Source: Methanoculleus bourgensis MS2 (GTDB lineage Archaea > Halobacteriota > Methanomicrobia > Methanomicrobiales > Methanoculleaceae). From it: a stretch of DNA of 64,000 nucleotides. Both the position numbers and the translations under genes were made by a program. The stretch's first letter is position 1. Every line of letters begins with the position of its first letter. Shown here piece by piece: positions 1-64,000 of this stretch. Under the pieces are notes generated by a model. It ran no database searches. It was given only the letters and a program-made list of their open reading frames with translations, and had not been told where the DNA came from. The DNA is taken from the NCBI RefSeq assembly GCF_000304355.2, contig NC_018227.2:1736001-1800000 (forward strand), given 5' to 3'.

Positions 1-815
1 TGACCGAACTTGTAGCCGGTCCGGGGGATGTAGCCCTTCTCCCTGAGGTCTGAGAAGACCCGCTCTTTCTCCCGGATCTCGACGTCCTTTTCTGCCGCCA
101 CATCGAGGAACTGCTCTGTGGTCATCGGTTCGCCGTCCCGCGTGATCGTGAGGCACTGCCTGCGCAAAAGATAGATCGACTCGATTGGGCGGAGGAGCAG
201 CCTTTCCGGGTCAAGCCGTTTGCCGTACCAGTCCTCCTCGAGCGGGGTTCCCGGCGGCAGGTGGGCCAGTGCGTAGGTCCCGAAGAGGGTGGCCTGCACC
301 GGCGTGCTGCATTCGGCCGGCTCCCCGATGGGGGCGAGGTCCTGCACCCGCACCTCGTAGTAGGTCAGTTCGTCCTCGTCGTCCACGACCGCGAGGAGGT
401 ACTGTTTGCGCATGTTGACCGCGGTGAGCACGTCCCGGCTCAGCCGGTCGAATTCGATGAGGTCCCTCTCAGAGAGGACCCGGATCAGGTACCGGGACTT
501 CCCGGCCCCGGGCTTATGGCCGCGGCGGAAGACGCGGAAGTCGTGCGGCCCAGGCTGGATCACGTAGCCCCGCTCGCGGATGTCGCGGTAGACGAGGTAC
601 CTCCTGATGAAGTTCGGCTGGCCTGCAAAGAGACCGAGCAGGGTATCGTAGCCGAAATCCTTCACCTCGATCTTGCCCCGCTCCATGAGGTGGAGTGCCT
701 CTTCAGGAGCGAGCCGGAGACCGGTTCTTTCCACCCTGCCGTACCCCCCCTGCTCATAGAGCGTGCGCCCTTCATTGCCGAGGCGCACCCAGGTTCCGTC
801 GAATGTCGCCAACAC
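1..815 (-). CDS. endA: tRNA-splicing endonuclease EndA, 3' end cut by window edge
   Basis: This protein would remove introns from archaeal precursor tRNAs by cutting at bulge-helix-bulge structures. Only the first ~271 codons lie in the window; the frame stays open to base 1. It begins MLATFDGTWVRL, continues with GRTLYEQGGYGR and then has a first core with YRDIRERGYVIQPGPHDF. A second core begins near the edge (LREKGYIPRTGYKFG). Two successive cores fit the tandem-repeat (alpha2) euryarchaeal form of about 340-350 residues, in which the N-terminal copy is usually a non-catalytic pseudo-domain. The active-site half would lie outside the window. The GTG start at 815 is chosen because the family N-terminus aligns there; no clear Shine-Dalgarno is visible. 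The gene is divergent from the secreted protein at 928. Confidence 0.82.
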   Translation of the reverse strand, partial: MLATFDGTWVRLGNEGRTLYEQGGYGRVERTGLRLAPEEALHLMERGKIEVKDFGYDTLLGLFAGQPNFIRRYLVYRDIRERGYVIQPGPHDFRVFRRGHKPGAGKSRYLIRVLSERDLIEFDRLSRDVLTAVNMRKQYLLAVVDDEDELTYYEVRVQDLAPIGEPAECSTPVQATLFGTYALAHLPPGTPLEEDWYGKRLDPERLLLRPIESIYLLRRQCLTITRDGEPMTTEQFLDVAAEKDVEIREKERVFSDLREKGYIPRTGYKFG

Positions 816-927
816 GTGCTAGAACTATAGGGAGTTTGTCTTCATTAAGGGATTGCCGCCTGCTGGTCCACCGGGATGCAGGACCATTATGTTTTTTGCG
901 TGTCGCACCACACCAATTATCGATTCC

Positions 928-2148
928 ATGACGGGAAGAAACCGATACTTCCGGAGTTCACCGATCCGGGTGATCATAGCGGCGCTGCTCATCGTGGCGC
1001 TGCTGCCGGCCGCGGCCGTCTCTGCGGCGGAGAACGCCCCGACGGTCACCTGGAACGTGACGTTCTCGCCGGAGGAGAACAGTAAGTTCGATGCCGTCGC
1101 GAACACGGCGGACGGTGGCTACATCGCTCTTGGCTCTACGCTCACAGAAGTCTACGGTGGCAATGAAGACCTGCTGCTCGTAAAGACCGACGCCCGGGGG
1201 AACGAGACCTGGACGGTAAGGATACCTGGTATGGTGCCGGCCTCTGTTGCGGAGATCGCTGACGGCGGCTACATCATCGGCGGCTACAACGTCTCCACAA
1301 CCGTGGAGGACCAGAACTTCGTCTACCAGGGCACCTCCTTCCTGATCAGGACCGACGCCGACGGAAAGGAGATCTGGCGGCAGGTCCTGCCCGGGGAGAA
1401 GGTCTCGGCAGTCCGGCCGACCGCCGACGGTGGGTACGCCGTCATCGGGTGGCTCTGGAGCCGATCCGGGTCGGCCGACGATACGACGGCGGTCATCACA
1501 AAGACCGATGCCGACGGCACGCCTGCCTGGAACCGGACGTTCCCCGGCATCTCCGCGAACGCAGGAGTCGTGACCACCGACGGCGGGTACATCATCGGGG
1601 GCACGACGTCGCCCTTCAACAATGACATCGGGGATGCGTTCCTCATCCGCCTCGATGCAGACGGAAACACGATCTGGCATAAGAACTATCAGGCTCCGGT
1701 CGTCTATGATGTCGAGGAGACCGCCGACGGCGGGTTTGTCTACTCAGGGAACTTCTGGTACGGTCTTGTCGACGCGAAAGGCGATGAGGTCTGGCTCAGG
1801 AACATGGAGGGCCTCGCCGGCCATGCTGTCCTCCTGCGACCTGCCGGAGGTTACGTGATCGCGGGCAAGGATATCAGGAGCGGGGAGGGGTTCGCCCTCG
1901 GGACCGATGCGGATGGGGCTGTCCAGTGGAGGACGACGCTTCCTGACACCGGTGTCTACGCTGCAGCCGGCGCTCCTGACGGCGGCTACACCCTTGCGGG
2001 CATCCGCTTCCTCTCGCCGGTCTCCAGCGCCGCGTGGCTCGCAAACCTTGAGGAGACGGCAACGCCCACACCGGCGACACCGGGGTTCGGCGCGGCCGTT
2101 GCCGGGGCGGCACTCCTCCTGATTGCGGGGAGAAGGCGGCGAGGGTAA
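928..2148 (+). CDS. Secreted seven-repeat (beta-propeller-like) surface protein with PGF-type C-terminal anchor
   Basis: A predicted exported cell-surface protein of unknown function, 406 residues. The N-terminus has basic residues, then a hydrophobic stretch (VIIAALLIVALL) and an AVSA/AEN-like cleavage site. The mature part has seven copies of a unit built around a D/A-GGY motif (for example ADGGYIIGGY, TADGGYAVIGW, PDGGYTLAGI), spaced as in delta-60 or seven-bladed propeller repeats. The C-terminus has a Thr/Pro linker, a PGF motif, a hydrophobic helix and RRRR, which looks like the PGF-CTERM tail processed by archaeosortase A. The ATG at 928 is preferred because it gives a proper signal peptide; the frame is open upstream to a TTG at 853. 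No ligand can be named. Confidence 0.7.
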   Translation: MTGRNRYFRSSPIRVIIAALLIVALLPAAAVSAAENAPTVTWNVTFSPEENSKFDAVANTADGGYIALGSTLTEVYGGNEDLLLVKTDARGNETWTVRIPGMVPASVAEIADGGYIIGGYNVSTTVEDQNFVYQGTSFLIRTDADGKEIWRQVLPGEKVSAVRPTADGGYAVIGWLWSRSGSADDTTAVITKTDADGTPAWNRTFPGISANAGVVTTDGGYIIGGTTSPFNNDIGDAFLIRLDADGNTIWHKNYQAPVVYDVEETADGGFVYSGNFWYGLVDAKGDEVWLRNMEGLAGHAVLLRPAGGYVIAGKDIRSGEGFALGTDADGAVQWRTTLPDTGVYAAAGAPDGGYTLAGIRFLSPVSSAAWLANLEETATPTPATPGFGAAVAGAALLLIAGRRRRG

Positions 2149-2160
2149 CCCCTCTATCAC

Positions 2161-2175
2161 TTTTTTAGCATTTTT
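2161..2175 (+). terminator. T-rich terminator after the secreted repeat protein
   Basis: Two T-runs (T6 and T5) lie 13-27 bases after the stop at 2148, as expected for archaeal oligo-T termination. The convergent gene on the minus strand ends at 2175. Confidence 0.45.
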
Positions 2176-4742
2176 CAGGGCTCACCTTTCCGGAAGTAGA
2201 GGAGCGCCCCCGCCCCCGCGATGACGAGGGCAAGCAGACCCGGGATGAGGAGCGCGTACGGGATCTCCCGTCCGGCCGTGGGTTCCGGGCCGGTATCGGC
2301 GGCGACCGCCTGTGCCGCGCCGTCTCCGGGTGCCGCGACAAAGAGCGCATACGCACTGAGGTGCAGGGCTTCGGCGGTGACGCTCCGGGTCTCCGGGAGG
2401 ACGGTGGTGGGGACCTCCTCCCAGGTGCCGGCCGAACGATTGTATCGCTGTACCACGAGCCCGCCCTGCACGCTGCCGTTATAGACGGTGTCCCACTGCT
2501 CTTGTGTGAAGGTGAACGCTAGCGTCGCCGGGGGCGAGAAGACGGCCTCCTCCGGCCCGGCGATGCAGGCGTACCCGGCAAACACGTACGCGCCGGGCGC
2601 CGCGGGCACGTCGGCCGCATCAATCGTCGCAAGGGTCACCGCGCGAAGCGGATTGCCGGCGGCATCGACCGCCCGGATGCCCTCAGCAATCGTGAGGGTC
2701 GCGATCCCGTCGGCCGCATGGATCCTGGCGACCTGGTCGACAAGGCCGGTCTCCCCGAGGTGCAGGCTGCCGGAGTCGGCTTCACGGGGGGTGGGGGTCG
2801 GCGTGGGGTTGGGCTCCGGCGTGCTCCAGCCGGGGTTGATCGGGGCAGAGCCGCCGCCTCCTCCCCCTCCGCCACTGCTGCCCGGGGGTTTCTGTGTCGC
2901 GGTCGGGGTGGGCGTCCGGGTCTGGGTCGGCGTCACGTTAGCCGTTGGAGTCGGGGTTACGGTCGGGGTGGGCGTCGGCGTCACGTTAGCCGTCGGGGTC
3001 GGGGTTACGGTCGGGGGATGGACGGTTATGTAGCCGGGCTCTGCCGCCGTGCCGCTCCCGGCGGCGTTCCCTGCGGCCAGGGCGACGTCATAGGCACCGG
3101 GGCTCACGTAGGTGTGCACCGGGTTCTCCTCCGAAGAGGTTCCGCCGTCACCAAAGTCCCAGACCCATGTTTCGGGCCCGCCGGTCGAGGTATCCGTGAA
3201 CCTGACGGTGAGCGGCGCAGTCCCGTTCCTGGCGTCGGCCGAAAACGAGGGGGCGAGGTGCTCGTAGACGGTGATGTGGCCGTACTCCGTGTGCGTCGCG
3301 CTGGCTCCCGCGTTGTCACAGGTCAGGGAGACGTCATAGACTCCAGGACGATCATAACGGTGATACGTGTCCCGGTGTGTCGATCTCTTGCCGTCACCGA
3401 AGTCCCAGAGCCAGGCCGTCGCGTAGTCCGGTAAATCACCGTAAAAAGCGACCGTGAGGGGCGCAGACCCCGACAACGGCACCGCCCGGAAACGGATGAT
3501 CGGCGGTTCCGGGGGACCGACGTGGATGAGATCGGTCTTCGTGACGGTGTCTGACCCGAACGCGTTGCTCACCGTGAGCGAGACGGTATAGTTCCCGGGG
3601 ATCTCGTAGAAGTGCCACGGGTCCTGCAAGGTCGAGGTGTTCCCGTCGCCGAAGTCCCAGTCCCAGGTGTCCGGGCCGCCGGCCGACTGTTCGATGAACC
3701 GGACGTTGAGTACCGCCCCTCCTTCGGTGGGGTTTGCCGAGAACTCCGCCACCGGCGCCCCTCCGCTGAAGTAGGTGAAGGCGTAGATATCCGAACCCTC
3801 GCCACGGCCGTTCTGCCAGACGACCCGATCACCGCTGACGGCGGGGTAGAGCTGTTCGGTCGCGGAAGGAATGACCGGCATCTGCTTCTCCTTCCCTATG
3901 ACGAGGTTGCAGAGGTAAACGTTCCACGTCCCGCTCCGCTTGTCCTCCCAGGCGATGAGGTCCCCGTCGATTGCCGGGGAGACCTGCCAGCCGGGGTCTT
4001 CGGTGATCCTCTGCTCTCCTGCGGCAGGATCGTCGAGATCGAAGAGGTAGATATCGGGAGCGCCGTTCCGGTAGTCTTCCCAGATGATCCGGCTCCCCGA
4101 TATCGACGGGTAGGTCTGTCGGTCACCGTTCCCGGTGATCTGCCGCCGCTCTCCGCTCCGGATATCGTACAGCCAGATATCCCCGTTCCCGGTGCTCTCC
4201 TCCCAGACGACGTACCGCTCCGAGAGCGCGGGCTTCCATCTGGTCACCGGCGAACAGGAGAGGAAGGTCTCGCTGCCGGTCTCGATAGCGTAGAGGCAGA
4301 TATCCGTGCTCCCGCTCCGGGCATCGTACCAGACCACATGCTCTCCGTGAACGACGGGCATCCACTGGTCGGCCGGATCGTCGGTGAGCGCCGTCGTCAC
4401 GCCGGTCGATAGATCAAAGAGGCAGATGTCCGGGCTCATGTTCCGGTTCTCCTCCCAGACGATGCGATCCCCCGAGACGGACGGATACCTCTGCCCCGTC
4501 CCCCCGCCCGCAACCTTCCGGCCTCCGCTGCCGGGGCCGCTCGAATAGTAGATCGACTTTCCGTTCCTTCCGTCCTCCCAGACAACCGTACCCCCGTCGA
4601 TGCCGGGATGCTCCTGCGATCCTCCATCGATACAGATCGAAACGATATCCCCCGGGGCCCTCTCCCCGGCCATGGCAGGCGATGCCAGTAATCCTATGGC
4701 AATGGCGGTACAGATAACAATCAGCGCTTTACATGCAGTCAT
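2175..4742 (-). CDS. Large secreted TolB-like propeller protein with three PKD domains and C-terminal membrane anchor
   Basis: A predicted surface protein of 855 residues. A signal peptide (ALIVICTAIAIGLLASPAMA) is followed by about seven TolB/DPP-IV-like propeller repeats with WEDGRNG, WEENRN, WYDARSG and WEDYRNG motifs (about residues 25-330). Three PKD domains follow, each with a WDWDFGDG or WVWDFGDG signature, at about 330-560. Next come a Thr-Pro linker, a run of glycines, and a domain of about 130 residues that ends in a Tyr/Ala-rich strand. The C-terminus is a hydrophobic helix followed by YFRKGEP. PKD and propeller modules usually mediate adhesion or polysaccharide/protein contact in archaeal cell envelopes; the partner is unknown. 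The ATG at 4742 is chosen over an upstream in-frame start (4781) because it directly precedes the signal peptide. Confidence 0.75.
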   Translation of the reverse strand: MTACKALIVICTAIAIGLLASPAMAGERAPGDIVSICIDGGSQEHPGIDGGTVVWEDGRNGKSIYYSSGPGSGGRKVAGGGTGQRYPSVSGDRIVWEENRNMSPDICLFDLSTGVTTALTDDPADQWMPVVHGEHVVWYDARSGSTDICLYAIETGSETFLSCSPVTRWKPALSERYVVWEESTGNGDIWLYDIRSGERRQITGNGDRQTYPSISGSRIIWEDYRNGAPDIYLFDLDDPAAGEQRITEDPGWQVSPAIDGDLIAWEDKRSGTWNVYLCNLVIGKEKQMPVIPSATEQLYPAVSGDRVVWQNGRGEGSDIYAFTYFSGGAPVAEFSANPTEGGAVLNVRFIEQSAGGPDTWDWDFGDGNTSTLQDPWHFYEIPGNYTVSLTVSNAFGSDTVTKTDLIHVGPPEPPIIRFRAVPLSGSAPLTVAFYGDLPDYATAWLWDFGDGKRSTHRDTYHRYDRPGVYDVSLTCDNAGASATHTEYGHITVYEHLAPSFSADARNGTAPLTVRFTDTSTGGPETWVWDFGDGGTSSEENPVHTYVSPGAYDVALAAGNAAGSGTAAEPGYITVHPPTVTPTPTANVTPTPTPTVTPTPTANVTPTQTRTPTPTATQKPPGSSGGGGGGGGSAPINPGWSTPEPNPTPTPTPREADSGSLHLGETGLVDQVARIHAADGIATLTIAEGIRAVDAAGNPLRAVTLATIDAADVPAAPGAYVFAGYACIAGPEEAVFSPPATLAFTFTQEQWDTVYNGSVQGGLVVQRYNRSAGTWEEVPTTVLPETRSVTAEALHLSAYALFVAAPGDGAAQAVAADTGPEPTAGREIPYALLIPGLLALVIAGAGALLYFRKGEP

Positions 4743-5038
4743 TCTTGTATCACCACGATGAGAACGCCCCCTTCGTCCCACGCGATGGTGTCTGTATGCA
4801 CGCCGGGGAAACGGGGTTCCCTCGCCGGCGTATAAACGGAAATCCTGTGGAATTCCGGAGAATCACCGGGACACCTCAGGATAAAGGGTTCGCGCGTTGC
4901 AGGATAGAGTTAGCAATATAAATATCTTACTATAAAATAGGATGGGTTGAGAAAAAAATATCTGATTATTATAAAAATTATGCAATATTTGCTGCCCGGG
5001 GGCCGGCGCGATCCCGCCGGAGCGACGTCCCCGGGCGC

Positions 5039-5887
5039 TCACGCCCCCGCAAGTTCCCGGACCTTCGCGATATTCCCGGCATCGTCCCGCCGCTCGTCCA
5101 CCGGCGTCTCGCAGATGAGTGGGAGGCCCCGGATGGCCGGGTGGCGGAGGATGTGCCTAAACCCCTCCTCCCCGATGGACCCAAGCCCGATATGCTCGTG
5201 CCGGTCAAGCCCGCCCCCGAGGTTGCCCTTGCTGTCGTTGAGGTGGATGACCCGGAGATGCTCAAGGCCCATCAGGTCCTCAAACTCCCCAAACACCGCA
5301 TCGACCCCTTCCGCTGTCCTGAGGTCGTAGCCGGCAGCGAAGGCATGGCAGGTATCAAAACAGATCCCGATCCGCTCTCTTGCATCGATCCCCTCCCTGA
5401 TCCGGGAGAGGTCAGCGACGGTCGTTCCCACGCTGTTCTTCTCGCCGGCGGTGTTCTCGAGGAGGAGCATCACATTCCCCTCCCCGGCATCGGCGAGCGC
5501 CCGGTTGATGGCGGCGATAACCCGCTCCTGCCCCGCATCGGTCCCGGCACCACGGTGGTGCCCGAGGTGGGTCACGAGGTAGGGTATCCCGAGGAGGTCG
5601 CACCGCCCAAGCTCCCCGGTGAGCGCCGCGACCGATTTTTCATAGATCGCATCGTCGGGCGAGGCCGGGTTTGGGAGGTAGGGCATGTGGTCGACGACCG
5701 GGCCGAGCCCGGACGCACTCACAGCCTCCTGGAACGCATCGACAGCCCCGGGGTCGAGGTCCTTTGCCCTCCAGCCCCGGGGGTTCCGGGAGAAGATCTG
5801 AAACGTATCGCAACCCCGCTCGCCGGCCCTCCCGACCGCACGGTCGATCGAGCCGGCGATGGAGACGTGGCATCCTACCTGCACCAT
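5039..5887 (-). CDS. nfo: Endonuclease IV (AP endonuclease)
   Basis: This enzyme would cleave DNA 5' to abasic sites in base-excision repair. The 282-residue product has normal family length and starts MVQVGCHVSIAGSIDRAV. Family metal-binding segments are present: GICFDTCHAFAAGYD, HLNDSKGNLGGGLDRHEHIG and a final CETPVDERRDD. The longer frame that opens at 6064 runs into the upstream gene; the ATG at 5887 matches the family N-terminus. It begins 25 bases after the aksF stop, so it may be the last gene of the coenzyme B operon, although a repair enzyme has no obvious link to that pathway. Confidence 0.92.
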   Translation of the reverse strand: MVQVGCHVSIAGSIDRAVGRAGERGCDTFQIFSRNPRGWRAKDLDPGAVDAFQEAVSASGLGPVVDHMPYLPNPASPDDAIYEKSVAALTGELGRCDLLGIPYLVTHLGHHRGAGTDAGQERVIAAINRALADAGEGNVMLLLENTAGEKNSVGTTVADLSRIREGIDARERIGICFDTCHAFAAGYDLRTAEGVDAVFGEFEDLMGLEHLRVIHLNDSKGNLGGGLDRHEHIGLGSIGEEGFRHILRHPAIRGLPLICETPVDERRDDAGNIAKVRELAGA

Positions 5888-5912
5888 ACCATACCCGTCA
5901 ACCCAGAAGCGT

Positions 5913-6881
5913 TTAGGCCTTCCCCCGCCCGACCTCACGGAGCACCGCCGCCCCGAACTCCCGGGTCCCGGCAGTGCCGCCGAGGTCGGGGGTCCGGATG
6001 CCCGCATCCACCACCCGGCGGACCGCCTCCTCGACGGCTGCTGCAGCTGCAGGGTCGCCAACATGGCGAAGCAGCATCGCGGCGCTCCTGATCGCCGCGA
6101 TGGGGTTTGCTATATTCTGCCCGGCGATATCAGGGGCGCTCCCGTGCACCGGTTCAAAGAGGGCGTGCCGCTCCCCGATATTCGCGCTCGGGAGCATCCC
6201 GAGCCCCCCCACCAGGTAGGCGGCGGCGTCTGAGAGGATGTCCCCGAAGATGTTGGTCGTCACGATGACGTCGTAGCGGTCGGGGTGCATCAGGACGTCG
6301 AGGCAGAGCGCGTCGATGTAGCGGGCCGTGCAGGGGACATTGGCCCGGGCAGCCTCAGCCATGCAGACCTCGACGAAGAGACAGTCTGACTTCAGGACGT
6401 TCGCCTTGTTGCCGACGGTGAGGTGCCGGCGGGACTTTGCGAGGGTGCAGGCATACCTGGCTACCCGTTCGCTCCCGCGCCGGGTGACGACCCTGGCCGT
6501 GCAGGCCCGGTCCGGCTCGGTCCACTCGATGCCTGAGTAGAGCCCCTCGGTGTTCTCCCGCACGATAACGATGTCAACATCGCCTCCCTGTATCGGGCGG
6601 ACGTTTGCGTAGAGGTCGAGGTCGTGCCTGATCTGCAGCACGACGCTCCGGTAATCGGGATCGGGCGGCGTCGTGATGGCCCCGAAGAGGATGGCGTCTG
6701 CTGATCGGAGCTCCGCCATCGTCTCCTCCCCGCAGGCGCACCCGGTCCGCTCCCAGAGGCCGTAGCCTACCTCAACATCGAAGAACTCGAAGTCAGGACG
6801 CACGGCCGCGAGGATATCCCGGGCGACCGGGATGACCTCGTGCCCGATGCCGTCGCCTTCAACGACCGCTACCTTCACCAT
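5913..6881 (-). CDS. aksF: Isopropylmalate/homoisocitrate dehydrogenase family, probably AksF
   Basis: An NAD-dependent beta-decarboxylating dehydrogenase of 322 residues. The family motifs are clear: GDGIGHEV at the N-terminus, VRENTEGLYSGIEW, NKANVLK, and TNIFGDILSDAAAYLVGGLG near the C-terminus. LeuB, AksF and isocitrate dehydrogenase share this fold, so the substrate cannot be read from the motifs alone. The AksF call (oxidative decarboxylation of homoisocitrate and its longer homologues to 2-oxo acids) rests on the operon with a short AksA and a YLRT-type AksE. The ATG at 6881 has a GGAGG six bases upstream and overlaps the preceding gene by 23 bases. Confidence 0.8.
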   Translation of the reverse strand: MVKVAVVEGDGIGHEVIPVARDILAAVRPDFEFFDVEVGYGLWERTGCACGEETMAELRSADAILFGAITTPPDPDYRSVVLQIRHDLDLYANVRPIQGGDVDIVIVRENTEGLYSGIEWTEPDRACTARVVTRRGSERVARYACTLAKSRRHLTVGNKANVLKSDCLFVEVCMAEAARANVPCTARYIDALCLDVLMHPDRYDVIVTTNIFGDILSDAAAYLVGGLGMLPSANIGERHALFEPVHGSAPDIAGQNIANPIAAIRSAAMLLRHVGDPAAAAAVEEAVRRVVDAGIRTPDLGGTAGTREFGAAVLREVGRGKA

Positions 6882-7680
6882 CACGCTCCCTCCATGCAGC
6901 CGTGACGCGCACGACCGCCTCTGCGATATCCCGCGGTGACGCGCCCCAGTGTACCACGGCGCCGAACTGACCGTTCCAGCGCCCGAGGCCTCCCCGCTCG
7001 CTCCGGCAGCACCGGGCAATGAACGGCTCGTCTGCCACCGCCTCGAGTGGACAGATGTTCTCCACCGCAATCTCTTCCCCGTAACACTCCCGCACCAGGT
7101 CTCTTGCCGTCAGGCACCCTGCGACCCGGTCGCTCGGCTGGACCTGGTCAGCGTCGAGGGTGCGGGCGAAACCGGCCACACGGCAGGGGTAGACATCGGC
7201 CTCGATCTCCCGGATGTCCCTGACGTGATGCTCGAAGACGACCTCGAGGTCGCCGAAGAGCCCTGTTCCCTCGAGATCCTGAAGTGTGGCCGAGAGGTGG
7301 GGCCGGGGCGGGGTGATGTCGTAGACGTGAATGCGGAGGAACCCCGAGAGGTCAGGATCGAGAACGAACGTAGTCTGACCGTCGTGGCCGGAAAATATGG
7401 TGCACCGGTGCCCGGACCTGAGCGCCGCCCCCAACAAGAATGTTCGGTCGTGGACGTTTACCCGGTCGGGGTAGCGGTAGACCTCGTCGCCGGCGGCGAG
7501 CACCCGGGTCGAGAGCACGCGGCGCATCAGCCCGGTGCCTTCCGGATCGGTCTCCACCTCGAGCACCTCAGGCCCGTCGGCGGTCTCCCGGATCAGGTAG
7601 CGCGAGAGGAAGTAGGCACGGTTGCCGCACGGGGTGCCGGTCACCATTCCGACGTACTTGCAGTGCGCAGGAAAGATCAC
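6859..7680 (-). CDS. Conserved protein of unknown function within the aks operon
   Basis: A 273-residue soluble protein that I do not recognise. It begins with a GTG that overlaps the aksE stop in a GTGA junction, so it is almost certainly co-translated. The N-terminus has an AHCKYVG...GNRAYFLSRYLI segment. The middle is rich in acidic residues and histidines (FEHHVRDIREIEADVYPC), and the C-terminal third has cysteines (ENICPLEAV, ARCCRSERGG). No transmembrane segment or P-loop is visible. Its place between aksE and aksF suggests a role in coenzyme B synthesis or in assembling one of its iron-sulfur enzymes; that is inference from position only. Confidence 0.7.
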   Translation of the reverse strand: MIFPAHCKYVGMVTGTPCGNRAYFLSRYLIRETADGPEVLEVETDPEGTGLMRRVLSTRVLAAGDEVYRYPDRVNVHDRTFLLGAALRSGHRCTIFSGHDGQTTFVLDPDLSGFLRIHVYDITPPRPHLSATLQDLEGTGLFGDLEVVFEHHVRDIREIEADVYPCRVAGFARTLDADQVQPSDRVAGCLTARDLVRECYGEEIAVENICPLEAVADEPFIARCCRSERGGLGRWNGQFGAVVHWGASPRDIAEAVVRVTAAWRERDGEGSGR

Positions 7681-8150
7681 CGGCGCGACCTCCAGTAGGG
7701 AACCAGCCCTCCGGCACGGAGGATGGCGACCATCTTTGCTGAGAGCGGACGGGCCGGGTAGCGTTCCCCATCCACCTCCACCCATCCCTCGTCAAGGTCG
7801 AACGCGACGTGAGCGCCGTCGGTGCAGGAGGAGACCGGGGCCTCGATCACCGGCAGGCCGACGTTGACGGCGTTCCGGAAGAATATTCGGGCAAAGGACG
7901 GGGCGACGACCCCGACCACCCCGGCCTCCCGGAGGGCGACCACCGCCTGCTCCCGGGACGACCCGCACCCCATGTTCCTCCCGGCGACGATGACCGCACC
8001 CCTGATACGCCCGGCGAGCGTTGGGTCCAGGTCCTCGAGGACGTGTTCGGCCCAGACCGAGCGGTCCTTTGTCCGGAGGTAACGGCCCGCGATGATCTGG
8101 TCGGTGTCGACGTCGTTCCCGAGGCAGACCGCCGGCCCAACTCCCTGCAT
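7677..8150 (-). CDS. aksE: Homoaconitase small subunit (AksE)
   Basis: The swivel-domain subunit of an aconitase-family hydro-lyase, 157 residues. It has DVDTDQIIAGRYLRT near the N-terminus and NMGCGSSREQA in the middle. In methanogens the loop after the Gly-Arg is reported to separate homoaconitase (YLRT) from isopropylmalate isomerase (YLV-type). The YLRT seen here supports homoaconitase acting on the chain-elongation intermediates toward 2-oxosuberate. The ATG at 8150 overlaps the large-subunit stop in a TGATG junction; a GTG one codon upstream (8153) is the alternative. The downstream gene overlaps its stop by four bases. Confidence 0.85.
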   Translation of the reverse strand: MQGVGPAVCLGNDVDTDQIIAGRYLRTKDRSVWAEHVLEDLDPTLAGRIRGAVIVAGRNMGCGSSREQAVVALREAGVVGVVAPSFARIFFRNAVNVGLPVIEAPVSSCTDGAHVAFDLDEGWVEVDGERYPARPLSAKMVAILRAGGLVPYWRSRR

Positions 8151-9361
8151 CACGCCGCCTCCGGGTTCGCAATCTCGCCTGCGAGCGCGCTCGCCGCTGC
8201 GGTAGCGACCGATGCGATGTAGATCTCGCCGCCCACGCCCATCCGGTTCTTAAAGTTCCGGTTGGCGGTGGAGAGGCAGACCTCGCCCTCCCCGAGCACT
8301 CCCATGTGTGCCCCGAGGCATGGCCCGCACCCGGGTGGGGACACCATGCACCCCGCATCCACGATATCGGCAAGGACGCCGGTGGCGATCGCCCGGGAAA
8401 GCACCGCCCGTGAGGCGGGGATCACCAGGGTGCGGACCGCTACCTTCCTCCCCCGGACGATGTGGGCGAACCGGGCGAGGTCTTCGTAGCGGCCGTTTGT
8501 GCAGGTCCCGACAAAGACCTGGTCGATCTGCGTGCCAGCGACCTCCTCCACCTCGCGGACAGTATCCACCCGGTGCCGGACCGCGACAAGGGGCACGATA
8601 TCTGATAGATCGATATTGACCTCACGCTCGTAGCGGCAGTTCTCCGGGACCTGCGGTGATGCCGAAACCCCGTGCTCCGCGAGGTAGCGGATGGTGGTTG
8701 CATCGGCGTAAAACATCCCGGCTTTCGCCCCGGTCTCGACCGCCATGTTGCAGAGCGTCAGCCGCCCGTCCATGGAGACGCCCGCCGCCCCGTCGCCCAC
8801 GAACTCCAGCGCCCGGTAGGTCGCCCCCTCCATCCCGAGTTTTGCGACATAGGTGAGGGCGACGTCTTTCGGCTCCGCGGCGCCGGAGAGCCTGCCCGAG
8901 AGCTGGAGCGCGATCGTCTCAGGGACCCGGAACCATGTGGCCCCCGACGCCCAGATTGCCGCCATATCGGTCGCCCCCACCCCGGTGGCAAACGCGCCGA
9001 AGGCGCCGAGTGTGCAGGTGTGGGAGTCGGCACCCGCGACGATCATTCCGGGCCGGACGAGCCCTTCGCTCATCACCTGGTGGCATATCCCCCCACCGGC
9101 GTCAGAGAGCGCGACGCCGGAAGACCTGGCATACCTGCGGAGCTCGGCCTGGAGCGTCGCCGTCGTCCCGGTGTTCGCCGGGACGATGTGGTCGAAGATG
9201 AGGTGCAGCCTCTCAGGGTGGGGGAGCCGCTCCACCCCCATCTCACGGAGTGCCTCCCTTGCGAGAACGCCGGTCCCGTCATGAGCGAAGGCGAGGTCGA
9301 CATCCCGGTCCACGTACGTGCCTGCCGGTGCGCCGAGGATCCGCTCTGAGAGCGTGCTCAT
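8150..9361 (-). CDS. aksD: Homoaconitase large subunit (AksD)
   Basis: The [4Fe-4S] catalytic subunit of a two-subunit aconitase-family enzyme, 403 residues. Family motifs are present: DHIVPANTGTTA, GADSHTCTLGAFGAFATGVG, the cluster cysteine in VGTCTNGRYEDL and the paired cysteines in PPGCGPCLG. With AksE it would isomerise homocitrate to homoisocitrate via homoaconitate, and the longer homologues needed for 2-oxosuberate. LeuC-type isopropylmalate isomerases have the same motifs, so the Aks call leans on the partner loop and on neighbours. The ATG at 9361 forms an ATGA overlap with the aksA stop. Confidence 0.82.
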   Translation of the reverse strand: MSTLSERILGAPAGTYVDRDVDLAFAHDGTGVLAREALREMGVERLPHPERLHLIFDHIVPANTGTTATLQAELRRYARSSGVALSDAGGGICHQVMSEGLVRPGMIVAGADSHTCTLGAFGAFATGVGATDMAAIWASGATWFRVPETIALQLSGRLSGAAEPKDVALTYVAKLGMEGATYRALEFVGDGAAGVSMDGRLTLCNMAVETGAKAGMFYADATTIRYLAEHGVSASPQVPENCRYEREVNIDLSDIVPLVAVRHRVDTVREVEEVAGTQIDQVFVGTCTNGRYEDLARFAHIVRGRKVAVRTLVIPASRAVLSRAIATGVLADIVDAGCMVSPPGCGPCLGAHMGVLGEGEVCLSTANRNFKNRMGVGGEIYIASVATAAASALAGEIANPEAA

Positions 9362-10488
9362 TGGGGGATTCCCTCCTTTGCCTGCCGAAGAAATTCGCAG
9401 AGCACCTCCCGGGTGACGCTGCACTTCCCCTCACTCCTCTGTTTGATCTGTCCAAGCACCCACCGCGCCTGCTCGTCCGAGAGGTTGAAACCGTAGGCAT
9501 TCGCGATATGCTCAAGCGCCCGCTTCCCGGTGTGCTTCCCGAGGACGAACCGCCGCTCGCCGCCCACCAGCTCCGGGGGGATGGACTCATAGGTCGACGG
9601 GTCTTCGAGGATGGCGGCGATATGAATACCGCTCTCGTGGGCAAAGGCGTTCTCACCGACGATCGGCCTGACCTGGTCAGGGTAGATTCCCGAGACCTGG
9701 GCGACCAGCCTTGAGATCTCCTGGAGCCTGGAGAGGTCGTAGCGGTCGATGCCGCCCTTCATCCTGAGCGCGACGAGCACCTGCTCAAGCGCCGCGTTCC
9801 CGGCACGCTCGCCGATGCCGTTGACGGTGGTGTGGAGCTGGAACGCCCCTGCGGCCGCGGCAGTGATGGTGTTTGCCGCCGCAAACCCGAGATCGTCATG
9901 ACAGTGGATGCAGAGCGGGTGCGGGGCCTCTGCAAGGATCTTTGAGACGACTGCATGGATCTCAAGCGGGGTGAGATACCCGACCGTGTCCGCAAAACTG
10001 AGCAGGTCGGCGCCACATTCGGCGCCCCGGTTATACATCTCCACAAGGAACGCCGGGTCGGTTCGTGAGGCGTCCTCGGCCGCGAACCGCACCTGCACCC
10101 CGTGGTCGGAGGCGAACTCCACCATATTGAGGGCATCCTCAAGCACCTCCTCCCGGGGCCTCCGGTACTTGTGCCTGATATGGAGGTCTGAGGTCGCGAT
10201 GAAGATGCTGACGATATCCACGTCGCAGTCGAGCGCCGCCTCGATATCGGGCCGCAATGCCCGTGCAAGGCAGCAGACCCGCGCGTCAAGGCCGCTTCGT
10301 GCGATAGCGGCGACGCACTCCTTCTCTGCCGGTGATACAACCGGGAAACCGGCCTCGATCACCTCCACGCCGATCTCATCAAGCATCAACGCGATCGCCA
10401 TCTTCTCGTCACGGGTAAACGAGACGCCGGGAGTCTGCTCCCCGTCTCGCAGTGTTACATCACAGATCTCAATATTCCAGGGTTTCAT
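9358..10488 (-). CDS. aksA: Homocitrate synthase family protein (AksA-type)
   Basis: An acyltransferase that would condense acetyl-CoA with 2-oxoglutarate, 2-oxoadipate and 2-oxopimelate to lengthen the chain toward 2-oxosuberate. The 376-residue protein has the DRE-TIM barrel signatures: CDVTLRDGEQTPGVSF at the N-terminus, CIHCHDDLGFAAANT and NGIGERAGNAALE. It lacks the ~100-residue regulatory domain of leucine-pathway LeuA, and its length fits AksA or homocitrate synthase. The start overlaps the preceding ThDP-enzyme stop by 20 bases, and the aksD start overlaps its stop by four. Confidence 0.85.
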   Translation of the reverse strand: MKPWNIEICDVTLRDGEQTPGVSFTRDEKMAIALMLDEIGVEVIEAGFPVVSPAEKECVAAIARSGLDARVCCLARALRPDIEAALDCDVDIVSIFIATSDLHIRHKYRRPREEVLEDALNMVEFASDHGVQVRFAAEDASRTDPAFLVEMYNRGAECGADLLSFADTVGYLTPLEIHAVVSKILAEAPHPLCIHCHDDLGFAAANTITAAAAGAFQLHTTVNGIGERAGNAALEQVLVALRMKGGIDRYDLSRLQEISRLVAQVSGIYPDQVRPIVGENAFAHESGIHIAAILEDPSTYESIPPELVGGERRFVLGKHTGKRALEHIANAYGFNLSDEQARWVLGQIKQRSEGKCSVTREVLCEFLRQAKEGIPQ

Positions 10489-11740
10489 GGTGTCCAGCCT
10501 CAGGGCAGGTGCCTTCGATCACCACCGTGCGGGGTCCCGGTGGGGGGACCAGAACCCGGCGAAGCGCCGCGGTGTCGTCTGCGCTGCAGACGACCGGGTC
10601 TGCCCAGGCGATGTAACGAAGGATGTCGGGGACGGGGTGACCGCCGGTCATGCCCATCCGGTTGTTCGCAAGGACGATGCAGAGGAGCGGGAGCTGGCGC
10701 TCGTAGACGTCGATGAGGGCGTTTAGCCCCGAGTGCAGGAGTGCGTAGTCGCCGGTGAGCGCTACCCCCGTACCGGTCGCCGCCACGGCGACCGATGAGC
10801 CGAGCCCGTAGGAGGCGATGCCGATACGGTAGGGCGGGTTCATCGCGAGGATCGCGCACCCGGCGTCGCAGGCGGCCTGCATGCCCCGATCGCGCAGGAT
10901 GGCGAGGGCAGGGTGGAACGGGCAGTCCCGGCAGAAGGTCCGGCAGTACCCCCGCGAGGAGAACCTCTCAGGCTCTCCGGTGGGCTCTGGGGGGGCGAGC
11001 AGCCGGTGCTCACCGAGGAAGGAGCGGCCGATCTCCCGGGTCCGGGCGAGCACCTCAGGGTCGGCAGGCGGCGGGTAGACCGTGACCGCCCGGGACGCTC
11101 CCTCCGCGGGGCCGGTCCCGACCGTGCCGCCGGAGAACCGGTTGAGGGGCGAGGACCGCGACCAGGCAAACATCGCCCTGGTTCCCCGGTCGCTCGCCTG
11201 CGCCCGTCCGGCCATCGTGAGCCCCGGGTCTGCGAGGCTTCCTCTCTGGTCGCTCCGGGATGCGGAGGTTTCCGGGACATCCGCGTCCAGGAGATCGGGG
11301 GTGACCCTGACGATAGCCACGCGGGAGAAGGTCTCCGAAGCCTCAAACGCCGCCTCGACCGCCGGTGCGAGCGCTTCACCGTCCGGTTCCAGTACCGGAA
11401 CCCGGGCAATCTCGCCGTAGTAGCGGGAGTCCTGCGTGACGTCTGATGCGACCGCGCGCACGTCGTCGCCGACGACCACCACGACGCCGGCCCGGAGCCC
11501 CTGGGCGGTGGCGTGCACCAGCGGGTCCGCACAGGCGTTGAGGCCCACGTGCTTGACCACGACAGCGGCCCGGCGGCCGGCGAGCGAGTCGCCGAGGGCG
11601 TACTCGAGCGCCACCTTCTCGTTTGTGGTGATCGCGGCCCCGGTTGCGGCGGCGAGCCCGGAGACCGGGTAGCCGGGGACGGCGTACCAGCGGTCTGCCG
11701 ACCGCCGGAGCGCGAGAGCCAGCGCCTCTGTGCCCTTCAT
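10469..11740 (-). CDS. Thiamine-diphosphate enzyme resembling indolepyruvate oxidoreductase alpha subunit, without ferredoxin domain
   Basis: The 423-residue protein has the N-terminal pattern of IorA: YAVPGYPVSGL, TNEKVALEYALGDS with the cofactor-activating Glu, and VVVKHVGLNACADPL. The C-terminal half has a ThDP/Mg motif, GDY followed by 26 residues and NN, within a stretch that also contains ALLHSGLNAL and NNRMGMTGGHPVPD. Cysteines CRTFCRDCPFHPA correspond to the IorA CPGCPHR region. IorA is usually about 600 residues with two C-terminal [4Fe-4S] clusters; these are absent, and no IorB-type partner is adjacent. That argues for non-oxidative decarboxylation rather than ferredoxin reduction. 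Its place immediately before aksA makes 2-oxosuberate decarboxylation to 7-oxoheptanoate an attractive role (inference). The start forms an ATGA overlap with the radical SAM gene. Confidence 0.75.
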   Translation of the reverse strand: MKGTEALALALRRSADRWYAVPGYPVSGLAAATGAAITTNEKVALEYALGDSLAGRRAAVVVKHVGLNACADPLVHATAQGLRAGVVVVVGDDVRAVASDVTQDSRYYGEIARVPVLEPDGEALAPAVEAAFEASETFSRVAIVRVTPDLLDADVPETSASRSDQRGSLADPGLTMAGRAQASDRGTRAMFAWSRSSPLNRFSGGTVGTGPAEGASRAVTVYPPPADPEVLARTREIGRSFLGEHRLLAPPEPTGEPERFSSRGYCRTFCRDCPFHPALAILRDRGMQAACDAGCAILAMNPPYRIGIASYGLGSSVAVAATGTGVALTGDYALLHSGLNALIDVYERQLPLLCIVLANNRMGMTGGHPVPDILRYIAWADPVVCSADDTAALRRVLVPPPGPRTVVIEGTCPEAGHHETLEY

Positions 11741-12705
11741 GCATCCCTCCCCGGCACAAGGTCGCAGCCGGTGCATGCCGCGCACATCGTCAGGGCCCGG
11801 CCGGGGTCGAGCCCGGCCTGCCTGAGGATTCGCTCGTGGATGTCATAGAGCCTGAGCATTCGATCGGCGGACGGCCGGGGCCTGCCGGCGAGGGACGCTG
11901 CCGGGGTGAGCGGGCGGAGGATAGGGATGACGCCGATCCCGGCAAGGCCCTCGATGACCCGTTCTAGGTCTTCGTCGGTCTCCCCGAGGCCGACAATGAC
12001 ATTTGAGTAGACCCTCCCCCGCCCGAAGAGCGGCACGGATTGCCGCAGCGCCTCCCAGACCGCCTCCCACGAGAGGCCGGGGCACATCTCAGAAAAGAGC
12101 GCCGGTGTCGCCGTCTCAATGTTGAACTTCACCTCAGCGACGCCGAGGGCGTGGAGCCAGGCCGGGGTCTCTGGTCCCGGGTATATCGAGACCCCGATGG
12201 GGAGGGAAAATGGCAGGAGCGCCTTCACAACGTCGAGGACGTATGCCTCTTCCTCCTCGATTGAGGACGCGACACCGCTCGTGATCGCGATGGCGTCGAC
12301 CCGGTCGGCCACACTCTCAACCATCCGGGCAATCCCGGCAATCTCCTTCCGCCGCCCCGGAAGACCGGGCACCGGACAGTAGCGGCAGTGGAAGATGCAG
12401 GAAGCGCTGACCGTGATGTAGGCCTGGCGGGGGCAGTGGAGCGCGGCGGGCTCGAGCCGGCCGCGGACCCGCTCACCGTCGATGAAGAGGTCCGCCTCTC
12501 CCCCACCGCGGTGGACGACCTCGATGGGGCTTGCCTCATCAATGCATACCCGGACCCTTCGAGCGCCGGTGGAGAAGAAGAGTGAGCCGGACGTTCCCGC
12601 CGAGGGGCCGGCGGCGGAGCGGGAGACGTACCGATCTATCGGTTCGCCGGAGAGGCGGACAGAACCTGCCTCAAGCAACCGCGCCTTCAGCCGAATCCAT
12701 TCCAT
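11737..12705 (-). CDS. Radical SAM protein with extra C-terminal cysteine motif
   Basis: A 322-residue radical SAM enzyme. The cluster motif is CIFHCRYC (Cys103, 107 and 110). TIM-barrel features follow, including AITSGVASSIEEE and VKFNIETATPALF. An N-terminal region of ~95 residues precedes the barrel. The last 20 residues carry CAACTGCD, a CxxCxxC that could bind an auxiliary iron-sulfur cluster. Reaction unknown. It lies between a methanogenesis-marker-11-type gene (19-base overlap) and the ThDP enzyme (ATGA overlap). Because the route to coenzyme B needs sulfur put at C7 of a heptanoate chain, a sulfur-insertion role is conceivable but unproven. Confidence 0.75.
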   Translation of the reverse strand: MEWIRLKARLLEAGSVRLSGEPIDRYVSRSAAGPSAGTSGSLFFSTGARRVRVCIDEASPIEVVHRGGGEADLFIDGERVRGRLEPAALHCPRQAYITVSASCIFHCRYCPVPGLPGRRKEIAGIARMVESVADRVDAIAITSGVASSIEEEEAYVLDVVKALLPFSLPIGVSIYPGPETPAWLHALGVAEVKFNIETATPALFSEMCPGLSWEAVWEALRQSVPLFGRGRVYSNVIVGLGETDEDLERVIEGLAGIGVIPILRPLTPAASLAGRPRPSADRMLRLYDIHERILRQAGLDPGRALTMCAACTGCDLVPGRDA

Positions 12706-13577
12706 AACGCCAGCGCCTCCTCATACCTCGTATAGAACGGGATCGCCGCCACAGCCCCGATCACGCCCCGGCCGTCCATGACGATGGAGAGGTGGTCGTC
12801 GAGGGCGGCAAGGTCGTCGGGCGAGACCTCGCCCATCTTGACGCGGGCGCCAAACCCCTCAAGGGGAGAGGGATCGAATCCCCGCCAGACCGCCATCCCG
12901 GTCTCCTCCGAGAGGGTGTAGTCCTCCAGGTAGTCGCGGTAGCGCCGGACCAGTCCGTCCGCATCAGAGGTGGCGAACTCACAGGCGATGGCGACACAGT
13001 TCTTTGTCCGGTAGGGGACAGGATAGAGTTGCACGATGGTGTGGGAGAGGTAGCGGGAACGGTCGTCCTCGACGGCCCGGGCGATATTGTGGGCCAGCGT
13101 CCAGGTGGCGCCCTCATCCGGGGTATCGGTGTCGTCGACCCCGATAATCACCCGCTCGCGGCGGGGGAGCCAGATGGTCGAGCCAGCGAGCCGCCCACCG
13201 CCGGCGGGATCGCATCTATAGCGAGCGACGCCCGGCGCTGAGGCGCGGCAGATGGATGCCCCCACGCCACCGCCGCCGAGGCCGCGGTAGGTGACGGCAA
13301 TCTCCTCTCCATCGACGGCGACCGCGGCGATCCCGGCCGGGAAGACAGACCCCTCGAGCGCGAGGTCGGCGCTGCCGGTCAAAAGAATGTAGCGGTTGGT
13401 CGCGCCCACGGTCCTGACTGAGTGGACAAGCGGGCTCTGTGCATAGTGGCGCTTCACCCACATCGCGCCGCCGGTGCAGTCAAAGAACTCGATGAGTTCT
13501 ACACGCTCACCGCTCTCGTCGGCCACTGCCACGATCTGTGGATACTGTATTGTGTAGGGATCAGAAAGTCTCTCCAT
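12687..13577 (-). CDS. Methanogenesis marker protein 11-type protein (DDTD motif)
   Basis: A 296-residue protein that I place in the methanogenesis-marker-11 family, a set found in methanogens with no established function. It opens with DPYTIQYPQIVAVAD and VELIEFFDCTGGAMW. It has a Gly-rich segment (RGLGGGGVGASI) and, at residues 148-151, the DDTD motif in IIGVDDTDTPDEGATW. The same DDTD context occurs in the kinase domain of the tRNA-modifying enzyme TiaS, which suggests nucleotide-dependent phosphoryl transfer. The ATG at 13577 is favoured; a TTG at 13595 is possible. It is a diverged tandem paralogue of the upstream gene and overlaps it. Confidence 0.75.
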   Translation of the reverse strand: MERLSDPYTIQYPQIVAVADESGERVELIEFFDCTGGAMWVKRHYAQSPLVHSVRTVGATNRYILLTGSADLALEGSVFPAGIAAVAVDGEEIAVTYRGLGGGGVGASICRASAPGVARYRCDPAGGGRLAGSTIWLPRRERVIIGVDDTDTPDEGATWTLAHNIARAVEDDRSRYLSHTIVQLYPVPYRTKNCVAIACEFATSDADGLVRRYRDYLEDYTLSEETGMAVWRGFDPSPLEGFGARVKMGEVSPDDLAALDDHLSIVMDGRGVIGAVAAIPFYTRYEEALALWNGFG

Positions 13578-14517
13578 AGAGACCTGCCGCTTCAACGCCT
13601 TTGTTCCCCCAGAGAACAGCGCCCAGCGCTCCTATCCTGCCCTTCCTGGCGTTTGAGTCGATGAACCTGACACCCATCCGTGCGGCCTCTGCCTCAGCCT
13701 CATCGACCGTCAGGAGTTCGGTCTTGACCCTTTTCGCATACGGGGACTCCTCCGCAAACGCGATCCCGCGGTAGACGGCGATACCGGCATCATCGCTGAC
13801 CGCCTGCGACTCGACGAAGTCGCGGACGTACTCGAGGAGCGCATCCACCCTTCCCGGGCGGACCGCGAAGTTCAGGGCGGACCCGACACAGTTGGTCGTC
13901 TTCTTCGGCACAGCCGGGTTGAGCTGCACAAGACGCATATCCAGGTACTCCACCCCTTCGAGGGTGCAGGCCTCGGCGCATTTGAGCGCGAGCACCCACG
14001 TGGCGCCCTCCTCGCGGGTGTCGGTATCGTCGATCCCGATCGTCACCTTCTCATAGAGGGGTGAGACGATCCGCACCCTGCAGACCCGGGCCCCGCCGAT
14101 CCGGAGGTCATCCTCTGAGGGGTACTCCGCCCGAATCACGCCCGGCGCCTGGGGCAGGCAGGCGGCGACGCCGACGCCCGCCCCGGCGATGCCGGACCAG
14201 GTCGTCACCACTTTGTCACCGTCGACCTCGACCCCCTCCAGCGCCTGCCCGCCGATCTCCCGGCCGGCCGCCCCGAACTTGGCCGGGGATGCCCCCAGCC
14301 GGGCAAGCATCGTCATCGTCGTGCCCTCGACGTGGCAGGACTGGATTGCCCCGCCCGCCCGCACCCGGTTTGCCGCATCCCACTCGATGGTCCCCCGGGC
14401 CCGGCAATGCTCCCGGATCTCCGCGAGCCCGGATTTCTGGTCGACCATGACGAGGTATTTCATCGAGAACAACGGCCCGAACCGGGCCCTGACTTCATCA
14501 GGTGTAAGCGAAATCAT
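13561..14517 (-). CDS. Second DDTD-motif protein, paralogue of methanogenesis marker 11; first gene of the coenzyme B operon
   Basis: A 318-residue protein related to its downstream neighbour. Shared blocks are the Gly-rich WSGIAGAGVGVAACLPQAPG, the IGIDDTDTREEGATW motif (DDTD at 163-166), a TNCVGSALNFAV segment and a C-terminal GRIGALGAVLW. The N-terminal 100 residues differ more and include FGPLFSMKYLVMVDQKSG. The DDTD context is known from the TiaS kinase domain, so an ATP-dependent phosphotransfer or ligation is plausible. Function is unestablished. The ATG at 14517 follows a leader with a candidate operator and TATA box, so this is the likely first gene of a ten-gene overlapping run down to nfo. 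Confidence 0.7.
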   Translation of the reverse strand: MISLTPDEVRARFGPLFSMKYLVMVDQKSGLAEIREHCRARGTIEWDAANRVRAGGAIQSCHVEGTTMTMLARLGASPAKFGAAGREIGGQALEGVEVDGDKVVTTWSGIAGAGVGVAACLPQAPGVIRAEYPSEDDLRIGGARVCRVRIVSPLYEKVTIGIDDTDTREEGATWVLALKCAEACTLEGVEYLDMRLVQLNPAVPKKTTNCVGSALNFAVRPGRVDALLEYVRDFVESQAVSDDAGIAVYRGIAFAEESPYAKRVKTELLTVDEAEAEAARMGVRFIDSNARKGRIGALGAVLWGNKGVEAAGLYGETF

Positions 14518-14522
14518 GATGT

Positions 14523-14572
14523 CACCGAAAATATCGTTAACAAGATTATCGGTGATATCGATATTTAATGGG
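14523..14572 (-). promoter_or_regulatory. Promoter and inverted-repeat operator of the coenzyme B (aks) operon
   Basis: Read on the minus strand, a TATA-like TTAAATATC lies at about 14562-14570. Between it and the ATG at 14517 is an inverted repeat: arms at 14523-14532 (CACCGAAAAT on the plus strand) and 14545-14554 (ATTATCGGTG), 9 of 10 positions complementary, with a 12-base spacer. The position fits a repressor site at or just after the transcription start. Confidence 0.5.
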
Positions 14573-14810
14573 ATCGATCGGGGCGGTCTAAGGGACGTTG
14601 CAGGGTGGCGGGGCGGGTAAAGAGGGGCATACGTTCCTCGTGATTACGGGCCCGGCCTGCGAAGGTGCATGTGTGGAACGTTTTTCTGTGGCAATCGCCC
14701 GGTCTGGAAAAGGTGGAAGGCCGTGTTCATCCGTGCTGCATGAGGCTCAGTACTTTGCTAAAATGTTTGAGCCCGTCCTCAGGAGGGCAAACCATCGATT
14801 TCCCTTCGCG

Positions 14811-14890
14811 CTCTTCGCGCCTTCGCGTGAGATTTCAGCACGGGGGGTAGAGCCTCGCGCGTTGCCCGCGAAGCCGCGAAATCCAGTTTC
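14811..14890. repeat. TTCGCG-rich hairpin repeat, copy 1
   Basis: One of at least seven related intergenic hairpins in the window. Outer blocks of CTTCGCG type and their complements flank a core like TTTCAGCACGGGGGGTAGAG. The surrounding gap (14518-15110) holds the operon promoter described separately and no credible gene. Confidence 0.7.
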
Positions 14891-15110
14891 CGGGCGCTGA
14901 GAACTCACGTTGAGGCGTCACGTGAGGCCGCATCATTGTTGGCTGTCAAAATTAGCGAAGTACTGAGGCTGAGCGTTATGGTGGTTTCGTGACTGCGACT
15001 GCTAGGTTGCACTCCAAAACACTATTTCCCCCACAGGCCCGCGGTCAGGACAACACAACTGAGACGGATGGACGAGAGGCCCTGAAACAAACAGCAACAG
15101 AAAAAAGGGT

Positions 15111-16019
15111 TTAAAGGTATTCAGCCAGAACGTCCGCGAGCTCAAACTTGAATGGCCCGAGGCTGCCCCCGAAGTTCCCGGCGCTGATGAACTTCACGCC
15201 CGGCACCTTGGTTGCGGCCCTGATACCCTCAGCCATCGCGGTCCTGATCGCGTCCTCATCGACGCCGTCGATGACGATCTCGTAGATCGCTTTCACGCCC
15301 TCAGGCACCTTGCTGTCCTCGACCTTGTCTTTCAGTGTCGGGCAGTAGGCTTCGTTCGTGCTTGCGCCCATGAACTTGTACTTCTTGCTCCCGACCTTCG
15401 AGCCGCTCGCGACGATGCCACCCGGGAAAGGCGTGATGACACCACAGACACCGCTGATGGCGTCGACCGCCGCCTGCGCGGCCATAAGGGCGGCCATCTG
15501 GTTCTCGCCCATGACGAAGAAGTTGCCGCCGGCAACACCCTTGACGGCGCCGAACTCCTCCTCGCCGATATACTCGCCCTCCATGATCGGGATGGCCCAT
15601 ACCGTCCTGCCACCGACCTCGCGCTTCTCCTCATACCCGTCGCCGAAGAAGTGGAGCTTGACCGGGAGCTTCTCCTGGACCTCGGCGACGACGTCAGCGA
15701 GTCCGTCAAAGACCGCCGTCGTCGGCGCAGTGAGGACGCACTCGGAGAGGCGCTCTATCACCTGTGTTTTCAGTTTCTTCTTGCTCGCACAGATCATGAT
15801 CGCATACCCGGGACGCCCGTCAGGGGTCTCGTCGGGGGAGACAAAGCAGTCGATGCCTGCCTCCGCCGGACATCCTATGGTGGAAGTGGCAAACCCAACG
15901 GCCTCCACTGCTGCCTTGTATGCCCACTCCTCGGTGACGGCGGTGATAATGGGCCGTGCCACCCAGGTCGGGAACGCCTCTGCATAGGTATCGTCGATAG
16001 TAACACCATTCAGTTCCAT
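15111..16019 (-). CDS. ftr: Formylmethanofuran:tetrahydromethanopterin formyltransferase
   Basis: This enzyme transfers the formyl group from formylmethanofuran to tetrahydromethanopterin, the second step of CO2 reduction to methane. The product is 302 residues, normal for the family, and begins [19 protein letters not shown]. Recognisable family segments include [46 protein letters not shown] and the C-terminal [15 protein letters not shown]. It is a cytosolic enzyme, normally a homotetramer. It stands alone between two long gaps, divergent from the fwd-hdr cluster that supplies its substrate. Confidence 0.95.
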
Positions 16020-16798
16020 GGACAGAATACACCTCGTTTGCTACAATGTCACGACGCGGACAGAATAAGGTTTCTTTTTTTCCCGGCGGCGCGGTGGGAG
16101 GGAGAAGCCCTCCGGGACCCGGGGTTATTGCCTGGTCCCGGATATGCGGCCCGGGCAGGCGGGCAGGATTCACCGCCGGGTCGGTACCGCGCGATCTCCC
16201 TGCCGGCCCTGGCCGGGAAAGGTGGAGCAGGGGGATCTGGCTGCACATTTCGGGTGAGATGCGCTCACATCCCATACTCCTGACGGGGACCGGGCCTTAA
16301 GCGCGCACCCCAAAACGATCGCCCTGCGTGAGGGCTGTATGCGGTTACTGCCATGCGGGGCAGTCGACCCGCGCTTGTTCCGGCGGTCGGGTGTGGACCC
16401 CCGACATGGGGGAGGAGAATCGATGGATGGAGGAAAGGGTACCGCTCATACCGCGCAGCAGGTACCGGACCCTTCAGCGAGATCGGAATGGAGGTATCGA
16501 CGGTTTCGGGAGAGATTCGGTCCGATCTCATCAACACCTGGTCGGATTGGCCACCGTTTTTCATCAAAAGGCCTGATTTAAAATTTAAGGGTTTCGGTTT
16601 GCCTTCATGGACGGGAATGCGTTTGGGAGGGGTATTTGCGGCATCGGGTTTACACAACAATCTTTTTAATTTATAAAAATTGTTGGATAATCATAGTTCT
16701 GGAATATAAGGCTGCCGAATTTCAGAAAGTTTATGTATATTCTTTGACAACTCTGTTTATATCGATTTTTAATCGATCAGATCTGGTGCGTGATAACC
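16020..16798. promoter_or_regulatory. 779-base gap with divergent promoters for ftr and the fwd-hdr cluster
   Basis: No convincing gene is seen; a 131-codon minus-strand frame has no family resemblance. The last ~120 bases are strongly AT-rich. TATA-like sequences at 16733-16742 and 16756-16764 (TTTATATCG) lie about 40-60 bases before the fwdG start and probably drive the fwd-hdr-mvhD cluster. The ftr promoter would lie just above 16019 on the other strand. A polypurine/GC segment at 16380-16480 has no assigned role. Confidence 0.5.
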
Positions 16799-17071
16799 AT
16801 GGCATTCGCATTGCACATCAATATGGAACGATGTACAGGCTGCAACAACTGCGTGGTGGCATGCCCGGTCGACGCTCTCGAGCTCCATACCGAAGATCCG
16901 GTAACCAAGGAGAAGATCTACAAAGTCAAGGACGGCAAAGCCATTATCCTCGACTTTAACTCCGAGCTCTGCGCCGGTTGCGGCGTATGCGTCGAGGCAT
17001 GCCCCTATGAAGTCATCAAGCTTGTAGGACCGTGGGAGAGCCGGGCGAAGGCCCGAAAAGTGGAAGCCTAG
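16799..17071 (+). CDS. fwdG: Formylmethanofuran dehydrogenase 2x[4Fe-4S] subunit (FwdG/FmdG)
   Basis: A 90-residue dicluster ferredoxin. Two CxxCxxCxxxCP motifs are visible: RCTGCNNCVVACPVDAL and LCAGCGVCVEACPYEVI. In the Fwd complex this subunit wires the formate-dehydrogenase-like FwdB site to the polyferredoxin FwdF. It is the first gene of a co-directional cluster (fwdGF-hdrCBA-mvhD-fwdDBAC), which supports the subunit assignment over a free ferredoxin. The ATG at 16799 is preferred over an in-frame GTG three codons upstream. Confidence 0.88.
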   Translation: MAFALHINMERCTGCNNCVVACPVDALELHTEDPVTKEKIYKVKDGKAIILDFNSELCAGCGVCVEACPYEVIKLVGPWESRAKARKVEA

Positions 17072-17086
17072 GAGTGATACTGAAAT

Positions 17087-18256
17087 ATGGCACTGTTTCC
17101 AAAGTATTCCAAGACGCGGGAAGGACAGAACGTCATCATGGAGCAGAGGCTCCTGAAGGCGGTCAACAATCTGATCCTGAACGCAGAGACCTGCACAGGC
17201 TGCGGCATCTGTGTCGACGCCTGCCCCGAGGAAGCAATCGTGCTCGGACCTGTTGGTGCGACACGCCGTGGGGCAATCGACTATGCCGAACCTGTTGATG
17301 TCAACCCTGAGAAGTGTTCGTATTGTGGCGTCTGTGTCATCATGTGCCCCTTCAATGCGATGACGCTCAAGATCGATGGAGAGGAACGGCTCCCGATCCT
17401 TGAGAAGGAAGGATTCCCCACATACGACATGGTCACGGTAATCGACGAGGAGAAGTGTGACCGGTGCACTATCTGTGAGGAAGTCTGCCCGAGAGACGCC
17501 ATCGCCCGTGATGTCCCCGCATTTGAGGGCGGCGATGAGGCCGGCAAACCGCGCCAGTCTGCACTGGAGACCAAGACTACGTTTAATGTCGACACAGAGA
17601 AGTGCAACGTCTGCGGCATCTGCGGCGAACTCTGCCCGAGCATCACCGTCGTCCGCAACCCCGCAAACCCCGAGACCGGCAAGATCGAAGGGGATGTCCT
17701 GTGGGAGGAGAGCACCTGCGACGGATGTAAGATCTGTGTTGAGGCCTGCCCTGAGGAGGCAATCACCCTCGAGCGCGAGGTCATCAGCAAGAAACTCCCG
17801 GGCAAGGTTGATATCCAGCAGGACGACTGTTGCACCTGCACCTGGTGTGTCACATCCTGTCCCACCGAGGCAATCACCGTCGAGAAGATCTTCGAGGGAG
17901 ATATCGAGATCAACCCTGAGAAGTGTCCCGGCGGCTGTTCGACCTGCGTGGAGGTCTGCCCCTGCAACGCGCTCTACCTGCCCTCCCCTGTCCCTGCAAA
18001 GGAGATGAAGGGAGAGATTGAGCCAAACATCGCCATCAACAAGGACTTCTGCATCTTCTGTGGTGCCTGCGTCAACGCATGCCCGAGTGAAGATGCGATC
18101 ATCCTGCGGCGGACGGGTATCAGGATGCAGGATAAGGATACGGACCTCTTCAAGAGTATCAAGGAGAAACTGCTCACCACGAGGACATCGAAGGTGAAGG
18201 AGACCGCTCCCGGAGAGGTAGAGATCAAAGTTCTGGGAGAGGCGCAAGAGGCGTGA
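17087..18256 (+). CDS. fwdF: Polyferredoxin subunit of formylmethanofuran dehydrogenase (FwdF/FmdF)
   Basis: A 389-residue polyferredoxin with eight [4Fe-4S] motifs, the number known for FwdF. Examples are TCTGCGICVDACPEEAI, KCSYCGVCVIMCP, KCDRCTICEEVCP, CDGCKICVEACPEEAI and FCIFCGACVNACPSEDAI. The seventh is unusual, with an extra residue in the first spacing (CPGGCSTCVEVCPC). It would carry electrons between heterodisulfide reductase and the CO2-reducing site, and sits next to hdrCBA as in the Hdr-Fmd-Fdh complex described from Methanospirillum. It starts 15 bases after fwdG. Confidence 0.93.
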   Translation: MALFPKYSKTREGQNVIMEQRLLKAVNNLILNAETCTGCGICVDACPEEAIVLGPVGATRRGAIDYAEPVDVNPEKCSYCGVCVIMCPFNAMTLKIDGEERLPILEKEGFPTYDMVTVIDEEKCDRCTICEEVCPRDAIARDVPAFEGGDEAGKPRQSALETKTTFNVDTEKCNVCGICGELCPSITVVRNPANPETGKIEGDVLWEESTCDGCKICVEACPEEAITLEREVISKKLPGKVDIQQDDCCTCTWCVTSCPTEAITVEKIFEGDIEINPEKCPGGCSTCVEVCPCNALYLPSPVPAKEMKGEIEPNIAINKDFCIFCGACVNACPSEDAIILRRTGIRMQDKDTDLFKSIKEKLLTTRTSKVKETAPGEVEIKVLGEAQEA

Positions 18257-18266
18257 GGGATAGCCA

Positions 18267-18848
18267 ATGGCAGTAAAAAAAGATTACAAGGACCAGAAAC
18301 TCGCTGAGAAGCTTCAGGACAGGAGCTACTACGTGTCCGATAGCAACCCAGAGTTTATCAAAGAGGTAGAGAGACTGGGACGGACAGCCGCCCACATGTG
18401 CTACCAGTGCGGTACCTGCACCGGTTCATGCCCCTCGGCACCCCGGAGTTCGTATCGTATCCGGTTGTTCATGCGCAAGGCAATCCTTGGCCTCGATGAA
18501 GAAGTCCTCACCGACCCGGACCTCTGGCTCTGCACCACCTGTTACAGCTGTACCGACCGGTGCCCCCGCGATCTCGCGCCGACAGACGCGATCATGGCGA
18601 TGAGGAACCTGGCGTTCAAGCGGGACATCGTGCCGCGCAACTTCCTCAAGACCGTTCAGGCGATCTACAAGACAGGTCACGGCGTCCCGAACAACGATAC
18701 AAACCGGGCTGCACGTGAGAAACTCGGCCTGGAAGCGGATCCTGAGACGACGCACAAATACCCCGAATACCTGCCGGGTATCAGGAAGATCATGGATCAT
18801 TACGCGATGAAAGAGAACGCAGACAGAATTCTGGCAGAGGGTGAGTGA
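18267..18848 (+). CDS. hdrC: Heterodisulfide reductase subunit C
   Basis: The 193-residue HdrC binds two [4Fe-4S] clusters and links HdrA to the catalytic HdrB. Motifs are MCYQCGTCTGSCPSAPRSS and LCTTCYSCTDRCPRDLAPTD. Length and order (hdrC, hdrB, hdrA) are standard for cytosolic HdrABC of hydrogenotrophic methanogens. It starts ten bases after fwdF, and hdrB begins four bases after its stop, so all are probably one transcript. Confidence 0.95.
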   Translation: MAVKKDYKDQKLAEKLQDRSYYVSDSNPEFIKEVERLGRTAAHMCYQCGTCTGSCPSAPRSSYRIRLFMRKAILGLDEEVLTDPDLWLCTTCYSCTDRCPRDLAPTDAIMAMRNLAFKRDIVPRNFLKTVQAIYKTGHGVPNNDTNRAAREKLGLEADPETTHKYPEYLPGIRKIMDHYAMKENADRILAEGE

Positions 18849-18852
18849 AACT

Positions 18853-19752
18853 ATGAGCAACAGACATCAGTACGCATTCTTCCTTGGATGCATCGCCCCG
18901 AACCGGTACCCCGGCATTGAGGCGGCGGCCATCAGGACCAGCGCGAACGTCGGCATCGATCTTCTGCCCCTAAAGGGTGCAAGCTGTTGCCCGGCACCGG
19001 GCGCATTCGGTGCGATCGACTTAAACGTCTGGTACGCAATGGCGGCACGCAACATCGTGCTTGCCGAGCAGATGGGTGTGGATATTACTCTCATCTGCAA
19101 CGGGTGCTACAAGTCGATCTACGAGGTCAATGAAAAACTGAAGCACAACGACGAACTCCGCGACGGGGTCAACGAGGTGCTTGCAGAGATCGATATGGAG
19201 TTCAAGGGATCCATCGACGTCTGGCACCTCGCCGAGCTCTACTACGACCCGAAGATCGTAGGTCTCAAGAAACTCGCCGACAGCGTCACACGCCCCCTGA
19301 CCGGCGCGAAGATCGCCGTCCACTACGGTTGTCACCTCCTGAAGCCCGCAAAAGAGCGGCATTTCGGGGACACCGAGAACCCGATGTGGATCGAAGAACT
19401 CGTTGCCGCACTTGGAGCCGAGCCGGTCCAGTACCGCAACAAGATGCAGTGCTGCGGTGCCGGTGGCGGTGTCCGTGGATACGACCTGGCATTCGCGCTC
19501 GATATAACGAACGAGAAGCTGATCAATCTGCAGGAAGTCGGTGCTGATGCACTGACCGAGGTCTGCCCGTTCTGCCAGCTCCAGTATGACAGGGGACAGA
19601 TCGAGATTGAGGAGAAGTTCGGCATCACCTGGGGACTTCCGGTACTGCACTACAACGAACTCCTGGGACTGGCGCAGGGCATGAGCCCGGACGAGCTTGC
19701 ACTCGACCTCCATGCCGTCAGTGTCGAGCCGTTCCTGAAGAAGATCCTGTGA
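18853..19752 (+). CDS. hdrB: Heterodisulfide reductase subunit B (catalytic)
   Basis: HdrB reduces the CoM-S-S-CoB heterodisulfide at two noncubane [4Fe-4S] clusters bound by CCG domains. The first domain shows FFLGCIAPNRYPG, GASCCPAPGAFG and ICNGCYKS. The second shows YGCHLLKP, MQCCGAGGGVRGYD and EVCPFCQLQYD. The product is 299 residues. The ATG at 18853 follows a GGTGA and fits the family N-terminus; a GTG at 18841 would add four residues. It lies between hdrC and hdrA. Confidence 0.95.
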   Translation: MSNRHQYAFFLGCIAPNRYPGIEAAAIRTSANVGIDLLPLKGASCCPAPGAFGAIDLNVWYAMAARNIVLAEQMGVDITLICNGCYKSIYEVNEKLKHNDELRDGVNEVLAEIDMEFKGSIDVWHLAELYYDPKIVGLKKLADSVTRPLTGAKIAVHYGCHLLKPAKERHFGDTENPMWIEELVAALGAEPVQYRNKMQCCGAGGGVRGYDLAFALDITNEKLINLQEVGADALTEVCPFCQLQYDRGQIEIEEKFGITWGLPVLHYNELLGLAQGMSPDELALDLHAVSVEPFLKKIL

Positions 19753-19764
19753 GGTGCAAGATAT

Positions 19765-21789
19765 ATGGCAGAAGTCAAGAAATATGAAGAGCCAAGAATT
19801 GGCGTTTTTGTGTGCCACTGTGGTACCAATATCGCGGGCTCAATTGACGTCAAGGCGGTAATGGAGTACGCGAGAACGCTCCCGAATGTCATCGTCGCCG
19901 ACGACTACCAGTACATGTGCTCGACTCCCGGTCAGAACAAGATCGCGGAGGCCATCGATGAGCAGAAACTGACCGGAATCGTCGTGGCGGCCTGTTCGCC
20001 CCGTCTGCACGAGCCCACGTTCCGTAACGCAACCAAGATGGGTGGCTTAAACCCCTTCAGGTTCGAGATGGCAAACATCCGTGAGCAGAACTCGTGGGTG
20101 CACATGCACCAGCCCGAAGAGGCCACCGAAAAGGCAAAGGATGCAGTCAGGATCGCCGTAGCAAAGGCGGCCCTCCTCGAAGACCTCATACCGAAGAGCG
20201 TCCCCGTCGAGAAGGCGGCGATGGTCGTCGGCGGCGGTGTCGGCGGCATGCAGGCTGCGCTTGACCTTGCGAACGCAGGGATCAAGACCTACCTTGTCGA
20301 GAAGACACCTACCATCGGCGGCAGGATGTCTCAGCTCGACAAGACGTTCCCGACGCTGGACTGTTCGCAGTGTATTCTGACACCAAAGATGGTGGACGTC
20401 TACCGGAACGAGAACATCGAGCTCCTCACCTACACCGAGGTCGAGGCAGTAGAGGGATACATCGGCAACTTCGACGTGACCCTCCGGAAGAAGGCACGGG
20501 GTGTCCTCACCCCTGATGAGGCCACAGCCCGTGGCATCATCGGCGGCGGCTGTACCGGGTGCGGAGACTGCGAGAGTGTCTGTCCGGTCATTAAGCCCAA
20601 CCCCTTCGAGCTTGGCATGGCCCCCCGGAAGGCTATCTACATCTACCACCCGCAGGTCTCTCCGCTGATCTACACCGTCGACTTCGACGCCTGCGTCAAG
20701 TGCGGGCTCTGTGTCGAGGCGTGCGGTGAGGAGAGAAAGGCTATCGACCTCGATGCGAAGGACGAACTCATGACCGTCAAGGTCGGCACAGTCATCCTCG
20801 CTACGGGATACGACATCTTCCCCATCGAGAAGAAGTTCGAGTGGGGTTACAAGAACTACGACAACGTCATCACGAGCCTTGAGTTCGAGCGCCTGATCTG
20901 CGCATCGGGCCCGACCGGCGGTCACCTTATCCGTCCAAGCGACGGCGTAACCCCGAAGAAGGTCGCGTTCGTCCTCTGTGCAGGCTCCCGTGACAACACC
21001 GGAGTCGGCAAGCCCTACTGCTCGCGGTTCTGCTGCATGTACTCGCTCAAGCACGCCCACCAGATCATCGAGAAGATCCCCGGCGCGGTGCCCTATATCT
21101 TCTACATGGACATTCGGTCCTTTGGCAAGATGTATGAGGAGTTCTACTACCGTATCCAGAACGAAGGTGCGAAGTTCATCCGTGGTCGCGTCGCAAACAT
21201 CCTGGAAGACCCGGCGACCAAGAACCTCCACGTCTACGCAGAGGATACACTGCTTGGGCGGCCTATCGACATGGAAGTCGACATGGTCGTGCTCGCGGCC
21301 GCAATCGAACCCTCCGCCGAGACTGAGAAGACCCGGAGGCTCTTCGGTGTCTCCTGCTCGCAGGACGGCTGGCTCCTTGAGGCCCACCCGAAGCTGAACC
21401 CCTGCGGTACAACCACCGCTGGTGTCTACCTCGCCGGTGTCTGTCAGGGACCGAAGGATATTCCTGACACGGTCGCCCAGGCAGAGGGTGCAGCATCTGC
21501 AGCGTCCATCCCGATCCACCGGGGTGAGGTGGAGCTCGAGCCCTACTTCGCCGTCTGTCTCGAGGACAAGTGCGCCGGGTGTGGGCTGTGCATCAACCAG
21601 TGCCCCTACCAGGCTCTCTCGCTCGTCGAGAAGGAGGGTCGCACGGTCATGCAGGTCACTGAGGCCAAGTGCAAGGGTTGCGGCACCTGCGGCGGGTTCT
21701 GTCCTGGCGGTGCTATCTGGATGCAGCACTTTGCAACCCCGCAGATCATAGCACAGATTGACGCATTCCTGCTCGGAGGTGAACAGTAA
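19765..21789 (+). CDS. hdrA: Heterodisulfide reductase subunit A (flavin-bifurcating)
   Basis: HdrA carries the FAD that bifurcates electrons between the heterodisulfide and ferredoxin or FwdF. The 674-residue protein is of usual length. An N-terminal domain with FVCHCGTNIAG comes first. The FAD-binding motif GGGVGGMQAALDLANAG is near residue 155, followed by TLDCSQCILTPKM. Ferredoxin-type motifs are CTGCGDCESVCP, CVKCGLCVEACG, CAGCGLCINQCPYQAL and CKGCGTCGGFCPGGAI. A cysteine, not selenocysteine, is used throughout. mvhD follows immediately. Confidence 0.95.
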   Translation: MAEVKKYEEPRIGVFVCHCGTNIAGSIDVKAVMEYARTLPNVIVADDYQYMCSTPGQNKIAEAIDEQKLTGIVVAACSPRLHEPTFRNATKMGGLNPFRFEMANIREQNSWVHMHQPEEATEKAKDAVRIAVAKAALLEDLIPKSVPVEKAAMVVGGGVGGMQAALDLANAGIKTYLVEKTPTIGGRMSQLDKTFPTLDCSQCILTPKMVDVYRNENIELLTYTEVEAVEGYIGNFDVTLRKKARGVLTPDEATARGIIGGGCTGCGDCESVCPVIKPNPFELGMAPRKAIYIYHPQVSPLIYTVDFDACVKCGLCVEACGEERKAIDLDAKDELMTVKVGTVILATGYDIFPIEKKFEWGYKNYDNVITSLEFERLICASGPTGGHLIRPSDGVTPKKVAFVLCAGSRDNTGVGKPYCSRFCCMYSLKHAHQIIEKIPGAVPYIFYMDIRSFGKMYEEFYYRIQNEGAKFIRGRVANILEDPATKNLHVYAEDTLLGRPIDMEVDMVVLAAAIEPSAETEKTRRLFGVSCSQDGWLLEAHPKLNPCGTTTAGVYLAGVCQGPKDIPDTVAQAEGAASAASIPIHRGEVELEPYFAVCLEDKCAGCGLCINQCPYQALSLVEKEGRTVMQVTEAKCKGCGTCGGFCPGGAIWMQHFATPQIIAQIDAFLLGGEQ

Positions 21790-22215
21790 ATGGCAGACGA
21801 GAACTGGAAACCCAAGATCATTGCCATCATCTGCAACTGGTGTTCCTATGCCGGTGCAGATCTCGCCGGCGGCGCCCGTATCCAGTACCCGCCAGATATC
21901 CGTGCCGTCCGTGTGATGTGCACGGGCCGGATCGACCCGCTCTTCATCCTGAAGGCATTCCAGGATGGGGCGGACGGTGTGCTGGTCTCCGGGTGTCACT
22001 TCGGCGACTGCCACTACCTTGAGGGCAATTATAAGGCAGCCAAGAGGATGTTCCTCTTGAAGAGCGTCCTCAAGAATATCGGTCTTGACGACAAGCGTCT
22101 CAGGATGACCTTCGTCTCTGCATCTGAGGGTGCAAAATGGGGCATGGTCATGGAAGACGTCGTCAAGACCGTCAACGAGCTTGGCCCAAGCCCGCTCAAA
22201 GAGTTTGCCAGATAA
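21790..22215 (+). CDS. mvhD: MvhD, [2Fe-2S] electron-transfer subunit
   Basis: A 141-residue protein that passes electrons from a hydrogenase or formate dehydrogenase to HdrA. Conserved segments are IICNWCSYAGADLAGG, VRVMCTGRIDPLFILKAF and DGVLVSGCHFGDCHYLEGN. It starts directly after the hdrA stop. No mvhA, mvhG or fdhAB lies in this window, so its electron donor must be encoded elsewhere. Members of this order are known to pair Hdr-MvhD with formate dehydrogenase. Confidence 0.93.
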   Translation: MADENWKPKIIAIICNWCSYAGADLAGGARIQYPPDIRAVRVMCTGRIDPLFILKAFQDGADGVLVSGCHFGDCHYLEGNYKAAKRMFLLKSVLKNIGLDDKRLRMTFVSASEGAKWGMVMEDVVKTVNELGPSPLKEFAR

Positions 22216-22250
22216 ATAATAATACAATAATAGACAGGGGATGAATAATA

Positions 22251-22652
22251 ATGGCAATCAGAGTGAATTTGATCACGGGTCGCTCGATCCAGCAGGGGGT
22301 GTCGATGGAGGCGGGGAAGGAAAAACCCGCCTACACCGCCGCCTGTGGGATCATTGAGCTGGACCCTGCGGATTTTAAGAAGCTTGGAGCTTTCCGCAAC
22401 ACGAACGTACGCGTCACGAGCAAGTACGGCAGTGTCGTCGTCAAGGCGGTCGAGGCAACCCAGGGTCCCCACCCCGGTGTAGCTTATATACCGATGGGAC
22501 CATGGGCAAACATGGTAGTCAACCCGAACACCTACTCAACCGGGATGCCCACGTTCAAGGGCACGCCCGTTGAGGTGGAGATAGCCAAGAACGAACCCGT
22601 TCTCGGCTCGCTCGAATTGGTGCGCAAGGGATGCAGGGGTGAACTGGCATGA
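22251..22652 (+). CDS. fwdD: Formylmethanofuran dehydrogenase subunit D
   Basis: FwdD is the small molybdopterin-dinucleotide-binding-domain subunit that completes the FwdB active site. The 133-residue protein has TGRSIQQGVSMEAGKEKP at the start, TNVRVTSKYGSVVVKAVE, and the family hallmark GVAYIPMGPWANMVVNPNTY. The start lies 35 bases after mvhD, and its stop overlaps the fwdB start in an ATGA. Whether the enzyme uses tungsten or molybdenum cannot be read from this subunit. Confidence 0.93.
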   Translation: MAIRVNLITGRSIQQGVSMEAGKEKPAYTAACGIIELDPADFKKLGAFRNTNVRVTSKYGSVVVKAVEATQGPHPGVAYIPMGPWANMVVNPNTYSTGMPTFKGTPVEVEIAKNEPVLGSLELVRKGCRGELA

Positions 22653-23962
22653 CAAAGACTGTAACTGACGTAATCTGCCCGTTCTGCGGAACGCTCTGCG
22701 ACGACCTTGAGGTCGTCGTCAGTGATGACGGAAAGGAACTCCTTGAGGTTTACAACGCGTGCGCCATCGGCGCCGAGAAGTTCCTCCACTCCCAGGCAAA
22801 GGACCGCCTCACCCGGCCCCGGATGCGACAGGAGGACGGTTCCTGGAAGGAGATCTCCTACGAGGAGGCAATTGAGTACACCGCCCAGATGCTCGCCGAC
22901 GCAACGAAACCCCTGATGTACGGCTGGAGTTCCACAAACTGTGAGGCCCAGTCAGTCGGGTCCGAGATCGGCGAGTATGTCGGTGCGGTCATGGATAACA
23001 CAGCGACCGTCTGTCACGGGACATCCCTTATCGCGGTCCAGGATATCGGTATCCCGAGCTGCACGCTCGGCGAGGTCAAGAACCGTGCCGACCGCATTGT
23101 CTTCTGGGGCTGCAACCCGGCTCATGCCCATCCTCGGCACATGTCGCGTTACTCAATCTTCCCCAGGGGATTCTTCACCGGCAAGGGTCATACGGGCCGC
23201 AAGATGGTTGTCGTTGATCCAAGGGTCACCGATACCGCCCGTATTGCGGATGTCCACCTGCAGATTGAGCAGGGACGCGACTATGAGCTCCTCGACGCAC
23301 TCCGTGTGGCGTTCAAGGGGGAGCAGCTCCCTGACGTCGTCGCCGGAATCGCGAAGGAGAAGATCTACGAGGTCGCGGAGACTCTCAAGAGCGGCCGTTT
23401 CACGATCATCTTCTTCGGCATGGGTGTGACTCAGTCGCTTGGGAAGAATCACAATATCGATGCAGCCATCGCGGTCACCCGTGACTTAAACGAGTACACG
23501 AAAGCCGCCATTATGCCGATGCGCGGGCACTATAACGTCACCGGCTCCGGTCAGGTATGGGGCTGGCAGTTCGGGTTCCCATTCGCGGTGGATCTCTCCC
23601 GCGGATTTGCCCGCTATAACCCCGGCGAGACGACCTCGAACGATCTGCTCCGCAGGGGCGAAGTGGATGCCATCTTCGTTCTCGGAAGCGATCCCGGTGC
23701 GCACTTTCCCTTCAGTTCGGTGAAGAAGATCTACGACCTCCCCTCGGTCGCAGTCGAACCGCACGAAACCCCAACCACTGAGGTCTGCAAGGTCCATGTC
23801 CCGGTTGCCTTCGTGGGCGTCGAGGTGGGCGGGTGTGCATACCGGATGGACAACGTGCCGATCGAGACAAGAAAGGTCGTTGAGCCCCCGGAGGGTATGA
23901 TGACCGATGAGGAGTTCCTCAGGCATGTCCTTGCGCGTGTCAAGGAGATCAAGGGGGTGTAA
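22649..23962 (+). CDS. fwdB: Formylmethanofuran dehydrogenase subunit B (Mo/W catalytic)
   Basis: FwdB reduces CO2 to formate, which then passes to FwdA. The 437-residue protein has an N-terminal [4Fe-4S] motif (CPFCGTLCDDLEV with CAIGAEKF) and the metal-ligating residue in ATVCHGTSL. That residue is Cys122, so this is the cysteine, not the selenocysteine, form. Further molybdopterin-oxidoreductase segments are FWGCNPAHAHPRH and VLGSDPGAHFP. Order fwdD-B-A-C is standard. Confidence 0.94.
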   Translation: MTKTVTDVICPFCGTLCDDLEVVVSDDGKELLEVYNACAIGAEKFLHSQAKDRLTRPRMRQEDGSWKEISYEEAIEYTAQMLADATKPLMYGWSSTNCEAQSVGSEIGEYVGAVMDNTATVCHGTSLIAVQDIGIPSCTLGEVKNRADRIVFWGCNPAHAHPRHMSRYSIFPRGFFTGKGHTGRKMVVVDPRVTDTARIADVHLQIEQGRDYELLDALRVAFKGEQLPDVVAGIAKEKIYEVAETLKSGRFTIIFFGMGVTQSLGKNHNIDAAIAVTRDLNEYTKAAIMPMRGHYNVTGSGQVWGWQFGFPFAVDLSRGFARYNPGETTSNDLLRRGEVDAIFVLGSDPGAHFPFSSVKKIYDLPSVAVEPHETPTTEVCKVHVPVAFVGVEVGGCAYRMDNVPIETRKVVEPPEGMMTDEEFLRHVLARVKEIKGV

Positions 23963-23965
23963 GGG

Positions 23966-25675
23966 ATGACAGAATATCTTATCAAGAACGGTTTCGTCTT
24001 TGACCCGGTGCTCGGGATCAGAGGGGATGTGGCCGATATCGCTATCAAGGACGGCAAGATCGTCGAGACAGACGCGGTCAAGAACCCGAAGATCATCGAT
24101 GCTGCAGGGAAGACCGTCATGGCAGGCGGTGTCGATGTCCACGCCCACGTCGCGGGTCCGAAGGTGAACATCGGCCGCAACTTCCGGCCGGAAGACAAAT
24201 TATTCAACACCCGGCCCGGCCGCGGCATCGAGCGGATGCAGGGCGGGTTCTCGGTGCCGACCACCATCAGGACTGGTTACAACTACGCCCGCATGGGCTA
24301 CACCACGGTGATGGAAGCGGCCATGCCGCCGCTCTATGCCCGGCACACCCACGAAGAGATGCGGGATACCCCGATCATCGACCAGGGTGCGTTCCCGGTC
24401 TTCGGCAACAACTGGTTTGTGCTGGAGTACCTGAAGAACAACGAGATCGAGAACGCCGCTGCCTACATCGCCTGGCTGCTCCGGGCCACAAAGGGCTACG
24501 CGGTCAAGGTCGTCAACCCCGGCGGCACCGAAGCCTGGGCATGGGGTCTGAACTGTGAGAACATTCACGACCCGGTTCCCTACTTCGACATCACCCCGGC
24601 GCAGATCGTGAAGGGCCTCATTGAGGCGAACGAGTACCTGGGCCTCCCGCACTCGATGCACATTCACGCAAACAACCTCGGGAACCCCGGCAACTACACG
24701 ACAACGCTTGATACGTTCCAGCTCTCCGCGGGCATCAAGCCGAAGAGCAGGTTCGGTCGCGACCAGGTGATGCACCACACGCACGTCCAGTTCCACTCCT
24801 ACGGGGGTGACTCCTGGGCGAACGTCGAGTCCAAGGCCGATAAGATCATGGACTACGTGAACTCGCACGACAACATCACCATCGACCTTGGTCAGGTGAC
24901 GCTCGATGAGACCACGACCATGACCGCCGACGGGCCGTTCGAGCACCACCTCACGGCACTGAACCACCTGAAGTGGGCAAACGCCGACGTGGAACTCGAG
25001 ACCGGGTCGGGCGTCGTGCCCTACATCTACAGCCCGAACATCAAGGTCTGCGCCATCCAGTGGTGTATCGGTCTTGAGCTCGCGCTGCTCGCGAAGGACC
25101 CGATGCGGGTCTTCATGACCACCGATCACCCGAACGCCGGACCGTTCATCCGCTACCCGCGTATCATGAAGTGGCTGATGAGCCAGGAGGCACGGGAGCA
25201 GCAGATCGATGCCTTCAAGCATAAGGACAAAGTCGTCGCTGCCACCCACCTTGCCGGCATCGACCGCGAGCTTGATCTCTACGAGATCGCGCAGATGACT
25301 CGCGCCGGTCCTGCAAAGGCGCTCGGCCTCGGCGAGATGTGCGGCGGGCTCGCGCCTGGCCTCGCAGCGGATGTTGCGGTCTTTGACTTCAACCCGAACG
25401 AGCCCTACGTGCCGGACGATATCGAGAAGGCATTTTCAAACGCAGAGCACCTCTTCAAGACCGGTGTCCATATCATCAACGACCATGATATCGTGAGCAA
25501 CGGCAACAAGCGGACGCTCTGGGTGAATGCCAGGGTAAATGAGAACCCGCAGGTGATGCGTGACGTCAAGGAGAAGTTCCTCCGATACTACACCGTCACC
25601 CTGAACAACTACGAGGTTAGCGGCCACCACTACGTGCCCAACCCGTACGTGATTGAGGTTGATGCCACACAGTGA
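23966..25675 (+). CDS. fwdA: Formylmethanofuran dehydrogenase subunit A (amidohydrolase)
   Basis: FwdA condenses formate with methanofuran at a binuclear zinc centre of the amidohydrolase type. The 569-residue product shows the metal-binding AGGVDVHAHVAGPK (His59 and His61), the likely carboxylated lysine in GYAVKVVNPGG, the histidine-rich SMHIHANNLGNPG and MHHTHVQFHSYGG, and the Asp in MTTDHPNAGPF. It starts three bases after fwdB, and fwdC follows after 13 bases. Confidence 0.95.
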   Translation: MTEYLIKNGFVFDPVLGIRGDVADIAIKDGKIVETDAVKNPKIIDAAGKTVMAGGVDVHAHVAGPKVNIGRNFRPEDKLFNTRPGRGIERMQGGFSVPTTIRTGYNYARMGYTTVMEAAMPPLYARHTHEEMRDTPIIDQGAFPVFGNNWFVLEYLKNNEIENAAAYIAWLLRATKGYAVKVVNPGGTEAWAWGLNCENIHDPVPYFDITPAQIVKGLIEANEYLGLPHSMHIHANNLGNPGNYTTTLDTFQLSAGIKPKSRFGRDQVMHHTHVQFHSYGGDSWANVESKADKIMDYVNSHDNITIDLGQVTLDETTTMTADGPFEHHLTALNHLKWANADVELETGSGVVPYIYSPNIKVCAIQWCIGLELALLAKDPMRVFMTTDHPNAGPFIRYPRIMKWLMSQEAREQQIDAFKHKDKVVAATHLAGIDRELDLYEIAQMTRAGPAKALGLGEMCGGLAPGLAADVAVFDFNPNEPYVPDDIEKAFSNAEHLFKTGVHIINDHDIVSNGNKRTLWVNARVNENPQVMRDVKEKFLRYYTVTLNNYEVSGHHYVPNPYVIEVDATQ

Positions 25676-25688
25676 GGTGTAGAGAAGG

Positions 25689-26495
25689 ATGGAAACTATT
25701 ACGCTCACCATAACGAACCAGCCCGGGCTGTTCCTCGAGGCTGACTGCATCAGCCCCGATGCGTTCGCAGGGAAGAAGAGAGAAGAGATCGTTGACCTCC
25801 CTGTCTATATTGGAAGGGAGGAGCACCGGCTTGGAGACTTCTTTGAGGTCTCCGGCCAGGCCGGAGCAACCGCGGCAGAGACGAAGGTCGTCGTCAACGG
25901 CGACCTCTCCCGGGTCAAGTACATCGGCATGAAGATGACCGCAGGCGAGGTCGTCGTCAACGGCAACGCCGACATGTACGTCGGTGCCTGGATGCAGGGC
26001 GGCAGGATCACCGTGAACGGGAACGTTGACGCCTTTGCCGGGACCGGCATGAAGGGTGGCGAGATCGTCATCAACGGCAATGCTGGTAATTATCTCGGCT
26101 CCGCATACCGTGGGGACTGGCGGGGCATGGCCGGCGGGAAGATTGTTGTGAAGGGTGACGCCGGAAGCGATCTCGGCACCTTCATGAACGGCGGCGAGAT
26201 CGTCGTCGGCGGCAACGTCGACGTTCACGTGGGCACCCACGCTGAAGGCGGGAAGATCATCATCAAGGGTGATGCGAAGAGTCGTCTTGGCGGCCAGATG
26301 GTGGAGGGTGAGATCTATGTCTTTGGTAACATCGACGTCATGATGCCCGGGTTTGCATACCGGGAGGATGTTGATCTCGAGGTGGATGGTACCAAAGGAC
26401 GGTTTGCCCTCTACGAGGGTGACCTTGGGGAACGCCACAGAAAGCGGAAAGGCCAGATGATCTACGGGAAGTTGTACCAGCTGGTCAGACCCTGA
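25689..26495 (+). CDS. fwdC: Formylmethanofuran dehydrogenase subunit C
   Basis: A 268-residue beta-helix subunit related to the C-terminal domain of glutamate synthase, with a structural role in the Fwd complex. The helix is seen as repeated GG-I-V-NGN units: AGEVVVNGNADMYVG, GGRITVNGNVDAF, GGEIVINGNAGNYLG, GGKIVVKGDAGSDLG and GGEIVVGGNVDVHVG. It is the last gene of the cluster and is followed by a T8 terminator. Confidence 0.93.
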   Translation: METITLTITNQPGLFLEADCISPDAFAGKKREEIVDLPVYIGREEHRLGDFFEVSGQAGATAAETKVVVNGDLSRVKYIGMKMTAGEVVVNGNADMYVGAWMQGGRITVNGNVDAFAGTGMKGGEIVINGNAGNYLGSAYRGDWRGMAGGKIVVKGDAGSDLGTFMNGGEIVVGGNVDVHVGTHAEGGKIIIKGDAKSRLGGQMVEGEIYVFGNIDVMMPGFAYREDVDLEVDGTKGRFALYEGDLGERHRKRKGQMIYGKLYQLVRP

Positions 26496-26497
26496 TC

Positions 26498-26505
26498 TTT
26501 TTTTT
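26498..26505 (+). terminator. T8 terminator after the fwd-hdr cluster
   Basis: Eight consecutive T start three bases after the fwdC stop. The next gene, mcrB, is 350 bases away with its own AT-rich promoter. Confidence 0.6.
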
Positions 26506-26569
26506 CCCACCGCGCATCCGGTGTAATAGTGCTATCCTGAGACCGGATGTCATTGGCGACGACCGGGTG

Positions 26570-26854
26570 TTACTATGTACTATTTATAAATATGACTCAT
26601 AACACCCACTCGGGGCTGTAATAAACCTTCTCTCTTGTACAATCACTCTTTATTCTGTAGATCTTAAATATTCACCTTAGTTTATATATCCGTTCATAGG
26701 TGTAAATAGCAACGCTTATATTACTAGAGAAGGTTACTATCTTTTTGTCCCACAAGGACGTGCACCAGTCACCGTCAGTTACATTCAGTGATCTTTTAGT
26801 GTTCAGTTCACAGTTCCAGATTGTATGCACATAGAGGGTAATGGAGGAAAAATT
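26570..26854 (+). promoter_or_regulatory. Promoter and long leader of the mcr operon
   Basis: The gap from fwdC to mcrB is unusually AT-rich for this genome. TATA-like boxes are at about 26580-26590 (TTTATAAAT) and 26682-26690 (TTTATATAT). If the second is used, the leader is roughly 140 bases. The mcrB ribosome site is GGAGG at 26842-26846. No gene is seen in the gap. Confidence 0.55.
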
Positions 26855-28159
26855 ATGGCGAAATTCAAGGATACTATTGACCTGTACGATGATGCAGGCA
26901 AACTGTTGAAGAGTGGTGTGCCGCTCGATAAGATCAGCCCGCTGGTCAACCCGGCGACCAGGAAGATCATCGACCTCACCAAGAGGACGATTGCAGTCAA
27001 CCTGGGAGGCATCCAGGACGCCCTGAAGACCGGAAAGGTAGGAAAGGGCCATGTCCTCGGGCGGGAGATGGATCTTGACATCGTCGGCAACAAGGATGCT
27101 GTCATCGGTAAGATCAAGGAGATGGTCCAGGTCCAGGAAGGCGACGACACCAAGATCCGCGAGTTCAGCGGCGGCAAGCTGTTCCTTGTCGAGGTGCCCA
27201 GCGCCCGCCTGGAGGCCGCATCTACCTACGATGCCGCGATCACGTCGGTCGCAGCCGCAACCACCTACGCGATCGTCGAGCAGTTCGATGTCGGACCGTT
27301 CGACGCGGCTATGGTCAAGGGAGCGGTCTGGGGTGCCTACCCACACACAATGGATATGAAGGGTGCGCTCGTTACTTCGATCCTGAACATCCCCCAGAAC
27401 AACGAGGGTCTTGGCTACGCGCTCCGGAACATCCCGGTCAACCACGTTGTGATGATGACCAACAAGAACGCGATGGAAGGCGCTGCACTCGCATCCACCT
27501 TCGAGCAGGCAGGAATGTTTGAGATGGGTAATGCCATCGGACCGTTTGAGCGTGCCCAGCTGCTCACCTACGCCTACCAGGGCCTGAACGCGAACAATCT
27601 GGTCTATGACCTCGTCAAGAAGAACGGGTCGACTGGAACCATCGGTACCGTCGTCCAGAGCCTGGTCGAGCGCGCTATCGAGGACAAGGTTATCACCCCC
27701 GGCAAGAAGGGCGGATACTTCCAGTTCTATGACACGAAGGACCCCATGCTCTGGAACGCCTACGCTGCCGCGGGAACCATGGCGGCAACCATGGTCAACT
27801 GTGGTGCCGGACGGTTCGCCCAGGCGGTCTCCTCGACGCTCCTGTACTTCAACGACCTGCTTGAGCACGAGACCGGCCTCCCCGGCTGTGACTACGGCCG
27901 TGTCATGGGTACTGCTGTCGGGTTCTCGTTCTTCAGCCACTCGATCTACGGTGGCGGCGGCCCCGGTATCTTCAACGGCAACCACGTCGTGACCAGGCAC
28001 GCAGCAGGCGTCGCCATCCCGTGTGTGGTCGCTGCAGCGGCGCTCGATGCCGGAACCCAGATGTTCTCGCCCGAGAGCACCTCGAAGATCTATGCCGACA
28101 CCTACGGCAAGGTCGACGTCTTCAACAAGCCGATCCAGCAGATCGCACAGGGTGTGTAA
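26855..28159 (+). CDS. mcrB: Methyl-coenzyme M reductase beta subunit
   Basis: McrB forms part of the two F430 active sites that release methane. The 434-residue protein starts MAKFKDTIDLYDDAGKLL after a strong GGAGG. Typical segments are GVPLDKISPLVNPATRKI, NIPVNHVVMMTNKNAMEG, GLPGCDYGRVMGTAVGFSF and HSIYGGGGPGIFNGNHVVTR near the coenzyme-binding site. It is the first gene of mcrBDCGA, the canonical order. Confidence 0.97.
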   Translation: MAKFKDTIDLYDDAGKLLKSGVPLDKISPLVNPATRKIIDLTKRTIAVNLGGIQDALKTGKVGKGHVLGREMDLDIVGNKDAVIGKIKEMVQVQEGDDTKIREFSGGKLFLVEVPSARLEAASTYDAAITSVAAATTYAIVEQFDVGPFDAAMVKGAVWGAYPHTMDMKGALVTSILNIPQNNEGLGYALRNIPVNHVVMMTNKNAMEGAALASTFEQAGMFEMGNAIGPFERAQLLTYAYQGLNANNLVYDLVKKNGSTGTIGTVVQSLVERAIEDKVITPGKKGGYFQFYDTKDPMLWNAYAAAGTMAATMVNCGAGRFAQAVSSTLLYFNDLLEHETGLPGCDYGRVMGTAVGFSFFSHSIYGGGGPGIFNGNHVVTRHAAGVAIPCVVAAAALDAGTQMFSPESTSKIYADTYGKVDVFNKPIQQIAQGV

Positions 28160-28169
28160 ATAACATAGG

Positions 28170-28652
28170 ATGCTGATGACTGACGCCATATACCCTCAGG
28201 TTCGAATCGTTTCCGCGCGATTCCTCAGGCCCGACACCGTGGAACAACTCCTGAACAGGCTTGTTCAGGTAGGCGGGATCCGCCGGATGTCCATCAATGG
28301 ACCAAGCCTTCCCGCCACAGTTCCGTACGGCCCGGCACGGGGGAAACCAAACCCCCATCCGGACCGTAAGGCCATCCGCGTCGGAAACCAGGACGTCCAG
28401 CTCCAGGTACAGGTCGGAACAATTATCCTGGAGCTTGAGGACGAGTCGTACATCCCGGCCATCGGGGAGGCAGTAGACGAAGTCTTCGCAGAGAAGGACT
28501 TCTCCTGCACCGTCCAGCAGGGGCGGTACATGAAGACCCGGCCGTCGATGTCCGACTATGCCAGGTACGGACCTGATGCCGACAGAGAGATTCTCGGGAT
28601 TGTCGATCCGAGAAGGAAAGATGGCCCCGTTATTATTCAGGGAACCAAGTAA
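28170..28652 (+). CDS. mcrD: McrD, mcr operon accessory protein
   Basis: McrD is not part of mature Mcr but associates with it, and is implicated in cofactor delivery or maturation. The 160-residue protein has YPQVRIVSARFLRPDTVEQL, GIRRMSINGPSLPATVPYG and a C-terminal half with LELEDESYIPAIGEAVDEVF. Two ATG codons two codons apart (28170 and 28176) are possible starts. It lies ten bases after mcrB and two bases before mcrC. Confidence 0.92.
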   Translation: MLMTDAIYPQVRIVSARFLRPDTVEQLLNRLVQVGGIRRMSINGPSLPATVPYGPARGKPNPHPDRKAIRVGNQDVQLQVQVGTIILELEDESYIPAIGEAVDEVFAEKDFSCTVQQGRYMKTRPSMSDYARYGPDADREILGIVDPRRKDGPVIIQGTK

Positions 28653-28654
28653 CC

Positions 28655-29278
28655 ATGCCTATCGGAAGAGTAACTCAGGTTGTCGACTGCCGCGAGAGCA
28701 TGGGGATGGGAAAAGGAGGCGGTCTTGCCCAGCGCGGGACCATCTCCGAAGCCAAGTCCCCGGATGTGATCGTGATCGGGATGTCCCCCGGCCGCAGACA
28801 TGTGACAAAACCGGTCTGCGACATTACCTCCGGTCTCCGGAGGGAGGGGGCACAGTTCTCCGTGACCACGCTCGTCCTGAATGCAGGGAGCGGGGTTCCG
28901 GCGGATTCACCAGTCGCGGGTCATGTTCTCGGAGCCTATTTCGGGCTGACAGAGAAGGAGATCGCACAGATTGAGCAGCACAAGGTCGCCATCCTGCACC
29001 ATGGGAATGTCCGCTCCCATGTGGTGCAGAAGGTCCGGTTTATCCTTGAGCATGCTGACATCAAGGCGATTGTTGTCTCCCAGGTCCCGATTGACTTTGA
29101 GGATCTCGCAAAAGAGGGAGTCAGGACAGCAGTGGTTATGCCGCCGCCCGACCGGGTGAAGACGAAAGGTATGGTGATGGATATCGTCAGCGGTGTGACC
29201 CGGGGTCAGACGCCAGGCAGGGAGAAATTGGCGGAAGTCGTTCGTGCCGTTATGAGAGTACTAAAAAGCCCAACATGA
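28655..29278 (+). CDS. mcrC: McrC, mcr operon protein linked to Mcr activation
   Basis: McrC belongs to the ATP-dependent Mcr activation machinery. The 207-residue product has MPIGRVTQVVDCRESMGMG, the glycine-rich GKGGGLAQRGTISEA, VIVIGMSPGRRHVTKPVCDI, VLNAGSGVPADSP and AILHHGNVRSHVV. It sits between mcrD and mcrG and overlaps the region upstream of the mcrG start. Confidence 0.93.
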   Translation: MPIGRVTQVVDCRESMGMGKGGGLAQRGTISEAKSPDVIVIGMSPGRRHVTKPVCDITSGLRREGAQFSVTTLVLNAGSGVPADSPVAGHVLGAYFGLTEKEIAQIEQHKVAILHHGNVRSHVVQKVRFILEHADIKAIVVSQVPIDFEDLAKEGVRTAVVMPPPDRVKTKGMVMDIVSGVTRGQTPGREKLAEVVRAVMRVLKSPT

Positions 29279-29292
29279 AGGTGAATGAAAAC

Positions 29293-30054
29293 ATGGCATA
29301 CAAGCCCCAGTACGGACCGGGTACATCCAAGGTCGCCGAGAACCGGCGCAAGCAGATGAACCCCAACCAGAAGCTTGAAAAGATGCGTGATGTGACGGAC
29401 GAGGACATTGTGATGATCCTCGGCCACAGGGCGCCTGGAGCCGCCTATCCGACGGCCCACCCGCCGCTCGCTGAGCAGCAGGAGCCCGACTGTCCCATCA
29501 GGAAGATTGTAACCCCGACGGAGGGTGCCAAGGCCGGCGACCGTGTCCGTTACATCCAGTTTGCGGACTCGATGTTCTTCGCGCCCAGTCACCCCTACCA
29601 GCGGACCTACACCGAGGCCTACCGCTTCCGCGGTATCGACCCCGGAACGCTCTCCGGTCGGCAGATCGTCGAGTGCCGTGAGCGGGACCTCGAGAAGTAC
29701 GCGAAGGAACTCATCAACACCGAGCTCCTCGACCCGGCGCGCACCGGCATCCGTGGTGCGACCGTGCACGGTCACTCGCTCCGTCTTGCTGAGAACGGCA
29801 TGATGTTCGATATGCTCCAGAGGAGTGTCCTTGGCGATGACGGCATTGTCCGCTACGTCAAGAACCAGATCGGTGAGCCGCTCGACCGTGCCGTTGCTAT
29901 CGGCAAGCCCATGGACGAGAAGTGGCTCAAGGACCACACGACGATCTTCCACTCACTCGGCGGCATCCCGTACCGTGACGACAAGGAGTACATTGAGTAC
30001 GTCCAGCGTATCCACACGCTGCGGACGAAATACGGATTCCTTCCGAAGGAGTGA
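29293..30054 (+). CDS. mcrG: Methyl-coenzyme M reductase gamma subunit
   Basis: McrG completes the (alpha beta gamma)2 enzyme and helps close the active-site channel. The 253-residue protein begins MAYKPQYGPGTSKVAENRR and contains DIVMILGHRAPGAAYPTAHP, QFADSMFFAPSHPYQRTY and GATVHGHSLRLAENGMMFD. The ATG at 29293 follows a GGTGA; the frame is open to 29275, where it would overlap mcrC by four bases. mcrA follows after seven bases. Confidence 0.96.
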   Translation: MAYKPQYGPGTSKVAENRRKQMNPNQKLEKMRDVTDEDIVMILGHRAPGAAYPTAHPPLAEQQEPDCPIRKIVTPTEGAKAGDRVRYIQFADSMFFAPSHPYQRTYTEAYRFRGIDPGTLSGRQIVECRERDLEKYAKELINTELLDPARTGIRGATVHGHSLRLAENGMMFDMLQRSVLGDDGIVRYVKNQIGEPLDRAVAIGKPMDEKWLKDHTTIFHSLGGIPYRDDKEYIEYVQRIHTLRTKYGFLPKE

Positions 30055-30061
30055 TTAGAAA

Positions 30062-31768
30062 ATGGCAAAGATTGAAAGATCCCAGAAACTGTTCCTGAAA
30101 GCCCTCAAGGAGAAGTTCCAGGGACAGGATGTCCAGTCCGACACGGCCGAGTATTACAAATACAACGGTGTCCGCCAGTCCCCTCGTAAGATGGAGTTCA
30201 TGAAGGCGAGCCGTGCCATCGAGATGGACCGCGGCATCTCCATGTACGACCCCGAGCGCGCTCACCTTGGCGGTATCCCGATGGGTCAGCGCCAGCTGAT
30301 GACCTACGAGGTCTCCGGCACCGGCGTCTTCGTTGAAGGTGACGACCTGCACTTCGTCAACAACGCTGCCATGCAGCAGTTCTGGGACGATATCAGGAGA
30401 ACGGTCATCGTCAACATGGATCTCGCACACCAGACCCTGCAGAAGCGTCTGGGCAAGGAGGTTACCCCCGAGACGATCAACGAGTACCTCCACATCTTAA
30501 ACCACGCCATGCCCGGCGCAGCGGTTGTCCAGGAGCACATGGTCGAGACCCACCCCGGCCTCGTCGACGACTGTTACGTCAAGGTCTTCACCGGCGATCA
30601 GGAACTCGCAGACGACCTCGAACCGCAGTTCGTCCTCGACGTCGAGAAGCTCTTCCCCGCCAAGCAGGCTGAGGCACTCTCTGCCGCTGTAGGGAAGTCC
30701 CTCTGGCAGGCCATCCACATCCCGACCGCGGTCTCGCGGACTTGTGATGGTGGAACGACCTCCCGGTGGTCTGCGATGCAGATCGGTATGTCGTTCATCG
30801 CCGCCTACCGGATGTGCGCTGGTGAGGCAGCAGTCGCCGACCTCTCGTTCGCCGCAAAGCACGCGGGTGTCATCCAGATGGCCTCGCTCCTGCCCGCACG
30901 GCGTGCCCGTGGCCCGAACGAGCCCGGTGGTCTGGCATTCGGTCTCTTCTCCGATATCGTTCAGACGAACCGGAAATACCCGAACGACCCCGCCAAGGCC
31001 TCTCTTGAGGTCGTCGGCGCCGGAACCATGCTCTACGACCAGATCTGGCTCGGCTCCTACATGTCCGGCGGTGTCGGATTCACCCAGTACGCGACCGCGG
31101 CCTACACCGACAACATCCTCGATGAGTTCACCTACTACGGTATGGACTACATCAAGGACAAGTACAAGGTCGACTGGAAGAACCCGAGCGCGAACGACAA
31201 GGTCAAGCCGACCTACGACATCGTCAACGACATGGCAACCGAGGTCACCCTCAACGCCATGGAGCAGTACGAGCAGTTCCCGACCATGATGGAGGACCAC
31301 TTCGGCGGGTCCCAGCGTGCCGGTGTCATCGCCGCTGCGTCCGGTCTCACGACCGCCATCGCAACCGGCAACTCGAACGCCGGTCTCAACGGATGGTACC
31401 TCTCGATGCTCCTGCACAAGGACGGCTGGTCGCGTCTCGGCTTCTTCGGCTACGACCTCCAGGACCAGTGCGGGTCTGCAAACTCGCTCTCCATCCGGGG
31501 CGACGAGGGTGCTATCGGCGAGCTGCGTGGTCCGAACTACCCGAACTACGCGATGAACGTCGGTCACCAGGGCGAGTACGCCGCGATCGTCGGCGGTTCT
31601 CACTACGGGCGCGGCGACGCGTGGTGCTTCGACCCGCGTGTGAAGATCTGCTTCGCCGACCCGGCCCTGAAGTTCGACTTCGCCGAGCCCCGCCGCGAGT
31701 TCGCGAAGGGTGCAATCCGCGAGTTTATGCCTGCCGGCGAGCGTTCGCTCATCATCCCGGCAAGGTAA
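30062..31768 (+). CDS. mcrA: Methyl-coenzyme M reductase alpha subunit
   Basis: McrA binds F430 and makes methane from methyl-CoM and CoB. The 568-residue product keeps residues that are modified in studied enzymes: His267 in [10 protein letters not shown] (methyl-His), Arg281 in [15 protein letters not shown] (methyl-Arg), Gln418 in [11 protein letters not shown] (methyl-Gln), Gly463 in [12 protein letters not shown] (thioglycine) and Cys470 in the same segment (S-methyl-Cys). Whether each is modified here cannot be seen. [16 protein letters not shown] supplies the Gln that ligates nickel. A GGAG overlaps the mcrG stop region, and a T8 terminator follows. Confidence 0.98.
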
Positions 31769-31780
31769 TCCCAAAACAAC

Positions 31781-31788
31781 TTTTTTTT
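31781..31788 (+). terminator. T8 terminator after mcrA
   Basis: Eight T residues begin 13 bases after the mcrA stop. The following ~175 bases are AT-rich and carry the mtr promoter. Confidence 0.6.
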
Positions 31789-31869
31789 ATTTATCGTAAC
31801 TCAGAATGACTAAAAAGACGATTCCAGCCGATTTTCCACATTTCGTTGCGATATCGACGCAACTTTTCG

Positions 31870-31962
31870 AAACCTTTAATTAAGTCATAAACAACTGTTA
31901 AATGAACCAAAAAGGTTTTGAACGTATACTCTGGTGCGATGCGCACCGAGGGAGGATGCTGA
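31870..31962 (+). promoter_or_regulatory. Promoter and ribosome site of the mtr operon
   Basis: An AT-rich stretch at 31870-31905 (TTTAATTAAG, CATAAACAACTG) and a possible TATA-like GTATAC at about 31924 precede mtrE. The GGAGGATG at 31951-31958 is a strong ribosome site five bases before the ATG. Confidence 0.5.
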
Positions 31963-32862
31963 ATGGAAGAGATTATATTTGGCATCGGCATTACCGCATT
32001 GGCAGGTGCTCTTGCAACCGTAGCCGGCGCTGCGGAGGATACTGAATCTGATATCGGATCCCAGGGAGACCCGAACTCACAGGTTCAGCTAGCCCCGCAG
32101 ATGGGATATATTCACCGCATTTTCAACAAAGCAGTTGCCGGTGAACCCCCAGCGTACGGTCTCTGGGTTGCATTGGGAGCAGGCCTTGCCTGGGCATTTA
32201 TGGCGATGCAGATAAACCCGATTCTTGCAATCGTACTCGGGAGCGCTCTTGCGGTCTTCGTGCAGGGCGTTTATGCGACAACCGCATATCTCGGTCGTAC
32301 TGCAAGTCTCGCCAAGTTCGAACAGCCGGTCTACATCGATATCTTAAAGTCGATGACGACCGTGACCATGGCACACGCGTTTGTAGCGATCTTTGCCACC
32401 GTCGCGATGTGTCACCTGATCATCAGCGCACTCGGCCACCCCTTCCCGCTCCCACTGCTGGGTCTTGTTTGGGGTATCGCGCTCGGTGCAGCCGGATCTG
32501 CAACCGGTAACCCGTTCTACGGAAAGGAGCGGCAGTACCAGGAGCAGAAGTTCGGAGCCGGAGTCCCGATCTCCGCGTCCGGTAACATCGTCCGCTACGC
32601 CGAGGCCGGCCAACGGAACTCGCTCGACAACGGTTTCTTCAGCGCCAAACTCGGCGGCCCCGCGTCGGGTATCTGTTTCGGCCTGATCGTCTTCTTCGAA
32701 CTCTGGCGTACCGTGGTCTTCGAGCCGCTCGCCGCCGGATGGGGAGCGGTCATCGTCGGCGTCATCGTGATCCTGATCTTTGCCATCATCGACCGCTACA
32801 TCGAGGTCTGGGCAAGGAAGACTTTCGGCCCCTACGTGGCCCCTGAGGAGGCATCATCATGA
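31963..32862 (+). CDS. mtrE: Methyl-H4MPT:coenzyme M methyltransferase subunit E
   Basis: An integral membrane subunit of the Mtr complex, which moves methyl from tetrahydromethanopterin to coenzyme M while exporting Na+. The 299-residue protein starts with a hydrophobic segment (IIFGIGITALAGALATVAGA) and contains PNSQVQLAPQMGYIHRIFNK and several further membrane spans. It is the first gene of mtrEDCBAF-(A/G)-H. Its stop overlaps the mtrD start in an ATGA. Confidence 0.96.
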   Translation: MEEIIFGIGITALAGALATVAGAAEDTESDIGSQGDPNSQVQLAPQMGYIHRIFNKAVAGEPPAYGLWVALGAGLAWAFMAMQINPILAIVLGSALAVFVQGVYATTAYLGRTASLAKFEQPVYIDILKSMTTVTMAHAFVAIFATVAMCHLIISALGHPFPLPLLGLVWGIALGAAGSATGNPFYGKERQYQEQKFGAGVPISASGNIVRYAEAGQRNSLDNGFFSAKLGGPASGICFGLIVFFELWRTVVFEPLAAGWGAVIVGVIVILIFAIIDRYIEVWARKTFGPYVAPEEASS

Positions 32863-33710
32863 GTGCACTCGGTGGACCAGCACAGACTGCAGGCGTCCAG
32901 TCCCCGACAGGGATGGGCCTCGCAATCAGCATCATTCTTATCATCGTCGCGCTTGCGCTTGCCTTCTTCCTCGTACAGATGGCCGGGCTGCTCGCACTTG
33001 TCGGCATCATCATCGGTGGCGTCCTGATTGGATTCGGCGTCCACTTCGTCCCGGTCGGCGGCGCGCCCGCTGCGATGGGACAGGCACCAGGTATCGCTAC
33101 CGGTGTGGCGATGCTCGCCGCCGGTGCCGGGCTTGCAGGCCTCTTCGGCGGCGCATGGGCAGCCCCGCTCGGATTTCCACTCGCCCTTGCAGGCGGTGCG
33201 ATCGGTGGCGGCCTGCTGATGGCGATCACCTGTACGATGGTCAACGTCATCTACATCTTCGGCATGGGTATTCCGGCAGCTTCAGGTAAGGTCGCAAAGG
33301 ACCCGATCACGGGCGACACCTTCCCCGAGTACAAGAGCCAGGGTACCGAGGGGCACGGCCTCCCGTTCATCTCCTGGGTTGGCGGTGTCATCGGCGGTGC
33401 ACTTGGTGGTCTCGGTGGAACGCTCATCTACCTCGAGCTCCTCGATATCTACCAGGCACAGATGCCCGCGCTCCTGGGTGCAACGGTCGAGCAGATCGCG
33501 CCCATCGCTATCTCTCTTGCCGGTGTCTTCGCGGTCGGCATGTTCCTGATGAACGCCGTTCTTGCCGCGTACAACATCACTGGTACGATCGAAGGGCCGC
33601 ACGACCCCAAGTTCAAGAGGTTCCCAAGAGCAATCATTGCAGCCGCCGCGGCATCAGCTGTCGCAGGCATCTTTGCAATCGGACTGCTCGAACTGGTGGG
33701 GGTGTTCTAG
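32859..33710 (+). CDS. mtrD: Methyl-H4MPT:coenzyme M methyltransferase subunit D
   Basis: A polytopic membrane subunit of Mtr, 283 residues, thought with MtrC and MtrE to form the sodium-translocating part. Very hydrophobic spans alternate with conserved loops such as GFGVHFVPVGGAPAAMGQAPG, MGIPAASGKVAKDPITGDTF and EGHGLPFISWVGG. It overlaps mtrE by four bases, and mtrC begins on the base after its stop. Confidence 0.95.
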   Translation: MSALGGPAQTAGVQSPTGMGLAISIILIIVALALAFFLVQMAGLLALVGIIIGGVLIGFGVHFVPVGGAPAAMGQAPGIATGVAMLAAGAGLAGLFGGAWAAPLGFPLALAGGAIGGGLLMAITCTMVNVIYIFGMGIPAASGKVAKDPITGDTFPEYKSQGTEGHGLPFISWVGGVIGGALGGLGGTLIYLELLDIYQAQMPALLGATVEQIAPIAISLAGVFAVGMFLMNAVLAAYNITGTIEGPHDPKFKRFPRAIIAAAAASAVAGIFAIGLLELVGVF

Positions 33711-34562
33711 ATGTCGGTAAAAATTGAAGTCGGAGCAGGTGGCATTCCACACAACCAGATCGTGATCTACGGTCTCGTGGGGTCGCTTGTCCTCATCTAC
33801 CTGACATACCTGAACCAGGTCACCGGCACCGAGTACTTCGCATTCTTCGGCGGACTGGCCTGCGTGGTCGCGCTCCTCTGGGGTGCCGACACGATCAAGC
33901 ATCTCTGCAGCTACGGTCTTGGTACCGGTGTTCCGTCGGCAGGTATGATCGCGCTCGGGTCTGGTGTTATCGCCGCGCTCTTCGGAGCCACGACCGGCGT
34001 GTTTGCACCAATCGTTGCGCTCATCGTCGCTGCGATCATCGGTGCGGTCTCCGGGTTGCTGGCCAACCATGTGGTCAGGATGGATATTCCGGTCATGGTT
34101 ATCTCGCTGACGGAGCTTGCGATTGTCGGTGCGATAACGGTGCTCGGCCTCGTTGCCATGGTCGGCGGAACGTTCAACTTCCTGGACCTGGTCACCGGCA
34201 CGACCGTCATCCTCGGATTCGCTGTACAGAGCTACGAAGCCTCCGTCATCGGTGGTAGCATCGTTGCCGTGATCTTCATGCTTTCTGCAATCGCGATCCA
34301 GCACGCGTTCAACGCCTGCCTTGGACCCGGGGAGCAGCAGGACCGGACGCTCATGCTCGCCGCAGAGTGCGGGTTCCTCTCCATGATCCCGGTTGCGGTT
34401 ATGTCGTTCGCGTTCATCGCGTTCATCCCGGCTCTCATATCGCTGCTGGTCTCGGTCATCGGGTGGGCTTACACCTACGCTGAGTACATCAAGCTCTCGA
34501 AGCGTGACGCCTACGCCTGGCTTGACGCGAAGCCGATCCTGGAGCCCAAGGGAGGTGCCTAG
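33711..34562 (+). CDS. mtrC: Methyl-H4MPT:coenzyme M methyltransferase subunit C
   Basis: A polytopic membrane subunit of Mtr, 283 residues. It begins MSVKIEVGAGGIPHNQIVIYG, then has about seven hydrophobic helices, the loop GADTIKHLCSYGLGTGVPSAG and the C-terminal AFNACLGPGEQQDRTLMLA. Together with MtrD and MtrE it is placed in the ion-translocating membrane globe. No gap separates it from mtrD or mtrB, so translation is probably coupled. Confidence 0.95.
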   Translation: MSVKIEVGAGGIPHNQIVIYGLVGSLVLIYLTYLNQVTGTEYFAFFGGLACVVALLWGADTIKHLCSYGLGTGVPSAGMIALGSGVIAALFGATTGVFAPIVALIVAAIIGAVSGLLANHVVRMDIPVMVISLTELAIVGAITVLGLVAMVGGTFNFLDLVTGTTVILGFAVQSYEASVIGGSIVAVIFMLSAIAIQHAFNACLGPGEQQDRTLMLAAECGFLSMIPVAVMSFAFIAFIPALISLLVSVIGWAYTYAEYIKLSKRDAYAWLDAKPILEPKGGA

Positions 34563-34847
34563 ATGGCATACATTCAGGTACTGCCCGAGTACGGGCTGGT
34601 CGTTGACCCGATGGTCGGTGTTGTTACCACCGCCGGCGTCTCGTACACCCCCGTGATCGAGCAGGTAGCAGAACTTGAGAAGATCACTGACGATCTGGTC
34701 GGCATGCTCTCCGGGGAGGGCAACTTCCTTGCGTCGTTCCCGAACAGGGATGGGGTCCTCAAGATCGCTGGAGGCGTGACCGCATTCTGGTATGGCATGG
34801 CAGTCGGTCTTCTGGTTGCCGGTGTCATCGCATTAGGACTGCTGTGA
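34563..34847 (+). CDS. mtrB: Methyl-H4MPT:coenzyme M methyltransferase subunit B
   Basis: A small Mtr subunit of 94 residues with one C-terminal membrane helix ([17 protein letters not shown]). The soluble part starts [20 protein letters not shown] and includes [20 protein letters not shown]. It begins directly after the mtrC stop, and mtrA follows after a ten-base gap with a GGTGA ribosome site. Confidence 0.93.
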
Positions 34848-34853
34848 GGTGAA

Positions 34854-35327
34854 TAACATGGTTGAGAAGAAATCACCGGCCAGTGGATGGCCGATAGTTC
34901 AGGGCGACTTCCATACAGGAGATGCACAGAGTTGCGTCGGCGTCGTCACCATGGGATCCCACCTCGACGAACAGGGCATCTGTGATGCCGGAGCGGCTAT
35001 TGCCGGGTCCTGCAAGACCGAGAACCTGGGTATCGAGAAGATCATCGCAAACGTGATCTCAAACCCCAACATCCGGTTCATTCTCTGTTGCGGCACTGAG
35101 GTCAAGGGTCACCTTTCCGGCCAGAGTTTCATCGCGCTGCATGCCGGCGGTGTCTCCGGCGGGAAGATCGTCGGGGCCCAGGGTGCGATCCCGTTCATCG
35201 AGAACCTCTCCGACGAAGCGATCAAGCGCTTCCAGGACCAGGTCGAGATGGTCAACATCATGGAAAGCGAGGATATGGGCACCATCAAGGCCAAGATCGA
35301 TGAACTCAAGGCCAAAGACCCCGGTGC
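34854..35327 (+). repeat. Near-identical direct repeat of the mtrA corrinoid domain, copy 1
   Basis: This 474-base segment, from four bases before the mtrA ATG to codon 157, matches 35799-36272 base for base apart from one silent change (35214). Outside it the two genes diverge abruptly at both ends. Confidence 0.93.
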
Positions 35328-35583
35328 ATTCCCCGCAGAACCCATGATCGTCGAGGTCAAGGAAGCAGGCGGTGCCGGCGCTGAAGAGGTAAGCGGCGAA
35401 GTACAGCCGCTCTCCGGCGAACTGGCACTGGTACATGCACGGATGAAGATCATCGAGCAGATGGTCACGGACATCGGCTACCGCAACAGGTTTGCCGCCG
35501 GTGTCTACTCGGGCAAGATCGAGGGTCTCATGATCGGCCTGATCGTCTCGTTCGTGATTCTGGGATTCATCTTGCTGGGGTGA
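34858..35583 (+). CDS. mtrA: Methyl-H4MPT:coenzyme M methyltransferase subunit A (corrinoid), canonical copy
   Basis: MtrA carries the corrinoid that accepts the methyl group from MtrH and hands it to coenzyme M. The 241-residue protein has an N-terminal cobamide domain ([50 protein letters not shown]). His85 aligns with the corrinoid-coordinating histidine. A variable linker is followed by the usual C-terminal part, [17 protein letters not shown], and one membrane helix. Bases 34854-35327 recur with a single mismatch at 35799-36272 in the second mtrA copy. Confidence 0.96.
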
Positions 35584-35588
35584 TATAG

Positions 35589-35801
35589 ATGGCAGAAGAA
35601 GGTATACAGACAGCAGGCCCCATCCGGATGACAGCAATCAACAGAATGATGGACTCCATCCGGTACAAGGCACAGATCCTTGCCCGCACGACCAAACTCG
35701 AATCAGGTATTATGGGCTCGGGGATCCTCGGGTTCGCAGCCGGGATCATCGTCGCCATGCTCCTGATCGTGATTCCGGTACTGATACTGGGGATGATCTA
35801 A
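35589..35801 (+). CDS. mtrF: Methyl-H4MPT:coenzyme M methyltransferase subunit F
   Basis: A 70-residue subunit with a short soluble segment ([20 protein letters not shown]) and one C-terminal membrane helix ([20 protein letters not shown]). MtrF is known to resemble the C-terminal part of MtrA, and this pattern is visible against the canonical MtrA tail. It lies five bases after mtrA and one base before the mtrA-mtrG fusion. In other methanogens mtrG would follow directly. Confidence 0.9.
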
Positions 35802-36272
35802 CATGGTTGAGAAGAAATCACCGGCCAGTGGATGGCCGATAGTTCAGGGCGACTTCCATACAGGAGATGCACAGAGTTGCGTCGGCGTCGTCACCATGGG
35901 ATCCCACCTCGACGAACAGGGCATCTGTGATGCCGGAGCGGCTATTGCCGGGTCCTGCAAGACCGAGAACCTGGGTATCGAGAAGATCATCGCAAACGTG
36001 ATCTCAAACCCCAACATCCGGTTCATTCTCTGTTGCGGCACTGAGGTCAAGGGTCACCTTTCCGGCCAGAGTTTCATCGCGCTGCATGCCGGCGGTGTCT
36101 CCGGCGGGAAGATCGTCGGGGCCCAGGGTGCGATCCCGTTCATCGAGAACCTCTCCGATGAAGCGATCAAGCGCTTCCAGGACCAGGTCGAGATGGTCAA
36201 CATCATGGAAAGCGAGGATATGGGCACCATCAAGGCCAAGATCGATGAACTCAAGGCCAAAGACCCCGGTGC
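35799..36272 (+). repeat. Near-identical direct repeat of the mtrA corrinoid domain, copy 2
   Basis: Second copy of the 474-base repeat, offset by 945 bases from the first. It spans the mtrF stop, the start codon and codons 1-157 of the fusion gene. Homologous recombination between the copies would delete mtrF. Confidence 0.93.
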
Positions 36273-36543
36273 GTTCCCCGAAGAGCCTATGATCGTCGAG
36301 GTCAAGGAGGCGGGCGGCGGTGCGGCGGAAGTAGCCGTTGCAGGCGTAAACCCACAGTTCCTTGAGATCGAGGAGCGGCTCAACGCTATCGAGGAGAGGA
36401 TCGAGTTCGTCGATGCTGAGATGGCCCAGCGCGTCGGAAGGAAAGTAGGGCGCGATATCGGCATCCTGTACGGACTGGTTGCAGGTTTAATTGTATTCAT
36501 GATGTTGTTGATGTTACTGCCCAAATTGATTGGGTTCCTGTAA
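35803..36543 (+). CDS. MtrA-MtrG fusion: second corrinoid domain joined to the MtrG subunit
   Basis: A 246-residue chimera. Residues 1-157 are identical to the canonical MtrA corrinoid domain, including His85. After a short Ala/Gly linker, residues ~184-246 are Mtr[20 protein letters not shown], then [18 protein letters not shown] and a single membrane helix. No separate mtrG exists in the operon, so this gene must supply MtrG. The product would place an extra corrinoid domain at the MtrG position of the complex. Start and ribosome region are partly shared with the repeat, and the preceding stop (TAAC-ATG) is one base away. The sequence is high quality over the join: frame and codon use are normal. 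Confidence 0.9.
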
Positions 36544-36558
36544 GGAGGATTGACGAAT

Positions 36559-37596
36559 ATGTTCAAGTTCGAAAAAGAACAGACGGTACACGACTTCAAT
36601 GGTACCATGATCGGCGGGCAGCCTGGAGAGTACCCGACCGTGCTCGGTGCATCCATCTTCTACAACAAGCACGAGGTTGTGCTGGATGACCACACCGGAA
36701 AGATCGACAAGCCCACGGCAGAGGCGCTCTGGAACCGCTGCCAGGAACTTTCGGATATCACCGGCATTCCACACTTTATCCAGATCATCGCGGAGTATCC
36801 TGAGGCCTTCGATAGCTACATCGACTGGTTCTGTAGCATCGATGACAAGACAGCGTTCCTGATGGACTCTTCCGTCCCGACGGCGCTTGCTCACGCATGC
36901 GAGTACGTCACCGAGGCTGGTGTTGCGGACCGTGCGATCTACAACTCGATCAACGGCTCGATCATACCCGAGAACATCGAGGCGCTGGCCAAGAGCGACG
37001 TGACTGCCGCGATTGTCCTGGCCTTCAACCCTGCCGACCCGTCGGTCGCCGGCCGTGAGAAGGTTCTGGTCGAGGGCGGCGTCGCTGGTCAGGAGCTCGG
37101 GATGCTCGAGATCGCGGAGAAGTGCGGCATCACCCGCCCGATCCTCGATACCGCGGCGACCCCGCTCGGTCTTGGGTCCGGCGGATCATACCGTGAGATT
37201 CTCGCCTGCAAGGCAATCCACGGCCAGCCGACCGGCGGTGCATACCACAACATGACGGTCTCCTGGACCTGGCTGAAGCGGTGGAAGGGAACGAAGAAGG
37301 TTCCCTCACAGCAGCTGGCCGGCCTCGAGGGCAAGGATGCCCTTGTCGAGCAGCTCACGCGCCACTATCTCGGCGGTACGGACGGACTGCGCCAGGCGGC
37401 CTGGTCCGCACCTGATATCGGATGCAACATGATTGCAAGCACGCTCGGTGCAGACCTGATCATGTACGGCCCGATCGAGAACGTCGAGGCGATGATCACC
37501 GCACAGGCCTATGTCGACATCGTTGTGCTGGAAGCAGTGCGCGATCTCGGTATCGAGCCCAAGGTGGACACCCACCCGCTGTTTAAACTCGTCTAA
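36559..37596 (+). CDS. mtrH: Methyl-H4MPT:coenzyme M methyltransferase subunit H
   Basis: MtrH is the peripheral subunit that transfers the methyl group from methyl-tetrahydromethanopterin to the MtrA corrinoid. The 345-residue protein is a TIM-barrel methyltransferase with MFKFEKEQTVHDFNGTMIGG, IYNSINGSIIPENIEAL, ILDTAATPLGLGSGG and ADLIMYGPIENVEAM. GGAGG at 36543-36547 and the family N-terminus support the ATG at 36559; a TTG at 36550 is the alternative. It is the last mtr gene and is followed by a T8 run. Confidence 0.96.
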   Translation: MFKFEKEQTVHDFNGTMIGGQPGEYPTVLGASIFYNKHEVVLDDHTGKIDKPTAEALWNRCQELSDITGIPHFIQIIAEYPEAFDSYIDWFCSIDDKTAFLMDSSVPTALAHACEYVTEAGVADRAIYNSINGSIIPENIEALAKSDVTAAIVLAFNPADPSVAGREKVLVEGGVAGQELGMLEIAEKCGITRPILDTAATPLGLGSGGSYREILACKAIHGQPTGGAYHNMTVSWTWLKRWKGTKKVPSQQLAGLEGKDALVEQLTRHYLGGTDGLRQAAWSAPDIGCNMIASTLGADLIMYGPIENVEAMITAQAYVDIVVLEAVRDLGIEPKVDTHPLFKLV

Positions 37597-37605
37597 ACCA
37601 AACCC

Positions 37606-37613
37606 TTTTTTTT
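37606..37613 (+). terminator. T8 terminator after mtrH
   Basis: Eight T residues start ten bases after the mtrH stop, followed by a 600-base gap filled with repeats. Confidence 0.6.
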
Positions 37614-37809
37614 GTCGCCCGGTTCTCGCCGTGGCTGACCAGTTTTTGCGTGGAAACACCTTTCTGCAGGGACACCGTCCTCTGCGTGATCGCGCGCCGG
37701 AAAACCGGGCGAACCGGATGACTACTGATCATTGCATCTACTATTTCCACGCGATTGTTGCGTCACGCGGGAGGGCGCGAAGACTGAGCGGTACATGCTG
37801 GCAACTTCA

Positions 37810-37894
37810 CTTCGCGACTTCGCGTCCTTTGCGTGATGCTCTATTTCCTCCCTGTACCGGCTCCCTCACGCAGAAGTGCGCGAAGGACGCGAAG
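37810..37894. repeat. TTCGCG-rich hairpin repeat, copy 2
   Basis: CTTCGCGACTTCGCG at the left and CGCGAAGGACGCGAAG at the right can pair across a core that includes CCCTGTACCGG. It belongs to the dispersed hairpin family; the orientation is inverted relative to copy 1. Confidence 0.7.
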
Positions 37895-37918
37895 TTTGGT
37901 AATGGGTGTAAACAGTCC

Positions 37919-38003
37919 CCTTCGCGTCTTCGCGGCCTTCGCGTGAGGCCTTGTTCGGTACCCCCTGTACATTACCTCTCGCGTTGCCGGGAAGTTCGCG
38001 AAG
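37919..38003. repeat. TTCGCG-rich hairpin repeat, copy 3
   Basis: CCTTCGCGTCTTCGCGGCC at the left and GAAGTTCGCGAAG at the right flank a core with GGTACCCCCTGTAC. It lies 24 bases after copy 2 in the mtrH-GTPase gap. Confidence 0.65.
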
Positions 38004-38050
38004 TCCGGGGGGCATGAGTCGCCTCCCTTTCGCGATCTTCGGGCAACGCG

Positions 38051-38116
38051 AGCGACTGGCGATCCTCCTCACACACCAAAACCCTCAAAATGAGATGCCT
38101 CAGTCCACTAACGTGA
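38051..38116 (+). repeat. 65-bp dispersed intergenic repeat, copy 1
   Basis: Contains GCGATCCTCCTCACACACC and AAAACCCTCAAAATGAGATG, a pattern seen at four other intergenic sites in the window (42880, 57170, 61024 and 61102). The gap 37597-38216 holds this, two hairpins, an AT-rich promoter region (38130-38190) and no credible gene. Confidence 0.6.
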
Positions 38117-38216
38117 GGAATCTTTTACCCCATCTCTTTGTAGATCTGTTTGATTTAACGAACCCTTTTTAGTAACCATTATACATTGTCCCGCCCCATA
38201 ACAAAACATCAACGCT

Positions 38217-38909
38217 ATGAAGCTGATTACCGTTGCAGGCCCCCCGTCTTCGGGGAAGACCTCTGTGATTCTCAAAACCATTGCAGCCCTTGGACTACCC
38301 AAAGGGAGCGTGGGTGTTGTGAAGTTTGATTCGCTTACCTCCTTTGATTACCAACGCTATGATGAACAGCAGATACCCAACCAGACCGCTTTTGCCGGAA
38401 AGATCTGTCCGGACCACTTCTTTGTCAGCAATGTTGAAGGGGCGGTAGAATGGGGTATGAAGAAGGGGTTGTCGGTTCTTGTCACAGAGAGTGCAGGTCT
38501 CTGCAACCGGTGCTCGCCATACGTGAACGGTATTCTGTCGGTTTGCGTCATCGACAATCTCTCCGGTGTCAATACGCCGAGGAAGATCGGTCCGATGCTG
38601 AAGTATGCCGATATCGTCGTTGTCACCAAAGGCGATGTTGTCTCCCAGGCGGAGCGCGAGGTCTTTGCCTTCAATATCCGTGAGGTCAACGCATCGGCAA
38701 CAGTTCTGTTCGTCAACGGGATTACCGGCCAGGGAGCGTTTATGCTTGCCCGCTACTGGCAGGATGCCCTTGATATCCAGACGCTTCGTGACCGCAACCT
38801 CAGATTCACCATGCCTGCCGCCATCTGTTCGTACTGTACCGGCGAGACCCTCATCGGAGAGATGTACCAGATGGGGATGGTCAAAAGAGTGGAGTTTGAC
38901 GATGCATGA
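38217..38909 (+). CDS. HypB/UreG-like GTPase, likely metal-trafficking
   Basis: A 230-residue SIMIBI-class GTPase related to HypB and UreG, which help insert nickel into enzymes. Walker A is VAGPPSSGKTSVI at residues 6-18. A CxxC lies in ESAGLCNRCSPYVNG, the G4-like motif is VTKGDVV, and a second CxxC is in AICSYCTGETLIG near the C-terminus. Cysteine pairs suggest metal binding. It overlaps the next gene in an ATGA and leads a three-gene unit with an ABC ATPase and a DUF364-type protein. No hydrogenase or urease genes are adjacent, so the client is unknown. Confidence 0.75.
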   Translation: MKLITVAGPPSSGKTSVILKTIAALGLPKGSVGVVKFDSLTSFDYQRYDEQQIPNQTAFAGKICPDHFFVSNVEGAVEWGMKKGLSVLVTESAGLCNRCSPYVNGILSVCVIDNLSGVNTPRKIGPMLKYADIVVVTKGDVVSQAEREVFAFNIREVNASATVLFVNGITGQGAFMLARYWQDALDIQTLRDRNLRFTMPAAICSYCTGETLIGEMYQMGMVKRVEFDDA

Positions 38910-39940
38910 AAGCCCTTGATTATGCTGCAGAGGTTTCTGCCGTGCCACTTGGTGATATCCTTCGCCGATATCCTCTTGCGGCCGATTACCTTGCCAACAT
39001 GCGGCTCGATGGGGTTGATGAGACCAAAACGCTCCCTGAGGTTCTGGAGGATGTCGATGAGGATATGCTTGAGGAGTTCGGGCTTGATCGCGAGGAGGTC
39101 ATATTCCACTTCTGTGCATTTCTTGCGGCATTTTCCCCGGTGAAGGGTTCTGTTGAGACAATCTCCTCCATCACGATCCTCGGCGGGCGGGACAAGGCGG
39201 GAAAACCCGAGATGGTCGAGCTGACCATACCACCCGGCGAGGTCGTCAGTATTGTCGGTCCTACCGGCTCAGGAAAAAGCAGGCTGCTTGAGGATATTGA
39301 GTGTCTTGCCCAGCGCGATACGCCGACCGCACGGCAGATCCTCATCAACGGTTCGGTTCCTGATCTCGATACGAGATTCTCCGCCGGAGGAAAACTGGTG
39401 GCCCAGCTCTCGCAGAACATGAACTTCGTCATGGATCTAACCGTGCAGGAATTTCTGGAGATGCATGCAAAAAGCCGGATGATCTCTGAATCCGCAGCGG
39501 TTGTGAAGAAGTGTTTTGCGGTTGCCAATTCTCTTGCAGGTGAGAAATTTACGCTTGATACGAAAGTCACCCAGCTCTCCGGCGGGCAGTCGCGGTCACT
39601 GATGATTGCCGATACCGCTCTTTTGAGTTCATCCCCGATCATCCTCATCGATGAGCTCGAGAATGCAGGAATTGACCGGCGGGAGGCGATCAAGCTCCTC
39701 GTCGGCAACGAGAAGATTGTCCTCATGTCGACGCATGACCCGCTCCTTGCCCTCCGTGCCGATAAGCGGGTTGTCATCAGAAACGGCGGCATCGCAAAAG
39801 TGATCGAGACGACTGCGGAGGAGGAAGAGGCGCTTCATAGGATTGAGGCGATTGATTCCGCCCTCCTCGATATCCGCAACCAGCTCCGGGGAGGAGGGGT
39901 TGTCACAAAAGAAAGCATTCCGGATTTTCAGGAGAGATAA
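38906..39940 (+). CDS. Soluble ABC-type ATPase with N-terminal extension
   Basis: A 344-residue ATPase. An N-terminal region of ~95 residues (with GDILRRYPLAADYLANMRLDG, reminiscent of DUF1858-like helical domains) precedes an ABC core. The core has Walker A SIVGPTGSGKSRLL, signature TQLSGGQSRSLMI, Walker B PIILIDELENAG and a switch histidine in MSTHDPLLALR. No membrane helix and no adjacent permease are present, so it is unlikely to be an ordinary importer; it may act on a protein or cofactor. It overlaps the GTPase gene and lies three bases before the DUF364-type gene. Confidence 0.75.
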   Translation: MKALDYAAEVSAVPLGDILRRYPLAADYLANMRLDGVDETKTLPEVLEDVDEDMLEEFGLDREEVIFHFCAFLAAFSPVKGSVETISSITILGGRDKAGKPEMVELTIPPGEVVSIVGPTGSGKSRLLEDIECLAQRDTPTARQILINGSVPDLDTRFSAGGKLVAQLSQNMNFVMDLTVQEFLEMHAKSRMISESAAVVKKCFAVANSLAGEKFTLDTKVTQLSGGQSRSLMIADTALLSSSPIILIDELENAGIDRREAIKLLVGNEKIVLMSTHDPLLALRADKRVVIRNGGIAKVIETTAEEEEALHRIEAIDSALLDIRNQLRGGGVVTKESIPDFQER

Positions 39941-39943
39941 TGC

Positions 39944-40708
39944 ATGTGGGAATTGTATGATGCATTGATTGAGGAGATCCCGGACGAGATCATCGTCGAT
40001 GATGTTGTCGTCGGCGGGGAGATGACGTATGTTGAGGCAAACGGCTGCATCGGTCTTACAGCATACCGCGATTATGTCCAGCGTGCCCCGATGATGACCG
40101 GAAACAGGATCGGAAGGCCGTTAAAAGAGGTGGCCGGGTATGTGAAGTCCTGGAATTTTCGGGAAGCGTCAATCGGCCAATCGGCGATTAACGCGTGGTA
40201 CAATCATCCCGATACTGCCAGAAGAGCAGGAATCGAGATTGCAGAAAAGAAGCGGGTTGAGGAGCGACTGAAAGACCCCTTCATCAAGTCCCAGAACCTT
40301 GTGAAGGGTAAGAAGGTCTGTGTTGTCGGCCATTTTCCGTTCCTTGAAAAACTGATCGCCCCGGTCTGTGACCTGAGTATTGTTGAGTGGGACCCCGAGG
40401 AGGGAGATTACCCGTATTCTGCCTGTGAGTATCTGCTGCCAGAATGCGATTATGCGTTTCTGACCTGCGCCGCTATCGGCGACAAGAGTATGCCGCGGCT
40501 CCTTGAGCTCTCGGAAAATGCGAAAGGGGTGACGATCGTAGGTCCGGGAACTCCTCTCTCATCGGTATTCTTCGAATACGGCGTCTCTGACCTCTCAGGT
40601 TTTGTCGTAACCGATGTCCGGCTCGCCAAACGGATCCTTGCAGGAGCAGAAAGCCAGAGGATCTTTGGGGCGGGGATGAAGGTGGAATATCTTCGGGGCG
40701 GGGTTTGA
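39944..40708 (+). CDS. DUF364/DUF4213-type protein (putative metal chelation)
   Basis: A 254-residue protein. Its N-terminal part (DDVVVGGEMTYVEANGCIGL, INAWYNHPDTARR) resembles DUF4213. The C-terminal Rossmann-like part (KVCVVGHFPFLEKLIAPVCD, CEYLLPECDYAFLTCAAIGD, VTIVGPGTPLSSVFF) resembles DUF364. The family was named from structures suggesting heavy-metal chelation; no reaction is established. It is translated with a HypB-like GTPase and an ABC ATPase. Together they look like a small metal or cofactor handling module near the methanogenesis operons. Confidence 0.7.
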   Translation: MWELYDALIEEIPDEIIVDDVVVGGEMTYVEANGCIGLTAYRDYVQRAPMMTGNRIGRPLKEVAGYVKSWNFREASIGQSAINAWYNHPDTARRAGIEIAEKKRVEERLKDPFIKSQNLVKGKKVCVVGHFPFLEKLIAPVCDLSIVEWDPEEGDYPYSACEYLLPECDYAFLTCAAIGDKSMPRLLELSENAKGVTIVGPGTPLSSVFFEYGVSDLSGFVVTDVRLAKRILAGAESQRIFGAGMKVEYLRGGV

Positions 40709-40798
40709 AGGAGAGTACGGTGTATTTTCGTGTCTTGCGGATAATAGTCAACACCAAGACCGGATCCTGGGTTGAATGTTTTCAGGATGTCTTGGGAG

Positions 40799-41066
40799 TC
40801 ACAACCCCCGATATGCAGTGCGCCGGTGGCGGACACAGAGGATTATAACCTCCTGCTCTCCATGATTCACAGCGCATATAATCCGGTAATCTCCTACCCG
40901 AATCCGGTAAGAGATGCTCTGCTCCGCTTAATTTGCGCACACCGGGCGGTAGCGGTGTTTCAGATAGAGCCTCTATGTCCTGTAGAATGCGCAGAACAAC
41001 CTCACCCGGCAATGCTGCGATATCCTTCTCGACGCTTGCTTTGATGCGAACCGCATATCCCGCCAT
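40799..41066 (-). pseudogene. RelE-type toxin with a one-base frameshift
   Basis: The frame begins MAGYAVRIKASVEKDIAALP and reads as a RelE/ParE-family toxin up to KLSGAEHL. It then leaves the family pattern. Shifting by one base restores it: YRIRVGDYRIICAVNHGEQE, VIILCVRHRRTAYRGL, stop at 40799-40801. An extra base near 40908-40914 (GAGCATCTCTTACCGG on the minus strand where CATCTTTACCGG would be expected) explains the break. Either the toxin is dead or the assembly has a one-base error. As it stands the open frame runs out of family to 40782. It overlaps the antitoxin in a TAATG junction. Confidence 0.8.
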
Positions 41067-41245
41067 TATCGCTCATATCGCTTCTTGAACTCGTCAAATC
41101 CGATGCTCGGTTCTTCGCGCCGCTCTGCTACCACGGCAAGGTCATGGAGGTCCTCTTGCAGTTGCTCGTACTCCCGGAGAGGAAGAATAATCGCGACACG
41201 GTTTCCGTGCTCATCAACAACGTAGTGTTCTCCTGTAGCACTCAT
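41066..41245 (-). CDS. RelB/Phd-type antitoxin
   Basis: A 59-residue antitoxin partner for the RelE-type toxin. It has HYVVDEHGNRVAIILPLREY, typical of the DNA-binding N-terminal half, and an acidic, charged tail (ERREEPSIGFDEFKKRYER) that would wrap the toxin. The ATG at 41245 is chosen from the family pattern; the frame is open to 41305. Stop and toxin start overlap (TAATG). With the toxin frameshifted, it may now be an orphan. Confidence 0.72.
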   Translation of the reverse strand: MSATGEHYVVDEHGNRVAIILPLREYEQLQEDLHDLAVVAERREEPSIGFDEFKKRYER

Positions 41246-41440
41246 CGTTGCAGTCTCCTCACTCCTAGACGGAATGCAGAGACCATTAACCTTCTTTTGC
41301 TGCATCAGGTGAAGGAGCCCCTCCCCCCTACTGCCGGAACGCCTGGAGCTCGACCACCGCTAGTGCCGAGTCAATCATTCAACGTCGGGTATGGGCGTGC
41401 TAGTGCTTGTTGTCATCTTCAACGTAGAGATCTCCTGTCC

Positions 41441-41513
41441 CTCTTCGCGACCTCACGCGTGAGATGTTGGTGCTCTCTAGTATCCCTCACGCGAAGACGC
41501 GAAGACGCGAAGG
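41441..41513. repeat. TTCGCG-rich hairpin repeat, copy 4 (inside the inverted-repeat element)
   Basis: TCTTCGCGACCTCACGCG at the left and CACGCGAAGACGCGAAG at the right. Absent from the shorter element copy at 60557. Confidence 0.6.
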
Positions 41514-41536
41514 GCGTTGCAGGTACCCAAGACCAA

Positions 41537-41619
41537 TCTTCGCGCGCTTCGCGCACTTCTGCGTGAGTTTTCAGTACAGGGGGGTGATCGAGCCTCTCGC
41601 GCTCTCGCGCGAAGGGGCG
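41537..41619. repeat. TTCGCG-rich hairpin repeat, copy 5 (inside the inverted-repeat element)
   Basis: CTTCGCGCGCTTCGCGC then a core GTTTTCAGTACAGGGGGG and CTCTCGCGCGAAG. The core matches copies 1, 6 and 7. Confidence 0.68.
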
Positions 41620-41879
41620 TTGCATTTCACGCCTCAAAATCTTCAAAATAACGTGACACGATGCACTATTGCGACAATTCGTCGTTGACTTGGCACTAGC
41701 CTCGCGGCGCCCGGGCCGGTCGCCAATCGCATCGGAGGGGATCTCCGGGGGTCCTGTGACTGTCAGAGGGCGGTGGTTCTGGAAGCCCCCGATCCCCCTG
41801 GGTCGCCTGCATTACCCCCCAACACACCCCTGCGGGACCAGGCTTAAAAAAGAACCGGAGTTCTTCTCTCTCCCGCCGC

Positions 41880-42845
41880 TCAGGGCAACTCGATACTCCC
41901 TGCAATCCGGAGTTTCCCGCCCTCGAGGTAGTGGAGCACTGCCGTATCGCCCGGGAGGTAGACGAGGTCCTTCTCAAGCGCGAGCGTGAGCGTCGGTCTC
42001 CGCCAGTCTCCGTCGTCCCGCACTGCCTCCACCCGAACCGGGATGAACTGCATCCAGTGGCCGAGGTGGAGCACCGTCCCCGCCGTGAGGGGTGCCGGCC
42101 AGTATTTGACCAGGGTCGCTCGTGCCTCAAGGCTCGTCCGTGTCTGGATCGCGGGATCGCTTGAGAGGACGAAACCGCGGTCCAGGTCGTCGGACTCGAT
42201 GTTCTTGAGCGCGAGCCCCACGCGGTCGCCTTCAGTGGCCCAGTCAAAGTCGTCGTCATGCTTCTGGATGGACCGCACCGTGATCGCCTGCTCCCCCGGG
42301 TAGATCTTCAGGGTGTCGTGCTTCCTGATGCCCCCCCGCATCACGCCGCCAAGGATGACCGTCCCGATGCCGCGGACGTTGAAGTGGTGGTCGATGGGAA
42401 TGGTTCCTGTGACACCGGTCGCAGGCTCGGCGGACTGTCGCGCGTGTGCGCGAGCGAGCAGGCGGTCGCGGAGCACGATCGGGTCCTCTTCCACGAACTC
42501 GTAGTCCTCAAGCACCGTTCCCTGGAGGAGCGGTGCCAGGTCTCCGGGGGTTAGGTAGTTCTGGAGGACGATGTAGCCCTGCTCCACCCCGACCTCATCG
42601 AGCATCAGGACCCACTCCCCGAAGATCGGCGTGATCTCGCTCACCACGACGAGGGCCGCATCAGCCATCGACGCCGCATAGAAGAGCGGGGCCAGCCGCT
42701 CAGGGTACCGTGTCGGTTCGATGAGGGTGATGGTATCGGCGCCTTTCTTCAGGTTATAGAAGGTGATATCGGAAGCCGTGCCTTTCTTCCCGAGGTCCTT
42801 TGCGTAACCTAGAGGTCCCAGCACGGCAACATTCAGGTTGCCCAT
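41880..42845 (-). CDS. SelB-like elongation-factor paralogue with degenerate GTPase motif
   Basis: A 321-residue protein related to EF-Tu/SelB. The N-terminal domain begins MGNLNVAVLGPLGYAKDLGK, where a P-loop GHVDHGKT would be expected; the lysine/threonine pattern is broken, so GTP binding is doubtful. Domain 2 is clear (TGTIPIDHHFNVRGIGTVIL, GGIRKHDTLKIYPGEQ), and domain 3 follows (HLGHWMQFIPVRVEA). This matches the archaeal SelB-like family (aSelBL) described as having lost canonical GTPase residues. Role unknown; recoding or a translation-linked sensor have been suggested for the group. The ATG at 42845 is preferred; 42857 is possible. Confidence 0.75.
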   Translation of the reverse strand: MGNLNVAVLGPLGYAKDLGKKGTASDITFYNLKKGADTITLIEPTRYPERLAPLFYAASMADAALVVVSEITPIFGEWVLMLDEVGVEQGYIVLQNYLTPGDLAPLLQGTVLEDYEFVEEDPIVLRDRLLARAHARQSAEPATGVTGTIPIDHHFNVRGIGTVILGGVMRGGIRKHDTLKIYPGEQAITVRSIQKHDDDFDWATEGDRVGLALKNIESDDLDRGFVLSSDPAIQTRTSLEARATLVKYWPAPLTAGTVLHLGHWMQFIPVRVEAVRDDGDWRRPTLTLALEKDLVYLPGDTAVLHYLEGGKLRIAGSIELP

Positions 42846-42879
42846 ATTCCAGATCATTTGGTTATCCGAGAGTATGAGG

Positions 42880-42948
42880 TTTGCTCCGCACTACTGGACC
42901 ATCTCACCTTATCGTGTGGGTCCTGGTGCAGATCGCCACCTCACGCGG
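42880..42948 (-). repeat. 65-bp dispersed intergenic repeat, copy 2
   Basis: On the minus strand: GAGGTGGCGATCTGCACC, AGGACCCACACGATAAGGTG and AGATGGTCCAGTAGTGCGG. Aligns with copies at 38051, 57170, 61024 and 61102. The gap 42846-43243 holds this and one hairpin, and no gene. Confidence 0.65.
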
Positions 42949-42988
42949 AAAGCCACGCGAGGGGTTCCGGTTAGGGGAGGTACATGGA

Positions 42989-43062
42989 CTTCGCGTCTTC
43001 GCGTGAGACTCTATCGCCTCCCGGTACTGAAACCTCACGCGAAGGCGCGAAGGGCGCGAAGG
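42989..43062. repeat. TTCGCG-rich hairpin repeat, copy 6
   Basis: CTTCGCGTCTTCGCGTGAG at the left pairs with CTCACGCGAAGGCGCGAAG at the right; the core read on the minus strand is TTTCAGTACCGGGAGG. The most symmetrical copy in the window. Confidence 0.72.
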
Positions 43063-43243
43063 AGGGCGGGGGATAGAGTTACACGGACTTCGCGCGAGAG
43101 CGCGAGAGACAGTATTGCATAGGCAATGTGAGATGAAACTACTGCATCAGGGCATCTCATAATCCTGTGCCCCCGGTTTGCTTCACGTGAAACCCCGGGT
43201 GAAGATGGTTTGATGCACTAACGCACACCCCACCGTTAACCAA

Positions 43244-44233
43244 ATGGATTTTAACAAAGTAAAGTTAATTTTGCTATACACTATGCGGAGAACGGCGTCG
43301 ATCACGATCCTGGCACTCACCGGTATACTTCTTGCCAGCATGGCCTGTGCAGTCACTCTCGGTCCGGCCAGTATATCTCTCGGATCCCTGTTTGCGCTGC
43401 CCAATGCATGGAAGATCTTCTGGGATGTCAGGCTGCCGCGGGTGATTGCCGCGGTGCTGGTCGGGTGCGCGCTTGCCGTGGCGGGCACAGCCATGCAGGG
43501 GCTGTTCCGGAACTCCATGGCCGATCCCTACATCATCGGCACGTCATCCGGGGGGGCGCTCGGGGCCACACTCTCGATCGTCCTCTTCGCGGGCACAGGG
43601 CGACCGGTCTTCGCATTCATAGGGGCGACGGTCGCCACCTTCACCGTCTACACCATCGCCCGCCAGGGCGGGAAGGTTCCGGTCGAGACACTCCTGCTCT
43701 CCGGCGTCGCCCTCTCCATGCTGCTCTCAGCGTTTCTCTCGTTTCTCATGTACACCGCGGGGAAAAGCCTCCACCAGATCATGTTCTGGCTGATGGGCGG
43801 GTTCTGGAACGTCTCGTGGGATGACGTCCGCATCGCCATCCTCATCCCGATCGGGTGTCTGGTCATCTACCTCTACGCTCGCGATATCAACATCATATCG
43901 CTCGGGGAAGAGGACGCGATCCACCTCGGCGTGAACGTCGAGCGGTTGAAACAGCTCCTCCTCTTTGCGAGCGCCTTCCTGACCGGAATAGCGGTCTCGA
44001 TCGCGGGGGCGATCGGGTTCATCGGCCTGATCACTCCGCACGTGATGCGCCTGATCGTCGGGCCCGACCACCGCATCCTCCTTCCTGCGGCCGCGCTTGC
44101 GGGAGGGATCCTCCTCCTCTGGTCTGATACGCTCACAAGGACGTTTGCCGGAGACATGCCGGTCGGGATCATCACCGCCTGTTTCGGGGCACCGTTCTTC
44201 ATATACCTCCTGCGGAGCCGGATGAAAGCATGA
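43244..44233 (+). CDS. btuC: BtuC/FecCD-family ABC permease (cobalamin/corrinoid or iron-chelate)
   Basis: The membrane subunit of a type II ABC importer, 329 residues, about ten helices. Family landmarks are RLPRVIAAVLVGCALAVAG, GTAMQGLFRNSMADPYIIG, WLMGGFWNVSWDDV and GAIGFIGLITPHVMRLIVGP, which holds the ATPase-coupling helix. Cobalamin and siderophore permeases look alike; the B12 call leans on the neighbouring transcobalamin-like surface proteins. Two starts are possible: ATG 43244 or ATG 43283. A TTAAC-8-GTTAA inverted repeat at 43251-43268 falls between them, which would favour 43283 if it is an operator. The stop overlaps btuD in an ATGA. Confidence 0.82.
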   Translation: MDFNKVKLILLYTMRRTASITILALTGILLASMACAVTLGPASISLGSLFALPNAWKIFWDVRLPRVIAAVLVGCALAVAGTAMQGLFRNSMADPYIIGTSSGGALGATLSIVLFAGTGRPVFAFIGATVATFTVYTIARQGGKVPVETLLLSGVALSMLLSAFLSFLMYTAGKSLHQIMFWLMGGFWNVSWDDVRIAILIPIGCLVIYLYARDINIISLGEEDAIHLGVNVERLKQLLLFASAFLTGIAVSIAGAIGFIGLITPHVMRLIVGPDHRILLPAAALAGGILLLWSDTLTRTFAGDMPVGIITACFGAPFFIYLLRSRMKA

Positions 44234-45474
44234 AACCAGTCGAAGTCATCGGTATCGACGTCTCTTACGGCGCAAAGAAGGTCCTCGAAGCAATCTCACT
44301 GCATGTGGAGAGAGGCGAGATCCTTGGGATTATCGGGCCGAACGGGTCGGGGAAGACGACGCTCATCAAGGCGATGAGCCGGATAGTCGCCCCGGAGAAT
44401 GGGGAGGTCCATCTCAATGACCGGAACCTGGATTTTTTCAGTTTCCGTGAACTGGCTCAGCAGGTCGCTGTCGTGCCGCAGGAGATCTCGATCGGTTTCG
44501 ATTACACCGTGCGCGATATCGTCATGATGGGAAGGCATCCCTACATCGGAAGGCTCTCCTCCGGGACCGCCCGGGATCTGGAGGTCTGCGACCGCGCCAT
44601 GCACCTCGCAAACGTCGCATACCTCGCCGACTCATCGGTCAACGAGATCAGCGGCGGCGAGCGGCAGCGGGTGTTCATCGCCCGGGCGCTCGCGCAGGAA
44701 CCGAAGATCCTGCTCCTCGACGAGGCGACCTCAAACCTCGATATCAGTCACCGGATCGAGATCTTAAACATCATCAGGAGTCTCACCGACGAGATCACGG
44801 TGATCAGCGTCTTCCATGACCTGAACCTGGCTGCCTACTACTGCGACCGCCTGATCATGCTGAAAGACCGGCAGGTGTTTGCCGTCGGGGAACCCCGGGA
44901 TGTGCTGACGCAGGAGACGCTCAATGCGGTATATGGGATCGACATCCTGGTAAAAACCCACCCCCTGACTGGCAAACCCTATATCCTCCCGGTGTATGGG
45001 CATACCGCAGACCATCAACCGGAAGAGGGTGTGCACGTCATATGCGGCGGGGGCACGGGGTCAGACCTCCTCTACGCCCTCCACAGGGAGGGGTTCAGGG
45101 TGAGCGCAGGCGTGCTCAATCTGTTAGATACCGATTATGCGGCCGCGACAGCGCTGGGTATCCCCTGCGTTACCGAGGCGCCGTTTGCCGCGATCTCTCC
45201 GGACGCCCGCGATAACCTCAGACGGTGCGTCGATGCCGCGTGTGCGGTCGTCGTCACGGCCATGCCCATCGGGCAGGGCAACATCGAGAATATCAGGATA
45301 CTGAAGGGCTACCGTGACAAGCCCATCATACTCCTCTGCGGCGGCGCGAACCCGTCCTTCCAGGACTACGTCGGGGGAGAGGCCGAAGCGATCATTCGCG
45401 AACTGCTTGACCGGGGTGCGGTCACGGCGGGGCGGATCGATGAGGTCCTGCAGGTCCTCAAACGGATGGAGTGA
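44230..45474 (+). CDS. btuD: BtuD-type ABC ATPase with extra C-terminal domain
   Basis: The ATPase partner of the permease, 414 residues. The ABC core (1-255) has Walker A GIIGPNGSGKTTLIKA, signature NEISGGERQRVFIARAL, Walker B ILLLDEATSNLD and VISVFHDLNLAAYYCDR. Residues ~265-414 are an added Rossmann-like domain (VHVICGGGTGSDLLYALHRE, GVLNLLDTDYAAATALGIPC, PIILLCGGANPSFQDYVGG), a length and layout seen in other archaeal BtuD proteins. Its role, possibly ligand sensing, is unknown. Confidence 0.82.
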   Translation: MKPVEVIGIDVSYGAKKVLEAISLHVERGEILGIIGPNGSGKTTLIKAMSRIVAPENGEVHLNDRNLDFFSFRELAQQVAVVPQEISIGFDYTVRDIVMMGRHPYIGRLSSGTARDLEVCDRAMHLANVAYLADSSVNEISGGERQRVFIARALAQEPKILLLDEATSNLDISHRIEILNIIRSLTDEITVISVFHDLNLAAYYCDRLIMLKDRQVFAVGEPRDVLTQETLNAVYGIDILVKTHPLTGKPYILPVYGHTADHQPEEGVHVICGGGTGSDLLYALHREGFRVSAGVLNLLDTDYAAATALGIPCVTEAPFAAISPDARDNLRRCVDAACAVVVTAMPIGQGNIENIRILKGYRDKPIILLCGGANPSFQDYVGGEAEAIIRELLDRGAVTAGRIDEVLQVLKRME

Positions 45475-45534
45475 CCGCCGGGAGCACCTCCAGGGTCAGT
45501 CGTCGCCCCTCCAAAGGCCTGGATCTGAAAGGAG

Positions 45535-45542
45535 TTTTTTTT
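45535..45542 (+). terminator. T8 terminator after btuD
   Basis: Eight T residues 60 bases after the btuD stop. This separates the transporter genes from the convergent small gene and from the surface-protein genes downstream. Confidence 0.5.
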
Positions 45543-45646
45543 CCGTTCCGGTCGTGGTGGGTACCGTCACGGGAGGTGGAGACAGGGGAGAGAGCCTCCT
45601 CCCTGAAAAAGGAAGGCGCGCAAAAAAAGCGGAGAAGAGATCGCAA

Positions 45647-45829
45647 TCAGACCTCGTAGGCCACGAGCGATAGCCCCAGGTCCTTCTCGAGATCCTGGAT
45701 TCGCTTGAGGTCGTTCTCGCTCAGCTTCGCATACACCGGTTTTGCATACGCAAGGATCGTCACACCTAACTCCTCCTCACAGCGCTGCACCCGTTTCACC
45801 TGCTCAGATGTCAGGCTCGCATATCCCAT
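45647..45829 (-). CDS. Small protein made of two copies of one ~26-residue unit
   Basis: A 60-residue protein that I do not recognise. It is an internal duplication: YASLTSEQVKRVQRCEEELG followed by VTILAY, then YAKLSENDLKRIQDLEKDLG followed by LSLVAY. Each half looks like helix-turn-strand. A start at 45838 would add three residues. The repeat structure makes a real gene much more likely than chance. It is convergent with btuD. The rest of the gap to 46241 has no gene that I can support; overlapping frames of 95 (minus) and ~50 (plus) codons at 45843-46130 look equally weak. Confidence 0.65.
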   Translation of the reverse strand: MGYASLTSEQVKRVQRCEEELGVTILAYAKPVYAKLSENDLKRIQDLEKDLGLSLVAYEV

Positions 45830-46179
45830 AGAGATCATGGTTCTAACTCCGGGTCACAATGATCACGGGGCATATTATAGGTTGCGGGGTCACTCCCCTC
45901 ACTGGTGGAGAGGAGCATTGAGAGATCCAGGTGTTGCCCCGGTTATTTAGAGCAAAAACGTCATCTTTGAAGACGAGCCCCGGTCGGGCGCGATGGAAGA
46001 CTTCACCGGAGGGGATGCGCGTGCGCTCCTGGATGAACTGGATGCGCGCGGTGCCGCCCGGGTCAGGGGACTGGAAGATATTGTAGCGCGCCTTGCCTTG
46101 CTGTAGCCCGAATGGACCCGGAATCGCCAATAGGAGGGCGTTGCCGTGCCGGCATATTCTTGCAATAGGGCAAATCCAT

Positions 46180-46225
46180 TTTAGTTAACTAAAGATGAAT
46201 TTGTAAAGTTTTATTACTTTAAATA
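46180..46225 (+). promoter_or_regulatory. Palindromic operator and TATA box before the DUF4430 surface protein
   Basis: A perfect 14-base palindrome TTTAGTTAACTAAA (46180-46193) lies 24 bases before a TATA-like TTTAAATA (46218-46225), which is 17 bases before the ATG at 46242. The mRNA would be nearly leaderless. The GTTAA half-site also appears around the btuC start. Confidence 0.55.
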
Positions 46226-46241
46226 AAGTCTAATTGTACAT

Positions 46242-49200
46242 ATGAGATCGAGACTGCCACCAATCTTTGTTGGGCTTATCATGCTCTCACTCCTGCTTGT
46301 CGGGGTGGCGAGCGCATCATATCCAATGTTTCACCACGACCAGCAGCGGATCGGCTATGTTCCCGGAGAGGGGCCGCAGACGAACGCCACCCTCTGGGTG
46401 GCAGAGACCGCCGAATATGCCGACGGTTCGCCGGCGGTACATAACGGAAAGGTCTTCGTCCCGACCTGGCCGGATATGAACTTCGATGAAACCAACCCGA
46501 TGGGGCTTGTCTGTTACGACGCCGCCACCGGGGTGGAGCTCTGGACGAACGAACTCGGCGGCGCCGACGTCGGTTCGGTCTCGGGCGTTGCCATCGCTGA
46601 CGGTCAGGTCTACCTCGGCGGGACCGACGGGCGGCTCTACTGCGTCGATGAAGCAACGGGGGAGACGCTCTGGGCGAGCGACCGGATCGATGCCACCGGC
46701 TATTTCGGGCTCTCGTCCTCGCCCCTCGTTTACGAAGGAACGGTCTACGCCCTCTCGGCTTCAGACGGCGTGCTGCATGCCTTCAACCCCGATGGCACCG
46801 TGGCATGGATCTTTGAGACTGGCAATGGTGTGCTGTACTTCACCTCCCCCGCAGGCTACGATGGAAAGATCTACTGCGCAGGGAACAGGAGCCAGATCTT
46901 CTGCATCGATCCTGCAACGCAGAGCGCCGTCTGGACCTTCAATCAGGGGGGGTCGGTGAAGTCTTCGCCGGTCATCGGTGAGGATGGGACCGTCTATTTT
47001 ACTACCAACTCGCGGTGCTATGCCCTCGACGGCACCACAGGCACGGAGCGATGGAACAGTTTCGTGACCGGGACGGCGGCGACCCCCGCCCTTGCCAACG
47101 GGTATATCTATGCAGGGGCCTCCGATGGACTCCACTGCCTTGATGCGTCGACCGGTGAGGAAAAATGGCACTTCCCGGCAAAAGAGGTAAACGTTGCACC
47201 GGTCGTGGCCGGCAACCTCGTCTACGCCGCGACCAACGAGGAGACCGGAACCTTGTATGCGGTGGACGCCGGGACCGGCGAACCGGTCTGGTCATACACC
47301 CTTAAGGCCGCGGGTGACGGCACGTTTGCCGCGTTCTTTGCCTCCTCGCCTGCGGTATCGGACGGCGTGCTCTACATCGGTGCCGAGAACAACCGCTTCT
47401 ACGCCTTCGGGGAAGGAGAGGTGCCGGGACCTGTGTTTACCGGATGGAGCGGATCGGTCAGCCTGGCAGATGGCCAGACCTTCACGGTCACCCCATTCAA
47501 CAACGATAGCGCCAGGTATACGATCAACCGGACCTCGGCGCTCGGGGTGCTCGATGCCGCCGCAACAAAAGGCGGTTTCAACTACACCGTCCTGGAGAGG
47601 GAATGGGGCACGTTCCTCTACTCCATCGGCGGTATCGCCTACAATGAGACTTCCGGGGACTCCTGGGTCTATTCGGTCAACGGGGTGCCCGCCGAGGTTG
47701 GGGCAGCAGACTACTCCCTCGCCGACGGCGACGTCATCACCTACTGGTACGGCGCATGGGGATCGACACCCGAGACCGCCGATGCGGTGGTCACCATCAC
47801 TGTCTCCATCCCGGCACCGCCTGCCCCGGTACCCGCGCTATGGAACGGGACCGTAGTCCTGACAAAAGGAGAGACCTTCCAGTTCGTCCCCTCGAATAAC
47901 GCCTCCGCCTCGTACACGGTCAACCGCACCACCGACCTCGGTGCTCTCGATGCCGCCGCAGTTAGCGGGAACTTCACCTTCAACACCTCTGACTCCTGGT
48001 ACGCCTCCTACGGGTCATTCCTGCTCGAAGATATCGCCGGCATTGCAAACGAGGACTGGACGCAGGAGAACGCGCGGTCCTGGAGCATCTTCATCAACGG
48101 TGCGGCGGCACCCGCAGGGTTCGGTGCAAACTCTCTCGCCGACGGCGACCGGCTCGCCTTTTACTACTGCCCCTCGGATCCGGTCACCTGGGCGCCGCTC
48201 ATTGACCGGGCTGAGTACGCCGTCACCATCGACGTCACCGTCCGCGATTTCTCATGGGAAGGAACGGTTAGCTTGGCGGATGGTCAGACCTTCCAGGTCA
48301 CCCCGTTCAACAACGCGAGCGCGACCTACACCGTCAACCGGACCTCAGCCCTCGGGGCGCTCGATGTAGCGGCGAGCACAGGAGGGTTCGATTACACCGT
48401 CCAGGAGACCGCCTGGGGTTCGTTCCTTTATTCCATCGGCGATATCGCCTACAACGAGACCTCCTGGGACTCCTGGCTCTATTCGGTCAACGGGATGCCC
48501 GCTGAAGTCGGGGCCGCGGACTTCTCCCTCACCGACGGTGACGTCGTCACCTACTGGTACGGCGCCTGGGGATCGAGCCCTGAGACTGCCCGTGCGGTGG
48601 TCAATATCACCGTCTCCATCCCGAAACCAGGGAGCGGCGGTGGTGGCGAAGATGACTGCGGCGATTCCCCATCCCCCTGGATCACCGTCACCCTCAATCC
48701 CGGGACGTTCACCCTCGCCGCAGATAACAGCAAAAAAACCTATGATGTCAACCGGCAGACAGCCCTCGGGGCGCTGGATGCAGCTGGAGTTGGGTATACC
48801 GTCGACGACACTTATTACCAGGATTACGGATCGCTCTTTATCGACTCCATCAAGGGAAGAAAGAACGACGGAGCAAAGGGCTGGATGTACCAGGTGAACG
48901 GCGAAAGCCCCGGTGTCGGTGCCAATACGTACACGGTCAAGGACGGCGATAACGTCGTCTTCTTCTGGAGTGAGAGTATGAGTTCGACCCCGGCGACCTC
49001 TCCGGATGTCGTCTCCATCAAGGTCGTGATCCCGGGGTCATCCGGTGGTTCTGGCTCCGATTCATCAGGTAGCGGGGGCTCCAGCTCAACGGGCACCGCT
49101 TCAGGCAGCGGGCAACAGGACGGCAGTGAGCCGGGACCTGCGTCGTTCCTCCTCAGATTACCGGCCGGAGCCACCGTCGAGCTCGGGGAGTGGGGCCAGA

Positions 49201-50000
49201 CCTTCTCGGTCGACACCACCGGTCCGGCCGCAGTCGGGGAGGAGGTCATCATATCAGGAAACACCCTCACGGTCAACCGGAGCGGCCTCGTGCTGACCAT
49301 CGCCGCCAGGAACATCAACGAGAAGGACGGCGTGGCCAGCGGCCTCATCGAGAGCGTCACCGCGGCAATCAACCCGATCTCCAGAGAGATCGAGGGCATG
49401 GGGGCCGTAGCCGCTTCACTGGTCCTCAACCTCACCGGTATCCCGGCGGCTGACGGTCGGCTCGATATCGCCTTCAACGCCACCCCGGATGCAACAGCAG
49501 AAAGGGCTTTCACTCTTGCTGCCGCAGAGAAGAATGAAGAGATCACTGCTCTTGCCTACACTGTGACTGTCACGCGAACCAACCTGGAGAATGGTGAAGA
49601 TATCGCCGGAGCAGTGATCCGGATGACCATAAGCCCCGGGTGGGTGGAAGAGCACGGCGGCGTGGGTGCCCTCAGGATCGCTCGATCTTCAGAGGACGGC
49701 ACATACCGGATACTCGATACCCGGGTTGCCGGGACCGATGAGAGCGGGAACCTGATCGTTGAGGCGACCTCACCCGGCGGCCTCTCGGTCTTCGGCCTGC
49801 TGGCGGTCAAGGCGGCACCTCCGGCACGGGACACCCTGGCGACCGCCGTAACCTCTGCGGTCTCTGATACGCCCGCTGCAGCAGAAACGCCTGCAGGAGC
49901 ATCCCCGTCTCTCTCATCACCGCTCATCATTGCCGGGGTGAGTGCGGTCCTGCTTATCGGGGCGGTATATCTCGTCGTCAAGCGAAGGAGACAACCATGA
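46242..50000 (+). CDS. Giant surface protein: PQQ-type propeller plus four transcobalamin-like (DUF4430) domains
   Basis: A 1252-residue exported protein. Signal peptide MRSRLPPIFVGLIMLSLLLV is followed by a PQQ/YVTN-type beta-propeller (about 28-395; CYDAATGVELWTNELGG, CIDPATQSAVWTF, LYAVDAGTGEPVWSY). Four repeats of ~125 residues follow at about 400-528, 530-665, 668-800 and 810-930. Each has a TVNRTSALGALDAA-like helix, a G-(S/T)FL-SI-GI segment, SW-YSVNG and L-DGD-ITYWYGAW. This is the pattern of DUF4430, the fold of the transcobalamin/intrinsic-factor C-terminal domain. A Gly/Ser linker, a ~220-residue region and a C-terminal membrane helix with KRRRQP complete it. The stop overlaps the next gene by four bases (ATGA). 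Corrinoid binding is inference from fold and neighbours. Confidence 0.78.
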   Translation: MRSRLPPIFVGLIMLSLLLVGVASASYPMFHHDQQRIGYVPGEGPQTNATLWVAETAEYADGSPAVHNGKVFVPTWPDMNFDETNPMGLVCYDAATGVELWTNELGGADVGSVSGVAIADGQVYLGGTDGRLYCVDEATGETLWASDRIDATGYFGLSSSPLVYEGTVYALSASDGVLHAFNPDGTVAWIFETGNGVLYFTSPAGYDGKIYCAGNRSQIFCIDPATQSAVWTFNQGGSVKSSPVIGEDGTVYFTTNSRCYALDGTTGTERWNSFVTGTAATPALANGYIYAGASDGLHCLDASTGEEKWHFPAKEVNVAPVVAGNLVYAATNEETGTLYAVDAGTGEPVWSYTLKAAGDGTFAAFFASSPAVSDGVLYIGAENNRFYAFGEGEVPGPVFTGWSGSVSLADGQTFTVTPFNNDSARYTINRTSALGVLDAAATKGGFNYTVLEREWGTFLYSIGGIAYNETSGDSWVYSVNGVPAEVGAADYSLADGDVITYWYGAWGSTPETADAVVTITVSIPAPPAPVPALWNGTVVLTKGETFQFVPSNNASASYTVNRTTDLGALDAAAVSGNFTFNTSDSWYASYGSFLLEDIAGIANEDWTQENARSWSIFINGAAAPAGFGANSLADGDRLAFYYCPSDPVTWAPLIDRAEYAVTIDVTVRDFSWEGTVSLADGQTFQVTPFNNASATYTVNRTSALGALDVAASTGGFDYTVQETAWGSFLYSIGDIAYNETSWDSWLYSVNGMPAEVGAADFSLTDGDVVTYWYGAWGSSPETARAVVNITVSIPKPGSGGGGEDDCGDSPSPWITVTLNPGTFTLAADNSKKTYDVNRQTALGALDAAGVGYTVDDTYYQDYGSLFIDSIKGRKNDGAKGWMYQVNGESPGVGANTYTVKDGDNVVFFWSESMSSTPATSPDVVSIKVVIPGSSGGSGSDSSGSGGSSSTGTASGSGQQDGSEPGPASFLLRLPAGATVELGEWGQTFSVDTTGPAAVGEEVIISGNTLTVNRSGLVLTIAARNINEKDGVASGLIESVTAAINPISREIEGMGAVAASLVLNLTGIPAADGRLDIAFNATPDATAERAFTLAAAEKNEEITALAYTVTVTRTNLENGEDIAGAVIRMTISPGWVEEHGGVGALRIARSSEDGTYRILDTRVAGTDESGNLIVEATSPGGLSVFGLLAVKAAPPARDTLATAVTSAVSDTPAAAETPAGASPSLSSPLIIAGVSAVLLIGAVYLVVKRRRQP

Positions 50001-51967
50001 AACACGGAATCAGTATCCTGCTCATCCTCCTGCTCTGCATAGCCTCGTGCGTAGCCTACCCCATGGATCCGGGTGACCCGGCCATCCAGGCCTCCCTGGA
50101 CTACCTCCGCGACTGCCAGAAGAGTGATGGCGGTTTCGGGGAAGCAGGGCGCGAGAGCAGTCCCGGCACATCCTCGTGGACGATCATGGCAGCCGTCGCT
50201 GCAGGCGAAGACCCGCGGGGATGGGTAAAGAACGGTAACTCGACCATCGACTACCTCCGGTCGATGAATGACGATATTCTAGCAAAAGGAGGGACCGTCG
50301 ATATCGCGCGCACGATCCTGACGCTGGTAGCGGTCGAAGAAGATCCCCGTGCCTTATGCGGGACCGATTACGTCGCGGAACTGAAATCGCGGGTGAAACC
50401 CAGCGGCCAGGCGGGAGACCACGTCTTCACGACCATCTGGACGATCATTGCCCTCGCTTCGGTCGGAGAAGAGACCGATGCATCGGCCGCATGGCTGGCA
50501 TCCCAGCAGAATGCAGACGGAGGCTTCCCCTGGACGCCGGGTGCCGAGAGCGACCCGGACGATACGGGCGCCGCACTTGAGGCGCTCGCGGCGGCGGGCA
50601 TCTCCCACGACGCGGCCGCGGTGCAGAACGCTCTCGCGTACTTGAAGGGGATGCAGCAGGAGGACGGCGGTTTCCACTACGGGGGAACGAGCGCTACAAA
50701 CTCTGCATCTGATTCCTGGGTCATCCAGGGTATTGTTGCCGCAGGAGGCAACCCTGCAGAGTGGAGAGCGGATAAGACGAGTGTGGTTGACCACCTCATC
50801 GGCCTGCAGAATCCCGACGGTTCGTTCCGCCATACCACCTACGTGACCGACAACCCCTGTGGGATGACGGCAAGTGCAGTCCCTGCACTCCTCGGAAAAC
50901 CCTACCCGGTGACCCCTTCAGAAACTCTACCGCTGTCACCCGCCACACCCGCACCGCACGTCACGACCACTGCCCCGACCGCAACACCAGCCCGAACCCC
51001 CGCTCCGGCGGCAACAGGCACCGGTGGGGGGACCGTGACGGTGACTGACGATTTTGGGGAGACAGTCACCATCCGGGGAATACCGCAGAGGATCGTCTCG
51101 CTTGCACCCTCCAACACCGAGATCCTGTATGACCTTGGTCTTGAGGACCGGATCGTCGGTATCACCGACTACTGTAACTATCCGCCGGCAGCCGCTGATA
51201 AACCAAAAGTCGGCGGATACAGTACTATCAGTATCGAGCGGGTGCTCGCGGCCGATCCCGATCTGGTCTTTGCCGCGCTTGGCAACACCGAAGACGTGGT
51301 CAACCGCCTGCGATCCCTCGGGATGACCGTCGTCTCACTCAACCCGGAGACGATCAACGATGTCCTGCATGACATCGAACTTGTCGGTGCTGCCACCGGG
51401 CAGGAAGAGCAGGCAGCGGCGTGCGTGAAGGAACTCCGGGCCCGCATCCAGGCAGTGACCGAAAAGACGGAGGGCCTGACAGAGAAGCCTTCGGTCGCCC
51501 ATGTCATCTGGTACGACCCGATCTGGGTCAGCGGCAAGGGGACGTTCCAGGACGAGGTGATCACGATGACCGGCGGTGTCAATGCGTTCGGTTCGGTCGA
51601 GGGATGGAGCATCATCGGCCTTGAAGAGTTCCTCACCTCAGATCCGGAGTACATCCTCGTCAGTTCTGGCACCGGCATGGGCGAGGGGGGGTATGATATC
51701 GTCTATGACTACTTCATGAACGAGCCCAGGATGCAGCAGCTCGATGCGGTCAGGAACGGCCATGTCTACGTCATCGACGCCGATATCATCAGCAGGGGAA
51801 GCCCGCGGATCGTGGATGCGCTGGAAGAGGTGGCGGGAGATCTCCACCCTGACCTCTTTGGAACGAGCGTCCCGGACACAACCCCCGTAGCACAGTCCCC
51901 GGGTTTCGGCGTGATCGCGCTTATCTGTGCGTTCTTCGCTGTCTTCCTGATCAGGGTGAAAAGGTAG
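49997..51967 (+). CDS. Alpha/alpha-barrel domain fused to BtuF-like periplasmic binding domain, PGF-type anchor
   Basis: A 656-residue exported protein. After a signal peptide (GISILLILLLCIASCVAYP), residues ~20-305 form an alpha/alpha toroid with four Q-x-DG-F repeats (QKSDGGFGE, QQNADGGFPW, QQEDGGFHYG, QNPDGSFRH), as in prenyltransferase/terpenoid-cyclase-like and transcobalamin alpha domains. A Thr/Pro linker leads to a class III solute-binding domain (~348-620: RIVSLAPSNTEILYDLGLED, VVSLNPETINDVLHDIE, WYDPIWVSGKGTFQDEVI) like BtuF. The tail is SPGFGVIALICAFF plus KR, a PGF-CTERM-like anchor. It would capture substrate outside the membrane and feed the BtuCD pair encoded upstream. Confidence 0.8.
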   Translation: MKHGISILLILLLCIASCVAYPMDPGDPAIQASLDYLRDCQKSDGGFGEAGRESSPGTSSWTIMAAVAAGEDPRGWVKNGNSTIDYLRSMNDDILAKGGTVDIARTILTLVAVEEDPRALCGTDYVAELKSRVKPSGQAGDHVFTTIWTIIALASVGEETDASAAWLASQQNADGGFPWTPGAESDPDDTGAALEALAAAGISHDAAAVQNALAYLKGMQQEDGGFHYGGTSATNSASDSWVIQGIVAAGGNPAEWRADKTSVVDHLIGLQNPDGSFRHTTYVTDNPCGMTASAVPALLGKPYPVTPSETLPLSPATPAPHVTTTAPTATPARTPAPAATGTGGGTVTVTDDFGETVTIRGIPQRIVSLAPSNTEILYDLGLEDRIVGITDYCNYPPAAADKPKVGGYSTISIERVLAADPDLVFAALGNTEDVVNRLRSLGMTVVSLNPETINDVLHDIELVGAATGQEEQAAACVKELRARIQAVTEKTEGLTEKPSVAHVIWYDPIWVSGKGTFQDEVITMTGGVNAFGSVEGWSIIGLEEFLTSDPEYILVSSGTGMGEGGYDIVYDYFMNEPRMQQLDAVRNGHVYVIDADIISRGSPRIVDALEEVAGDLHPDLFGTSVPDTTPVAQSPGFGVIALICAFFAVFLIRVKR

Positions 51968-51985
51968 ACCGGAGGCGGTAACGGA

Positions 51986-53083
51986 ATGCGGCAGAACCTC
52001 ATGGTATTCTTTTTTCTCGCGGTTGTTGTAGCGGGCGGCCTTGCATACCCGGTCCATGGGCAGGCGCTCTCCGGCGAGGAAGTCTGGCGGTCCGGGACCG
52101 GAGACCGGGTTGTGGGAGTTGCGCTCTCACAGAACGGTCTCTCTGGCGCTGCGATCACGGGGGAGAAGGTATACTTCTTTGACCGGAATGGCACGACGCT
52201 CTGGAGTTACCCGGTATCCCGCGGCAGGAGCGTGGCCATATCCTCTGACGGCGAGTATCTCGCGACCGGCGGGGACCAGTTCCTGCTCTTCGGCCGGAAC
52301 GGCGAGGTGCTCTGGCGATATGCGCCCGCATCCCGAATACAGGGTGTTGCCATAACTGCAGACGGGCGTACGGTCTATGCAGGGGTTGGTACCGGTCTCC
52401 TGGCCTTCTCCCTGGGTGAGGGGCGGTCAGCTGCCAACATCTCCTGGTCCTTGGATACAGGAGATCCGATCAGGAGTGTATCGATCGATGGCGAGGGCTC
52501 GAGCATCGTCACCGGTGGCGATTCGGGGGACGTCTACTTCTACGATGGAGACGGCCGGCTTCTCTGGAAATACAAGACAGGCAGCAGCGGCATCCGGGTG
52601 GCCATATCCCATGACGGCTCGACGGTGGCCGCAGCATCGTCCCAGCGGGTTATATTCCTCCTTAACCGCCATGGACGGCTACTCTGGAAGTCTCCGGCCG
52701 ATGAAGCGGTTACGGACGTCTCACTCTCAGAAGATGGGTCAACTCTTGTGGTGGCGGATGGTGGTATCCCTGTGTTTAGCAGGGACGGAGAGGTCATGTG
52801 GAGGTACGCGACCGGAGAAGGGATCAGGTGCGTCTCCATCTCGCCCGACGCAACCCATATCATCGCCGATTCGCTCGAGGGGACCGTATCGGTATTCAGG
52901 CTGCAGCCGGCAACCGGCCCTGCCGGTGCACCATCACCTGATGCCGTCTCCACCACCGAACCATCCCCCTCCCCGGAGCAGCAGACGTCCACCGGGCAGG
53001 GGGCGGAACTCTCCCCGGCAGCGCCGGCTGCTGCGGGCGCGTTGCTCGCCGCACTGGCATGGTGGAGGAGAAAGAACCAATAG
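51986..53083 (+). CDS. Secreted WD40/PQQ-like beta-propeller protein with C-terminal anchor
   Basis: A 365-residue exported protein. Signal sequence LMVFFFLAVVVAGGLAYP is followed by about seven propeller units with alternating SISSDGEYLATGGD-type and FFDRNGTTLWSY-type strands (GDSGDVYFYDGDGRLLWKYK, VIFLLNRHGRLLWKS, IPVFSRDGEVMWRY). A Pro/Ser/Thr linker and a short hydrophobic helix ending in WWRRKNQ anchor it. It follows the BtuF fusion by 18 bases with a GGAGG, so it probably belongs to the same surface operon. Ligand unknown. Confidence 0.75.
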   Translation: MRQNLMVFFFLAVVVAGGLAYPVHGQALSGEEVWRSGTGDRVVGVALSQNGLSGAAITGEKVYFFDRNGTTLWSYPVSRGRSVAISSDGEYLATGGDQFLLFGRNGEVLWRYAPASRIQGVAITADGRTVYAGVGTGLLAFSLGEGRSAANISWSLDTGDPIRSVSIDGEGSSIVTGGDSGDVYFYDGDGRLLWKYKTGSSGIRVAISHDGSTVAAASSQRVIFLLNRHGRLLWKSPADEAVTDVSLSEDGSTLVVADGGIPVFSRDGEVMWRYATGEGIRCVSISPDATHIIADSLEGTVSVFRLQPATGPAGAPSPDAVSTTEPSPSPEQQTSTGQGAELSPAAPAAAGALLAALAWWRRKNQ

Positions 53084-53093
53084 CCGGGGTTCC

Positions 53094-53834
53094 ATGCCTG
53101 ATGAGCGTATAGGCTGCTCCACCTGCTGCCTGATGGACCGGCCACTCGATGAGGCGCTCGGCCTCATATCCAGCCGGACGGACCTCGCGGAGATCCTCTC
53201 GGACGGCCCTCACTCCCTCTTCCTCGCAGAAGAGACATGTTACTCCTTCGACCTTGGGTACACGGTCCACGCCCCGGTCGCCGACGTCAACATCGCATCC
53301 GAGAACGAGCACCTGCGGAGGGCAACCATCAGGGTTCTTGCAGACCTCGCTTCTGTCTGTGACCGTATCGGCGCAGCGCGGCTGGTCATTCACCCGGGGC
53401 ATATCTGGGGGGAGGAGGTGCGGGATGCCGCACGGCGGGCCCTCGACCGTTCGCTCGACGACCTGGCTGCTCTCCAGCGAGAGGTGAGCGTCCGGTTCGC
53501 CATCGAGAACATGGGGGCGTGGGACATCTGTTTCTTCAGGGAACCAGGGTTCCTCGACCGTCTCGCCGCCCTCGACCTCGGCTTCGCCCTCGATGTGGGG
53601 CACGCCCACGTCAACGGCAACCTTGAAGCGTTCCTGGAAGAAGGGGAGGCGATCCATGTCCACCTGCACGACAACTGCGGCAACCGGGACGACCACCTGG
53701 GATGCGGCGAAGGCGAGATCGATTTTCTCCGTGTACTGCAGGCCGTCCCGCGGAGCGCCACGAAGGTCGTCGAACCGAGTTCTTTTCAACAGTACGAGAG
53801 GAGCCTTGAGCACCTGCGGCCGCTCTCGCCCTGA
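53094..53834 (+). CDS. Xylose-isomerase-like TIM-barrel protein (sugar phosphate isomerase/epimerase family)
   Basis: A 246-residue cytosolic TIM-barrel protein of the AP-endonuclease-2/xylose-isomerase superfamily. Metal-binding patterns are visible: LVIHPGHIWGEE, FAIENMGAWDI, FALDVGHAHVNGN and IHVHLHDNCGNRDDH. The reaction is not known. It begins 11 bases after the propeller gene. The frame continues far upstream inside that gene, but only from the ATG at 53094 does it match the family. Confidence 0.75.
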   Translation: MPDERIGCSTCCLMDRPLDEALGLISSRTDLAEILSDGPHSLFLAEETCYSFDLGYTVHAPVADVNIASENEHLRRATIRVLADLASVCDRIGAARLVIHPGHIWGEEVRDAARRALDRSLDDLAALQREVSVRFAIENMGAWDICFFREPGFLDRLAALDLGFALDVGHAHVNGNLEAFLEEGEAIHVHLHDNCGNRDDHLGCGEGEIDFLRVLQAVPRSATKVVEPSSFQQYERSLEHLRPLSP

Positions 53835-53838
53835 ATCT

Positions 53839-54240
53839 TCATGGACCCCTCCCGAGCAGCCGTTCCACCGCCGTGCGGAACGCGAGAAACTCTTTTGAGA
53901 CCACCGCCCCCTGAGAGCCGGGATAGGCGTTTGCGCCCCGCGCGACGATGCTGCGCCCGTCGATCTCCAGCCGCAGGTGCCAGTAGATGACATCGCAGCA
54001 GGAGTGAGCGGAGACGTACTCAGGCTCCCACCCCCAGACACCAAGCCGGTCCGCGGTCTCCGTGAACCGCGCCCACTCCTCCGGTGTAGGGGATGCCTCC
54101 ATCACGACCCCCGAGTAGCCGCCCCCACTCGCCCACTCGTAGAGGAGCCGGCCGTCCACGAGCCTGACGTAGAGAGACGGCCCGACGCTCCCGCCGATGT
54201 AGAACTCGAACGCCTCCGGGAGAGTCGTCCTGGTGCACAT
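53839..54240 (-). CDS. Hypothetical protein following the ECF transporter genes
   Basis: A 133-residue protein that I do not recognise. It has PEAFEFYIGGSVGPSLYVRL, LLYEWASGGGYSGVVME, a middle with EPEYVSAHSCCDVIYWHLRL and a C-terminal helix FRTAVERLLGRG. No membrane segment or signal is evident. Its start lies seven bases after the ecfT stop, so it is likely the last gene of the ECF operon. The CC and His residues could bind a metal, but that is only a suggestion. Confidence 0.6.
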   Translation of the reverse strand: MCTRTTLPEAFEFYIGGSVGPSLYVRLVDGRLLYEWASGGGYSGVVMEASPTPEEWARFTETADRLGVWGWEPEYVSAHSCCDVIYWHLRLEIDGRSIVARGANAYPGSQGAVVSKEFLAFRTAVERLLGRGP

Positions 54241-54247
54241 ACCCTGG

Positions 54248-55033
54248 TTATACGAGCAGCAGGGCCAAATACCCTGCGACGAGAAGCCCCATACAGCAGA
54301 TCCCGGCGATATCAGCCCTGCCCGGAGAGAGGTCGCGCATCGGCGTCCGCATACCGGAGCGGTAGCCCCGCAGGTCGATGGTCAGCCCGAGGATTGTGGC
54401 TTTCCCGAGGGAGTTTGCGACCAGCGGAATGAGGATGGGAAAGAGGCCCCGGACCTTGCCGGCAGGCCCCCTCCCCGGGTTGTAGGCGCGGGCGAGTTGC
54501 GCCTCGTGGATCCGTTTCCCCTCAAGCTGCAGGCTCGGGATGAACCGGAGCGCTATCAGGAACATGAGCGTGTAGTCCACCGGCATCCGGAGGCGGTCCA
54601 TGACATGGACCAGGTCGCGCGGCTGGGTGGATATGACCAGGACCTGGAAGGTAAAGATCATCGCCGCAAACCGGAGCGACATCGCAAGCGCCAGGTCGAC
54701 CGCCCCTGCCGTGACCGGGAAGGCCCCGCCGATGACCGGGACCGCTGATGGGACCAGGTAGCCGAGGGTCTCCCCGCTCTGAATGGTCAGCACCGTGAGG
54801 ATGAGCAGGCTTGCCGCAAGCATGAGGAGCAGCGGCACCTGGCGGAGGAGGTCGCGGGCAAGCCCCGCAATAGCCGCTGCTGCCAGAACCGCCCCCACAA
54901 GAGCCGCGAGCATCACGGTATCGCTCGTCAGCACCGCGAGGGCCACGACGACGACGGCAAAGATCAGTTTGGTGAACGGGTGGAGGCGGTGAAAGGCGCT
55001 CTCCCGGGTGACGTACTGCATAATCTCGGGCAT
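54248..55033 (-). CDS. ecfT: ECF transporter transmembrane component EcfT
   Basis: The T component that couples ATPase to substrate-binding S component in energy-coupling-factor vitamin and metal importers. The 261-residue protein has HRLHPFTKLIFAVVVVALAV at the N-terminus, LMFLIALRFIPSLQLEGKRI and the coupling motif EAQLARAYNPGRG; a typical second ARG-type motif is RGYRSGMRTPMR. The ATG lies inside the ATPase gene just after a GAGGAGG, so the reading frames overlap by 70 bases. Confidence 0.85.
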   Translation of the reverse strand: MPEIMQYVTRESAFHRLHPFTKLIFAVVVVALAVLTSDTVMLAALVGAVLAAAAIAGLARDLLRQVPLLLMLAASLLILTVLTIQSGETLGYLVPSAVPVIGGAFPVTAGAVDLALAMSLRFAAMIFTFQVLVISTQPRDLVHVMDRLRMPVDYTLMFLIALRFIPSLQLEGKRIHEAQLARAYNPGRGPAGKVRGLFPILIPLVANSLGKATILGLTIDLRGYRSGMRTPMRDLSPGRADIAGICCMGLLVAGYLALLLV

Positions 55034-56463
55034 GGTTCCTCCTCAAGGGTTCTTCCGTCAGGGACGATTCGCCCCTGCTCCATCCTGATGATCCTGTCTG
55101 CGTAATTCTCTACCAGGCGCATATCGTGCGACACCATGACGATCGTATGGCCGTCCCGCCGGAGGCGGCCGAGGATGGCCATGATCTCTGCAGATTCCCG
55201 GGCATCGAGCCCTGTTGTGGGCTCGTCGAGGACGATCACCTTTGGCCTCATGGCGATGACGCAGGCTATGGCCAGGCGCTGCCGCTCGCCCCGCGAGAGC
55301 GACCGCGGGTAAGCCGCCTTCCGGTGGAGGAGGCCGACCTCGCGGAGGGCCGCATCGACCCCGGTAGCCTGCGGGCCGCCGGGGTTGATGTTCAGAAGAC
55401 CAAACGCTACCTCCTCCTCCACAGTCTCGGCAAAGAGCATGGTATCAGGGTTCTGGAAGACCAGGCCCACGTGACGCGCGAGATCGCTCACCCGGGTTGT
55501 CGCAGCATCGAGGCCGTCGACGAAGACGCTTCCCGCGGTTGGGCGGAGCAGTCCGTTGAAGTGCTTGACGAGCGTCGTCTTCCCTGACCCGTTCTCCCCG
55601 ACAATGGCCACGATCTCGCCCGGGGCAACATCGAGGTCGACCCCCTCAAGGGCGGTCACCCCGTCGTAGCGGTGGGTGAGCCCCCTGATCGATATGATGG
55701 GCGCTGCCGCGCCCTCCCGCTGGGGTGCAGGGGGCCGGACGGCGCCTTCCGGGCGCTGCAGGACCTCTCCGGGGATTCCCTCTCTCGTGACAACCCCTCC
55801 CTCGATCAGGATCATCCGGTCCGCGATCCCGGCGAGGTCGTCGAGTTTCTGCTCGACGATGAGCACGGCCGTGCCCTCCTCCGAGAGCCGCCGGAGAAGC
55901 GCTGATATCGCGCCGGTTGCCTCTGCATCCAGTTCGGCGGTCGGTTCATCCAGGATCAGGATCCCGGTGCCGAGGGCGAGGGTTGCGGCGATGGCGACCC
56001 GCTGTTTCTGCCCGCCGGAGAGGGTGTGCGGCGCCCGGTCAGCGAGATCGACGATCCCGGTCGCCTCCATCACGTGGCGGAGCCTCCGGTGCATCTCTTC
56101 CCGGGAGAGACCGAGGTTCTCAAGTCCGGAGGCCACCTCCTCCTCAACGGTTGAGAAGATGAGCTGGGCTTCGGCGTCGTCGAAGACCACTCCGACATTT
56201 CTCCCGATCCCGGCCATGCCGGGGTAGTCCCGGACGTCCTTTCCGAGGATGGTCATACTGCCCTCGAGTATGCCCCCGTAGTCATGGTGGAGGATCCCGG
56301 ACGCCGCAAGGCAGAGGGTCGTCTTCCCTGCCCCGGTAGGACCGGTGACGAAGACGATCTCCCCCCTCCGGATATCGAGGTTGATCCGGCTGAGTGCCGG
56401 CGACTCCGACCCGGGGTAGGTGTAGGAGACATCTGCAAGGGAGAGTACGGTCTCAGGAGTCAT
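54964..56463 (-). CDS. ECF transporter ATPase, two ABC domains fused
   Basis: A 499-residue tandem ATPase equivalent to EcfA1 plus EcfA2. Domain 1 has Walker A FVTGPTGAGKTTLCL, signature HTLSGGQKQRVAI and Walker B ILILDEPTAELD. Domain 2 has Walker A AIVGENGSGKTTLVKH, signature RSLSRGERQRLAI (a slight variant) and Walker B VIVLDEPTTGLD. The ATG at 56463 lies within the last codons of the S-component gene. The last ~20 residues are read from a region that also encodes the EcfT N-terminus and may be dispensable. Confidence 0.85.
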   Translation of the reverse strand: MTPETVLSLADVSYTYPGSESPALSRINLDIRRGEIVFVTGPTGAGKTTLCLAASGILHHDYGGILEGSMTILGKDVRDYPGMAGIGRNVGVVFDDAEAQLIFSTVEEEVASGLENLGLSREEMHRRLRHVMEATGIVDLADRAPHTLSGGQKQRVAIAATLALGTGILILDEPTAELDAEATGAISALLRRLSEEGTAVLIVEQKLDDLAGIADRMILIEGGVVTREGIPGEVLQRPEGAVRPPAPQREGAAAPIISIRGLTHRYDGVTALEGVDLDVAPGEIVAIVGENGSGKTTLVKHFNGLLRPTAGSVFVDGLDAATTRVSDLARHVGLVFQNPDTMLFAETVEEEVAFGLLNINPGGPQATGVDAALREVGLLHRKAAYPRSLSRGERQRLAIACVIAMRPKVIVLDEPTTGLDARESAEIMAILGRLRRDGHTIVMVSHDMRLVENYADRIIRMEQGRIVPDGRTLEEEPCPRLCSTSPGRAPFTASTRSPN

Positions 56464-57019
56464 CGACCCGCCTCGCGCCCGGGGACAGGGCTGCCTGCCC
56501 GGTGCTCCGCGAGAGGGCGCGCGATGCCGGCACCTCGAGCGCCTGCGCAACAACGGCGTTGACCGTTGCCGTTATGAGCACGATCGGGACGGTGACCGCG
56601 AGGAACGCGCTGACAGTCCCGAACTTGCCAAGGACCGTCGGGGCCACCGCGATGAGCGCGACGAGGATGAAAGAGAACCCGCTTGCCATGGTGGCCAGAA
56701 GCGTTGTCACCGCGGGAGCGAGGACGAACCGGTCTCTCAGCACCAGGTAGACCCCCAGGCAGACGATAGCCCCAAGGGGTTCGCTGATGAGGTTTGCGGG
56801 CGGGAAGACCGAGTGGCTGATGAGGGCACATATGACGCCCGCCACAACGCCGATCCCGAGCGCCTCCCGGAACGTGGGCACGACAAGGATGATGGCGAGG
56901 CTGTAGAAGGCGATCACGAGGTTCGATACGATGGGGCCGGGGATCAGGAGGGACATGTACCTGACGATGGCCCCTACGGCAAGGAGTATGCCGACGATTG
57001 CAATATCTCTTGATTTCAT
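56453..57019 (-). CDS. ECF transporter substrate-binding S component
   Basis: A 188-residue protein with about six membrane helices (IAIVGILLAVGAIVRYMSLL, NLVIAFYSLAIILVV, EALGIGVVAGVICALI and others). Its size, and its position before the fused ATPase and EcfT, mark it as an S component. The substrate cannot be read: no thiamine, biotin, riboflavin or cobalt motif is recognised, and no riboswitch-like leader is seen. The ATG at 57019 gives a proper start; the open frame continues upstream into the promoter. Confidence 0.75.
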   Translation of the reverse strand: MKSRDIAIVGILLAVGAIVRYMSLLIPGPIVSNLVIAFYSLAIILVVPTFREALGIGVVAGVICALISHSVFPPANLISEPLGAIVCLGVYLVLRDRFVLAPAVTTLLATMASGFSFILVALIAVAPTVLGKFGTVSAFLAVTVPIVLITATVNAVVAQALEVPASRALSRSTGQAALSPGARRVDDS

Positions 57020-57169
57020 GGTATCACGCTCTGGATATTGACAGGCTGCCCGGTCCTGCTGGGTGCAGGACGGGGAGGCTCTGTGCAATAGTAAGCACGG
57101 ATGTACAAAATAGTGCATGGGTGTATATATAGATACTTATTTGGCGTGAAAACGGGACCCGGGGCCGGA

Positions 57170-57232
57170 GTGGAGCATTTGACCTTATCGTGCAGATCCT
57201 GATGCGTGGGAGTGATCGCCGTCTCGCGCGGA
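57170..57232 (-). repeat. 65-bp dispersed intergenic repeat, copy 3
   Basis: On the minus strand: GACGGCGATCACTCCCACGC, ATCAGGATCTGCACGATAAG and GTCAAATGCTCCACTCC. Closest to copies 2 and 5. The gap 57020-57449 also holds the S-component promoter (TATA-like sequence near 57130-57140) and hairpin copy 7. Confidence 0.62.
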
Positions 57233-57278
57233 AGCACGCGGGAGGACGTGAAGTTCGGTTGCCGGGCGATATAGTCCC

Positions 57279-57353
57279 CTTCGCGCCCTTCGCGGCTTCG
57301 CGTGAGGTTTCAGTATGGAGAGGTGCTACAGTCTCTCGCGCTCTCGCGCGAAG
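57279..57353. repeat. TTCGCG-rich hairpin repeat, copy 7
   Basis: CTTCGCGCCCTTCGCGGCTT and the core GGTTTCAGTATGGAGAGG, then CTCTCGCGCTCTCGCGCGAAG split across 57332-57353. Core and right end match copy 5. Confidence 0.7.
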
Positions 57354-57449
57354 TATTCTCGTTTTCTGCCTCGTCCTTCGTGCTCTCCCGCGTGCTTTCG
57401 CGTGACACAACAATCGCATAGAAATAATAGGTGCAATGATCCGGGAGGC

Positions 57450-58031
57450 TCATCGCCGCCTGGAGAGGAGCGCTGCAGCAAGCACTGCACCGGTCGTTGC
57501 AATCGCCGCGGCTGCCGGTGCTGCCGCCGTCGGTGTGGGCGAGGGTGACGCCGCTGGCGTCGATGGTGTGGTCGCTACCTCTTTGGGCGTCACGGTGGTC
57601 GGGGTGGCCGTCTCCGTCACCGGGGTGCCTGGCGGCGTCCCGAGGGTGACGGGAATGGTCGTGTAGCCCCCTCCGGAGAGGTCGGCTCGGTCGACGGGCG
57701 CGTCCACGGCGTAGACGGTATAGGTCCCGGGATCGAGCCCGGCCTCGCCTGTCCTCCAGCGGTAGGTCCAGTGGTCGTCGGCACCGACCGTCACCGTCGT
57801 GAAGCTCTCCGGGTTCCCCGATTGGACGGGCGTAGCAGGGTCTTCAAGCCTTCCGCCGGCTGAAGGCAGGTTCGGGCCAGTTACGAAGAGGTAGACGGTA
57901 TCGCTCCCCGTGCTCGTCCCCGTGAGCGTGATCTCGCTCCCGGGGTAGGCCGTGACGGCGCCGGCCGGGGCAGCGGCAACGAGGGCGATGACGAGAAGGA
58001 TACCGGCCAGGGTTTTAGGATGTGCAGGCAT
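57450..58031 (-). CDS. Secreted surface protein with Thr/Pro linker and C-terminal anchor
   Basis: A 193-residue exported protein of unknown role. Signal peptide PAHPKTLAGILLVIALVAAA ends near AGA/VTAYPG. One beta-sandwich-like domain follows (GSEITLTGTSTGSDTVYLFV, DDHWTYRWRTGEAGLDPGTY), reminiscent of DUF3821-type methanogen surface domains. A Thr/Pro/Ala-rich linker and a short hydrophobic helix ending in LLSRRR close the protein. The ATG at 58031 is picked for the signal peptide. Confidence 0.62.
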   Translation of the reverse strand: MPAHPKTLAGILLVIALVAAAPAGAVTAYPGSEITLTGTSTGSDTVYLFVTGPNLPSAGGRLEDPATPVQSGNPESFTTVTVGADDHWTYRWRTGEAGLDPGTYTVYAVDAPVDRADLSGGGYTTIPVTLGTPPGTPVTETATPTTVTPKEVATTPSTPAASPSPTPTAAAPAAAAIATTGAVLAAALLSRRR

Positions 58032-58080
58032 GGGGTTCACCACCACCCGGTGGATCCTGGAGATGATGAACCTGATCCTG

Positions 58081-59073
58081 TCAGGCGGGAACAGTGTGTC
58101 CGGCGCCGGTATACGCCTCCACGAGCAGCCTGGTGCTCGCCTTCGGCACGCCTTCCCGGGGCGTGAATCGTGCTCCATCGAGTGCAGCGAAGATCGATCC
58201 TATGGCTGCGGCGTGCGACCTGCCGTAGCCCCCCTCGAGCGCGAGGGCGAGAGCCCCCGGCCGCGCCTCCAGCAGCATCCCGGTCAGGACACCAAAGTCA
58301 TCGGGGCGAAGGAGCATCGAGCCGAGCGGGTCGTCAAACGCCGCATCCTGCCCCGCCGAGACCACAACGAGGTCGGGCTCGAACCGCCGGATCGCGGGAA
58401 GAAAGATCCGCCGGAAGACCAGGGCATAGTCGGCGCCGGTCGAGCCTGACTCGAGAGGCGCGTTGATGGTATACCCGACGCCCGGGCCTGATCCCTGCTC
58501 CTCCGGCCAGCCGGTCCCCGGGAAGACCCCCATCTGGTGGACCGAGCAGTAGAGCACCCGGTCAGAGGTGTAGAATGCTGTCTGCGTCCCGTTGCCGTGG
58601 TGCAGGTCCCAGTCCACGATGGCGACCCGATCGACCTCGCGGAGCGCCCGGGCCGTGGCGACGGCGACGTTGTTGAAGAGACAGAACCCCATCGCCCGGT
58701 CAGGCATGGCGTGGTGCCCAGGCGGGCGCACCAGGGCAAACGAGTGCTCGCCGTCGAGCGCCTGCTCCACCGCCTGCCAGGCGGCCCCGGTAGCATACAG
58801 GGCCGCATCAAACGATCCCCAGGTGAGGTAGGTGTCAGGGTCGATGTAGCAGGCCCTGCCCGGGGGACACGCCCTGCAGAGCGAGCGGATGGCGGCGATC
58901 TGCCGGTGGGTGTGCACTAACGCAAGGTCCCCGGGCAGGGCCTGTTCCGGCGCTATGCGGCGGGCACCACCCGGCACCCCGGCGAGGGCAGCCTTAAGGC
59001 GTGCCTCTGACTCGGGATGGTCGGGGTCGTTATGTGCCGCAAAGAGGTCGCCGGTTACAACCGAACAGGGCAT
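58081..59073 (-). CDS. Histone deacetylase-family (HdaH/AcuC-like) hydrolase
   Basis: A 330-residue zinc-dependent deacetylase-fold enzyme. Active-site segments are intact: RPPGHHAMPDRAMGFCLFNN (catalytic His pair), AIVDWDLHHGNGTQ (Asp and His zinc ligands), VVSAGQDAAFDDPLG (second Asp ligand) and LALEGGYGRS (transition-state Tyr). The natural substrate in archaea is uncertain; acetylated lysine, polyamines or small amides are options. The ATG at 59073 fits the family N-terminus (VVTGDLFAAHNDPDHPES). It is divergent from the homocysteine-hydrolase gene. Confidence 0.88.
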   Translation of the reverse strand: MPCSVVTGDLFAAHNDPDHPESEARLKAALAGVPGGARRIAPEQALPGDLALVHTHRQIAAIRSLCRACPPGRACYIDPDTYLTWGSFDAALYATGAAWQAVEQALDGEHSFALVRPPGHHAMPDRAMGFCLFNNVAVATARALREVDRVAIVDWDLHHGNGTQTAFYTSDRVLYCSVHQMGVFPGTGWPEEQGSGPGVGYTINAPLESGSTGADYALVFRRIFLPAIRRFEPDLVVVSAGQDAAFDDPLGSMLLRPDDFGVLTGMLLEARPGALALALEGGYGRSHAAAIGSIFAALDGARFTPREGVPKASTRLLVEAYTGAGHTVPA

Positions 59074-59286
59074 TGCTGATCGGGGCCGGATTGTCGGCAC
59101 CTCGATATGAACCTTACCCGGCCGGGCATCGGGTGCGAAGAGAAGTGGGCGTGAGCGTCCGGAGGATGCGTGAGGTACCCCCACCGGAAGAATCGCGCAA
59201 TAACCTCAGGTTTAAGTAATGCGGGTAGATACTTTTACAGGCAAACCGGAGGAATATCCGGGCAGAAAACCGGTCTGGTGTATCTG

Positions 59287-60513
59287 ATGAAGTCTGGAGA
59301 TCTAAAAATTGCGTGGGCGGGGCAGTATATGCCGGTACTCTCGTCCATTCGGAAGCGATTTGATGAGGAGAGGCCGTTTGCCGGCATGACTGTCGGTATG
59401 GCCCTGCATGTCGAGGCAAAGACCGCGGTGCTGGTCGAGACCCTGGCGGCAGGTGGTGCGGAGGTTCATATCACGGGGTGCAACCCCCTCTCGACCCAGG
59501 ACGACGTCTCGGCGGCGCTCAATACCCGGCAGGGGATCCACTCCTATGCCCGGCGCGGCGCCGGCGTCGAGGAGTACTACGCGGCCATCGACCGGGTGCT
59601 CGATGCCCGCCCTGCCATCACCATCGACGACGGTATGGACCTGATCCATCGCATCCACACCGAACGGCGGGAGGTGCTGGACTCGATCATAGGCGGGTGC
59701 GAGGAGACCACGACCGGTATCCACCGGCTCCGGGCGATGGCACGGGACGGGGCGCTCGCGTTCCCGGTCATCGCCGTCAACGATACCCCGATGAAGCATT
59801 TCTTCGACAACGTCCACGGCACCGGGGAGAGTTCGCTTGCGTCTATCATGATAACGACAAACGTCCTCATCGCCGGTAAGCAGATTGTCGTTGCAGGCTA
59901 TGGTTTCTGCGGCCGGGGGCTTGCGCAGAAGGCCCGGAACCTCGGCGCCCGTGTCATCGTGACCGAGGTCGACCCCAGGAGGGCGCTACAGGCACATATG
60001 GACGGGTTTGACGTCATGACGATGGACCAGGCGGCCCCCCTCGGTGATATCTTCGTCACCACCACCGGGAATACGAGCATCATCACGGAGCGGCATTTCC
60101 CGAACCTGAAGAACGGGGCCATCCTCGCCAACGCCGGGCACTTCAACGTGGAGATCGACGTCGAGTGGCTCGCATCGCACAGTGACTCTGTCATCCACCG
60201 GGACGGCATCGATACCTACACCCTCGGCGGCAAGGCCATCCATCTCCTCGCCGAAGGAAGACTCGTGAACCTCGCAACACCGAAGGGCATGGGCCACCCC
60301 ATTGAGGTGATGGACCTGAGTTTCTCAGTCCAGGCTCTCTCTGCAGAGTTTATCGCAAAACACGGTCGTCAACTTGCTCCAGGCGTGCACGACGTCCCTT
60401 CGGTCATCGATGAGGAGGTGGCACGGTTGAAGCTTGCCGCGCTCGGCCTCTCTATCGACCGGCTGACACCGGAGCAGGAAACCTACATGAGCAGCTGGAC
60501 GATCGGGACGTAA
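59287..60513 (+). CDS. ahcY: S-adenosylhomocysteine / S-inosylhomocysteine hydrolase
   Basis: This enzyme recycles the by-product of SAM-dependent methylation. The 408-residue protein has MALHVEAKTAVLVETLAAGG, NPLSTQDDVSAAL, GCEETTTGIHRLRAM and the NAD-binding VVAGYGFCGRGLAQKARNLG. In Methanocaldococcus the homologue acts on S-inosylhomocysteine after deamination, so that substrate is likely here too; sequence inspection alone does not decide. The ATG at 59287 precedes a family-like N-terminus (KIAWAGQYMPVLSSI). Confidence 0.92.
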   Translation: MKSGDLKIAWAGQYMPVLSSIRKRFDEERPFAGMTVGMALHVEAKTAVLVETLAAGGAEVHITGCNPLSTQDDVSAALNTRQGIHSYARRGAGVEEYYAAIDRVLDARPAITIDDGMDLIHRIHTERREVLDSIIGGCEETTTGIHRLRAMARDGALAFPVIAVNDTPMKHFFDNVHGTGESSLASIMITTNVLIAGKQIVVAGYGFCGRGLAQKARNLGARVIVTEVDPRRALQAHMDGFDVMTMDQAAPLGDIFVTTTGNTSIITERHFPNLKNGAILANAGHFNVEIDVEWLASHSDSVIHRDGIDTYTLGGKAIHLLAEGRLVNLATPKGMGHPIEVMDLSFSVQALSAEFIAKHGRQLAPGVHDVPSVIDEEVARLKLAALGLSIDRLTPEQETYMSSWTIGT

Positions 60514-60556
60514 AACTTTCCACGTTCTCTTTTTGCCCCGGTCCACCGCTCCTGGA

Positions 60557-60784
60557 CTATTGCCGGGTCAATCACTAAGCGTCGGATAGAGTGGGCGTGC
60601 TAGTGCTCGTTGTCATCTTAAACCCAAAAATCCGACGTCACCTTCGCGATCTTCCGCGTGAGGTTGTAGCGGGCTCCCCGTCTTCATATGTGGCAATTGG
60701 CATTCCACCTCGTGCATCGAAATCTTCAAAATAAAGTGACACGATGCACTATTGCGACAATTTGTCGTTGACCTGGCACTGGTG
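60557..60784. mobile_element. 228-bp non-coding element with terminal inverted repeats, copy 2
   Basis: Left end ACTATTGCCGGGTCAA and right end TTGACCTGGCACTGGT are imperfect inverted repeats (13 of 16). Internal blocks GGGCGTGCTAGTGCTCGTTG (60593 on) and TGACACGATGCACTATTGCG (60737 on) align with the 341-bp element at 41360, but the central hairpins are missing. Confidence 0.62.
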
Positions 60785-61023
60785 CATCATTTCACCTAAA
60801 TTTTCCATAAGGACATCTTCGGGGTGGCGACCGGGAGGCTCCCCTGCCCTGTTCCATCGTGCCCCGGGTCCGGCTTGTGGGGGGAGGGGGCTCGCCCCCT
60901 CCCCTGTTCTCACCCCCCAGGATGATAGCCACCACGGTCCACTGCCCGGGGAGCCCGATGAGCAGGTTGTTTTCATGCGTGCAGCCCGGAGAGCGTAGCC
61001 TGATGGTTGTTGCATGGGCACCA

Positions 61024-61090
61024 TTGCCTCACGCGAGCGGTTGGTGATCCGCGCCAGAACCCGCAACATAAGATAAAATGGCCTACTGGT
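61024..61090 (+). repeat. 65-bp dispersed intergenic repeat, copy 4
   Basis: CCTCACGCGAGCGGTTGGTG, ATCCGCGCCAGAACCCGC, then ACATAAGATAAAATGGCC. Followed by a second copy about 80 bases on. Confidence 0.65.
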
Positions 61091-61101
61091 GCATCTAATA
61101 G

Positions 61102-61176
61102 TTTCCACGCGAGGTGGCGATCACCCCCGCGCACCAGAACCCGCAAAATAAGGTGAAATGCTCCGCTATGCCGGCG
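61102..61176 (+). repeat. 65-bp dispersed intergenic repeat, copy 5
   Basis: TTTCCACGCGAGGTGGCGATC, then the conserved centre CGCACCAGAACCCGCAAAAT, then AAGGTGAAATGCTCCGC. Taken as the reference for the family. Confidence 0.68.
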
Positions 61177-61399
61177 AGTCCCCGGGAAAGGCCAGGTCCG
61201 GTCTGCCGATCTCCTGCGCCCGGGAGACCCCTTTCACCCGTGCAGCATGAGACTATCCTCATATGGGTATCACGGTGCGAGAAGAGAAAGAGTTCGCCTT
61301 CCAGGACATGATTTTGGCCTCCAATGGGGGATTCCGGGGTTTTGGTTGGGTTAAATTGATTCTTCTGGAGATCTGGTGAACAGTCAGGCCTGAGGGGCA

Positions 61400-61705
61400 T
61401 CAATCGTCATCCTCGATCCGGACCATGAACCCGTGACTGCACCTCAGGCACCGGTACTGTGCGTACAGGCCCAGGCCGGGGACAATAACGTCCCCGAGAA
61501 GCTCTCCCGGAGACCCGCACCGGGAGCATACTGCTCTCCGGTCATCGAACCGGCGCCCGCACCCGTAGCACCGGTGGGTGATGTGCACCTCCGGGCCAGT
61601 GGTGATGCAGTGCCGGCAGCCGCAGAAGGGGCAGGGGTCAGATGCGTCCTCGCTGGCGTCATCAGGTGGGGGCGTTAGATTCGGGACCCGGTCTAGCCCG
61701 CGCAC
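61400..61705 (-). CDS. Small zinc-ribbon protein with four cysteine clusters
   Basis: A 101-residue protein with four CxxC-type pairs: CPFCGCRHC, CYGCGRRF, CSRCGSPGE and CLRCSHGF. These would fold two zinc ribbons. Partner (RNA, DNA or protein) unknown. A histidine-rich patch (GPEVHITHRCYG) lies between the first two. It begins at a GTG (61705) and ends in an acidic tail (EDDD). Confidence 0.65.
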   Translation of the reverse strand: MRGLDRVPNLTPPPDDASEDASDPCPFCGCRHCITTGPEVHITHRCYGCGRRFDDRRAVCSRCGSPGELLGDVIVPGLGLYAQYRCLRCSHGFMVRIEDDD

Positions 61706-61813
61706 GCATCTGTCCCCCTGTTACCTGGGATTGTGCAGTCTCGTCTCGCTTTCGCCTGCTGGAAGGCCGGCCAGCCCTGTTTCATGCATCAATGTGGGGT
61801 TCCTGAAGATTTA

Positions 61814-61841
61814 ATGATACCTATTGGTATCATATGGTATC
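61814..61841 (+). promoter_or_regulatory. Three phased half-sites upstream of a ribbon-helix-helix gene (candidate operator)
   Basis: ATGATACC-TATT-GGTATCAT is a perfect 8-base inverted repeat (61814-61821 and 61826-61833). A third half-site GGTATC begins exactly ten bases after the second. A TATA-like sequence at about 61864-61872 and the ATG at 61902 follow. Confidence 0.65.
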
Positions 61842-61901
61842 TAAGTGGAAAAATAAAAACAGTACAATATAATTGTTTCACGAGATACCTGAATAGGAAA
61901 G

Positions 61902-62186
61902 ATGGAGTCCCCTGATAGCATCTCAAGCAAGCAGGTGGGTGTGCGGCTGCCTGGCCACCTCTATAGGTGGCTGAGGGAGAAGGTCGACAGCGGTGAGTAC
62001 CCGAATATGGCCCAGTCCGTCATCGGTGAACTGACGAAAGCCCGGACGCTTGAGGAGGTACGCCGCCGGGAAAGCCCATACTACAGCATCCGCGAGGAAG
62101 AACCCCTCGTCCGGATGGTGAACGAGCGCATCGAGGGATTCCGCCGCGAGCTCCTGGATGAGGTGGAGCGGCGGCGACGTGGCTGA
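61902..62186 (+). CDS. Ribbon-helix-helix-type DNA-binding protein
   Basis: A 94-residue protein. KQVGVRLPGHLYRWLREKVD followed by SGEYPNMAQSVIGELTKA fits the strand-helix-helix of CopG/MetJ-like regulators. The C-terminal half is helical and highly charged (ERIEGFRRELLDEVERRRRG). It lies 60 bases after a phased set of GGTATC half-sites, so autoregulation is likely. It sits between a zinc-ribbon gene and modA; whether it also controls modA is unknown. Confidence 0.68.
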   Translation: MESPDSISSKQVGVRLPGHLYRWLREKVDSGEYPNMAQSVIGELTKARTLEEVRRRESPYYSIREEEPLVRMVNERIEGFRRELLDEVERRRRG

Positions 62187-62334
62187 TCTGCGCACAACTG
62201 TTCTCCCTCAAAATCCCTTCCTTTGTTCACTCCAAAAAGACCCTCCAGGTTGATACCCGGCACCCGATCTCTCCCCGTGCGGCAGAGCCTATGGCAATAC
62301 CATGACCTTTAAATATCGTCGGCAAACGTAAACT

Positions 62335-62385
62335 CAAATCGGTTAATTTGAGCTTAAAACTCACTAGATTAAATATATTGAATCG
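62335..62385 (+). promoter_or_regulatory. Inverted-repeat operator and TATA box of the mod operon
   Basis: CTCAAAT (62335-62341) and ATTTGAG (62348-62354) form a perfect 7-base inverted repeat with a six-base spacer. TATA-like TTAAATATATTG follows at 62371-62382, about 30 bases before the modA ATG at 62412. Confidence 0.6.
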
Positions 62386-62411
62386 CAATCCCTTATGAAT
62401 AAGGTGTTTTT

Positions 62412-63242
62412 ATGAAACGATCGACCCCGGCAACTCTTGTTGCAGTAAGTCTTCTGATCATCGCCGGTCTCCTGGTTGCGGGATGCACAACCACCCAGCA
62501 GGAGACTCCTGGAGAGACAACCCTGACCGTCTTTACGGCAGCATCGCTCACAGGAGCCTTCACTGATATCGGCAAAGCCTACGAGGCAAAGAACGAAAAC
62601 GTCAAGGTCGAATTTGTCTTCGACGGTTCGCAGACCCTCCGCACCCAGATCGAGCAGGGAGCGACCCCTGATATCTTCGTCTCCGCGAGCACGAAGCACA
62701 TGAAAGCGCTCCAGGGTGCTGGATTCATGGACAACGACACCGTGGCTCCGTTCCTCGGGAACAGCCTGGCCCTGGTTGTCCCGGCCGATAACCCGGCAAA
62801 GATCACCGGCGTTGCGGACCTGAATAAATCGGGTGTGAAACTTGTCATCGGCACCAAGGATGTCCCCTTCGGCGACTATACCCGGCAGATGCTCGACAAG
62901 ATGGCCGCCGATCCCAAATACGGTGAGGCCTACCGCGATGCTGTGATGAAGAACGTCATCTCCGAGGAGACCGCGGTGACGTCCGTGATGCCCAAACTGA
63001 TGCTCGGCGAAGCGGATGCATCGTTCGTCTACAAGTCGGATGTCTCCAAGGACGACCGGGACAAGCTGACGCGGCTCGACGTCCCATCGGAGTACAACGT
63101 CATGGCCACATACCCGCTCGGCATCCTTACGGAGTCGTCGCAGAAGACTGAAGCAGAGTCGTTCATAGCATTCGTCCGCGGTCCGGACGGCAGCGCCATT
63201 CTGACAGAATATGGATTTGACCCGATTCCGGCAGGAAAGTGA
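62412..63242 (+). CDS. modA: Molybdate/tungstate-binding lipoprotein ModA
   Basis: The extracellular binding protein of an oxyanion ABC importer, 276 residues. A lipobox (LLVAGC, Cys25) anchors it. The type II binding fold is marked by TVFTAASLTGAFTDIGKAYE, EFVFDGSQTLRTQIEQGATP, DIFVSASTKHMKAL and a C-terminal YNVMATYPLGILTES. Ligand could be molybdate or tungstate. Formylmethanofuran dehydrogenase encoded in this window needs one of them. The modB start overlaps its last 11 codons. Confidence 0.9.
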   Translation: MKRSTPATLVAVSLLIIAGLLVAGCTTTQQETPGETTLTVFTAASLTGAFTDIGKAYEAKNENVKVEFVFDGSQTLRTQIEQGATPDIFVSASTKHMKALQGAGFMDNDTVAPFLGNSLALVVPADNPAKITGVADLNKSGVKLVIGTKDVPFGDYTRQMLDKMAADPKYGEAYRDAVMKNVISEETAVTSVMPKLMLGEADASFVYKSDVSKDDRDKLTRLDVPSEYNVMATYPLGILTESSQKTEAESFIAFVRGPDGSAILTEYGFDPIPAGK

Positions 63243-64000
63243 GGTACTCCGGCACAGCAGCCGGACGCGACCGGGGAGGGCGGCACTCACCCTCCTCGTC
63301 GCCGCCCTTCTCGCTCTCTTCCTTCTCTTTGTCACGGTACCGGTAGCCTCGCTCTTTCTGCGCATATCGCCCGAGGCGTTCTTCCGCTCGCTTGCCGAGC
63401 CGGTGGTGCTCGATGCACTCTCGCTCTCCCTCGTCACCGCGACGATAAGTACGGTGATCGTCGTCGTCTTCGGGACGCCGCTTGCCCTGGTAAACGCCCG
63501 GCATGACTACCGCGGCAGGGATATCGTCGACACCCTCACCGATCTCCCAATCGTCCTGCCGCCGGCGGTGGCGGGCATCGCGCTTCTCATGGCCTTCGGC
63601 CGACGGGGCGTCGTCGGGCAGTACCTCGACGTCTTCGGTATTCATATCGCCTTCACCACAGTCGCGGTGGTCCTGGCCCAGGTCTTTGTGGCCTCGCCGT
63701 TCTATATCAGGCAGGCGAAGGCGAGTTTCGAGGCGGTCGACCGGCTCTACGAGGACGCGGCACGGACCCTTGGCGCATCCCCCTGGACCGTCGCCCTCCG
63801 GATCACCGTCCCGCTTGCGTGGGGCGGGCTCGTCTCAGGGGCGATACTCTCGTTCGCGCGGGCGCTCGGGGAGTTCGGCGCCACGATCATGTTCGCCGGG
63901 AACTTCCAGGGTAAGACCCAGACGATGCCGCTTGCGATCTATACAACCATGCAGGGGGACCTCGATGCTGCGATAAGCCTTGCAATCATCCTCGTCGTGA
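63211..64000 (+). CDS. modB: Molybdate/tungstate ABC permease ModB, 3' end cut by window edge
   Basis: The membrane subunit for ModA. The first ~263 codons are present. Helix-rich sequence includes LTLLVAALLALFLLFVTVPV, DLPIVLPPAVAGIALLMAFG and the coupling segment EDAARTLGASPWTVALRITV, then ALGEFGATIMFAGN, which is diagnostic of ModB/CysU-type permeases. The ATG at 63211 overlaps modA by 32 bases; a TTG at 63217 is possible. The frame remains open to the edge. Confidence 0.88.
   Translation, partial: MDLTRFRQESEVLRHSSRTRPGRAALTLLVAALLALFLLFVTVPVASLFLRISPEAFFRSLAEPVVLDALSLSLVTATISTVIVVVFGTPLALVNARHDYRGRDIVDTLTDLPIVLPPAVAGIALLMAFGRRGVVGQYLDVFGIHIAFTTVAVVLAQVFVASPFYIRQAKASFEAVDRLYEDAARTLGASPWTVALRITVPLAWGGLVSGAILSFARALGEFGATIMFAGNFQGKTQTMPLAIYTTMQGDLDAAISLAIILVV

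Follow-up and report, generated by a model that had tools for sequence, protein, structure and literature searches.

MtrA-MtrG fusion in the mtr operon of Methanoculleus bourgensis MS2, an order-wide arrangement of Methanomicrobiales with a second corrinoid domain kept like the first by gene conversion

The window analysed here, a 64,000-nucleotide stretch of the Methanoculleus bourgensis MS2 genome, contains an mtr operon with the gene order mtrE, D, C, B, A-1, F, A-2-G fusion and H (Table 1). The fusion gene follows mtrF and precedes mtrH, downstream of mtrA-1, which is the position of mtrA-2b in Methanomicrobiales, and the host belongs to this order, its nearest named records being Methanoculleus at 93-96% identity, in agreement with the genus lineage. 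The canonical mtrA-1 scores 341.8 bits against NCBIfam TIGR01111 (cut-off 249), and both parts of the fusion have strong Pfam matches (PF04208, 8.3e-85 for MtrA and PF04210, 1.2e-22 for MtrG). Profile searches of the single-contig genome (2,789,774 bases) returned only two MtrA matches, mtrA-1 and the fusion, and no second MtrG above the cut-off, the fusion being the sole match, which bears out the suggestion of the first-pass annotation that the fusion replaces a separate mtrG. A weak MtrG-like match in a frame of ~80 amino acids (G000:C1:1331345-1331473; E 0.05, 15 bits) fell under the cut-off and was rejected as MtrG; the same ~80-aa match recurs throughout the genus, at 15-17 bits and E about 0.03.

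Table 1 Features of the window discussed in the text, with positions counted from its first base.
Feature	Position	Strand	Evidence or remark
mtrE	31963..32862	+	first operon gene; Pfam PF04206, 1.7e-128
mtrC	33711..34562	+	Pfam PF04211, 4.6e-69
mtrB	34563..34847	+	Pfam PF05440, 7.2e-31
Repeat copy 1	34854..35327	+	474 bases, one mismatch to copy 2; homogenised by gene conversion
mtrA-1	34858..35583	+	canonical MtrA: corrinoid domain, linker, own stalk/transmembrane helix; Pfam PF04208, 1.6e-84
mtrF	35589..35801	+	free 70-aa frame; Pfam PF09472, 1.6e-22
Repeat copy 2	35799..36272	+	474 bases, one mismatch to copy 1
mtrA-2b	35803..36543	+	MtrA-MtrG fusion, 246 aa; PF04208 residues 4-172, PF04210 residues 185-237
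MtrG part of fusion	36355..36513	+	stalk and transmembrane helix; profile match at G000:C1:1772355-1772513; PDB 9qtq_S, 8q3v_G
mtrH	36562..37596	+	Pfam PF02007, 3.3e-97
FecCD permease	43244-44233		candidate corrinoid-uptake cluster
ABC ATPase	44230-45474		candidate corrinoid-uptake cluster
1252-aa protein	46242-50000		PQQ-type beta-propeller and four DUF4430 domains
656-aa protein	49997-51967		prenyltransferase-type alpha-alpha toroid and BtuF-like Peripla_BP_2 domain
CbiQ-type cobalt transport protein	54248-55033	-	near candidate corrinoid-uptake cluster

The two mtrA domains lie in a direct repeat that was compared at an offset of 945. The sole mismatch, at 35214/36159, is a silent change (GAC/GAT), and identity begins 4 bases ahead of each ATG (34858 and 35803). 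From 35328 mismatches build up, the copies are unrelated past about 35390, and copy 2 passes in frame from MtrA into MtrG. The repeat with its abrupt change to MtrG, as first noticed by a model reader, is thus exact in its coordinates by both sequence comparison and Pfam.

Elsewhere in the window, a possible corrinoid-uptake cluster extends over 43244-51967. The combination of toroid and DUF4430 domains among its products resembles the two halves of transcobalamin/intrinsic factor. Further, the spacer 3' of mtrH (about 37730-38110) holds a dispersed repeat of the type TTCGCG..CCTT.GCGTGA and, when used as a query, gave 88 matching stretches in this genome; more copies occur at 41392-41697 and 60592-60780, one example being 82 bases at 87% identity. 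Neither Rfam matches nor tRNAs were found within the window.

To place the fusion in its order, the mtr locus was taken from 80 relatives, giving 76 complete pairs of MtrA domains including that of the window, while the loci outside these pairs are partial, ended by contig ends or an N run. MtrG was matched in 127 of the 135 Methanomicrobiales genomes, and in every relative locus whose contig reaches far enough it forms the tail of an MtrA domain, with no free MtrG in the loci of the 80 relatives or in the window. In the other families of the phylum, among the matches listed, MtrG is a separate protein encoded by a frame of about 73-143 aa. The eight order drafts lacking an MtrG match have no MtrA match, or mostly MtrA pieces ending at contig ends, and were rejected as exceptions since their assemblies lack the mtr locus or break within it. 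One locus (L124, on G116:C2) that seemed to hold two mtrA copies with internal truncations was likewise discarded, an N run lying inside the domain, and the contigs of two further genomes (G113:C26 and G115:C1) stop inside the repeat. The mtrA repeat is often a break point or N run in short-read assemblies, and because it breaks them, drafts may falsely seem to be devoid of mtrA or mtrG.

Near-identical repeats are also a classic cause of misassembly, and several drafts break exactly there, as would be expected if a collapsed or duplicated mtrA had been misjoined to mtrG. However, the identical join is present in independently assembled relatives, many of them single-contig and with divergent flanks on both sides, and the domains of the most diverged pairs are only 79-84% identical and therefore not assembler-made copies, so that an artefact has a negligible probability and is ruled out by the loci of the 80 relatives. 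The MtrA-MtrG fusion is the normal arrangement throughout the order Methanomicrobiales. The first-pass annotation had not regarded it as standard for Mtr and had proposed looking for it in other members of the order; it turns out to be fixed there, in relatives without a normal free mtrG, and to have been published in 2015.

Within genomes, the two MtrA domains have a median identity of 96.3% (range 79-100%, 76 pairs), often exceeding that to the best orthologue, and in the window the respective values are 0.984 versus 0.915-0.926, a likeness of the kind described for mtrA-2b. In a DNA tree of MtrA domains the window copies are a sister pair (support 100/100), as are the copies of 53 of the 76 pairs, mostly with full support; the remaining pairs fall inside small groups of close species, and a single clade of all fusion copies is rejected (p-AU 1.8e-41). 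Upstream of the ATG identity falls to background, and it also declines in codons 150-173. The converted tract starts at the start codon and ends in the flexible linker, and hence covers the shared corrinoid domain only. Recurrent conversion keeps the corrinoid domains alike and each tail distinct. This is in line with earlier work: mtrA-2b was described as an mtrA-mtrG fusion of Methanomicrobiales whose likeness to mtrA-1 is upheld by long-lasting conversion (Wang et al. 2015, PMC4632066; their data set includes M. bourgensis MS2), and a later survey names mtrA as one of 26 genes showing long-lasting concerted evolution (PMC6053082).

The grouping of paralogues by species in the domain tree could also be read to mean that duplication and fusion happened recently and separately in every species. 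Junction, position and MtrG tail are, however, conserved in every genus sampled and the linker is alignable; in several groups the two copies predate the separation of the species (e.g. L102/L130, L120-L122/L142 and L099/L138); and both published studies concluded on one old event with conversion (PMC4632066, PMC6053082), which makes separate events highly improbable. The near identity had at first been ascribed to either a very recent event or ongoing conversion: conversion holds, and a recent event is contradicted by the order-wide distribution. As this distribution shows, mtrA was duplicated in the order's ancestor and the corrinoid domain of the copy was joined to mtrG, the order of these steps being our reconstruction. 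With considerable confidence, we regard the mtr operon of the window as the ancestral Methanomicrobiales form, with an old fusion, conversion and, most likely, two carriers per protomer.

In methanogenesis, Mtr links the transfer of methyl groups to the pumping of sodium, and each of the two solved complexes has a single corrinoid domain in every protomer; a whole order that keeps two such domains, both under selection, raises the question of what the second carrier does. Across all 76 pairs, Lys53, Thr54, Glu55, Asn56, Asn65 and His85 do not vary in either copy. Glu55 and His85 correspond to Glu54 and His84 of the literature, where the cobalt-ligand histidine, its glutamate partner and the cobamide-tail residues are described (PMC4915002), and both window copies have the cobalt-ligand His85, the Glu55 relay and the GAIPF meander at 109. 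In the 11 most diverged pairs, taken as the set in which conversion has lapsed, dS is 0.7-1.2 and dN/dS (omega) 0.06-0.12, which indicates that each domain is under separate selection. Judged from these rates, conversion by itself cannot account for the constraint, and the copies are constrained separately. Such purifying selection means that both domains matter; it does not imply turnover of both.

Adjacent direct repeats undergoing conversion could passively carry functional residues, and M. mazei and M. marburgensis work with a single MtrA domain per protomer, so the second domain might be a spare or a poor binder of cobamide, alike to the first through nearness and conversion, with only the MtrG helix being of importance. 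We consider this unlikely, as pairs that escaped conversion (dS about 1) still have an omega of about 0.1, with the cobalt-ligand residues of the fusion copy invariant, the arrangement persists order-wide, and Methanococcales and Methanocella arvoryzae independently acquired an analogous mtrA-mtrF fusion, mtrA-2a (PMC4632066).

With two constrained domains, both most likely bear cobamide and carry methyl between MtrH and the MtrCDE sodium-pumping globe. An AlphaFold model of the fusion, of modest confidence (mean pLDDT 62), has an alpha/beta domain followed by a disordered linker (158-190) and then a single long helix (184-245). The MtrG part aligns to the stalk subunit of M. mazei (9qtq_S) and M. 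marburgensis (8q3v_G) from MtrG residue 8 or 18, and the corrinoid domain therefore replaces only the short N-terminal extension. In the solved complexes the MtrA and MtrG helices adjoin in the stalk, the soluble domain of MtrA swings on a flexible linker and each protomer bears an MtrH dimer (PMC10998594, PMC12774963); a second carrier on MtrG is therefore sterically reasonable. The MtrABFG stalk protomer would then tether two carriers, one by the MtrA helix and one by the MtrG helix, giving six per trimeric complex rather than three, and the MtrG-borne carrier would be methylated and turn over. Because the authors of the M. mazei structure regard binding of MtrA by the membrane-distal MtrH as unlikely (PMC12774963), the second carrier may compete for one site instead of adding capacity. 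The doubled methyl-carrying capacity suggested at first pass is plausible and helped by the conservation of both domains; biochemical or structural support was not found, as the literature search gave no Mtr structure, proteomics or cobamide stoichiometry for Methanomicrobiales and no proteomic paper on Mtr of M. bourgensis. More tentatively, Mtr could be a two-carrier machine in which the MtrA- and MtrG-tethered domains alternate, with six active corrinoids and a coupling cycle unlike that of the solved structures. It is conceivable, at a similarly speculative level, that one carrier would be at MtrH when the other is at the MtrCDE cavity, or that each would serve one MtrH of the dimer.

Compared with canonical Mtr of M. 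marburgensis (8Q3V, PMC10998594) and M. mazei (9QTQ, PMC12774963), the complex encoded here has the same subunits, a tethered MtrA domain and an MtrG stalk helix, whereas in those complexes MtrG is free (72-86 aa) and each protomer has a single corrinoid domain. The mtrA-2a fusion shares with the present one a second corrinoid domain on another stalk subunit that is kept like mtrA-1 (PMC4632066), but it is joined to MtrF, which in M. bourgensis is free, and the window operon is thus not of the A-F type. In another order, most likely Methanocellales, three of the four genomes, from two genera (G156, G171 and G177; loci L225, L223 and L224), have MtrF in frames of ~250 aa beside two MtrA matches. 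By these matches the A-F fusion may occur beyond the one Methanocella species for which it was reported in 2015, which would be a small extension. The published mtrA-2b fusion has the same genes and junction as the one described here and the same place in the operon, its MtrA domain is likewise near-identical to mtrA-1 and subject to conversion, and there is no difference in kind; both fusion and conversion have been known since 2015 (PMC4632066). To that description we add a much larger number of genomes, an estimate of the selection on both domains, the invariance of the cobalt-ligand residues and the mapped ends of the converted tract.

Follow-up and report, generated by a model that had tools for sequence, protein, structure and literature searches.

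Three genes lying side by side in a methanogen genome, encoding a GTPase, a soluble ABC ATPase and a DUF4213+DUF364 protein, constitute a real, uncharacterised and metal-linked module. The metal that this trio handles is, judging from gene neighbourhoods and importer phylogeny, very probably molybdenum or tungsten (Mo/W). We favour, with moderate confidence, the view that the trio is an accessory cytosolic Mo/W module acting behind an importer of molybdate, tungstate or a related Mo/W complex, with a chaperone-type mechanism in a loose sense of the term. The conservation of the unit, the invariance of its nucleotide-binding and Cys/His motifs and its Mo/W context were computed here. The new elements are the unit formed by the GTPase and the ABC ATPase, the MolB clade of importers, an importer operon in Methanocorpusculum, the transfer pattern of the trio and the reuse of the GTPase-ABC pair in other settings.

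Organization of the trio

The DNA analysed here (the window) is a stretch of 64,000 nucleotides, G000:C1:1736001-1800000, in a single contig of 2,789,774 bp, from a genome whose closest named relatives in the DUF364-subfamily scan are Methanoculleus. The three ORFs lie on the same strand at the positions originally assigned to them (Table 1). The first two genes overlap by 4 bp (ATGA) and a gap of 3 bp separates the second from the third, which gives the trio its operon-like look. The gap that follows the mtr operon upstream of the trio had been described as repeat-rich and 620 bases long. Its length is correct and it contains four inverted-repeat pairs, but no direct-repeat family was found in it, so that the description as repeat-rich is accurate only in part.

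Table 1. Coordinates of the trio genes and of their conserved motifs and domains in the window
Feature	Position	Strand	Remarks
GTPase gene, gene 1 of the trio	38217..38909	+	230 aa; G3E/SIMIBI, UreG/HypB fold; Pfam, structure model
CPDH motif, residues 64-67 of the GTPase	38406..38417	+	invariant in 89/89 family members
CxRC motif, C96/C99 of the GTPase	38502..38513	+	invariant in 89/89 family members
C-terminal CxxC motif, C204/C207 of the GTPase	38826..38837	+	invariant in 89/89 family members
Soluble ABC ATPase gene, gene 2 of the trio	38906..39940	+	344 aa; Pfam, motifs
N-terminal helical domain of the ABC ATPase, ~residues 1-86	38906..39165	+	AF2 helices 3-76
DUF4213+DUF364 gene, gene 3 of the trio	39944..40708	+	254 aa; homologue of Dhaf4260 (PDB 3l5o)

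The third protein exceeds the gathering cut-offs of both DUF364 (PF04016; E 1.3e-32, 112.9 versus 23 bits) and DUF4213 (PF13938; E 1.3e-16, 61 versus 23.5 bits). It is a close homologue of Dhaf4260, a DUF364/PF04016 protein of Desulfitobacterium hafniense, which it matches over nearly its full length (E 4e-95, 56% identity). The 2010 structure paper on that protein already contains a proposal of heavy-metal handling for DUF364, notes Mo, W, V and Fe transport neighbours, and describes an enzyme-like cleft with a proposed action on a flavin-, pterin- or siderophore-like molecule (PMC2954201). As far as consulted, the paper does not present the GTPase-ABC pair as members of the unit, the MolB importer clade or the trio operons of methanogens. 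Beyond this structure paper, no functional study on DUF364, COG2014, DUF4213 or HI1472 with molybdate and tungstate was recognised in literature searches, and a 2026 paper on tungsten-specific FDH maturation makes no mention of a GTPase, ATPase or DUF. A second, divergent DUF364 protein of ~300 aa is encoded in the same genome near ruvABC (G000:2141137-2142039).

Distribution and inheritance

When 84,980 species genomes were scanned for the DUF364 subfamily, 70 loci were obtained. By tblastn the complete trio was recovered in the same order and strand at 31 loci on public contigs, with four more that are interrupted by contig ends. The original prediction had named rare co-occurrence of the three genes as evidence against it; within this DUF364 subfamily their co-occurrence turned out to be almost constant. 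DUF364 proteins at 46% identity or less are mostly encoded alone (hereafter, solo). Among archaea the trio is hosted by Methanomicrobiales (Methanoculleus, Methanocorpusculum, Methanomicrobium and Methanocalculaceae), and among bacteria by Bacillota (Pelotomaculum and other Desulfotomaculaceae, Desulfosporosinus, Acetobacterium, Pectinatus and other Clostridia) and Riflebacteria. All 43 trio rows of the GTPase tree fall in one clade with a single intruder (support 100/99), and the methanogen GTPases are nested among those of Bacillota. This topology suggests that the trio moved between domains as a unit.

The trio is absent from most of the genomes sampled in the class. Within Methanoculleus the GTPase was found in 12 of the 34 genomes sampled; therefore, it is an accessory protein in this genus, and no universal methanogenesis enzyme can depend on it alone for maturation. 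The same patchiness makes the module directly testable by presence/absence comparisons. Two loci stand out. In a single-contig Methanocorpusculum genome (L206:5553-6892) the trio is decayed: the GTPase is down to ~53 codons and the ABC gene carries an inner tetranucleotide (GACA-type) repeat of 38 units, possibly reflecting phase variation or loss. One Methanoculleus MAG (L048:8183-8947) has an in-frame TAG at DUF364 codon 46, which may be a sequencing error, a pseudogene or a case of readthrough.

The GTPase and the soluble ABC ATPase

The GTPase was recognised by the Pfam cobW model (E 1.4e-9) and passes the gathering cut-off of the CobW/HypB/UreG superfamily (PF02492; 38.3 versus 20.7 bits). 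Its AlphaFold (AF2) model (pLDDT 85.7) has UreG (4hi0) and HypB (2hf8) as best Foldseek matches, with TM-scores of 0.62-0.66 by query length. It shares with these metal-insertion GTPases the SIMIBI/G3E fold, the P-loop, the TKxD motif and a comparably placed Cys-His motif, but it falls far under the curated cut-offs of both families, and the assignments to HypB (TIGR00073, 43.3 versus 121.2 bits) and to UreG (TIGR00101, 22.4 versus 204.2 bits) were rejected. A genuine HypB is encoded elsewhere in the genome (G000:434033, 248 bits). The original description of a HypB-like GTPase with two CxxC pairs was right about the cysteine pairs and the fold; the protein is not HypB itself. Unlike HypB and UreG, the protein carries the extra invariant CxRC and C-terminal CxxC motifs, and its neighbours are an ABC ATPase and a DUF364 protein instead of HypA or UreE/F/H. 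It has in addition a third motif that had gone unnoticed, CPDH, which lines up with the Cys/His stretch in the HypB that this genome encodes.

The second protein (Pfam ABC_tran, E 1.6e-17) is, as read from its sequence, an ABC ATPase with intact catalytic motifs: Walker A, LSGGQ, the Walker B DE and the H-loop are invariant in 88 of 88 relatives. As predicted, no permease gene was found in the trio or directly beside it within the window. A membrane partner behaving as an ordinary transporter had been regarded as an argument against the module. Importers do often lie beside it in relatives, but these carry their own BtuD- or WtpC-type ATPase, and for this reason the ABC ATPase of the trio does not simply supply what a conventional importer lacks. 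A precedent, and nothing closer than that, for a non-transporting ABC ATPase is AtwA, or component A2 of MCR activation, a soluble permease-less ABC ATPase of methanogens that drives cofactor chemistry. The N-terminal helical domain of the trio protein shows a suggestive resemblance to the DUF1858 domain of certain cytosolic SBP-like proteins described below; the hhalign match is weak (probability 55%, E 1.2e-4), and at this probability a DUF1858 identity was rejected.

Reuse of the GTPase-ABC pair

The GTPase family is present in 51 of 398 sampled Bacillota genomes, and gene maps place the GTPase-ABC pair in four settings. Its partner is DUF364 plus a MolB-type importer in the first; in the second it is a cytosolic SBP-like protein that has an N-terminal DUF1858 and is often encoded near a hybrid-cluster protein; in the third, a shorter SBP-like protein accompanied by an importer of the Tau or FecCD type; and in the fourth, an Fe-S protein (PF04060). 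These four settings, together with motifs that do not vary in 89/89 GTPases and 88/88 ABC proteins, suggest that the pair may be a reusable engine with client-specific partners. A bolder version, which we hold only tentatively, is that the pair would be a previously undescribed two-nucleotide engine of anaerobes for general cofactor or metal delivery, in which the client would depend on the third subunit: Mo/W with DUF364, other imported ligands with the cytosolic SBP-like protein and sulfur/homocysteine chemistry with the Fe-S protein. Cofactor delivery by a G3E GTPase together with a permease-less ABC ATPase and an exchangeable client protein would be unfamiliar.

At eight loci (L160, L161, L162, L165, L168-L170 and L174) the pair is encoded with an SBP_bac_6-like cytosolic protein, and a gene for a hybrid-cluster (prismane) protein is repeatedly close by. 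The genome under study itself has a paralogous pair (L033:5635-8966; G000 ~48.6-52.0 kb), in the order ABC, GTPase, Fe-S protein, homocysteine biosynthesis enzyme (PF01837) and cysteate synthase.

Molybdenum and tungsten genes around the trio and its relatives

Peripla_BP_2 (13), ABC_tran (12) and FecCD (8) head the top 25 Pfam families listed for the neighbours of the trio, which also include methyltransferases (7) and NTPase_1 (5). The corresponding list for solo DUF364 genes holds the same families plus MoeA (6), XdhC (4), MobA-like (4) and nitrogenase components (2). Solo relatives adjoin MoeA, XdhC, MobA-like and xanthine-dehydrogenase genes, and the strongest Moco-gene context is found at those with 29-46% identity. 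The top 25 families of each tally, for the trio as for its relatives, include no recurrent Ni or Co gene family. Nickel (F430), cobalt (corrinoid) and Mo/W enzymes had all been put forward as possible clients; Mo/W gained from MolB-type permeases, a ModAB operon and the Mo genes of solo loci, and nickel and cobalt found no support, with no recurrent family among those listed.

The importers point in the same direction. The permease of the Acetobacterium trio operon scores highest with HI1471/MolB (238 bits; FhuB 173, HmuU 163, BtuC 112), and with a profile of trio and solo permeases MolB reaches 364 bits, 103 bits ahead of the next match (261). In the permease tree MolB is joined by 13 permeases from trio loci and 12 from solo loci (99/98), apart from BtuC and HmuU. 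MolBC-A of Haemophilus influenzae, a FecCD-type system, is an experimentally studied molybdate importer (PMC4031551), whose clade includes permeases beside both trio and solo DUF364 genes; it has its own ATPase, the trio being an additional soluble set. Of 44 trio loci, 15 have a MolB-clade FecCD permease no more than 7 kb away. The remaining 29 have no MolB-type permease nearby, many of them ending at contig ends. Three SBPs from the loci with MolB-type permeases match the molybdate/tungstate-binding protein MolA HI_1472 (1e-21, 1.5e-12 and 2.7e-6), but they match the uncharacterised structures 4pag and 4ovk better.

A different importer is joined to the trio in one Methanocorpusculum lineage (L041, L206), where DUF364 is followed, at 17-56 bp and on the same strand, by TrmO, ModA, a second TrmO-like gene, ModB and a WtpC-like ATPase (ModA 86 > 62.5, ModB 188 > 182.6, WtpC 436 of 440), with a Mop gene beside this operon. 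Two members of the same family (L056, L057) do not have the ModA-ModB-WtpC-type importer, and in one of them (L057) a gene for a MolA-type SBP is oriented divergently to the trio. A Mop gene overlaps a MolC-like gene in Riflebacteria, and formate dehydrogenase alpha is encoded upstream of the trio in Desulfotomaculaceae.

In a class survey of 199 genomes the MolB-type permease occurred in 24 of 27 with the trio DUF364 versus 61 of 172 without it (p 2e-7), an association confounded by phylogeny; within Methanoculleus there was none (8/10 versus 15/24, p 0.44). Mo/W marker genes were counted near 5/46 trio, 1/41 pair-only and 16/34 solo loci, but marker seeds came partly from the loci counted, so the counts are not independent; they were rejected as statistical proof and the transporter evidence was used instead. 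Around the trio, Mo/W genes other than those for transport (MoeA, Fdh and others), at 5/46 loci, are not clearly above background. A 2018 comparative-genomics survey of molybdenum use recognised only ModABC, WtpABC and TupABC, besides a ModABC-like subgroup, for prokaryotic uptake (PMC6147048). If the Mo/W assignment holds, methanogens, acetogens and gut Clostridia would have a further Mo/W route, in which DUF364 works with a MolB-type importer and the GTPase-ABC pair may or may not take part. A function would then be assigned to a domain of unknown function that had its structure solved in 2010.

Proposed function and alternative explanations

According to the model that we propose, a MolB-type or other importer would bring in molybdate, tungstate or a related Mo/W complex, and the DUF364 protein, using the cleft that separates its two domains, would bind or process what has been imported. 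Carrying or gating would be the part of the GTPase: its invariant Cys/His motifs would take up the metal itself or a Cys-bound form, in the way known for UreG and HypB with nickel. The ABC ATPase would open and close on DUF364, on the GTPase or on both during its ATP cycle, with release coupled to hydrolysis and directed to cofactor assembly (the MoeA route) for formylmethanofuran dehydrogenase (Fwd) and formate dehydrogenase (Fdh). The chaperone-type mechanism itself draws on genomic context and family knowledge, and its chances are at best close to even. The original proposal of an uncharacterised, metal-linked module is partly supported, with Mo/W as the one of its three client classes that found support.

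The imported species could instead be an organic chelate of Mo, W or iron, delivered by a FecCD-type importer, whose ligand would be modified or broken by DUF364, a methyltransferase and an NTPase, the GTPase and the ABC ATPase taking the freed metal. Such processing would suit the enzyme-like cleft of DUF364, with the substrate proposed in its structure paper (PMC2954201), the SAM methyltransferases and NTPase_1 proteins that recur at trio and solo loci, and the importer type, since chelates are common cargo of FecCD systems. It is nevertheless unlikely, given that the importers belong to the clade of a molybdate transporter, that one Methanocorpusculum lineage joins the trio to a ModAB/WtpC-type oxyanion importer and that no recurrent chelator biosynthesis cluster was seen. 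It is also conceivable, at rather long odds, that no metal is involved and that the GTPase-ABC pair works as a machine for redox or sulfur chemistry, with DUF364 as a client-specific adapter. The pair does recur next to an Fe-S protein and homocysteine biosynthesis genes (L033), hybrid-cluster protein and cytosolic SBP-like proteins, but the DUF364 branch has repeated links with MolB-type importers and with Mo genes.

The position of the trio after mtr, followed by a B12/heme-type FecCD-BtuD pair and, further on, a BtuF-like SBP, would fit a cobalt module that loads or reactivates the MtrA corrinoid. A trio beside mtr was seen in no genus other than Methanoculleus, and for this reason a link to Mtr drawn from adjacency was rejected. 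The trio is also found in bacteria, Mtr is needed by all Methanoculleus genomes yet only part of them have the GTPase, and the trio-linked importers of relatives are MolB-type and not BtuC-type, all of which makes a corrinoid function very unlikely. Least probable is a nickel module for [NiFe] hydrogenase or F430, a role for which there is hardly any room: the nearest GTPase folds are UreG and HypB and the Cys/His motif aligns with that of HypB, but the protein scores under the HypB cut-off in a genome with a separate genuine HypB, the recurrent neighbours (top 25 families listed) include no family for Ni transport, hydrogenase or F430, and most sampled genomes of the class dispense with the trio although methanogens need nickel.

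Importers and other genes around the trio

For the Mo/W module favoured here, the likely importers in this genome are the MolB-type permease at G000:23999-25030 (425 bits versus 261 for the next match), in a region with SBP and methyltransferase genes, and the ModA/ModB-like genes that start at 62412, at the right end of the window. That permease lies away from the trio, unlike in the relatives with an adjoining one. A FecCD permease and a BtuD-like ATPase that the original prediction did not include are located 2.5 kb downstream of the trio (43244-45474). By PDB ranking and tree this FecCD protein groups with HmuU/BhuU/BtuC; it was rejected as the transporter of the trio, the two genes are probably not its partners, and they most likely encode a B12 or heme importer, the one nearest to the trio in the window.

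Other ORFs of the window deserve mention. A 656-aa ORF at 49997-51967 ends in a BtuF-like SBP (51047-51964) that is 67% identical to the SBP beside a relative's B12/heme-type importer. The fwdB gene is located at 22649-23962. Two mtrA-like ORFs (34849-35583 and 35803-36543) have the same N-terminal sequence, and the second is fused to an MtrG domain. On the minus strand, 41880-42857 encodes an EF-Tu domain 2 protein, weakly SelB/EF-1alpha-like, that has no GTPase-domain match in Pfam. Just downstream of the trio, two small adjoining ORFs on the minus strand (40782-41066 and 41066-41305) look by eye like a pair of RelE/ParE-type toxin and RelB/Phd-type antitoxin.
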